Positions 1 through 29,488 of a stretch of 29,488 bases of DNA are shown piece by piece. The stretch lies in the IMG/VR virus record IMGVR_UViG_3300035698_012174, positions 1-29,488 of that record. One strand, written 5' to 3'. Origin of the DNA: a virus. Position numbers and translations under genes: made by a program. How positions within the stretch are numbered: position 1 is the first letter of the stretch; each line of letters starts with the position of its first letter. The notes beneath the pieces are model-generated. The model had not been told where the DNA came from, did not search any database, and worked only from the letters and a program-made list of their open reading frames with translations.

Positions 1-132
1 ACTGCCGAAAATTGGCACGTTATGATTCATCAGATTGGAAACATGGTAATCCAGAACGATTATAACCAATCGTGTCATGTTGAGTCGGACGATTTCGACG
101 TAGAAAAAGAACTGAAATGCTACAATCCATAA
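1..132 (+). CDS. 3' end of an unidentified gene (truncated by window start)
   Basis: The first reading frame is open from base 1 to a TAA at 130-132, giving 43 residues rich in Asp, Glu and Asn. No domain is recognisable. If the window were a closed circle, a TAG near its far end (29480-29482) would lie in frame upstream, and the gene would have to start at the ATG at 22, giving 36 residues. If the window is a fragment, the gene simply continues to the left. The next small gene starts one base after this stop, which suggests one transcript. Confidence 0.45.
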   Translation, partial: TAENWHVMIHQIGNMVIQNDYNQSCHVESDDFDVEKELKCYNP

Positions 133-133
133 A

Positions 134-292
134 ATGCCCGCTAAACTCACAACTGAGGGGCTAGCCGCAAGGCTGCCCCTCCTCAACGCAAAGGGCGTCT
201 GCCTAGAGGCTGGCGTCGATTACATGCGGTTCAGGTTTACCAGGGGGAAGATGCGGGGCAGGGTTGGAGGCTCATGGGATGTTGGGTCTTAG
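134..292 (+). CDS. small basic protein, possible HTH-like regulator
   Basis: This is a 52-residue frame from ATG at 134 to TAG at 292, beginning one base after the upstream stop. It is basic, and its central part (LEAGVDYMRFRFTRGK, about residues 24-39) resembles the second half of a small phage helix-turn-helix, though the resemblance is weak and function is unproven. A strong RNA hairpin (155-181) lies inside it, so the stretch may instead be a structured RNA with only an accidental frame. It sits directly before the regulatory gap at 293-471. Confidence 0.4.
   Translation: MPAKLTTEGLAARLPLLNAKGVCLEAGVDYMRFRFTRGKMRGRVGGSWDVGS
155..181 (+). other. stable hairpin with GCAA tetraloop
   Basis: Bases 155-161 (GAGGGGC) pair with 175-181 (GCCCCTC), and 163-166 (AGCC) pair with 171-174 (GGCT). 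One T at 162 is bulged and the loop is GCAA, a GNRA tetraloop. That is an 11-bp stem with a single bulge. No T-run follows, so it is not a Rho-independent terminator. It lies inside the possible small gene at 134-292. Confidence 0.55.
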
Positions 293-313
293 GTATAGTA
301 AACAAATTTATTT

Positions 314-389
314 ATGGGCATCTGTGAGCATTGCAAAACCTTAATTAACAATACGTTGATCTGTTAAAGATGGGCATGAGTGGGCAATG
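314..389. repeat. pair of imperfect 20-bp direct repeats
   Basis: Two copies of ATGGGCATNNGTGRGCAWTG occupy 314-333 and 370-389. They agree at 16 of 20 positions and their starts are 56 bp apart. They bracket an inverted repeat (345-367) in the only sizeable non-coding gap of the left end, ahead of the early small genes. A regulator-binding or replication-initiator site is possible. No assignment can be made from the sequence alone. Confidence 0.45.
345..367. promoter_or_regulatory. candidate operator, TTAACA-N11-TGTTAA
   Basis: A perfect 6-bp inverted repeat with an 11-bp spacer, centred between the two 20-bp direct repeats. Its size and symmetry fit a dimeric repressor site. The binding protein is unknown. 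Confidence 0.35.
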
Positions 390-428
390 AAGTAAAATTT
401 TACCTTGACTCAGCCTGATTTCGTTAGG

Positions 429-468
429 AATTGTGGATTAACATTAATGGGGATTAAATCCCACAATT
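429..468. promoter_or_regulatory. inverted repeat just before the RHH gene
   Basis: AATTGTGG (429-436) is repeated as its perfect complement CCACAATT (461-468), ending 3 bases before the ATG of the ribbon-helix-helix-like gene at 472. A TTGACT element at 405-410 could be a -35 box, but no convincing -10 follows at standard spacing. Position suggests an autoregulatory operator or a leader hairpin over the start region. Confidence 0.4.
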
Positions 469-471
469 GAA

Positions 472-699
472 ATGAGTCGATCAAAATTAGTACATATAAC
501 CCCTCGCGTTGAGCCTGATGTACATGAGGCATTATTGGAAAAGGCGTGTTTGAGGAACGATTCTGTTAGTTTCTATGTGAAGCGAATCATCCTGAAATGG
601 ATTGAGGACGAGTGTCCTCCTGTTGATTTAACTGATGAGAGGATGCGGCTGGCAGATGAGCTAATGAGAACTGCGCTGGAATTGGAGAGTGTTGCGTGA
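472..699 (+). CDS. ribbon-helix-helix-like small protein
   Basis: This 75-residue protein has a basic N-terminus, a short segment that could form the beta-strand (KLVHITPRVEPDVHEALLEK, residues 5-24), and two predicted amphipathic helices (about residues 15-27 and 33-47). This is the Arc/CopG/MetJ layout of small dimeric DNA-binding repressors. It is the first gene after the regulatory gap and has an inverted repeat against its start codon, which fits an early autoregulated repressor. The next gene starts with GTG at 696, overlapping its TGA, and shares part of its pattern. The fold call is by pattern only. An unrelated small early protein is the alternative. Confidence 0.5.
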   Translation: MSRSKLVHITPRVEPDVHEALLEKACLRNDSVSFYVKRIILKWIEDECPPVDLTDERMRLADELMRTALELESVA

Positions 700-920
700 G
701 CGTGTCTAGTAAATTAAGAAATTGCACGTTTTGTGGTGGGTGCATTTTGAATGAATTGTCAGACGAAATCGAAGCAAAGAGTCAGTATTGGGGAGTGGCC
801 AAATCTGTCTATATAGAGGCGATTTTTGGATACTGGGAATCTGAGGGATGTCCCGACTTTGACGTTCTTCGGGCTGCGATCAGGGAACACAAAAAATCGG
901 AGGAAGGGGTTTCTGCTTGA
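696..920 (+). CDS. second small early protein, distant paralogue of the previous gene
   Basis: This 74-residue frame starts at a GTG that overlaps the preceding stop (GTGA). Its segment VAKSVYIEAIFGYWESEGCPDF parallels VSFYVKRIILKWIEDECPPVDL in the previous protein: a helix ending in Trp-x-x-(E/D)-x-C-P. A tandem duplication of an RHH-like fold followed by divergence is plausible. A CTFCGGC cluster near residues 10-16 could bind a metal or form disulfides, and its neighbour lacks it. No specific function can be assigned. Confidence 0.5.
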   Translation: MSVSSKLRNCTFCGGCILNELSDEIEAKSQYWGVAKSVYIEAIFGYWESEGCPDFDVLRAAIREHKKSEEGVSA

Positions 921-1006
921 TGGCTACGCATTCGATTGGGCCTGGCTTTTTGTTTTCTAGCGGGAAGCGGAATCTTGAGTGGAAGGGTTACTTTCGATAC
1001 GGATGA
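920..1006 (+). CDS. 28-residue small gene coupled on both sides
   Basis: ATG at 920 overlaps the TGA of the previous gene (TGATG), and its own TGA at 1004-1006 overlaps the ATG of the next gene (ATGA). The 28-residue product begins MATHSIGPGF and is Gly- and aromatic-rich with several basic residues. It has no recognisable domain. The double overlap, the same junction style as the surrounding genes, is the main argument that it is translated. It could instead serve only to carry ribosomes to the membrane-protein gene downstream. Confidence 0.5.
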   Translation: MATHSIGPGFLFSSGKRNLEWKGYFRYG

Positions 1007-1167
1007 GTAATTTTTGGATACTGGTTGTGGTTTCGGCATTCGCTATGGTCGGGGCTTGGTTGATGTTTGAACTTGGAAAAATGATCGGGCTGTCCGATGA
1101 CTCTTGGGCGGGGCGTGACGGGGGGAACCGGGATGAGCTTCATGTTGATTTGGGGGATGAGGAATGA
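1003..1167 (+). CDS. small single-span membrane protein
   Basis: 54 residues from the ATG at 1003. One hydrophobic segment at about residues 3-24 (FWILVVVSAFAMVGAWLMF) is followed by an acidic, Gly-rich tail. A GTG at 979 would extend the frame by 8 residues, but the ATG that overlaps the preceding mini-gene stop is the better start. The 3' end overlaps the next start (ATGA at 1164). The role is unknown; the position among early genes would suit a host-takeover or membrane-associated replication factor. Confidence 0.55.
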   Translation: MSNFWILVVVSAFAMVGAWLMFELGKMIGLSDDSWAGRDGGNRDELHVDLGDEE

Positions 1168-1442
1168 GCGGGTTGCGTAAATTGCAATTGGATTTGCGGC
1201 TGGTACCGGCTCTTGAGGAGCTGCACCAAATGGAACAGGGTGAGCTTGTGGATACGATTGTGAAAACTCGTATGGCTTGGCTGGAGGCGGAAAAGCGGTT
1301 TTTGAAACTACAGGCTGAGCAAAGCAAGGAAATCACAAGGCAATCGGCTTTGCTGAAAATGCATGAGCGGTACCTTTTGATAGAGGCTAAGCGTGTGGGA
1401 CTGGCTGTGGTGAGCGATGTGGAGATGGATTCAAAATTTTGA
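1164..1442 (+). CDS. small coiled-coil-like early protein
   Basis: 92 residues, nearly all predicted helical. Leu, Met and Ala recur at heptad-like spacing between about residues 12 and 75, with many Glu and Lys residues. The start overlaps the preceding stop. It has no catalytic motif and no family I recognise. After its stop comes a tiny frame, 1451-1477 (8 codons), whose TAA falls one base before the next ATG; it may be a leader remnant or chance. Confidence 0.5.
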   Translation: MSGLRKLQLDLRLVPALEELHQMEQGELVDTIVKTRMAWLEAEKRFLKLQAEQSKEITRQSALLKMHERYLLIEAKRVGLAVVSDVEMDSKF

Positions 1443-1478
1443 GGGGCTAAATGAGTAATAATATAATCGATACGTAAA

Positions 1479-1835
1479 ATGGGTAGAAAGAAAAATACTG
1501 ATGGGAATCAGGCGAGTTTGAATGATGTGAATGCGGCTGAGAAGGCTGAAAGAACTCAGGCTGAAAGAACTCAGGCTGAAAAGTTGCCGCGTGAGGGGTT
1601 TGAACCGGTGGTGATGCACCTGCGGCAGAAAATTGAGATCGAGGGGGCTGAGTTTGTGGTGACGAATATCGGCTCGCAGACGGTGACGCTGAGAGCGGGG
1701 CCGGGGGTGAAGATCCAGAAAACGAATCAATCGGCTGAGAGGCTTTTGAGGGCGAATAAGGAGCTTGAGGAAGCTGATCGGAAAAGGGCTGAGGCTGAGA
1801 AGGCTGAGGCTGAGAAGGCTGAGGCTGAGGAGTAG
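1479..1835 (+). CDS. charged protein with minisatellite-encoded ends
   Basis: 118 residues. The N-terminal third contains a tandem AERTQ repeat, the middle (about residues 38-85) looks beta-rich (IEIEGAEFVVTNIGSQTVTL), and the C-terminal third is a helical Glu/Lys/Ala tail with three AEAEK-type pentapeptides. Both repeat tracts are encoded by 15-bp direct repeats. The start ATG lies in the context TAAAATG, which recurs at several genes here. No known family is recognised. A small coiled-coil oligomer with a compact core is the simplest reading. Confidence 0.5.
   Translation: MGRKKNTDGNQASLNDVNAAEKAERTQAERTQAEKLPREGFEPVVMHLRQKIEIEGAEFVVTNIGSQTVTLRAGPGVKIQKTNQSAERLLRANKELEEADRKRAEAEKAEAEKAEAEE
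1544..1573 (+). repeat. 15-bp tandem repeat, two perfect copies
   Basis: GGCTGAAAGAACTCA occurs twice without interruption, followed by a partial third copy. It encodes the AERTQ pentapeptide repeat of the gene at 1479 and keeps the frame. Confidence 0.75.
1788..1832 (+). repeat. 15-bp tandem repeat, three copies
   Basis: GCTGAGGCTGAGAAG is repeated at 1788, 1803 and 1818. The last copy ends GAG, directly followed by the stop. It encodes the AEAEK tail of the gene at 1479. The unit is the same length as the N-terminal repeat but has a different sequence. Confidence 0.75.
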
Positions 1836-1967
1836 AATTTTGGTTTTGCGTCTGAATGCGTAATGAGATGCCTCGCTCGCTTTTTCTGGTCGGCGGGCGG
1901 GGCTGATGAGGCGTCGTGTGGATAGTTTGAGTACGAGGGCAATTGCGTAACATGGAAGGGACAGTCA
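1836..1967 (+). other. 132-bp gap with chained micro-frames
   Basis: No gene of normal size fits. Three very short + frames follow one another: 1856-1906 (16 residues), 1906-1950 (14 residues, basic, joined by TGATG) and 1952-1975 (7 residues, overlapping the next start). The chaining mimics the coupled junctions elsewhere but may be chance in a G-rich sequence. I see no promoter or terminator. Confidence 0.3.
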
Positions 1968-2189
1968 ATGTGTGAAAAACAGCTTGTCTTGTCATGGCAT
2001 CAGCCTGACAAAACAGAGGGTGAGGGAGTTGATGCGGATGGAGTCGGAGACTCGAAATCTGAATACGCTTCTGAGGCCGGAAATTCTATCGAAGAGGAAG
2101 ATCCTGTCATCAAGGGGTTCCTTGAGGCGATTAGCCGGGGTGTGCAAGTATCTGGGGGTGTATTGAACGATCGGACTTTTAAGGATTAG
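1968..2189 (+). CDS. small acidic protein of unknown function
   Basis: 73 residues, strongly acidic in the middle (EGEGVDADGVGDSKSEYASE). Its stop TAG overlaps the GTG of the next gene (TAGTG), and its use of GAG, GCT, CTT and GAT codons matches neighbouring genes. These two points favour this frame over a competing basic frame at 1972-2166. Phage acidic proteins of this size often mimic DNA or inhibit a host enzyme, but nothing here shows that. Confidence 0.45.
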   Translation: MCEKQLVLSWHQPDKTEGEGVDADGVGDSKSEYASEAGNSIEEEDPVIKGFLEAISRGVQVSGGVLNDRTFKD

Positions 2190-2455
2190 TGTCTATGGTG
2201 GAGAAACGTATTAATGGAGTGGGTACGGGTATCAAGTGGCCTATACGGGTTGGCGTGGAGTCGCCGGGTGTGATCTGGATGAAGCGGGGGCGGGTTGGCT
2301 GCTTGCTTTCGGTGTTTCGGCCTAGTGTATCCAAGAGCGTGTATAGTGTGGATGGGGAGCGGGTGTTGACTGAGATCTTGCATGTGGATGTTAATTGCGT
2401 GGAGAGGTGTATCCATAGAATGAAGTTTTTGGGGGGTTGCGGTGATGGTGGGTGA
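2189..2455 (+). CDS. small protein of unknown function
   Basis: 88 residues, starting at GTG 2189 (overlapping the previous TAG) or at the ATG two codons on. The N-terminal half looks beta-rich with alternating Gly and Val (VGTGIKWPIRVGVESPGVIW). Two Cys (VNCVERC) lie near residues 70-73 and the C-terminus is Gly-rich. No family is recognised. It sits three bases before the next ATG, inside the run of early genes leading to the primase. Confidence 0.45.
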   Translation: MSMVEKRINGVGTGIKWPIRVGVESPGVIWMKRGRVGCLLSVFRPSVSKSVYSVDGERVLTEILHVDVNCVERCIHRMKFLGGCGDGG

Positions 2456-2458
2456 ATT

Positions 2459-2713
2459 ATGAAAACGGATATTAAGGGAAAATTTGAAGAGCTCCTTGAA
2501 TACGTCAAGAAGCCGGGCATGGGTGAGGCTCAGATTCGATCCATGGAGAGTATGTTTTTTAGCGGTTTCCTCTCGTGCTATGAGTCAATGGTGAATGTGA
2601 GTAATACGCTTTCGGATGAGGCTGCGGAAGCGGCGATGATGGATTTTCACACTGAATTAAAGGCGTACTTTGCGGCTCTTGGACGTGAAGACAACCACGG
2701 GGGACGTAATTAG
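2459..2713 (+). CDS. small helical protein upstream of the primase
   Basis: 84 residues, predicted mostly alpha-helical with an amphipathic first half and a C-terminal hydrophilic tail. No motif I recognise. It ends two bases before the primase start, so the two are probably co-translated. A replication accessory role is inference from position only. Confidence 0.5.
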   Translation: MKTDIKGKFEELLEYVKKPGMGEAQIRSMESMFFSGFLSCYESMVNVSNTLSDEAAEAAMMDFHTELKAYFAALGREDNHGGRN

Positions 2714-2715
2714 CA

Positions 2716-3927
2716 ATGGATACACCTCTCTCGAAGGCTAAGGATCTGCTTGACATTTGGATCGTTTGGGAGGCGGCGGGGTTGCCTCGACCGGCTTCGA
2801 AGGATTGGGGCACGTGCGGGGTGGTGAGTTCGCCGTTTCGTGATGACAAAAACCCTTCTTTCTCGGTGAAACGGGATGGCAAGGTGTATTTTGACCATGC
2901 TGAGGATGAGGGGGGCGATGTGATCGAGTTTATCAAGCGGGCGTATAATTTGGACTTTATCGGGGGTCGGTCGAAGGCGCTTGAGTTGGCGAGGGTCGAG
3001 GATGATCTGAAGAGTCATCGTGAGGTGACTAGGGCTGAACGGCAGCGTATGGCGATCGAGTCTCGAAACCAAAAGGCTATGGCTCATAGTGAGCGGGTGA
3101 AGCGGGCTTTCGCTGAGCCGGTGGTTGATCTGGATTTTCGGGTTTGGCCGGGTGAGGTCGAGGCTCGCTGGGTCGAGGGCCGGTCGTATTTGATGGGGCA
3201 TGAACCGAAATTGAGGTATTTGGCTGGCATGAGGGGTTGGCCGGTCGAGTGGGCTCTTGGGCTGGCTGAGATGGGGCTTGTGTCGCTGCCTGTGAAAGCT
3301 GGATACGAGATCGGGTCGGGTGCGCCTAGGGCGTGGGCGTTCCTGGTGGAGATGCCGCGTGATGGGGATTTGGAGCCGTTGGGGTATCACCAATACACTC
3401 CGTTTTTTGACAAAAAGACTGAGAAGAATAAGAAGGTTTGGCAGTATTTTCCGAATGACAAGGTGAAGGATCGGCCTAGCTCGTATCAGCGTGCTCTTGC
3501 TGAGTTGGGGCGGGTGGTGCCGGGGTTGCCGTTTGCGATCGGGAATTTCACTGATCCTGAGGCTGTATTCATTCTTGAGGGACAGTGGGACGCTATCACG
3601 TATTTCGGGCATGTGGGGGGGTTTGGGTCTTGTGGGTCTGATATTCTGGTTTTGGGGTGCCGGGGGGTGAGTAGTCAGGACTATGTTTTGAGTGCGTGGC
3701 GGCATTTGGTCTTGGGGGCTGAGGTGGCTCTGATCCCGCAAAATGATTTTCGCGGGCTGGCTTGGGTGAGGCGTGACCGTGAGGGGCTTGGGCCTGAGTC
3801 GCCTTGCTTCGCTGATCGGTTGAGGGCCTTAGCTGGCAAGTTGACTGTGAAGGAGGTGCCGGGGGATGGTATGGATTTTAATGACTATTACCAGGCGATG
3901 GTCGAAGCTGGAAAGGTGGGGGTGTGA
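2716..3927 (+). CDS. DnaG-type primase (degenerate CHC2 plus Toprim-like domain)
   Basis: 403 residues. Residues about 38-75 match the CHC2 zinc-binding module of DnaG primases in layout (SPFRDDKNPSFSV, then YFDHAEDEGGDVIEFI). However, the usual zinc ligands (CPFH...CFGC) are replaced by Ser, Arg and Asp, so this copy probably binds no zinc. A Toprim-like half follows: LEGQWDAI with Glu288 and Asp292, then IPQNDFRG with Asp344 where DxD is usual, and a final DFNDYY matching the common (K/M)DxND close of phage primases. It should make RNA primers for phage replication, working with the helicase encoded 300 bp downstream. The long antisense frame under it is a codon-bias shadow. Confidence 0.8.
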   Translation: MDTPLSKAKDLLDIWIVWEAAGLPRPASKDWGTCGVVSSPFRDDKNPSFSVKRDGKVYFDHAEDEGGDVIEFIKRAYNLDFIGGRSKALELARVEDDLKSHREVTRAERQRMAIESRNQKAMAHSERVKRAFAEPVVDLDFRVWPGEVEARWVEGRSYLMGHEPKLRYLAGMRGWPVEWALGLAEMGLVSLPVKAGYEIGSGAPRAWAFLVEMPRDGDLEPLGYHQYTPFFDKKTEKNKKVWQYFPNDKVKDRPSSYQRALAELGRVVPGLPFAIGNFTDPEAVFILEGQWDAITYFGHVGGFGSCGSDILVLGCRGVSSQDYVLSAWRHLVLGAEVALIPQNDFRGLAWVRRDREGLGPESPCFADRLRALAGKLTVKEVPGDGMDFNDYYQAMVEAGKVGV

Positions 3928-4226
3928 TGACGGGTGCTGAATTGATAGCTGAGGAGCGCGCCAGGCAAATCGCTGATGAGGGGTTCGCTGAGGAGCATGA
4001 TTTACAGTATGAGAACGGGGAGTTGGTAAATGCGGCGATCTGCTATGCCAGGCTAGCGGCTCATTTGGCTGAGTATCCGAATTACTCGCCGCCTGAGTAT
4101 TTCGTGCCTAGGCTTTGGCCTTGGGCTAAGGAGTGGTGGAAGGCTAGTAATGACCCTATGAGGAATTTGGCGAAGGCTGGGGCTTTGGTGGCGGCGGAGA
4201 TGGATCGAATGAATAAATCGAAATAG
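3927..4226 (+). CDS. conserved small phage protein of unknown role
   Basis: 99 residues from the ATG that overlaps the primase stop (TGATG); a GTG one codon earlier is an alternative. The layout LIAEERARQI-DEG-EEHD, then ELVNAAICYA, WPWAKEWW and finally LAKAGALVAAEMDRM is one I recognise from many phage genomes, usually annotated only as hypothetical. In the family the conserved Glu, Asp and His residues form an all-alpha core reminiscent of MazG-like folds, but an NTP pyrophosphatase activity is not established. Its place between primase and helicase suggests a link to nucleotide or replication metabolism. Confidence 0.65.
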   Translation: MTGAELIAEERARQIADEGFAEEHDLQYENGELVNAAICYARLAAHLAEYPNYSPPEYFVPRLWPWAKEWWKASNDPMRNLAKAGALVAAEMDRMNKSK

Positions 4227-4241
4227 GAATGTGAATACGTT

Positions 4242-5627
4242 ATGGATGATGGTTTGTCGGAACGTAAGGAGCTGGGGTTCAGGGCTGAGGATGTGTTATT
4301 CTGTGGGCATGATCGGCAGTATTATTTCATGCGGAAGGGCGGTGACTATGTGGGTACGAATGAAAGGGACATTTCGAGGCGGTTGGCGAGGCTGGGGTTT
4401 AACCCGTATAAGGACACGAAAATGGGTCAGACTTTGAGCGAGATTGAGGAGAAACTTATGGACATTATAGAGGATCAGAGAGTGGACTATGCGTTTCCGG
4501 TGGCGGGCCATCCGGTGGGGGTGTTGACTCAGGGAAATGAGCGTATTCTCATTACTAAGGAACTTCCGGCGATCGAGCCTAAAGAGGGTGATTGGGATGT
4601 TTTGAGAGCGTTCCTTGAGGGGCTTTTCAATACTCCTGATGGATCGTGTGACCAAATCGAATACGTCTACTCGTGGCTTTCGAGGGCGATGGCTGGGTTG
4701 CTTCATATGCAACCGAATTCGGGTCAGGCGTTTATTATAGCGGGTGATCCTGACTGTGGGAAAACGCTGGTTTCGAAGCTGCTGAGGATGCTTTTCGGGG
4801 GTCGTGTGGGTAAACCGTATGAGTATTTGACGGGTCAAACGCGGTTCAATGATGAGCTTTTTGCTACGAGTTTGCAGATGGTTGACGATGAGGCTGACAA
4901 AACGGATATTCGATCGCGGCGGCATTTTGTGTCTGGCATCAAACGCTTCGTGGGGGCTGATGGGTCGCGGGGTGAGGCTAAGGGGGGAATTACTTTTGAG
5001 GTACAGCCTCATTGGCGAATCGTGATTGTGTGCAATTTTGAGGAGGACAATTTGAGAGTGTTGCCGCCTCTTGACAATGATGTGATTGATAAATTGATAC
5101 TTTTGAGGGGTTACCGGGCTGAGAAGTTTCCTATGCCGGTTGGGACGGTCGAGGAGCAAAAGGAGTTCCTTGAAACGCTCATTTCTCAGCTGCCGGCTTT
5201 CATGCATTTCCTGATGAATGAATGGAAAATTCCTGAGGCGTTGAGATTCGATCGCTTTGGAGTTAGGTCTTACCTGAACATGGATATTGTCCATAGGATG
5301 GATCAGATAACGCCTTGGTTTGAGCTGATGCTCTCTATGGAAAATGAGGTGTTGAGGGGTGATTACATATGGGTTGGCACAGCAACGGATTTGTATGGCT
5401 TACTGAGAAACCATAGCTCGCTTACTGTGAGGGAAAAGGAACGTTATACTGTGAAGGGCATAGGGAAGCACCTAACTAAGGTTTCTGGGAAGTTTCCTGA
5501 TAGGTGCTGGCAGGACAACTCTACCGGTCGGCATCGGCTTTGGGTTTTCATTTCCGAGCGGGCGGAAAGACCTATTGAGGAAAAGGGGAATGTTTTAGCG
5601 AAAATTTCGCAATACCTGGTTCACTGA
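4242..5627 (+). CDS. phage replicative helicase, SF3/DUF5906-like
   Basis: 461 residues. The ATPase core shows Walker A GDPDCGKT (Lys174, Thr175), Walker B QMVDDEAD (Asp215-Asp216-Glu217) and a polar sensor motif IVIVCNFEED (Asn265). This is the arrangement of P4-type/DUF5906 helicases found next to phage primases. The N-terminal 140 residues have no clear motif and could be an origin- or primase-binding region. The C-terminus (about 360-440) looks like a winged-helix DNA-binding domain. The protein probably unwinds the phage origin as a hexamer. It ends the first gene block; the following 80 bp are non-coding apart from a mini-frame. Confidence 0.8.
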   Translation: MDDGLSERKELGFRAEDVLFCGHDRQYYFMRKGGDYVGTNERDISRRLARLGFNPYKDTKMGQTLSEIEEKLMDIIEDQRVDYAFPVAGHPVGVLTQGNERILITKELPAIEPKEGDWDVLRAFLEGLFNTPDGSCDQIEYVYSWLSRAMAGLLHMQPNSGQAFIIAGDPDCGKTLVSKLLRMLFGGRVGKPYEYLTGQTRFNDELFATSLQMVDDEADKTDIRSRRHFVSGIKRFVGADGSRGEAKGGITFEVQPHWRIVIVCNFEEDNLRVLPPLDNDVIDKLILLRGYRAEKFPMPVGTVEEQKEFLETLISQLPAFMHFLMNEWKIPEALRFDRFGVRSYLNMDIVHRMDQITPWFELMLSMENEVLRGDYIWVGTATDLYGLLRNHSSLTVREKERYTVKGIGKHLTKVSGKFPDRCWQDNSTGRHRLWVFISERAERPIEEKGNVLAKISQYLVH

Positions 5628-5643
5628 CATTTAGACATTTAAA

Positions 5644-5712
5644 ATGAACCTCTTGCGCGCGCACGCATACACGCATATTATATTAAATTACTGTCTTATT
5701 GTAAGTATATGA
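5644..5712 (+). CDS. possible 22-residue leader peptide
   Basis: ATG at 5644, in the context TTTAAAATG also found before the capsid gene, opens a 22-residue frame. Its TGA overlaps the ATG of the next gene by ATGA. The peptide starts MNLLRAHAYTH and is hydrophobic at its end. It lies exactly on the alternating purine/pyrimidine tract, so it could equally be a by-product of that DNA element. A coupled leader is the attraction; evidence is thin. Confidence 0.25.
   Translation: MNLLRAHAYTHIILNYCLIVSI
5654..5678. other. 25-bp strictly alternating purine-pyrimidine tract
   Basis: From TGCGCGCGCACG to ACGCATAT every step alternates purine and pyrimidine, starting with (CG)n and ending in AT. Such DNA can adopt Z-form. 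It sits next to an A/T-only stretch (5675-5689) in the gap between the helicase gene and the HTH gene, so an unwinding element, origin or promoter region is conceivable. Confidence 0.45.
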
Positions 5713-6080
5713 GTAACGCCTACTATCAAAACCCGAATGAACGGGGAAGCCATCCGGGCTTTTACGACGAAATTGAGCCTGAGGCTGAGAGCGAGCTGAG
5801 GAAGCTTGGCGACCGTTTAGGGGGGTTGTTTCAGTTTTTTTGTGAAAGCGGTAAATACGACGTAGTAGGTAGGCGCGTTCTAGTGATTTGGTTCAATATC
5901 CGGCCTGATATGTTTCCTGAGGTGAAGAGTGAGGCTCAGCTCGCTCAGCAAATGGGCATCACGCGTCAGGCGGCTAATAAAATTTTACGCGAATTCCGGG
6001 ATACTTTCGGCATTCGCACAACCACAATGAGAAATGAGGAGAACAGAGAGAGATGCCGAAAAGCACAAGTAAAGCAATAG
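5709..6080 (+). CDS. HTH DNA-binding protein
   Basis: 123 residues. Residues about 76-100 (SEAQLAQQMGITRQAANKIL) form a textbook helix-turn-helix: first helix AQLAQQM, turn GIT, recognition helix RQAANKILREF. The rest is acidic and helical. The C-terminal basic run (RNEENRERCRK) may also contact nucleic acid. It overlaps the next gene by 28 bp. Position at the boundary between replication and packaging suggests a switch to late transcription, or a packaging-related regulator. This is inferred. Confidence 0.65.
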   Translation: MSNAYYQNPNERGSHPGFYDEIEPEAESELRKLGDRLGGLFQFFCESGKYDVVGRRVLVIWFNIRPDMFPEVKSEAQLAQQMGITRQAANKILREFRDTFGIRTTTMRNEENRERCRKAQVKQ

Positions 6081-6577
6081 CACTAGCCATGGAGGCGAGT
6101 GTTCTGAAAGAGGTCGCGGCCGCGTTCCGATTGATCGGAAAGGCTGAGAATGAGATAGAGAAGGCAATTCAGGTTGGCGTTGCTGCCGGTCAAAAATTGC
6201 TCGATCTCAAAGATGAGATGAAGCGCAAGCGTCCGAATGTGAATTTTGATGACTGGCTTGAGGGGAATTTCACTGATGCTGGTCGGGATCGGTGCAAAAA
6301 GCTCATGAAGGCTTCGAAGGGTGAGAACTCGCATCAGCAGGTGCTTCTGATGGGTTTGGTACCTGAAAAGCCAGCCGGTGAATCAACCAAACAGGCTGGC
6401 GGCATCACGGTTGGAAAGGTCCATCTGAGCCTGGCAAATAAACTATGCGAATGGCTTGGCCAATTTGAGAGCCGGGGTGAGATAACTGATGATCTGAAAT
6501 CTGACATGCGAGCGCTCTGGAAAAAGCTCAATGGCTTGTACGGGGTCGAGACACCCCCTAGTAAGGAATCTATTTAG
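6053..6577 (+). CDS. DUF3102-like protein
   Basis: 174 residues. The pattern AIQVGVAAGQKLLDLKDEMK, then FDDWLEGNF and GRDRCKKLMKAS (about residues 38-90), matches the layout of DUF3102-type phage/plasmid proteins (helix with A-x-x-x-G-x-x-L, W at the start of a second helix, then a motif around Met). In that family the role is unknown, and DNA binding is often suspected. The start at 6053 is favoured by the purine-rich GAGGAGAACAGAGAGAG upstream, although it lies inside the preceding gene. The ATG at 6089 is an alternative. The C-terminal third is a separate charged helical segment. Confidence 0.55.
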   Translation: MPKSTSKAIALAMEASVLKEVAAAFRLIGKAENEIEKAIQVGVAAGQKLLDLKDEMKRKRPNVNFDDWLEGNFTDAGRDRCKKLMKASKGENSHQQVLLMGLVPEKPAGESTKQAGGITVGKVHLSLANKLCEWLGQFESRGEITDDLKSDMRALWKKLNGLYGVETPPSKESI

Positions 6578-6806
6578 AACGCGGATTCGATGGGGTCTAG
6601 ACACACCAGTCGGAGAATCGAGCGAGTGTTTTGAAAATGTTGGTGTCGTGTCGCTGGTTGTGTCGGTTCCCTGTTTTGAGTGTTCAGTCTCATTAAGCTG
6701 ACTGCTGTTCATACGATGAAAAAAGGGCCAAAAAATAAAATTCAAAATTTGGAATTCTTCTTCTATCTCATGGGAAAAAACCGGTTCGGGTGAGTCCTTC
6801 TACTTT
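6578..6806. other. 229-bp non-coding gap before terminase, candidate cos/packaging region
   Basis: This is the largest gene-free stretch of the window. It holds GTCTAGAC (6595-6602), a perfect palindrome; three GTGTCG units within 23 bp (6643, 6648, 6660); an A/T-rich stretch with short inverted AATTC/GAATT arms (about 6738-6754); and AACCGGTT (6779-6786), another perfect palindrome. A 25-residue basic frame (6716-6793) is possible but unsupported. In lambda the packaging site lies just upstream of the small terminase gene and contains repeated terminase-binding units, so this is where cos would be expected. No promoter is convincing. Confidence 0.35.
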
Positions 6807-7547
6807 ATGCCAGGGGAAATGCAAAGAGACGCGAAAGCGTTGGCTAAGTTTTGGGGGGTTTCTGAGAGAACTGTTCAGCGATGGTGGGCGAAGCACATGC
6901 GGCCTGAGAGTGTGGATTGGATGAGGGATTGGGCTAGGACTGCGAGCCGGGTGCCTGACGCGGTTGAGTTAACGCTGAGACAGCTTGCGGGTGAAATTGG
7001 AACCGGGCGTGATGAGGAGTTGGCCGCGTTTCTGAGTGAGGTTGAAATTGGGGATGATCCAAGATCTGATTTAGATGATCTCTTGAGAATGAAGGGGTTG
7101 CTTAAAGCCAAGATAAAGCGGGCGCTTGATGACGGCAACGCGAATGATCTGAAGGTTTACAACACAGAATTGGTCAGAATCACCGAATCAATTCGCAAAA
7201 CTCGACTCATGCAAGAGAGATTGGGGATTGTTGAGGGGGAAACTCTTTCGCGTGAGGCGGCTGAGCAATTGGCTCATAGTTTGGTTTGGTGGTGTATGAG
7301 GTCAGTGGATACGGCTAAGCTTGATCTGTGTAAGCGCCTTTGCGGGCTGACTTTTCCTGAGGAGGTCTGGCAGGTGCTTGAGCCGTATTTGCTTTCATCG
7401 CTGGTTTATCTTCCGATCACTCGAAGCATTGAGCGTGAGCCTAGTGGGGTTTCTTTGCCGGTTTGGTTTACTGAGGCGTTGAGGAATGCGCTTGATGAGT
7501 TCGTTCATGAGGTGCCGGATGAGAGAGGGGTCGAGTCTGATGATTAG
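6807..7547 (+). CDS. terminase small subunit
   Basis: 246 residues. The N-terminus (about residues 9-33: AKALAKFWGVSERTVQRWW) is a helix-turn-helix of the Nu1/MerR-like kind that recognises packaging sites. The middle (about 85-130) is charged and helical and could support oligomerisation; the C-terminal half would bind the large subunit. It lies directly before a GpA-like large terminase and after the likely packaging region, which is the lambda order. It is longer than lambda Nu1 (181 residues). The next gene overlaps it by 8 bp. Confidence 0.75.
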   Translation: MPGEMQRDAKALAKFWGVSERTVQRWWAKHMRPESVDWMRDWARTASRVPDAVELTLRQLAGEIGTGRDEELAAFLSEVEIGDDPRSDLDDLLRMKGLLKAKIKRALDDGNANDLKVYNTELVRITESIRKTRLMQERLGIVEGETLSREAAEQLAHSLVWWCMRSVDTAKLDLCKRLCGLTFPEEVWQVLEPYLLSSLVYLPITRSIEREPSGVSLPVWFTEALRNALDEFVHEVPDERGVESDD

Positions 7548-9318
7548 GCGGCGGGGTACCCTGGACTACATTGAGCGGCACATGCCGATGGATTACGGCC
7601 TTTTTCGCCGGGATAGGATGCCAATGATTGTCGAGCCTCATGAGCTAATGGATCGAGCAACGGGTGAGATCGTTGTTTTGATGGGTAACGTCCAATCGTT
7701 CAAGACACTCGCCATTCAGCAACAGGCGATCGCGACGCCTTATTTGCGGTCGAGGCGGGCCTTGTGGTACTCTCAAACCAATCCGGCTCTTGGTGACTTG
7801 GTTGATGACAAGCTCAATCCAACACTCGATCAGATGGCCTCTTTCAAGCGTCTCATGTACCGTGATAAGGACAAGCGCGCGCGAACGCGGGTGATCTATC
7901 CTGAGGGTTCTTTGCTTTTGCGATCGGCAAATATTGCCAATAATCGAAATTCAAAATCCGCCGTTGATATCTATATCGATGAGCCGTGGCTTTTCGAGGA
8001 TGGTTGGCTCACTGAAATCCTCGATCGCAAAAGCGACTATGAGCACTGTTGCCGCGTTTTGATGGCGACCAGTGGCCCGGATGCCGGTGGCGAGGTGGAT
8101 GCCTTGGTTGAGGATTCCGACAAGCGCGAGTGGCATGCGGTTTGCCCTTATTGCTCAAAGCTTTTCCCGTATCATTGGGGTGATATAGAAACTGATTACG
8201 GCATGAAGTGGGAAACTTCCGAACGTACTCGCAACGATGATCTCTCTTGGAATTGGCCGGAATTGAAGGCAACGGTGCGATACGTTCCAAAGTGTTGTCT
8301 CAAGCCGCTCGAGTATAGCCCGGCCTTGCAGGATCGGATGAATCGCAACGGGGCGGGATACGTGCCAATGAACAAGCGTTTCAATCCTAAGAAGCACACG
8401 CGATGTTGGAACGCTCTGAGCAATAAGGATTGGCACACGCTGGTTGAAACATGGCTCACGGCAAACCTAGCCAAGCGGCGGGGCTCGCTCAAGCTCATAG
8501 AGAATTTCAAGCGAAAGCAATTGGCGGTTCCTTATTCGGAAGTGTTTGAGCACAAGGAAACGGCTGAGGCGTATGAGATAGGCGGATACAATATGCTTGA
8601 TGATTGGGCTGATGAGGCTGTGGATTCTCGGGGCCGTCCAATGAGAACCATGCAAGTAGACGTTCAAAAGGATCATTTCCGAGTTTCGATTCGGAAGCTT
8701 TCGAGGCGGTCGGAGTCTAGGCTTCATTATGCGAGCAAGGAATTAACACCGGGCAATTTGAAAGCGTTGGCTGAAAAAGAAGGGGTTTTTCGAAAACGGG
8801 TTTTCGTGGATTCTGGATACAATACGGCACGGGTGATGCGGTTGTGTGCTTTGTTTGGCTGGATTCCTTTAAATGGTGTGAAGCAACGGGAATTTACTGA
8901 TCCAACTGATGGAACTAGAAAGATTCATTCAGAGGTTTTACCTGAAAGGGTAAACTTAGGTATTAATAAGATTGTGACAGTTGGGAAATTCTATTTCAGC
9001 ACGCATGGCGCTCGCAATCTCTTCGAATTGTGGCGATCAATGTGCGATGAGGAACACGATCAAACGAAATCCTACCTTTGGACCGTCGCCAGCGATGCGC
9101 CTCGATGGTACTTGGATGAATTGAAAAACGTGGTGAAGATTAGGAAGCAACGCGCTCACGGTGGCTTCTATTTTGATTACGTCGAAACAGGTGAGGATCA
9201 TGCTCATGATTTGGAGGTGATGGGGACGGTTGCGGCGGCAATGGCTGGATACATAGGTGCTGAGAGCACGGAGGAATTGCCGTCTGAGGATGAGTCTAGT
9301 TCCCCTGGTCCCGGTTGA
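7540..9318 (+). CDS. terminase large subunit, lambda GpA-like
   Basis: 592 residues from ATG 7540, chosen because it overlaps the small subunit by only 8 bp. In-frame ATGs at 7486, 7495, 7507 and 7519 lie deeper in that gene. ATPase: an unusual Walker A, MGNVQSFKT (Lys55), and Walker B VDIYIDEPW (Asp147, Glu148). A CPYC pair and a CC pair near residues 205-255 may form a metal knuckle. The nuclease half shows the expected acidic residues: QVDVQKD (Asp374), VFVDSGY (Asp424) and EDHAHDLE (Asp553/Asp557). The enzyme cuts concatemers at the packaging site and pumps DNA into the prohead. The acidic Ser/Glu-rich tail may bind the portal. Confidence 0.9.
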   Translation: MIRRRGTLDYIERHMPMDYGLFRRDRMPMIVEPHELMDRATGEIVVLMGNVQSFKTLAIQQQAIATPYLRSRRALWYSQTNPALGDLVDDKLNPTLDQMASFKRLMYRDKDKRARTRVIYPEGSLLLRSANIANNRNSKSAVDIYIDEPWLFEDGWLTEILDRKSDYEHCCRVLMATSGPDAGGEVDALVEDSDKREWHAVCPYCSKLFPYHWGDIETDYGMKWETSERTRNDDLSWNWPELKATVRYVPKCCLKPLEYSPALQDRMNRNGAGYVPMNKRFNPKKHTRCWNALSNKDWHTLVETWLTANLAKRRGSLKLIENFKRKQLAVPYSEVFEHKETAEAYEIGGYNMLDDWADEAVDSRGRPMRTMQVDVQKDHFRVSIRKLSRRSESRLHYASKELTPGNLKALAEKEGVFRKRVFVDSGYNTARVMRLCALFGWIPLNGVKQREFTDPTDGTRKIHSEVLPERVNLGINKIVTVGKFYFSTHGARNLFELWRSMCDEEHDQTKSYLWTVASDAPRWYLDELKNVVKIRKQRAHGGFYFDYVETGEDHAHDLEVMGTVAAAMAGYIGAESTEELPSEDESSSPGPG

Positions 9319-9336
9319 CACTTCCCCTCTCTATTG
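9314..9336 (+). promoter_or_regulatory. GTTGACAC box before the gpW-like gene
   Basis: GTTGACAC (9314-9321) overlaps the terminase stop, and the next ATG lies 22 nt after the TTGACA. The same octamer precedes two other structural genes at nearly the same distance (11932, 15001). It resembles a -35 box, but a -10 at normal spacing would fall inside the gene. Confidence 0.5.
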
Positions 9337-9600
9337 ATGGCGGGCGAAGTCGACAGAGGCGTTTACAGGTTTTTCAGCGCGGCTGATATGGATGAGGAGA
9401 AGGCTCGCTATATCGACGCGGTTAAGTATTCCGCATCCGATGTTGCGAGCGATTCCGTAGATGGCGAGGCGTTCTCGTATGGGCCTCGACGGGATATGAA
9501 CCTTGACGAATGGGGCAATGAGATTCAGTTGGCCTATGTTCAACTAAATCCTTCCACTAATGCCTTTCCAGCTTCGCGGGCCGTTGCTGATATGACATGA
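9337..9600 (+). CDS. gpW-like head-tail joining protein
   Basis: 87 residues from ATG 9337; a TTG one codon earlier is less likely. The pattern AADMDEEKARYIDAV, then the short beta part VDGEAFSYGPRRDMNLDEWGNEIQLAYVQL, fits the alpha-beta-alpha fold of gpW family proteins, which plug the portal and let the tail attach. gpW itself is 68 residues. The position between large terminase and portal is exactly that of lambda W. Its TGA overlaps the portal ATG (ATGA). Confidence 0.7.
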   Translation: MAGEVDRGVYRFFSAADMDEEKARYIDAVKYSASDVASDSVDGEAFSYGPRRDMNLDEWGNEIQLAYVQLNPSTNAFPASRAVADMT

Positions 9601-11105
9601 GCGGGCCGGGTCTCATTCTAGATCACAGGGGCAATCGAACGCCACCGGTTCAAGCGAAGTCCATGAGCAATGGGCTTTTTGACATTTCAAGGGATTCGCA
9701 ATTTAGAAAGTGGAGACCGAATATTTCGCGCGACCTCAAAGAGCTGATGCCTCAGTGGCGTACTCAGGCTCTTGTCTCTGACTCTCGGCACGTCTACACG
9801 AAAAGCGGCGGCTTGGTGGCGGCGACTGTTCACGGCAAGGCCGATGCGGTGACGGGGGAGGCGTGGCGGCCTGTCTACATGGGGCAAGATGCGGATTTTA
9901 AGCGCGTTGCTGAGCCCGCGATGGCTACGTGGCTCGATCGATCCGATGTGCGTGGGTCTGATTTTGATTGGCTCTCCAATGTTTGGACGGGCTCCAAAGA
10001 GATCGATGTTGGGGGAGATTTCTTCATTGTCTTCACCTATGCTCAAGATGGCAAGTATCCATTATTAAAATACATAGAGAGTCATCGGGTGGGGAACCGT
10101 TTCGGCCAAGACAAGGTGGAGAAGGGCTCGCTCAAGGGCAATCCGATCTCTCACGGCATTGTTTCGAACAGGAGCGGGCGGGCCATCGCCATCCAAATTT
10201 TAGGGGCTACTGAAAAGGAGGATGAAATTCTTTCCATGCGATCGGTCGCACGGGCTTTCGATCCTCGCTGGTTTAGTCAATTGCGGGGCATTCCCTCACT
10301 GGCTTTCTCGATTCTTGACTGGTACGATATCGGTGAAATCAAGGAAGGCGAAAAGATTGCCAATAAGGTTTTCTCGAAGCTCACATTGATGAAAAAAACG
10401 GCTAGCGGAAAAGCTCCAAGCTATGCTCAATTGCTCGAAGGTGCCGATCATATGGATACGGATGGAAACGTGGATTTGAGCGCGCCGGGCATTGAGCAAA
10501 TCGCAGATGGGATGATTCAGTACGTCAAAAACACCGGCGATCTTGAAGCGTTTACTGCCGATCGACCAGGCAACGGCTGGCTTCCTTTCATGGAGTATTT
10601 GACGCGGGGTGCGATCGAGGGTTGTGATTGGCCCGCTGAGCTAGTGATGAGAATGAATCTCTCAGGTGCGGCGGCTCGTAGCGTAGTCAAGCGAGCCAAC
10701 CGATCAGCCAAAAGGCGTCGCAATGTGCTCAGTCGACCATTCAGGCGCGGGCTCCTGCATGGGGCCTCCGGGCTAATTGGCATGGAGGAAATCCCATTCA
10801 CTGATGATTGGTGGAATTGGGATTTCACCAAGTCCGAGGAGCTGAGTCTAGATGATGGCAACGACCGGAAAGCTGAGCGTGAGGATTTCAAGCTAGGCTT
10901 CACCGATCGACGCACGGTGATTGAGAAGCGGCATTCAATGCCTTATGAGAGTTGGATCGATCGCACCATTGCCGATGAGAAACTTTTGACGGACAAATGC
11001 GATGAGGCCGGGTTGGACATTCAGCGAATCTCCATGCTCACGCCAAATGGCAACGAAAAATTTGACGATACGGGAAAACCCAAAAACGAAGGTATTCAAG
11101 AATGA
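9597..11105 (+). CDS. portal protein, lambda gpB-like
   Basis: 502 residues. Early segments (QWRTQALVSDSRHVYTKSGG, then WLDRSDVRGSDFDW and IDVGGDFFIVFTY) match the order of features in lambda-type portal proteins: an arginine-rich start, a W-containing linker and a GD-x-F/V strand. The dodecameric portal forms the DNA channel at one head vertex and docks the terminase. The C-terminus (about 420-480) is charged and would form crown or barrel helices. The neighbours gpW and S49 protease are in canonical order, and ATGA overlaps occur at both ends. Confidence 0.85.
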   Translation: MSGPGLILDHRGNRTPPVQAKSMSNGLFDISRDSQFRKWRPNISRDLKELMPQWRTQALVSDSRHVYTKSGGLVAATVHGKADAVTGEAWRPVYMGQDADFKRVAEPAMATWLDRSDVRGSDFDWLSNVWTGSKEIDVGGDFFIVFTYAQDGKYPLLKYIESHRVGNRFGQDKVEKGSLKGNPISHGIVSNRSGRAIAIQILGATEKEDEILSMRSVARAFDPRWFSQLRGIPSLAFSILDWYDIGEIKEGEKIANKVFSKLTLMKKTASGKAPSYAQLLEGADHMDTDGNVDLSAPGIEQIADGMIQYVKNTGDLEAFTADRPGNGWLPFMEYLTRGAIEGCDWPAELVMRMNLSGAAARSVVKRANRSAKRRRNVLSRPFRRGLLHGASGLIGMEEIPFTDDWWNWDFTKSEELSLDDGNDRKAEREDFKLGFTDRRTVIEKRHSMPYESWIDRTIADEKLLTDKCDEAGLDIQRISMLTPNGNEKFDDTGKPKNEGIQE

Positions 11106-11932
11106 GATACGCGCACATACTGAGAGAGCTTTGCTTTTCACCTTGGCTCATTGATGCCGGTCAATACAGGGTGCTTTGGGGCCTCATGGAGTCCAATCTT
11201 GCTAAAACGGCGGCCCCTCAGGCAGTCGATCAGGGCTTGTGGCGTTCCCGGCGTTCTTTTTCGATGGCGGGTGAGATCGCTGAGATCCATGTTTTGGGTA
11301 CTACAGCCAAGGGCCTCACCTCTCTTGAAGAGTCCTGTGGCAACACTTCCTATGAGTCGATCCATGCCGATATCGACCGGGCTGAGCGTGAAAACGCATC
11401 CGCCATGATTTTCAATTTCGAAACGCTTGGCGGTCACTCTTTGGGCATCCATGATCTGGCTCAGCGTATCCGGCAGCATGATATTCCATCGGTGGCCTAT
11501 ACGGAAACCTATATGTGCTCGGCGGGTTACCACTTGGGGGCGGCGTGCGACCTGATTGTAGCTCAGCAAGACGCTGAGGTGGCGAGCATTGGGTGCATTT
11601 ACATGGTTTCGGCTCCGAGTGAGGCTGAAGTGGCGGCGGGGCTTGTGCCTGTGGTGGTGACCAATAGGGAGGCCACTTTGAAAACGCTGGGATACACTCC
11701 GATGAATGACGAGCATGTTGCCCATTTGGAGGAGCGTGCTCAGGAAAAGTTTGATGAGTTCAAGGCATTTGTCACGGCCTCTCGATCCATCCCGGCTGAG
11801 GCAATGAAAGGCCAGTCAATCGCGGCGGGCAAGGGTATCTTCATGGACCTAGTTGACGAAATTGGCGACTATGGCAAAGCCCTAGAGCAAGCGGTTGAGC
11901 TGGGTGAGATCGCCCAAATAAAAGTGAATTAG
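11102..11932 (+). CDS. S49 (SppA/lambda gpC-like) prohead protease
   Basis: 276 residues. The serine nucleophile sits in CSAGYHLGAACD (Ser140), followed by the family's ASIGCIYMV strand. The likely general base is Lys194 in TLKTLGYTP. The SppA signature LVDEIGDYGKAL lies near the C-terminus. The usual SPGG oxyanion segment reads ETLGGH here, a mild departure. These phage peptidases clip portal, scaffold or capsid proteins during prohead maturation. In lambda the scaffold Nu3 is nested in gene C; here a separate scaffold-like gene follows instead. Confidence 0.85.
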   Translation: MRYAHILRELCFSPWLIDAGQYRVLWGLMESNLAKTAAPQAVDQGLWRSRRSFSMAGEIAEIHVLGTTAKGLTSLEESCGNTSYESIHADIDRAERENASAMIFNFETLGGHSLGIHDLAQRIRQHDIPSVAYTETYMCSAGYHLGAACDLIVAQQDAEVASIGCIYMVSAPSEAEVAAGLVPVVVTNREATLKTLGYTPMNDEHVAHLEERAQEKFDEFKAFVTASRSIPAEAMKGQSIAAGKGIFMDLVDEIGDYGKALEQAVELGEIAQIKVN

Positions 11933-11961
11933 TTGACACGGTGCTCATTTTTCAATGAGCA
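11932..11961 (+). promoter_or_regulatory. GTTGACACGGT box plus hairpin over the start codon
   Basis: GTTGACACGGT spans 11932-11942. Bases 11942-11949 (TGCTCATT) are perfectly complementary to 11954-11961 (AATGAGCA) around a TTTC loop, so the ATG at 11955 lies in the right arm of an 8-bp stem. The same box, with a shorter hairpin in the same place, recurs at 15001-15027. Confidence 0.55.
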
Positions 11962-12452
11962 ATAAAATCGACGCCATCAAGGCCAGGCTTGGCCTCAGTA
12001 AGAAAAACGCGGATTTAGATTCCGCATTTGCCGCGAAGCTATTGGCGAAGGTCGAAGGGTTCGATTTTGCTGCTGCGCTTGAGGCGAAAAACGAAGAAGC
12101 TCTTGCCGAGCACTGGAACGGAATCATTGCCGAGCGCGATGAGGCCAAAACTCAGCTCACCGAGCAAAACAAAGATCTTGATGAGATCTATGGCGCTCTT
12201 GAGATCGCAAAGCCAACCAAGACACCTGAGGGCAAAAAGCCTGACCTCAAGCAAACCGTCAAAGCTGCCACCGATAAAAAGGTGATCAAGAAAGTTTCTG
12301 AGGCCGGTGTGCAAGTCGATGACATCCCCGGCGACAAGAATGATCCCGACGGATCCGCCTACGAAACGTGGAAGGCGATGGAGTCTGGTGCCAAGAAAAA
12401 CAAATTCTACGCAGAGAACAAAGAGGAGATCTTCGAGTCAGGGCAGGTTTAA
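11955..12452 (+). CDS. scaffold-like head assembly protein
   Basis: 165 residues, highly charged and helical. Helices at about residues 20-70 (AFAAKLLAKVEGFDFAAALEAKNEEALAEHW) are followed by a Pro/Lys linker and a second charged region. Between the protease and the major capsid gene this is the usual profile of a scaffolding protein, or of a decoration/head protein such as lambda gpD. The lack of beta segments favours scaffold. The start codon is buried in a hairpin, hinting at controlled translation. Confidence 0.55.
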   Translation: MSNKIDAIKARLGLSKKNADLDSAFAAKLLAKVEGFDFAAALEAKNEEALAEHWNGIIAERDEAKTQLTEQNKDLDEIYGALEIAKPTKTPEGKKPDLKQTVKAATDKKVIKKVSEAGVQVDDIPGDKNDPDGSAYETWKAMESGAKKNKFYAENKEEIFESGQV

Positions 12453-12527
12453 TCGGATTTTTTTAAATTGTAGGGGAGAAAAGAATACACCTAACCAATA
12501 AATACTAATTTAATCTAATTTTTTAAA
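12453..12527 (+). promoter_or_regulatory. A/T-rich leader before the capsid gene
   Basis: 75 bp with A/T runs (ATTTTTTTAAATTG, AATACTAATTTAATCTAA, TTTTTTAAAATG) and GGGGAGAAAAG in the middle. There is no Shine-Dalgarno close to the ATG. It could carry a capsid promoter or an A/U-rich translation enhancer, but no -35/-10 pair is convincing. It is markedly different in composition from the flanking genes. Confidence 0.3.
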
Positions 12528-13376
12528 ATGGCAATTGATACAGCATTATACGATCAAATTATCAGCAACCGAGTTCAGGTTGTTTTAGCGGCGATTTTGG
12601 CGCCTTTCCGGGGTTTCTCAACTAACTTTACTGAAGAGTATGAGGCCGCAAAAAAGGGTGTCTCGATGAAGGTTGGCCTAGCGAGCGGCGGCACGGTGGT
12701 TGCGGATCCTACTGACTATGAGGCAGGGGCCTCGAATATTGCGCCAATCACGGTTGGCCTGAGTGAATACAATGTCAGTTGGCCGGTCACTAACAAAGAA
12801 TTGAACGCTTCAAGCGTGGCAACTCTTGAGAACAGCTTGCAACCCAATATCAACAATATGGGCATTGCCCTTTGGGATATTTGCGCTGCTCTGATGACGG
12901 CGGCCAACTATGGAACAGCACTTACGGCGGCTCAGAATCTCTTCGGTAGCGATGACCTGAAAACTTCTTGGGCCTCGATTCCGCTTGTGATGAACAAGCA
13001 TATTGTTTTGGATTCCACGGCCTACGCAGAAATCTTGCCGGTGAATAAAGACGGCTTTTCGCTCTCTGATGTCGGTGCGTATGGTTTCAATGGTATCCAT
13101 AATGCTACTAAATGGGATGCGGCTGAGACTAATGTGTATGGGTTCGTTGGTGGGCCTGAGGCGATGGCTCTAGGCTCTAAACTGCCTGAGGTGCCAAAGG
13201 CTCTCGCAAACGTCATCGAAGAAATGCGCGTCATAACGGTGCCGGGTATTGATTTGAAGCTCCTGTATATTCGCTGGGCCTCATCCAAGACTCGTACAGA
13301 GTGGGCATCTTTGAGTGTCTACTTTGGGGCGGCGGTTGCTCAAGGCGCTGCCGGTGCGGTCATTAAATCTGCATAG
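12528..13376 (+). CDS. major capsid protein
   Basis: 282 residues. Helical N-terminus (about 1-30), a Gly/Val-rich segment with ISxxVQVVLAAIL, then long alternating strands and helices (GLSEYNVSWPVTNKELNASS; LENSLQPNINNMGIALWDICAALM), as expected for an HK97-fold coat protein. Gene order (protease, scaffold, this gene, connector) and the strong terminator immediately downstream, typical of capsid genes made in excess, support the call. The conserved C-terminal part contains IDLKLLYIRWASSKTR. I cannot tell which coat-protein subfamily it belongs to. Confidence 0.8.
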   Translation: MAIDTALYDQIISNRVQVVLAAILAPFRGFSTNFTEEYEAAKKGVSMKVGLASGGTVVADPTDYEAGASNIAPITVGLSEYNVSWPVTNKELNASSVATLENSLQPNINNMGIALWDICAALMTAANYGTALTAAQNLFGSDDLKTSWASIPLVMNKHIVLDSTAYAEILPVNKDGFSLSDVGAYGFNGIHNATKWDAAETNVYGFVGGPEAMALGSKLPEVPKALANVIEEMRVITVPGIDLKLLYIRWASSKTRTEWASLSVYFGAAVAQGAAGAVIKSA

Positions 13377-13419
13377 TTTGAATTCTTTTCCATAAAATAT
13401 ACATCCCGTAATGATCCGG

Positions 13420-13460
13420 GGCCGGTTGGGGCTTGTAACCCCAATCGGCCTTTTCCTTTT
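13420..13460 (+). terminator. Rho-independent terminator after the capsid gene
   Basis: GGCCGGTTGGGG (13420-13431) pairs with CCCCAATCGGCC (13439-13450): 12 bp with a single G-T wobble. The 7-nt loop CTTGTAA separates the arms and TTTTCCTTTT follows. It lies 43 bp after the capsid stop and 12 bp before the next gene. It would reduce, but not necessarily abolish, read-through into the tail genes. Confidence 0.9.
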
Positions 13461-13471
13461 AAACGTATCCG

Positions 13472-13819
13472 ATGGCGAAATACAAACCGCATAGTTATCA
13501 GCATCAAAGAGTGGACTACTCTTTGAGGCAGAAATGCGAGCGAGGGCGTGAGGCAACTTGGGTACCGCGTGATGGGCAACCGGCTATCGTGTTCAATGGC
13601 GTGTTTGGCCCGGTGGATCGTAGTTCATCGATCGGCGGCTTTGGCGAGGATTCTCAGCTTGTGGGGGTGTTTACAACTGTGCGAAGCAACTTCGATGAGG
13701 CTCAGGTTTTCCAGCCTCACGGGCGTTTGACGATCGGGTCGGATGTTTACCGGGTGATCAATCCTGTCACGGTGGGCCAAGTCTCCATCAAATTCGCTCT
13801 AGGCGATGGCAAAGCATGA
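13472..13819 (+). CDS. head-tail connector (FI/FII-like position)
   Basis: 115 residues, beta-rich (AIVFNGVFGP, LVGVFTTVRS, LTIGSDVYRVINP), basic at the N-terminus. Small beta proteins right after the capsid gene in lambda-like phages are the head-completion/stopper proteins (gpFII type) or head-tail adaptors. The strand pattern fits, but there is no diagnostic motif. It is the first gene after the terminator, and its stop overlaps the next start (ATGA). Confidence 0.5.
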   Translation: MAKYKPHSYQHQRVDYSLRQKCERGREATWVPRDGQPAIVFNGVFGPVDRSSSIGGFGEDSQLVGVFTTVRSNFDEAQVFQPHGRLTIGSDVYRVINPVTVGQVSIKFALGDGKA

Positions 13820-14568
13820 TCACTGGCTCTTTCAAAGATGCCGAATACCGAAACGGGATGCGGCGGCTTCAGAAAGCTCTGAACGGGCCAAGCTTCGCTG
13901 TGATCATCAGGGAGGAAGCACGGCTATTCTTCAAAGAGCTATTGCGGGTCATTCCGCCAAAGAACCAAACGCAAGGGCGGCGTGCCGTTGCCCAGGACTT
14001 GGCGAAAATCGTGGTCCAACGTGAGCCGGGGTATTTGCAATTTGTATCCAAAAACTTTGGTAAAAAGCAAGTTCGGCAGGAATTGAAGACAAAAAAGGGG
14101 GTGACGTACCTGATCGAGTTCGATGAGATATCGTTCGATCCGGCACGGCTTGCGGCTCACCATAAGGCCAGCCGGCTCAAATCAGGCCGCGTCACCAATG
14201 CCGGTCAAGGGGATCGCACGATTGGCCGGTGGCGGTCTCGCAACGCGATTTGGACCACTCCCAAAATCTATCGGCGGTATCTTCGATCAGTTCAAGCGCG
14301 TGTGGGCATGTTCAAGGCTCGGTTCGCCTTTGCCTATTACAATCTAGGCGGTCAGGTGCCAAAATGGATTCAGCGGCATTTCGCCCCCCTTGCGGGCACG
14401 TTTAAGAACCAGTTGCGGCATCCTACAAACCCACATTTGAAACTCAGGGTTGAGGGGTACAATTTGCAGAAATTCCAGTCGGCCATCGATTTCACCCTCA
14501 GGCGGCGTATCAATACGCTCGCTCGCAAGGCTGACAACATAATCAAGGACGCATGGCGGAAGGGATAA
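13816..14568 (+). CDS. gpZ-like minor tail / tail-completion protein
   Basis: 250 residues, very basic, mostly helical, with repeated Arg/Lys clusters through the whole length. In lambda order the gene after the head-tail connector encodes gpZ or an HK97 gp10-type tail-completion protein, both basic. Length exceeds lambda gpZ (192). There is no recognisable catalytic motif; an Arg-rich middle (RTIGRWRSRNAIW) may contact DNA near the head-tail junction. Confidence 0.45.
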   Translation: MITGSFKDAEYRNGMRRLQKALNGPSFAVIIREEARLFFKELLRVIPPKNQTQGRRAVAQDLAKIVVQREPGYLQFVSKNFGKKQVRQELKTKKGVTYLIEFDEISFDPARLAAHHKASRLKSGRVTNAGQGDRTIGRWRSRNAIWTTPKIYRRYLRSVQARVGMFKARFAFAYYNLGGQVPKWIQRHFAPLAGTFKNQLRHPTNPHLKLRVEGYNLQKFQSAIDFTLRRRINTLARKADNIIKDAWRKG

Positions 14569-15005
14569 TGAGCGGATTCAAGACAACCATTTGCCAGGGC
14601 ATAGCCTTTCTACTAACTGCGAGCCGTGACGCCTTGGGCGATGCCGATTTGGCAAGCCTGAGCTTTACCACAAGGGTCTCTCGCGAACCTGATTTGCCAG
14701 GGACCAGGATAGAGTGCTCAAGCGCTCCTGAGAACGCTTTCGCGGGTATCGGGCTCTATGACGCTGAGGTTTTGGTCACCCTGGAATCCAGTCTTGATGA
14801 AGACGATGAAGGCGACTTGCATGAGAAGCGGCTCCGGTGGGTCGAGGGTGTTTTGTGCGATCGTGAGACCTTGAAAAACGTCTGGCCTGAGCCATCGGTC
14901 CGAGTGCAAAGCATTCGGATTATCGAATATGGCGTTGCTGAATCTGAGGGTCGGCGGGCTGATTCCGTGACTCTTTCAGTGTCCGTGAGTCCGGTGGCTA
15001 GTTGA
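14568..15005 (+). CDS. tail terminator, gpU-like position
   Basis: 145 residues from the ATG that overlaps the previous stop (TAATG), with GGAAGGG just upstream. An ATG at 14553 would add five residues. The fold looks alpha/beta with strands such as LYDAEVLVTLESS and VRVQSIRIIEYGV. Size and position (before the tube candidate) fit the hexameric tail-terminator that stops tube growth and joins the head. The acidic DEDDEGD loop at about residue 81 is notable. The call rests on order and size. Confidence 0.5.
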   Translation: MSGFKTTICQGIAFLLTASRDALGDADLASLSFTTRVSREPDLPGTRIECSSAPENAFAGIGLYDAEVLVTLESSLDEDDEGDLHEKRLRWVEGVLCDRETLKNVWPEPSVRVQSIRIIEYGVAESEGRRADSVTLSVSVSPVAS

Positions 15006-15027
15006 CACGGTAGCCATTTTATATGGC
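15001..15027 (+). promoter_or_regulatory. GTTGACACGGT box plus small start-codon hairpin
   Basis: GTTGACACGGT (15001-15011) is identical to the box at 11932 and again contains the upstream stop region. GCCAT (15013-15017) pairs with ATGGC (15023-15027), placing the ATG in the right arm around a TTTAT loop. The start is 21 nt after TTGACA. Confidence 0.55.
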
Positions 15028-15373
15028 AGAAATTCAAGTGGGCACGGCTCTAGAATGGGGCATAGATAATACCTTTGCGGGGTTCGTTCTGGCTTCGCTC
15101 GATGAGAACCTAGACCCGCGTGTCAAGGTCGAGGTACCCGATGAACAAGGGGTTGTCAAAACTGTCATCTATCAAGACGCAACTGGTATTTACAATCTGG
15201 ATGCGGCGATTGCAGACGGTACCACTTTGCCAGCGGTAGGTGATACCATCACTGATGGGGGTTCACCTGCAAAAAAGTATTTGCTGGATTCCTTGCAGGT
15301 GAGAAGCGTTTCGGAAGGGGTGCGGCGGGTCTCGATGGTTCTCAAGGACTACGAAGGAATTACGCTTCCTTAG
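15023..15373 (+). CDS. candidate tail tube protein
   Basis: 116 residues, beta-rich throughout, acidic (VKVEVPDEQGVVKTVIYQD; VRSVSEGVRRVSMVLKDYEG). Tail tube proteins follow the terminator in lambda order (gpU, then gpV), and tube proteins need high expression, which a dedicated start-site element could provide. It is short for gpV (246), although some tube proteins are near 120-150 residues. A head-tail or baseplate spike role cannot be excluded. Confidence 0.45.
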   Translation: MAEIQVGTALEWGIDNTFAGFVLASLDENLDPRVKVEVPDEQGVVKTVIYQDATGIYNLDAAIADGTTLPAVGDTITDGGSPAKKYLLDSLQVRSVSEGVRRVSMVLKDYEGITLP

Positions 15374-15377
15374 GGAT

Positions 15378-15959
15378 ATGGCTGGCCTTTCTAAGGGCTA
15401 TTTGGCGGCTCGATATGCGTCCAATTCTTGGACGATATACGGGATGCGGTTGCGGCCATTCTGTATCGATTTTTACGAGCGGCTAGCGGCGATCGGGAGT
15501 CCATTGCTCTCGCCTTCGGGAGTTTTGGTGCAACCGGTCGATCTCTACTTGGCGGCTCTCATGTGCTCAAGCGATCCGCTTGGGCCGTTGCCGCAAATGG
15601 GCGGGACTCTGGATGCGATAGCATTTCGTTTCCGCAAGTGGCTTTACAGGTTCCCTTTGGAGTACCGGAATTTTCAGGAGTATCTAAAAGACCACTACGC
15701 GACTCCCAATGTGTGGCATGAGGATGATTCGAAGGCTCAGAAAATAAATGCTCCTTGGACGCTTTCGCTTGAAAGCAAGATGCTGGAAATCTCAAGCATG
15801 AGTTCGGCTGAGATTCGCTCAACCTCGCTGAGCAAGATCATTTGGCTCAGCCTAGCGCATGCCGAGCGGCACGGCGGTTCAGGTTTTGTGAGCGATCAGG
15901 AACAGCAAATAATCGACAAAGTGAATACGCTGGCAGGAGGCTCGAAAAACGATGTTTAG
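15378..15959 (+). CDS. tail assembly chaperone candidate
   Basis: 193 residues, mainly helical, in the slot between tube and tape measure that is filled by assembly chaperones (lambda G/GT). Early motif LRPFCIDFYERLAAIGSPLL resembles the L-x-P-x-T-x-x-x-x-x-L-L opening often seen in such chaperones. I see no convincing slippery site for a programmed frameshift, and it is a single frame. It overlaps the tape measure start by 8 bp. Confidence 0.5.
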   Translation: MAGLSKGYLAARYASNSWTIYGMRLRPFCIDFYERLAAIGSPLLSPSGVLVQPVDLYLAALMCSSDPLGPLPQMGGTLDAIAFRFRKWLYRFPLEYRNFQEYLKDHYATPNVWHEDDSKAQKINAPWTLSLESKMLEISSMSSAEIRSTSLSKIIWLSLAHAERHGGSGFVSDQEQQIIDKVNTLAGGSKNDV

Positions 15960-17388
15960 ACGGTTGCTAGAGTTGATGATCGGCGTCGATAGCTCGGCGG
16001 GCAAGCGAGGCTTGGATAAGTTTCAAGGCCAAGTGAGCAAGTTCAAGGGCAGCGTATCGAATGACTTGAAGGGAGCGTTTGGGCCCCTAACTAAGGCTTT
16101 GTCCTTCGTGGGTATTGGCGCGATTTTTTCCACGATTGGAAATAAGGTTTTTGATATGGCTGGCAAGGTTAGGGATGCGAATTCTGAACTCGAAATAGGT
16201 ACCGACTTTATCCAGCGCTGGATTGCTGTATCCAAAAGAAGCAATATTGAAACCGATCAATCCATTGATCTACTTGGAGAATTTACTCAACGCATAGGGG
16301 AGGCCCGAGAGGGAGAGGGCCAGCTTAATGAAATGCTCAAGCGGTACGGTGTGAGTGTGCGTACGGCAAATGGAGAAATGAAGACGCACAAGGAATTGCT
16401 GCGAGAAATCACGGATCTAGTTGAGAGCGCTTCTGATTCGGCTGAAGCAAAATTTATTGTCGATCAAGCTTTTGGCGGTGGGGGCAACGGAATACTGCGG
16501 ATGCTTAGGCAAGGCGGCGCTGCTCTTGAGGAGCAAATGAAAAACGTTGGGGATGTAATCGAGGAGGATATTATAAATCGTCTTGCGGATGCGAAGGCTG
16601 ATTGGGCAGAGCTGGGAAACACCGTTATTATGAAATCCTCAGGGACTGTTGGGCGTCTCAATGATTTCATTACACGGTTGGGAGGAAAGGGCCTCAATAG
16701 TGCACAGCAAGAGGAAATTGACGCGAAGAAACAGGCAACTAAAGACGCCCTGCAGAAGTTCGGCTCGACTTCATCCTTTATTGGTTCTCGAAGGAAGAAA
16801 ATAAATCTTTTTATATCGAGTAGAACTGAGGATATTCTAAACGAGAAATCGATGGCGAGACTCTTGAAGAATCAGGAGAAAGCTAAAGCCAAAGCGGCTC
16901 AAGCGAAGCTGCTTGCCGATTCCCGAGCGAGCGAGGCTGCGGATGAGCTAGCGGCTAAACTTGAAAATCTCGAAAAGTCGCTTGCCTCGCTGAAGGAATC
17001 CAACCGTCTCAAGGAAATGAATACGCAAGAGCGTATATTGCACTTGGAAGAAAAGCGGGCGGTGTTGCTGGAAAACAACAAAGGCGAAAGCGTTGCCGAG
17101 CTGGAAAAGCTGATCGAGGCTGAGAAAATTTTGGGTGAGCTGGGGTCTCTGCGCGATCGGGAAAAACCCGCTGATAAACCCACGGATCTAGGCACGGATC
17201 TAGCCACAAGCTTTGCCGTTTCCTCCCTGGCGGCAATCGGCGGTGGGGGGCTCATTGGTCCCTCATCGTCTGGGGAGGGTGCCGTATTGGGTGAGAATAG
17301 AAAGCAAACCAATTTGCTGAGAGAAATGCGTGAAGTTCTGAAAGAAATTGAGCGCAAGGAACCCAATGACGGAATTGTATTGAAATAG
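15952..17388 (+). CDS. tape measure protein (short)
   Basis: 478 residues. Features: an early hydrophobic segment at about 49-68 (ALSFVGIGAIFSTIGNK), the GVDSSAGKRGLDKF start common in tape measures, a Gly-rich FGGGGNGI stretch, a long coiled coil at about 300-400 (ADELAAKLENLEKSLASLKES), and a second hydrophobic Gly/Ala segment at about 418-436. The protein sets tail length, at roughly 0.15 nm per residue, so the tail would be about 70 nm, short for a siphovirus. AGGAGG lies 12 nt upstream of the ATG. Confidence 0.8.
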   Translation: MFRRLLELMIGVDSSAGKRGLDKFQGQVSKFKGSVSNDLKGAFGPLTKALSFVGIGAIFSTIGNKVFDMAGKVRDANSELEIGTDFIQRWIAVSKRSNIETDQSIDLLGEFTQRIGEAREGEGQLNEMLKRYGVSVRTANGEMKTHKELLREITDLVESASDSAEAKFIVDQAFGGGGNGILRMLRQGGAALEEQMKNVGDVIEEDIINRLADAKADWAELGNTVIMKSSGTVGRLNDFITRLGGKGLNSAQQEEIDAKKQATKDALQKFGSTSSFIGSRRKKINLFISSRTEDILNEKSMARLLKNQEKAKAKAAQAKLLADSRASEAADELAAKLENLEKSLASLKESNRLKEMNTQERILHLEEKRAVLLENNKGESVAELEKLIEAEKILGELGSLRDREKPADKPTDLGTDLATSFAVSSLAAIGGGGLIGPSSSGEGAVLGENRKQTNLLREMREVLKEIERKEPNDGIVLK

Positions 17389-17398
17389 AGGGTACTGA

Positions 17399-18124
17399 AT
17401 GAGCCGAAAGATAGTAACAAGTCAGCCAACCGGTGAACATTTACAGCGAAAACCGGGGGGTACAATAACTTTTCGCGATGACGGGCGGGCCATCTACCGT
17501 GAGAGCTTTTATCTAGCCGATCCAGCAAGGTTGGAAACGGGAATACTTCCTCAGCGTGGGGTCTCGGCTCATCCTGATTTCAGCGAGCCCATTTGCTCCA
17601 ATGTATCTTGCCAGCGTTCCTCTGACGGGGGTTGGAATATCTCGGTCGAATACGAGACGGGGAGCTCAACGGGGTCGATCGATATTGGGGCGATATCTAG
17701 TGACGGTGTGCTTGAGGTGGTGGCCTCGGTAGCCAGCGAGTCGATTGAGACGCATCCGGACTTTGCAACAGCCTCGATGGCGGGAACACAGGGCTCACCT
17801 GCAAATGGTGCGATTTTCGATTCTGACAAACGTTTCACAGGCTGGAAGGCTGACAGTGACTTTGCGGGGGTTGATTCCTATCTAGTGCCCACGGTGATCG
17901 CCCAGCATTCCTACGCGGATAATAGTAAGCCGAGCCAAGCTCTTTTGGGGAATATCGGATCGATTCAGGTTCCGGGGCATAGCGATATAGTGACACCTGA
18001 GGGGCGTGACTGGCTATTGAGTCATGTTTCGTATTCAAGATCTGGTGATGCTTATGAAATAATGGAGGAATACACTCTTAGCGGGCCGAATGGCTGGAAT
18101 AGCGACATTTACGACTATGCCTAG
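17399..18124 (+). CDS. distal tail protein of unknown type
   Basis: 241 residues, beta-rich with alternating polar residues (SIDIGAISSDGVLEVVASV) and several HPDF motifs (SAHPDFSEP; ETHPDFATA), suggesting an internal duplication around residues 54-60 and 117-125. It comes directly after the tape measure, where distal-tail or hub-like proteins are encoded. No specific family is recognised. Confidence 0.5.
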   Translation: MSRKIVTSQPTGEHLQRKPGGTITFRDDGRAIYRESFYLADPARLETGILPQRGVSAHPDFSEPICSNVSCQRSSDGGWNISVEYETGSSTGSIDIGAISSDGVLEVVASVASESIETHPDFATASMAGTQGSPANGAIFDSDKRFTGWKADSDFAGVDSYLVPTVIAQHSYADNSKPSQALLGNIGSIQVPGHSDIVTPEGRDWLLSHVSYSRSGDAYEIMEEYTLSGPNGWNSDIYDYA

Positions 18125-18584
18125 TCCGGTAAAACTCAAGCGGTTCAAGCCTGGCACGGCTTTGGAAGCGTCTCACTTGAATCTTCTCATTGACGCCATC
18201 AACGCTGCTCAACCAGTGCCGGGGCATGGTATCAATGTTCGCAATACATCTGGCGGTACGCTGATTAGTCGCAAGGTTGATCCGACTGTTGGGGGTGGAT
18301 CGGCTGACCCGGTGAGATTTCTGGGGGTGGCTCTCACAGGGGGCACTACGTTTCCTGAGCTGGCTGCTTTGAGGTCGGATATCATTGGGGCCTATACCGG
18401 GTCGCTTACGCCTCGGGATGGCGATTACCTGATTTCGACGGCGTTTCATTGGGTGGTGGGGGGTGTCTCTGCAAACGGGGTGGCATTTCCGGGTGAGGAT
18501 ATTTCGCGGATTGTATTCACTGTTGGATCTACGCAAAAGATTGCGTTCCAAGTGGGGCCTCATCGTTTCTTTAGTTTTACCTGA
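18117..18584 (+). CDS. small tail-associated protein
   Basis: 155 residues from ATG 18117, which overlaps the previous gene by 8 bp; an ATG at 18090 would overlap by 35. A basic start (PVKLKRFKPG) is followed by a Gly-rich, beta-type body (VDPTVGGGSADPVRFLGVALTGG). The ALTGGTTFPELAALRSDIIG segment resembles small fibre- or hub-adjacent proteins, but I cannot name a family. Confidence 0.45.
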   Translation: MPSPVKLKRFKPGTALEASHLNLLIDAINAAQPVPGHGINVRNTSGGTLISRKVDPTVGGGSADPVRFLGVALTGGTTFPELAALRSDIIGAYTGSLTPRDGDYLISTAFHWVVGGVSANGVAFPGEDISRIVFTVGSTQKIAFQVGPHRFFSFT

Positions 18585-19711
18585 TGGCGTTTGTCCACTA
18601 CACGCGGGCTCTTGTACCGGGGGAGCTGATACCTCATACGTGGTATCAGGAGCTAGTTGAGGCTTATCGTGAGCGGATCGAGGTTGTAGGGGGAACTCTG
18701 GATACTGGATACGATACGGAGAAAACGCCAATGCGGATTTTTAACTATCTGGATTTGTCGCTGGATGAGTGGTACGATGAGGATTTTGGCGAGGAACTAA
18801 ACTGGTCAACGCTTGGTCAGTCTGTGGCGGATGAGTTGGGGATTAGCTACACTGAGGCAACCCGTGAGTTGGGCCGTTGGGCGTTTCTTTCGTCGGGTGA
18901 TGAGCGGGATTACTATGCGCGATTGCAGAATGTGAATTACTGGAATGTATGGCGGGTGGCGTTCTCGAAAATCAAATACTTTGGCTTGGCTCAGTCTTCG
19001 CAAACCAATGCGAGGCGCGGTTGTATGGAGGTCGATATCGAGCCGGGCGGCGATTGGGAAACTGAGGAAGGGTTGCCGGCCGGTGAGGGCCTATCGCCAG
19101 CGGCTTGCTCGCAACGTGTGATTGATGCTCATACGGCGCAGGCGGGCACTTGGGTATCAGGCGGCACTTCGAGCAAAAACAATGCGGGTTTGGTCGATAT
19201 ATTTGAGCAAGCGGGCGAATTTGGGGCGGTCGGTAGCTACTACAGCGTGCAGGCGAATCTTTCGACTACCGAAACGAGAAAAGTCTTCACAATCCCGGCA
19301 TGGTTCGCCACTCACACTGTTGATTTGAAGCTTATCCTTGGCAAACACGTTACGGATTTTTTTGCGGCTCCTCATAATAATTGCGCTGCGGATGTACATG
19401 AGGATGCATATAGCGACTATAGCCCGAATGGAGTCATTGAGGCCGATCGAGCGGTGGCGATCTCTTTCGACGGTACTACGATCAATCCAACGGTTTCCTC
19501 TCTGGGGGATGTATCGTCTGGCTCGGTGCCTTTGGTGGACCTGATTAGCGGGTGGTCTGGTAGCGGTTCGATTACCCTGGAATCTCTGATCACTCACGCC
19601 TTGCCAACCGGGGCGGGCACGACCTTTCGAAATACGTGGGGGGTGCGTATGGTGGGTAATAGAATTCTTGCCGATCTATCGCCGGAATTGGACTATGCGA
19701 ACGGTTTGTAA
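18584..19711 (+). CDS. tail protein, possible receptor/baseplate component
   Basis: 375 residues. The first 150 are aromatic and acidic (LDLSLDEWYDEDFGEELNW), and the rest is beta-rich with Ser/Gly/Thr (SISFDGTT, SSGSVPLVDLISGWSGSGS). It starts at the ATG overlapping the previous TGA. The order after small tail proteins and before fibre-type proteins suggests a baseplate or adaptor role. No catalytic residues are evident. Confidence 0.4.
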   Translation: MAFVHYTRALVPGELIPHTWYQELVEAYRERIEVVGGTLDTGYDTEKTPMRIFNYLDLSLDEWYDEDFGEELNWSTLGQSVADELGISYTEATRELGRWAFLSSGDERDYYARLQNVNYWNVWRVAFSKIKYFGLAQSSQTNARRGCMEVDIEPGGDWETEEGLPAGEGLSPAACSQRVIDAHTAQAGTWVSGGTSSKNNAGLVDIFEQAGEFGAVGSYYSVQANLSTTETRKVFTIPAWFATHTVDLKLILGKHVTDFFAAPHNNCAADVHEDAYSDYSPNGVIEADRAVAISFDGTTINPTVSSLGDVSSGSVPLVDLISGWSGSGSITLESLITHALPTGAGTTFRNTWGVRMVGNRILADLSPELDYANGL

Positions 19712-19741
19712 GCCGGCTTGATTGACATGGGCGGCTAGGGT
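19710..19741 (+). promoter_or_regulatory. palindrome and degenerate TTGACA box
   Basis: AAGCCGGCTT (19710-19719) is a perfect 10-bp palindrome overlapping the stop. TTGACATGG (19722-19730) follows, 20 nt before the ATG at 19742. It is a divergent relative of the GTTGACAC boxes elsewhere and lacks the start-codon hairpin. Confidence 0.4.
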
Positions 19742-20149
19742 ATGGCGGGTTTGGTAATTGTAGCGGCAAACGTGATAGCGGGCGACCGGGCTCTTGTGAA
19801 CTACAAGGGGACGGCTGGCGAGGCTCTTACGCGGGGCCAATATGTCTATCTCTTGAGTGGCAAGCTAATGCTTGCTGATCGATCGGCGGCGGCTTCGGCC
19901 AATGTGGAGGGGGTTGTGTTAAACGATGCCGATGTGGATCAACCGGTGGCCTATGCCAGTGAAGGGGCCAATTTCATACCGGGTGCGGCGGCGATGGATT
20001 TTCCGGGGGCTTACTATTTGGGCGATTTAGGCGGGGCGATACCTGAGGCCGATCTTGGGAGCGGTGACTATGTGACTCCTCTTTTCCTCACTAAATCGGC
20101 AACTGAGGCGTTGCTTAGTATAAAGCCAACCGGGGCGGCAATCGCTTAG
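19742..20149 (+). CDS. DUF2190-like small Gly/Ala-rich protein
   Basis: 135 residues. The layout YLLSGKLMLADRS, then VEGVVLNDADVDQPVAYASEG, matches the beta-strand pattern of DUF2190-type decoration proteins (G-x-x-V-Y, A-x-G-V-A, G-Q-x-V-x-V). These are often capsid cement or fibre-base proteins; here the gene is among tail genes. The exact role is open. Confidence 0.5.
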   Translation: MAGLVIVAANVIAGDRALVNYKGTAGEALTRGQYVYLLSGKLMLADRSAAASANVEGVVLNDADVDQPVAYASEGANFIPGAAAMDFPGAYYLGDLGGAIPEADLGSGDYVTPLFLTKSATEALLSIKPTGAAIA

Positions 20150-20176
20150 TAAATTGAAAAAACGGATACAACGACA

Positions 20177-20497
20177 ATGAGCAAAAATCTTCTGCATAAT
20201 CAAACGGATCTAAACGAGTCCAATTTTTTCACAACTCCAAACGGCAACTGCTCGATCGGTATCGAAGGTTTGGCGGGCGGTGAAAGCGTGAAGCTTTACT
20301 TTGCGATCGAGGATCCGAACTCGGCGGGCAACCCGCTAGGCGGGGCCTCGGCGTGGCATTCGGTCAGAACCTATACTGAGGACACCTTCGAAGCATTCCA
20401 CCTTGAGCGGGGCTTTATCGTGCGGGCTGAGACTGTGGGCCTCACTGATGGCGTATCTTCAGTTTCGGTGAACATAGCGAGCGAGCGAGTTTTGTAG
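20177..20497 (+). CDS. small unknown tail-region protein
   Basis: 106 residues. A polar start (NLLHNQTDLNESNFF) is followed by alternating strands (SVKLYFAIEDP, FIVRAETVG, SSVSVNIASERV), a small beta-sandwich-like layout. The TAG overlaps the GTG of the next gene (TAGTG). No family is recognised; it is probably a tail accessory. Confidence 0.45.
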   Translation: MSKNLLHNQTDLNESNFFTTPNGNCSIGIEGLAGGESVKLYFAIEDPNSAGNPLGGASAWHSVRTYTEDTFEAFHLERGFIVRAETVGLTDGVSSVSVNIASERVL

Positions 20498-20811
20498 TGG
20501 ATTTCATTAGTACATTTCCATCCGTTTTCGATAGTCCGTTCACGAGTCCGTTTGAGCGGATTTTTTCGGCTACTGAGGCCGGGCCTGATCCTTTGGTGTA
20601 TCTGGTTTGGAACAACTTCGAATCGGAGATGCAACGGGCGGCAACTGCCAATGGGCATATCGGCGGCGGGTATGGGGCTTTTTATGAATGGATTCTTTTC
20701 GATGGCTCAGCGTTTGGCCTTGCCAATGGCGACGCTTTCGAGGCGGCAATCACTGCGGGAACTTTAACAATCGCCAATCTGGATACATATGCGGCGGCTT
20801 ACACTCCATAA
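20497..20811 (+). CDS. small protein before the fibre gene
   Basis: 104 residues beginning at GTG 20497, overlapping the previous stop. It is aromatic-rich (DFISTFPSVFDSPFTSPFE) with a C-terminal Ala/Asp helix (EAAITAGTLTIANLDTYAAAY). Its stop is separated by one base from the fibre ATG. It may be a fibre assembly or attachment factor, as is common immediately upstream of fibre genes. This is inference. Confidence 0.45.
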   Translation: MDFISTFPSVFDSPFTSPFERIFSATEAGPDPLVYLVWNNFESEMQRAATANGHIGGGYGAFYEWILFDGSAFGLANGDAFEAAITAGTLTIANLDTYAAAYTP

Positions 20812-20812
20812 A

Positions 20813-22828
20813 ATGAATACGAACACAAAATATATTTTCCTGATTTTCTGGCTCTTTTTGTTTCCTTGCCTGTGGGCTCAGGAGGATCGCAACGCAATCT
20901 TTGAAAATGAGATGGATGAAAGCTCTGAGCTTCGCAATCTGATCGATGATGAAACGGGTACGGGGTTCATCGTTTTCAACAATTCGCCCGCGTTGGTAAC
21001 TCCTGACTTGGGCATACCGAGCGCGATCGACTTGAGCAACGCAACCGGCTTGCCTTTAGGCTCCGGGGTTATCGGTGATCTTCTTTTTTCCAACCTTGAG
21101 CAATTGGCGGCGTATTCACTTTTCCTGAACAATACAGGCAGCACGGATGATGGCGTAGGGGTTAAGGTATCGGCCTTGTCTACGGGTACATTTGGCTCAG
21201 GGGCGAAGATCCTCTATGAGGATTCGGGTGGTGTGCTTCGGGTGGCTGACTTCGACGATCTGCCAACTGGGGGTAGCGTGCCTGAGCAATTGGCGGCGTA
21301 TTCACTTTTCCTGAACAATACAGGCAGCACGGATGATGGCGTAGGGGTTAAGATATCGGCCTTGTCTACGGGTACATTTGGCTCAGGGGCGAAGGTCATC
21401 TATGAGGATTCGGGCGGGGTGCTTCGGGTGGCTGACTTCGACGATCTGCCAACTGGGGGGGTGATCGATCTGGGCACCGATGTTACCGGCGATTTGCCGT
21501 TTTCGAATCTAACTCAATTAGGGGCCTATTCTATCTTGCTAAATGATTCGGGTGGCACGGCGGATGCGTATGCGGCGAAGATTTCAGATTTGTCAAATGG
21601 TACTTTCAGCTCAGGCGATAAGTTTATTTTTGAGGAGTCAACGGGAGAACTGAGAAAGGCTGACTATGACGATTTGCCAAGCGGTGGCGGGTCGTTCGAT
21701 GGGGATCTTGAGCTTGGGGTGGCGTCGGTGATCAATCTCACGGCGGATGTCGATGACTGGAATCCAACCGGGCTGTCAACGGAAACGATTATACCTTTCA
21801 CCAGTGATGGAAATTATACGATTTCCGGCATGGCGGCAATCGCTGATGGGAAGTGGAGGTACTTGCACAATCGAAACGCGCTAGCCGGGGGTGTGATCAC
21901 TCTGGCTGAGGAAGGCACGGGCTCGATTGCTGTGAACCGTTTCAAAAATGGCACGGCCTACATTGGGCCGGGCGTCATCATGGGGGTTTACTATAGCTCA
22001 GCGGATTCGCGTTATATAGTCAAAGGCGTCCCGGTCGATGGGGCTAATTTCGATATCGACCCGGCAACGGGCAATCTGATTTTCGTGGGTGGCGGCAATG
22101 GCGATCGGGTATCGCCTCTCAACTCGGCTGAGATCGCAATCAGTACGTCAACTACTTTAACGGTATCGAGGCAGCATGCAATCACAGCGGCAAGCGATCT
22201 CACACAAACGCTTCCGGCTGTTTCTGGCAATACGGGCAAGCTGTTATCTGTGCGAGTGGTTGGCAGCTCTGCGGGCCTTGTGACGATCGACGGTGACGGA
22301 TCTGAACTTATCGACGGTGCCGCAACTCGCGTGATGTGGGCGGGGGAGTCGGCTGAGCTGTTGTGTGACGGTACTGGATGGGTGAAGATCGGCGGCAAGA
22401 CAATTGCCATGAATGCGGTAATCACTCTCACAGCCTCGCAAACGATTCCCGATGATACGGATACAAAAATCGAATACGACACTACAATAATCAATGTGGG
22501 CTCTATGACGGACATTGGAAACAATGAAATCGATATTCGCCGGGCGGGTAATTACTCTATGTTTGGCTCAGTCATTTTCGACAATCTGGAGAACACTGTT
22601 TTGATCTCCGGGCATATTTACAAGGACGCCGCTTCCTTGCGAAACATTCAGCGGTACTCAACCGGCAATGGTCGAAAGGTGAATTTGGATATTAGCGTTG
22701 CGGCGGCTCTTGCGGCGGGTGAGGTTGTATCCATGGAAATATTTCAAAATAGCGGGGTTGGCAAGGCTCCAAGGTTCTCAATGACGCTTGAGCCAACTTT
22801 GATTGTAACTGAGATACCTGTTTGGTGA
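20813..22828 (+). CDS. tail fibre with C1q-like tip and an N-terminal signal-like segment
   Basis: 671 residues from ATG 20813, one base after the previous stop; an ATG at 20789 lies inside that gene. Residues 1-22 are a Lys/hydrophobic/LWA-Q profile of a Sec signal peptide, unexpected for a virion protein. Three 62-residue repeats (about 90-153, 154-215, 228-290) each close with FDDLP or YDDLP. Next come fibre modules: DWNPTGLSTETII (about 315-405) and a strand region ending ELLCDGTGWVKIGG (about 455-527). The C-terminus (about 534-671) looks like a C1q/jelly-roll receptor-binding tip (TLTASQTIPDDTDTKIEYDT, then IDIRRAGNYSMFGSV). The fibre probably binds a surface glycan. The next gene overlaps by one base. 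Confidence 0.7.
   Translation: MNTNTKYIFLIFWLFLFPCLWAQEDRNAIFENEMDESSELRNLIDDETGTGFIVFNNSPALVTPDLGIPSAIDLSNATGLPLGSGVIGDLLFSNLEQLAAYSLFLNNTGSTDDGVGVKVSALSTGTFGSGAKILYEDSGGVLRVADFDDLPTGGSVPEQLAAYSLFLNNTGSTDDGVGVKISALSTGTFGSGAKVIYEDSGGVLRVADFDDLPTGGVIDLGTDVTGDLPFSNLTQLGAYSILLNDSGGTADAYAAKISDLSNGTFSSGDKFIFEESTGELRKADYDDLPSGGGSFDGDLELGVASVINLTADVDDWNPTGLSTETIIPFTSDGNYTISGMAAIADGKWRYLHNRNALAGGVITLAEEGTGSIAVNRFKNGTAYIGPGVIMGVYYSSADSRYIVKGVPVDGANFDIDPATGNLIFVGGGNGDRVSPLNSAEIAISTSTTLTVSRQHAITAASDLTQTLPAVSGNTGKLLSVRVVGSSAGLVTIDGDGSELIDGAATRVMWAGESAELLCDGTGWVKIGGKTIAMNAVITLTASQTIPDDTDTKIEYDTTIINVGSMTDIGNNEIDIRRAGNYSMFGSVIFDNLENTVLISGHIYKDAASLRNIQRYSTGNGRKVNLDISVAAALAAGEVVSMEIFQNSGVGKAPRFSMTLEPTLIVTEIPVW
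21098..21459 (+). repeat. recent 176-bp tandem duplication inside the fibre gene
   Basis: 21098-21273 and 21284-21459 are almost identical at the DNA level, offset by 186 bp. The few differences include AAGGTA/AAGATA, GATCCTC/GTCATC and GGTGGT/GGCGGG. A third, diverged copy of the same protein unit follows at about 21495-21685. The offset is a multiple of three, so the frame is kept. Confidence 0.9.
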
Positions 22829-25800
22829 TGAGGAATTTTGTGAAAGTATTGGGGTTCATGATGTGCTCGGCTCTCCAATTGTGGGGGGCCGAGTCTATCA
22901 ATAATGGCAAGAGTGGAATCATGCTTTCGCTTGCGGGCTCCCAGGGTACCGATTGGGAAGTGGAAAATCTCTACTATGACCGGGGCCGAATCGGGACTTG
23001 CATCATCTATATCAAGGCGGGTACGGATATCACCTATGGTCACAATTCGCTCAATCGTGCGGGCCGGGCTGATGGCTCGGACAATTATGAAACTGTCGAT
23101 ACAAGTGTGGGGGTTATCAAGTACCGGGTTGATGGTGATCAGCATTGGGAAAAATACGTGTACGATTGGCCTGTGTGGGTGAATGGAACAGATTTCAATG
23201 GGCTTGACTATGGGCTATACGGTGCGGGTGGTACCGGCGTTGTGGGCACTACTGGAAGCAATGGGGTTGCGTTGGATTCCTTGGCCTCAAAGGAAACTCA
23301 CTTCTATCGCGGGATGATTGATTCGTTTGGGGATGAGTGGCATACGCTCACGATGGCTGATGACGATATTGGATACACGTCGAATCCTGAATACCGGGCA
23401 AGTGATGGCAAGGTGTGGCTCTTTGTGGTGAATCCTAAAACGCCTTGCCTTTCGATCACTGAGGATGGAGGCCAGTTCTATACAACTCCACCGAAAAAAT
23501 ACTTCATACCGAAAATCTATGATCAAACGACCTATTTCTCTGGTACGGTCGATTTCGCTTTGAGGGATATCAATGGGAATAATGTTTTTTACCGAATCGT
23601 TGGGAACACTGGCGATGGTGATGCCTATACGGATTCGGGTGGATCGAGTGTGACCCTGGACGAAACCGATTTCGCTGATGGCCCTCAGTATTTGCAATAC
23701 TACTACGCGGGGCAGATTGCCAATACCAAGACGCGAAAGATTGTAGAAAATCCGGCATTTCCAAGCGCGGGTGAGGCTCATGGCGATCGGCTTTGGGTGA
23801 ATGCGTCCTATTGGACTTCGGACATTGCCACCGGGCTTTCAAGCGATTCAATCAAATCCTTTTGGCTGAATCGGTGGAAGGAGAATGCTGGCACGGGTGC
23901 AAAATACGGCAACGGGTATCGCTCGGTTGGCGGCGGGGATGAGCAAGCGCTCGTGGCTCGGTATCACGGAATGAATCATATAAATCCGGGTGGAAATGAT
24001 GAGGCTATATCGGTTTCTAAATCTCAAATGCTGGATACGGTTTGCATTCTCGATCCGGTTTCGATCGAAACCAACACGGAAGGCAAGGCCAATCCAACGC
24101 GGGAAATGGTGTATCGTGGATACTATGACATCAAACCAATCATTTCCTCATTGATCGCCTATGATATAATCGCCGGATACTATCGATCTGATCAGGGATA
24201 CGCTGACGGGCTGACACCGATCGAGGATCTTTTCATTCGTGATGCTTTCGCCAAGTTTGTGCATGCGTCTTTGCTTGATGTGGCGGGCTATGCCGGGCTC
24301 TTGCGGGATGCTGAGAATTTTGGTGAGATGTGGGATACGGCTCATCGGGTAGGGGCAGCGATGGCGGGTTGTATGATGCCGTCTTACTCTACTGAATACT
24401 ATGGAACAAGCGGGCTTGACGGTACCGCTACGACTTGGCCCGACAATCCGTTTGTTTCGGATGAATATACTTGGTCTGAAATATTCCTTGAGAATGGGGT
24501 GGGGTCGATTTCGGGTTTTCCGAATCTTCACAAGCGGTTTGGTTTTGGCGATGCGGATGAGTACCTTTTCACGGACAATGGGGAGTGGGGTGATCGTAGG
24601 AGCTACACGGCAACGAATCTAATGGGGCATGCCATTTATACGTATCGAAACCTGCTCACGCTGTTCAATCCTGACCGTACAATGGCAAACATGGATGCGG
24701 CGATGGTGGCGGCCTCAACAGGGCAGCTTTACGGGCTGAAAATAAGCAAGCCGGATGACGCAAATCCTCATTTTAGATCGTGGATAGGATTTCAAAATCT
24801 ATGGTATCCAGACTTCGAGGATGAGGCTGAGGAAAGAATGGCGGCCCGCTCATCGGGCGATGAGGAGTCGAAAGGAAAGCAGTATGAAAGGGGTGGCGTT
24901 CTCGCCATCCTTTGGCATCTCCACGATATTCCAAGGCCATCCGGCTCGACGGTTTCGACGCTTTCACAACCTACGTTTTCGCCGGTGGCGGGCACCTATG
25001 AGGCGGCTCAAAATGTTTCCATCACGATCGCAAATGCGGATACGATCTATTTCACAACGGATGGCTCGACTCCAACAACGGGCTCAAGTGTTTACAGCTC
25101 GGCTATTTCGGTATCATCCTCACAGACTTTGAAAGCCTTTGGTGTGGCGGCTGGATACGCCGATGGAAATGTGGGTTCCTCCTTATATGCAATCGGCATT
25201 TCCAACCCGGTCGCTTCGCCATCGGGCGGGGTGTATGGGCTCCCTCAATACGTGGCTTTAAGCGTTGGAACGGCTGGGGCTTCGATTTACTATACAACGG
25301 ATGGCTCAACGCCTGACAATTTGGATACGCTATACGATTCACCAATCGCAATCTCATCGGATACGGGCTTGAATTTCATTGCTATCAAGGCCGGGCTTGC
25401 TGATTCAAGCGTGGTTGAGGAAAGCTATGCTTTTGCTGAATATACGGCGAATAATGACGGTTGGCAGTCATTCCCGATAACCAATCAAACGAGTGAATTC
25501 GCAATCACTTTTGAGGCGACGCCTGACAATAGCCCGATAGAGGGCTTTATTGGTTTGGGCGATATTTCCACGGTGACTACTTACAGCGAAAACGCGGCTT
25601 TGATTCGGTTTTTCACTGATGGAACGATTGAGGCGTTTGATTCAGCGGGTGTGGGCAATCCCAACAATGGGGGGGCTTGGTACTACAAGGATTCAACGCT
25701 TAATTACTTGGCGGATACGCGATATGATTTCCGACTTGTGGTCGATCCTGTTGCGGGCACCTATGATGTATTTGTAACGCCTGAGGGTGGGAGCGAATCG

Positions 25801-26268
25801 CTAGTTGTTGATGATTACGCATTCAGAGATGCGGCAACGAATATCGACACGATTTCTTTTTTCTGTCTATCCGATGACGCGATTGTGATAAACAATCTTA
25901 GCCTTGGAACGCCGGGTGCGGCGACGCTCGCTCTTTCGAATCCGGTGCTCAGTGAGGATGGCTTGACGATCGTGGCGGATATAGTGGGCGGCAATGGATT
26001 CTATACACCGGGAACGGGCATTACGGGGCTCACAGTGAGTCACGGGGGAATCGCGGCAAGCATTTCATCCGCAACAATCGCGGGCACAAGGCTAACAATC
26101 ACACTTGGCGATGCTGTCAATGGCGGTGTGTGGATCGATATGGATCTTTCGTCCGGCTCGAATATCCGTGATGGAAACAATGATACACCAACCAATCAGA
26201 ATGATTTGCTGATTAAAAATGAGTCTGAGGCAAATGTGGGATACTTTCGAAATAATCTAGCACTATGA
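22828..26268 (+). CDS. large multidomain secreted-type protein with chitobiase-C-like repeats
   Basis: 1146 residues from the ATG overlapping the fibre stop (TGATG). It starts with a signal-like segment (VKVLGFMMCSALQLWGAES). Residues about 25-300 are beta-rich and unidentified. About 320-700 are helix-rich with aromatic and acidic residues (IKPIISSLIAYDIIAGYY at 434; FAKFVHASLLDVAGYAGLL at 472) and may be an alpha/alpha-toroid of polysaccharide lyases; this is weak. Two CHB_HEX_C-type modules (about 712-790, 791-869) each contain IYFTTDGSTP or IYYTTDGSTP. Then come a LamG-like sandwich (871-1030) and a Gly-rich SwmB-like end. The architecture fits a glycan-binding, perhaps glycan-cutting, adsorption protein. 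The next gene overlaps (ATGA). Confidence 0.6.
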   Translation: MRNFVKVLGFMMCSALQLWGAESINNGKSGIMLSLAGSQGTDWEVENLYYDRGRIGTCIIYIKAGTDITYGHNSLNRAGRADGSDNYETVDTSVGVIKYRVDGDQHWEKYVYDWPVWVNGTDFNGLDYGLYGAGGTGVVGTTGSNGVALDSLASKETHFYRGMIDSFGDEWHTLTMADDDIGYTSNPEYRASDGKVWLFVVNPKTPCLSITEDGGQFYTTPPKKYFIPKIYDQTTYFSGTVDFALRDINGNNVFYRIVGNTGDGDAYTDSGGSSVTLDETDFADGPQYLQYYYAGQIANTKTRKIVENPAFPSAGEAHGDRLWVNASYWTSDIATGLSSDSIKSFWLNRWKENAGTGAKYGNGYRSVGGGDEQALVARYHGMNHINPGGNDEAISVSKSQMLDTVCILDPVSIETNTEGKANPTREMVYRGYYDIKPIISSLIAYDIIAGYYRSDQGYADGLTPIEDLFIRDAFAKFVHASLLDVAGYAGLLRDAENFGEMWDTAHRVGAAMAGCMMPSYSTEYYGTSGLDGTATTWPDNPFVSDEYTWSEIFLENGVGSISGFPNLHKRFGFGDADEYLFTDNGEWGDRRSYTATNLMGHAIYTYRNLLTLFNPDRTMANMDAAMVAASTGQLYGLKISKPDDANPHFRSWIGFQNLWYPDFEDEAEERMAARSSGDEESKGKQYERGGVLAILWHLHDIPRPSGSTVSTLSQPTFSPVAGTYEAAQNVSITIANADTIYFTTDGSTPTTGSSVYSSAISVSSSQTLKAFGVAAGYADGNVGSSLYAIGISNPVASPSGGVYGLPQYVALSVGTAGASIYYTTDGSTPDNLDTLYDSPIAISSDTGLNFIAIKAGLADSSVVEESYAFAEYTANNDGWQSFPITNQTSEFAITFEATPDNSPIEGFIGLGDISTVTTYSENAALIRFFTDGTIEAFDSAGVGNPNNGGAWYYKDSTLNYLADTRYDFRLVVDPVAGTYDVFVTPEGGSESLVVDDYAFRDAATNIDTISFFCLSDDAIVINNLSLGTPGAATLALSNPVLSEDGLTIVADIVGGNGFYTPGTGITGLTVSHGGIAASISSATIAGTRLTITLGDAVNGGVWIDMDLSSGSNIRDGNNDTPTNQNDLLIKNESEANVGYFRNNLAL

Positions 26269-27002
26269 AAAAAGCAATCGCTCTCCTGGTATTCGTAATA
26301 ATTGGGCCGATATTCGGCAGTTGGATCGTGCGTGAGGCGGCTGTGGATACATATGCGGAACTTGTCGAGGAAACGGCGGTTGCATATTACAAGCTTTCTG
26401 AGGGGGCGGGGTCTCTCGCTGATGCGATGGGTGGAACTGCGTTGACTGTCTCGGGTTCTCCAATCTATGGTCAGCCTGGCTTGATTCCTTCTGACGCGGG
26501 GACTTCGATTGCTTTCTCATCGGGTTCGTATGCGAGTGTTGGTGAGGATTTGGGGATTTCGGGATACCCGTTTTCGTTTGAATTCATCACAGAGACAACT
26601 AGCGGTGCAAGAGATGTGATAGTGTTTCTCGGTGATGACGCTGTGGAGCGCACGTATAGTGCGGCCTATATAGAAAATGGAAACAATGCGTTTAGCGCGT
26701 CGATCCGAAATAGCAGTCTAATACACACAAATTCAACTACGGCGGGAAATGATGGCTCGGCTCATCATGTGGTGTGCAATTACAATTCTGCGACTGATAG
26801 AGAGGTTTTTGTGGATGGTGTCAGTAGGGGAACTCAAACAGACAGTGTGGCGTTTCCTGTGCCGAATCGTTTTGCGATCGCGGCCTTGCGTTCTAGTAGT
26901 CCGGGCGACTATTACAGTGGGACCGTTCAGCATGTATCGGTGCATGATGTGGCTTTGTCTCAATCTCAGATTTCAGAAAGGTTTGCCGCAACTGGATTGT
27001 GA
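26265..27002 (+). CDS. LamG-like concanavalin-fold protein with signal-like N-terminus
   Basis: 245 residues. A KK-plus-hydrophobic start (KKAIALLVFVIIGPIFGSW) suggests export or a membrane anchor; no clean cleavage motif is visible. The body matches LamG_3/laminin-G-like proteins: AYYKLSEGAGSLADA at about residue 40, ITETTSGARDVIVFLGD, VVCNYNSATDREVFVDGVSRG, and the closing VHDVALSQSQISERFAATGL. Such domains bind carbohydrate or other surface ligands. It is a stand-alone copy of the fold also seen within its upstream neighbour, next to the lyase-like gene. Confidence 0.7.
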   Translation: MKKAIALLVFVIIGPIFGSWIVREAAVDTYAELVEETAVAYYKLSEGAGSLADAMGGTALTVSGSPIYGQPGLIPSDAGTSIAFSSGSYASVGEDLGISGYPFSFEFITETTSGARDVIVFLGDDAVERTYSAAYIENGNNAFSASIRNSSLIHTNSTTAGNDGSAHHVVCNYNSATDREVFVDGVSRGTQTDSVAFPVPNRFAIAALRSSSPGDYYSGTVQHVSVHDVALSQSQISERFAATGL

Positions 27003-28234
27003 TGAGGTGGGTTTTTGTAATATTTATTTGTATTGGTCGATGGGGTCTGTATGCGTCTGATGGAGACTTGGCGGCATCCGTGGGACCGGTATTGTATGCG
27101 GCCAACGATAGTGAGCTGACGAGTCAGCTTGCGGCTTCGAATCCGGGTCAGCATGTGGTTTTAACTGGTACGGTTTATGATGAAAACAGGGTGTTATATG
27201 AGGGTGACGTTGTTGTTGGTGCGGATATAAATGATCCTCCTGTGGTCGATGCTAAATACACATTCAGCGGTGCTGATAGTGGTGTGTATGGTCTGGATTT
27301 CGATGGGGGTTGGATTGTGATGGAGGGCGATAGGGCCTTTATCAAGAGATGTTGGATACATTCTATGGGGGCTCAAGTGCCGATCGCAATCGATGATGGT
27401 GATCATGTTGTGGTGGCCAATAATGAGGTTTACAATTGGGGGAATACGAGTGATTGCGGGGCAAGGCGGGGGATTAGAATTAGAGCGCCAAAACCCGGTG
27501 ACCATGATGGGGCTAGATGGCCTAGGATCTCCTGGAACTACATAAGAGATCAAGTGAATTTCAATCCTGAGTCTTGCTCGCCTGATGCTGAAGTCATCTC
27601 TGTGGGGTATGGTGGTTCGGCTCAGCGGGGGCAAAGTGAGTTAGGAGCTTGGATACATCACAATTTTCTTGTGAATTGCGGGGGAGATAAAGAGGGGATA
27701 GGTGTGAAGGCGTCATACAATACGATTGAGTTCAATCACTTGAACGGCCTGAGGGGCTTTAATAATCGCCACGGTGGTTTCAATGTCTATCGAGGCAATC
27801 GGATTGAGAATATCGATGGATCTGGGAAGCGGCACAATCGAGGGGGTGAGCAAAATTGGTCTATAGGTGAGGTGACTAGTGGTGAGTTTCAAGTGGAGAG
27901 CGGCTGGTACAATTTTGGCGAAACGCATGGTGATGCGGGAACGTATATGAGATCGAATGACACTCGAATTATCGGATCTGTGGCGGCGGATTTTGAGATT
28001 GGTGTGGATAGGGGCAATTTGTATGCAATCAATACGCTGATTGAGGCAACCAACAAGGCTCCACTTTTATTGAGCAATCAATCAGGTACGATCAATGATT
28101 GGGATCAATCGGCATCCGTCACGGTTCCCACGGCTATCACGCTCACGGCTGACGATGTAGGGCCGCTGGCTTCGGTGAGTGAACCTGAACCTGAGCCTGA
28201 GCCTAAAACCAATAGAAAACTAATCGCTCTTTGA
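27002..28234 (+). CDS. PL6-like polysaccharide lyase with signal-like N-terminus
   Basis: 410 residues from ATG 27002; GTG 26999 adds one, and numbering here counts from it. Signal-like start ending LYAS. Residues 35-60 (NPGQHVVLTGTVYDE) match the opening of PL6 beta-helix lyases (NPGDxIxLxxGxY). Then AEVISVG (197-203), a glycan/Ca-site segment GGDKEGIGVKASYN with Asp230, Glu232 and Lys237, and NNRHGGFNVYRGNRI with Arg257. In chondroitinase B the Ca ligands E243/E245 precede the catalytic K250 and R271 with the same D/E-x-E-x4-K spacing. Arg lies 20 rather than 21 residues after Lys. Family substrates are alginate or dermatan/chondroitin-type acidic glycans. The C-terminus has an EPEPEPEP linker. 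Confidence 0.65.
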   Translation: MRWVFVIFICIGRWGLYASDGDLAASVGPVLYAANDSELTSQLAASNPGQHVVLTGTVYDENRVLYEGDVVVGADINDPPVVDAKYTFSGADSGVYGLDFDGGWIVMEGDRAFIKRCWIHSMGAQVPIAIDDGDHVVVANNEVYNWGNTSDCGARRGIRIRAPKPGDHDGARWPRISWNYIRDQVNFNPESCSPDAEVISVGYGGSAQRGQSELGAWIHHNFLVNCGGDKEGIGVKASYNTIEFNHLNGLRGFNNRHGGFNVYRGNRIENIDGSGKRHNRGGEQNWSIGEVTSGEFQVESGWYNFGETHGDAGTYMRSNDTRIIGSVAADFEIGVDRGNLYAINTLIEATNKAPLLLSNQSGTINDWDQSASVTVPTAITLTADDVGPLASVSEPEPEPEPKTNRKLIAL

Positions 28235-28235
28235 T

Positions 28236-28484
28236 ATGAATGAGGAAACTTTGAGGAAATCATCTATGCGGGTGATGTGCAACCGGCTCAATTTATTCAC
28301 GGTGATTGCGGCTTACGGCACGTTGGCGCTTATCGTGTATTTGTGTGTTGGTGACGTGGAGATCGATGACGGCCACAAGTGGCTTGTGGGTGAATTGATT
28401 GGATTGATCGTGCTTTCTCAAACTATCGCGAGCGGTGGTAAGGTGTTGCAAAAGCATGCTGAGGTGAAAGGGGGTCACGGATGA
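28236..28484 (+). CDS. two-span holin-like membrane protein
   Basis: 82 residues with hydrophobic segments at about 19-39 (LFTVIAAYGTLALIVYLCVG) and 49-68 (WLVGELIGLIVLSQTIASGG), a charged N-terminus and a His/Gly-rich tail. Size and two spans match class II holins. It starts one base after the lyase stop and overlaps the next membrane gene (ATGA), forming a three-gene membrane block. Its direct partner enzyme is not visible. Confidence 0.5.
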   Translation: MNEETLRKSSMRVMCNRLNLFTVIAAYGTLALIVYLCVGDVEIDDGHKWLVGELIGLIVLSQTIASGGKVLQKHAEVKGGHG

Positions 28485-28939
28485 TCGAGCTTTTGGTATC
28501 GCTTTTTTCGGTGGCGGGCTCGGCGGGATTTGGCAGTTTTCTCAAGATTGTTGCCGGGGTTTTCGAAGGCAGAACCAATCGGAAGCTCGCGGCTGTGGGG
28601 GCGATGCGATCGGATGCGGTTGCGTTTCAGCGGGCGGTTTTTGGAGGCAATAGCAAAACCTCGCGATCAAGCGCTTTCACTCGGAGAATTTTGGCGATCA
28701 TGCTTGTGGGACTGATCGTTTTCGTGGGTTCGTACGGGGTGATCAATCCCGGCACGGAGTTCACAACATTTCTAATGCCTGAGATGAAAAACGGGTTTTC
28801 GTTTCTGTGGGGGTTTTTAAAGTTTCCCACTACAAAGGAAGTGACCGTCATTTTGACCACCGGGCATCTATCTCTAATGGCTATCAATATCGCGGCGATC
28901 AGCGTGGGTTTCTATTTTACACCTGTTGGGCAAAAGTGA
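28481..28939 (+). CDS. three-span membrane protein, holin/antiholin-like
   Basis: 152 residues. A hydrophobic start (IELLVSLFSVAGSAGFGSFL) is followed by a basic middle, then spans near 68-86 (RILAIMLVGLIVFVGSYGV) and 122-146 (VTVILTTGHLSLMAINIAAISVGFYF). The opening resembles the holin-like 3TM proteins of marine phages, a recollected resemblance only. Coupled to both neighbours by overlaps (ATGA before, TGATG after). Confidence 0.5.
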   Translation: MIELLVSLFSVAGSAGFGSFLKIVAGVFEGRTNRKLAAVGAMRSDAVAFQRAVFGGNSKTSRSSAFTRRILAIMLVGLIVFVGSYGVINPGTEFTTFLMPEMKNGFSFLWGFLKFPTTKEVTVILTTGHLSLMAINIAAISVGFYFTPVGQK

Positions 28940-29271
28940 TGAGTGAAAAAAATCAAAACCAGCTAACTGAGAATACGCTCGTTCATTTGGGAACTGTGGC
29001 TGTAGTGGTTTGCTGTCTAGTTACCATAACGTGGAAAATCTCGGCTTGGGGGACGGAAATGACAAACAGGCTCCTGCAAATCGATGAGTCGGTGAAAAAA
29101 TTAACTGTCAATACTCGAACCATGGGTGATGCGCTGGATAGAAAGCGTGACCGGGGGCCTCAGGATTTCACGCGGGCTCAGGCCGATTTGTTCTTGAGGG
29201 ATGTTTCGGATCTGAACAGCCTGGAATTGCCTGACATTTGGGGCGATCGATATGATCCAAAGGACTATTAA
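28939..29271 (+). CDS. single-span membrane protein with coiled coil, spanin-like
   Basis: 110 residues from ATG 28939 (TGATG with the previous stop); an in-frame ATG at 28807 overlaps too deeply. Hydrophobic segment at about 16-34 (LGTVAVVVCCLVTITWKIS), then a charged helical region (TNRLLQIDESVKKLTVNTRTM) and an acidic C-terminus. One N-terminal span plus periplasmic helix is the i-spanin layout; no outer lipoprotein partner is seen, so the call is tentative. It is the last gene before the 217-bp non-coding end. Confidence 0.45.
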   Translation: MSEKNQNQLTENTLVHLGTVAVVVCCLVTITWKISAWGTEMTNRLLQIDESVKKLTVNTRTMGDALDRKRDRGPQDFTRAQADLFLRDVSDLNSLELPDIWGDRYDPKDY

Positions 29272-29348
29272 ATCGTATTAAAACCGGATTAATGATCCCT
29301 TAAAGTATTGATAGCCAGTTCTTTAATGACTATGCGGCGGCTCGGAAT

Positions 29349-29409
29349 GACTCGCGAGTCTGCGAGTTGAGTCGATGCAATGGTTCGGCCTCTGGGACTG
29401 TCCTAGGAC
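29349..29409. promoter_or_regulatory. palindrome cluster in the terminal non-coding region
   Basis: GACTCGCGAGTC (29349-29360) is a perfect 12-bp palindrome, followed by GCGAGTTGAGTC that offers alternative pairing with its left half. GTCCTAGGAC (29400-29409) is another perfect palindrome, preceded by GGGACTGTCC-type pairing. There is no T-run, so these are not standard terminators. They could be operators or a recombination/packaging site. Confidence 0.45.
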
Positions 29410-29428
29410 TAAAGCAACAAATAAACAA

Positions 29429-29474
29429 AAAAGTTTGCATTAGGGGTTGACAAAAAAACTTTTATGTTTAGGTT
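29429..29474 (+). promoter_or_regulatory. candidate promoter embedded in an inverted repeat
   Basis: AAAAGTTT (29429-29436) and its complement AAACTTTT (29456-29463) flank a consensus -35 TTGACA at 29447-29452. TAGGTT at 29469-29474 is a weak -10 at 16-bp spacing. The flanking inverted repeat looks like an operator. It would drive transcription off the right edge of the window, and towards base 1 if the sequence is circular. Confidence 0.4.
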
Positions 29475-29488
29475 GTAGGTAGATCAGA

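Follow-up and report, generated by a model that had tools for sequence, protein, structure and literature searches.

Predicted signal peptides on four consecutive adsorption-type proteins of a P8625-like siphovirus and on fibre genes of other phages

Results

A cassette of four genes between the tail and lysis genes

The DNA that we analysed (hereafter, the window) is a single virus record of 29,488 bases (IMGVR_UViG_3300035698_012174) that holds 34 genes and in which we found no terminal repeat. By its sequence the virus is a siphovirus akin to Verrucomicrobia phage P8625: its portal is 30% identical to the P8625 portal, about 34% identical to those of a set of IMG/VR contigs and 29% identical to that of a contig of an Opitutae MAG. 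The terminase, portal and tape measure were identified through PHROGs, and the capsid gene matched prophages; neither the terminase nor the 1146-aa protein described below had any relative in the viral contigs searched.

Gene order and synteny place the four genes studied here (Table 1) after the tape measure and tip genes and before the lysis genes, and each overlaps or abuts its predecessor (TAAA-ATG, TGATG, ATGA and TGATG). The tail protein that directly follows the tape measure has homologues kept in Verrucomicrobiota prophages, where it marks a syntenic slot in which fibre genes, tagged with a predicted signal peptide or untagged, come next. Since the interval from the tape measure to the cassette encodes only small proteins (375 aa or less), the phage without its cassette would have no obvious large receptor-binding protein. 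Among the presumed lysis genes behind the cassette, the product of the gene at 28481 matched an ORF of a prophage (L077) at 27%. We recognised no endolysin anywhere in the window, and the text on P8625 likewise mentions none (PMC4642752).

Table 1. Features of the window. Signal peptide (SP) scores are from the n-h-c model described in the text; a slash marks the predicted cleavage site.
Feature	Position	Strand	Basis or remark
Tail protein right after tape measure	17399..18124	+	Matches L090, L091, L092, L093, L122, L126, L127
Fibre protein, 671 aa, SP 1-22 (LWA/Q)	20813..22828	+	SP score 13.8
Predicted Sec signal peptide of fibre	20813..20878	+	n-h-c model and direct reading
1146-aa protein, SP 1-21	22828..26268	+	SP score 9.9
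LamG/ConA-like protein, 245 aa, signal-like start	26265..27002	+	SP score 11.1
Probable right-handed beta-helix, PL6/chondroitinase-B-like, 410 aa, SP 1-18 (LYA/S)	27002..28234	+	SP score 7.3
Three small membrane proteins, presumed lysis module (two holin-like, one spanin-like)	28236..29271	+	

Only the first of the four proteins resembles known fibres. Residues 31-156 match podo- and myovirus fibres, the C-terminal domain (residues 475-671) matches a tail protein of a viral contig (L002; 30%), and the protein matched a PHROG of virion structural proteins (phrog_13989; E 1.6e-5). Just past its signal this protein carries the motif GTGxxVFxNSPxLVTPxLG, which is widespread in phage fibres, followed by repeats; in other phages this motif is set back by 52 to 222 residues, behind an untagged N-terminal part. 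A stretch of roughly 170-180 bases also occurs twice in the fibre gene as near-identical direct copies (window 21100-21460; LEQLAAYSLFLNNTGSTDDGVGVK...FDDLPTGG), probably a recent repeat expansion.

For the other three proteins we found no similarity to virion proteins except weak LamG PHROG matches. The 1146-aa protein consists of a predicted signal peptide, about 680 aa without a known fold, two CHB_HEX_C/Fn3_assoc repeats and a LamG-like C-terminal region. The CHB_HEX_C domain (PF13290; E 2.8e-34; 117.3 bits against a cut-off of 22) and the LamG domain of the next protein (Laminin_G_3, PF13385; E 4.5e-13; 50 bits against a cut-off of 27.6) both exceeded the curated cut-offs, in agreement with the domain calls of the earlier note. 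Residues 702-1014 of the 1146-aa protein (window about 24930-25870) form a region common to large cellular proteins of Opitutales, and this C-terminal sharing suggests that surface-protein modules have been exchanged between phage and host. The earlier note had also called the fourth protein PL6-like, which is only suggestive: the protein resembled a PL6 structure (6qps) at E 0.059, but scored 15.2 bits against Chondroitinas_B (PF14592), under the cut-off of 24.

Sequence searches of the PDB with the fibre and the 1146-aa protein returned no match, and neither the fibre nor the lyase-like protein had relatives in 223 genomes of the order. Structures predicted by AlphaFold from single sequences were unusable both for the first 707 residues of the mature 1146-aa protein (pLDDT 31.6) and for the mature lyase-like protein (pLDDT 32.6). 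The idea that the proteins are exported because their folding depends on disulphides formed in the periplasm was unsupported, as the four mature proteins hold just 1, 5, 1 and 4 cysteines, in gene order.

All four proteins begin with signal-like segments

The earlier note had observed that all four proteins begin with secretion-signal-like segments and that four in a row would be unlikely by chance; the starts it gave for them (20813, 22828, 26265 and 27002) are those used here. The likely cleavage sites lie after MNTNTKYIFLIFWLFLFPCLWA and before QEDRN in the fibre, between MRNFVKVLGFMMCSALQLWGA and ESINN in the 1146-aa protein, between MKKAIALLVFVIIGPIFG and SWIVR in the LamG protein, and between MRWVFVIFICIGRWGLYA and SDGDL in the lyase-like protein. 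We scored all genes of the window with a simple home-made log-odds model of the n-region, h-region and c-region of signal peptides (the n-h-c model). The four cassette proteins received the top four of the 34 scores, ahead of a spanin-like transmembrane protein (6.9) and the next gene (6.0), in a model that gives transmembrane segments high scores too and does not tell cleaved signals from transmembrane anchors. According to this model, all four proteins have the features of Sec substrates cut by signal peptidase I, namely a basic n-region, a hydrophobic core and small residues at -3 and -1. The -3/-1 rule is weak in the 1146-aa protein and in the LamG protein; the latter lacks AxA (IFG/S), its start being very hydrophobic and its cleavage site weak. 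The signal of the lyase-like protein is the weakest of the four, with an arginine within the hydrophobic stretch.

The earlier observation held up. Scores of 7.3 or more occurred at 0.48% of 6,247 internal positions of the window proteins, so that four specified genes would all reach this score by chance with a probability of about 5e-10; by rank alone, adjacency of the top four among 34 genes has P = 7e-4. Residue shuffles equalled the observed score in 0, 0.4, 0 and 1.8% of cases (fibre, 1146-aa, LamG and lyase-like protein, respectively). Alternative upstream starts at 20789, 22822 and 26999 retained the signal. For calibration, Lom and Bor, two lambda proteins known to be exported, scored 13.6, and sixteen fibre and tail proteins of nine reference phages (lambda, P22, T7, B124-14, P2559S, 11b, P12002L, phi38:1 and P8625) scored 3.4 or less. 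As background for the host group, 84 of 298 ORFs from 20 stretches of 20 kb in four genomes reached 7, and many of these signals end in A/Q, as does that of the window fibre.

Tagged fibre, tailspike and lectin genes recur in other phages

Beyond the window, at least six phage or prophage groups carry signal-tagged genes for fibres, tailspikes or lectins, frequently in runs of two to four. One group consists of Opitutae-type viral contigs, four are different kinds of prophage in Verrucomicrobiota, and another comprises contigs whose signals are in the Bacteroidota style. The prophage survey, which used mechanical gene calls and covered the phylum of the Opitutae MAG with the related portal, yielded a tagged cassette in about 5 of 32 Verrucomicrobiota prophage regions. 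PEP-CTERM genes in two regions (L081 and L094) and a heparinase-like gene in a third (L130) were left out of the tagged set because they are possibly host genes.

In five Opitutae-type contigs with related portals (L013, L016, L018, L019 and L037), a large tailspike opens with MGRMIRFF[IT]ILFLLSA[AS]CFA/QVKQWHLTNTT, with small variants (MGS in L037; L at position 8 in some). A near-invariant signal peptide and about 15 mature residues stand ahead of differing enzyme domains (pectate-lyase-like; GH28/beta-helix; GDSL plus K1-lyase_C). This signal peptide is under purifying selection (pS 0.21-0.48, pN 0.04-0.09). A constant N-terminus in front of exchangeable enzymes is characteristic of virion-docked spikes.

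Two prophages from different genomes of the same phylum (G516 and G409) carry a tagged tail fibre (phrog_11393) followed by two more tagged genes. In this fibre pN was 0.36 in the signal peptide and 0.06 right after A/QN, the pattern to be expected of a signal that is removed and needs to keep no more than its general character. Two tagged proteins that lack a family match lie behind a tagged fibre in L092 (14187-15706) and are kept, with their signals, in L093; possibly they are exported chaperones or fibre companions. The G409 prophage encodes an extra tagged protein of 440 aa with an adhesin-like start (YQGRLTDSSG) amid its head genes (L093:4356-5678).

The other prophage kinds carry different bodies. 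That of G010 encodes a tagged homologue of C-type-lectin antireceptors (phrog_2889) with a tagged companion, and that of G029 a LamG protein with a signal-like start in the same slot as the window cassette, behind a homologue of the tail protein at 17399. The prophage of G480 has, in a row, a tagged tail fibre (phrog_24210), a tagged beta-helix protein, a tagged 115-aa protein and a lipoprotein; this row closely parallels the window cassette, but no homology between the two was detected. A 38-kb viral contig has a run of four tagged genes (L188:4265-11009) between tail and holin-like genes, one of them for a collagen-like tail fibre (phrog_819; E 2.9e-61); another contig (L181) has two tagged genes ahead of lysis-like genes, one of which matches a tail protein. 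Signals in both contigs resemble Bacteroidota Q-rule signals, a style from which we infer a probable Bacteroidota host. One tagged gene of the 38-kb contig encodes a 356-aa protein with a metalloprotease-like HHEGFHC motif.

Small lipoproteins with a Cys lipobox were also seen near fibre genes (L013:12909-13277, L121:10021-10452, L126:5075-5503 and L122:16935-17780), and are possible o-spanins.

Most related fibres are untagged

The earlier note had proposed a check of the N-termini of homologues, and this gave a mixed answer. Among relatives of the G480 fibre in viral contigs, 34 of 35 had no signal, the exception being in L181, but the independent tagged examples above do exist. Because 34 of 35 homologous fibre bodies are untagged, we consider the tag to be a derived, added state, and from the sequences it seems to have been gained on several occasions.

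P8625, a lytic siphovirus that infects a Puniceicoccales strain, resembles the window virus in its run of terminase, portal, Clp-like protease, capsid, tape measure, fibre and LamG genes followed by membrane genes (NC_029047; PMC4642752). In contrast to the window proteins, its fibre (gp22) and LamG protein (gp24), in the same slot, had no signals by the n-h-c model, and its authors reported signal peptides in no protein (PMC4642752). Thus, related phages differ in the tag, which is not a feature of the lineage.

Discussion

Tail fibres are taken to be assembled in the cytoplasm, and predicted signal peptides on four adjacent adsorption-type proteins raise the question of where these proteins act. 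The reading that we prefer, though we give it no more than even weight, is that the four proteins form a late adsorption cassette (a fibre, a large protein that probably binds or cuts glycans, a LamG lectin and a lyase-like protein with a beta-helix) exported by the host Sec system, with the fibres docking at lysis and the enzymes perhaps also acting free. Each protein would carry a cleavable signal peptide and be exported by host Sec; the mature proteins would accumulate outside the cytoplasm ahead of lysis; fibre-type proteins would then dock on tails while virions exit the cell through breached membranes; and the lyase and the lectin might in addition work unattached, stripping away or occupying the glycans near the dying cell. 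Since tails themselves assemble in the cytoplasm, exported fibres would need this putative late docking step. Cleavage, Sec export, a periplasmic or surface location and the functions of the four proteins are predictions from sequence. Export by the infected cell is supported by the tripartite Sec-type signals, by their independent recurrence and by the change of constraint at the predicted cleavage site. Docking is favoured by the fibre-type bodies, the conserved mature N-termini and the lack of another large receptor-binding protein in the window, and free action on glycans by the lyase-like and host-like proteins. Against this reading stand the untagged proteins of P8625 in the same slot and the modest share of tagged prophage regions.

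It is possible, and we hold this tentatively, that the exported proteins stay off the virion altogether and act free or at the cell surface, as morons in a tail operon in the manner of lambda lom; they might degrade exopolysaccharide so that progeny escape, mask receptors on debris or on the infected cell, or block superinfection. The lyase-like and CHB_HEX/LamG proteins do resemble secreted host enzymes and have modules in common with Opitutales proteins, the gene for exported Lom sits among the lambda tail genes, and Porphyromonas gingivalis phages encode Sec-signal proteins with no assigned virion role (PMC10367356). However, the tagged proteins include typical virion parts (tail-fibre PHROGs, a homologue of DGR-type antireceptors, and K1-lyase_C tailspikes with a constant N-terminus before interchangeable enzymes), and the window shows no second large receptor-binding protein. 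The earlier note had set export beside an unusual anchoring of the proteins to the tail, and of these two it is export that gained support. An uncleaved hydrophobic N-terminus holding the protein in the tail tip or a membrane would suit the start of the LamG protein, with its weak cleavage site, and the n-h-c model is blind to the difference between anchor and signal; but the fibre, the 1146-aa protein and the lyase-like protein have a small residue at -1 and usually at -3, the shift of constraint in the G516/G409 fibre falls exactly at the predicted cleavage site, and the fibres of related and reference phages have no hydrophobic start. We therefore judge an uncleaved anchor unlikely, except perhaps for the LamG protein.

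Lysogenic conversion, also raised in the earlier note, would make these host-surface genes of a temperate phage that are expressed by the lysogen. Tagged cassettes of this kind do occur in Verrucomicrobiota prophages, but we found neither an integrase nor a repressor among the ORFs of the window (a record that is perhaps partial), the nearest cultured relative, P8625, is lytic, and the cassette genes overlap and are co-directional with those for tail and lysis, an arrangement suggestive of late expression; we consider this explanation very improbable. We give hardly any credence to chance hydrophobic starts or wrong start codons: the starts were called from sequence alone and the score of the lyase-like protein is modest, but the probability computed for four of four genes, the conservation and recurrence of signals elsewhere, and the upstream starts that still give a signal all stand against it.

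Phage-encoded Sec substrates as such are already known. Lambda Lom and Bor and the Sec-exported endolysin Lys44 of fOg44 (PMC6116005) have cleavable signals that use host Sec, as predicted here. None of them (an outer-membrane protein, a lipoprotein and an endolysin, respectively) is a fibre or receptor-binding body, however, and they do not form a run of four. The Q-rule proteins of P. gingivalis phages have Sec signals that expose an N-terminal glutamine (compare A/QED and A/QVK here), although these are unassigned in function and unconnected there to tail fibres (PMC10367356). Tailspikes of the P22 gp9 and K1-lyase type similarly have beta-helix or other enzyme bodies that can be swapped behind a constant N-terminus, and K1-lyase_C occurs in one of the tagged tailspikes (L018); in those spikes, however, the virion-docking domain comes first, whereas the tagged ones put a Sec signal ahead. 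DGR antireceptors with a C-type-lectin fold (VHML, ACA1, Bise) align with one prophage protein (L079) over its C-terminal two thirds, but those of Bise and ACA1 are untagged and the G010 protein is tagged; phage DGR proteins have been stated to be without signal peptides (PMC6199706). Full-text searches of the open-access literature turned up no description of signal peptides as a recurring feature of tail fibres, which is weak evidence of novelty.

These observations suggest that some phages send their cell-binding and sugar-cutting parts outside rather than building them in from the start. It is a further and tentative step that in several phage lineages of Verrucomicrobiota, and probably of Bacteroidota, the receptor-binding fibres start out as Sec preproteins, reach their mature form beyond the cytoplasm and join the tails no earlier than lysis; tails would then be completed outside the cytoplasm, an arrangement evolved repeatedly by placing host-type signals before ordinary fibre bodies. 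The shared element would be that proteins meeting the cell surface are exported ahead of lysis. Annotation pipelines may label such phage genes as secreted host proteins. If true for two large phyla, either virions are completed outside the cytoplasm or fibre-type proteins are spent as free extracellular tools, and either outcome would alter the interpretation of host range, depolymerase halos and phage ecology for marine and gut bacteria that have received little study.
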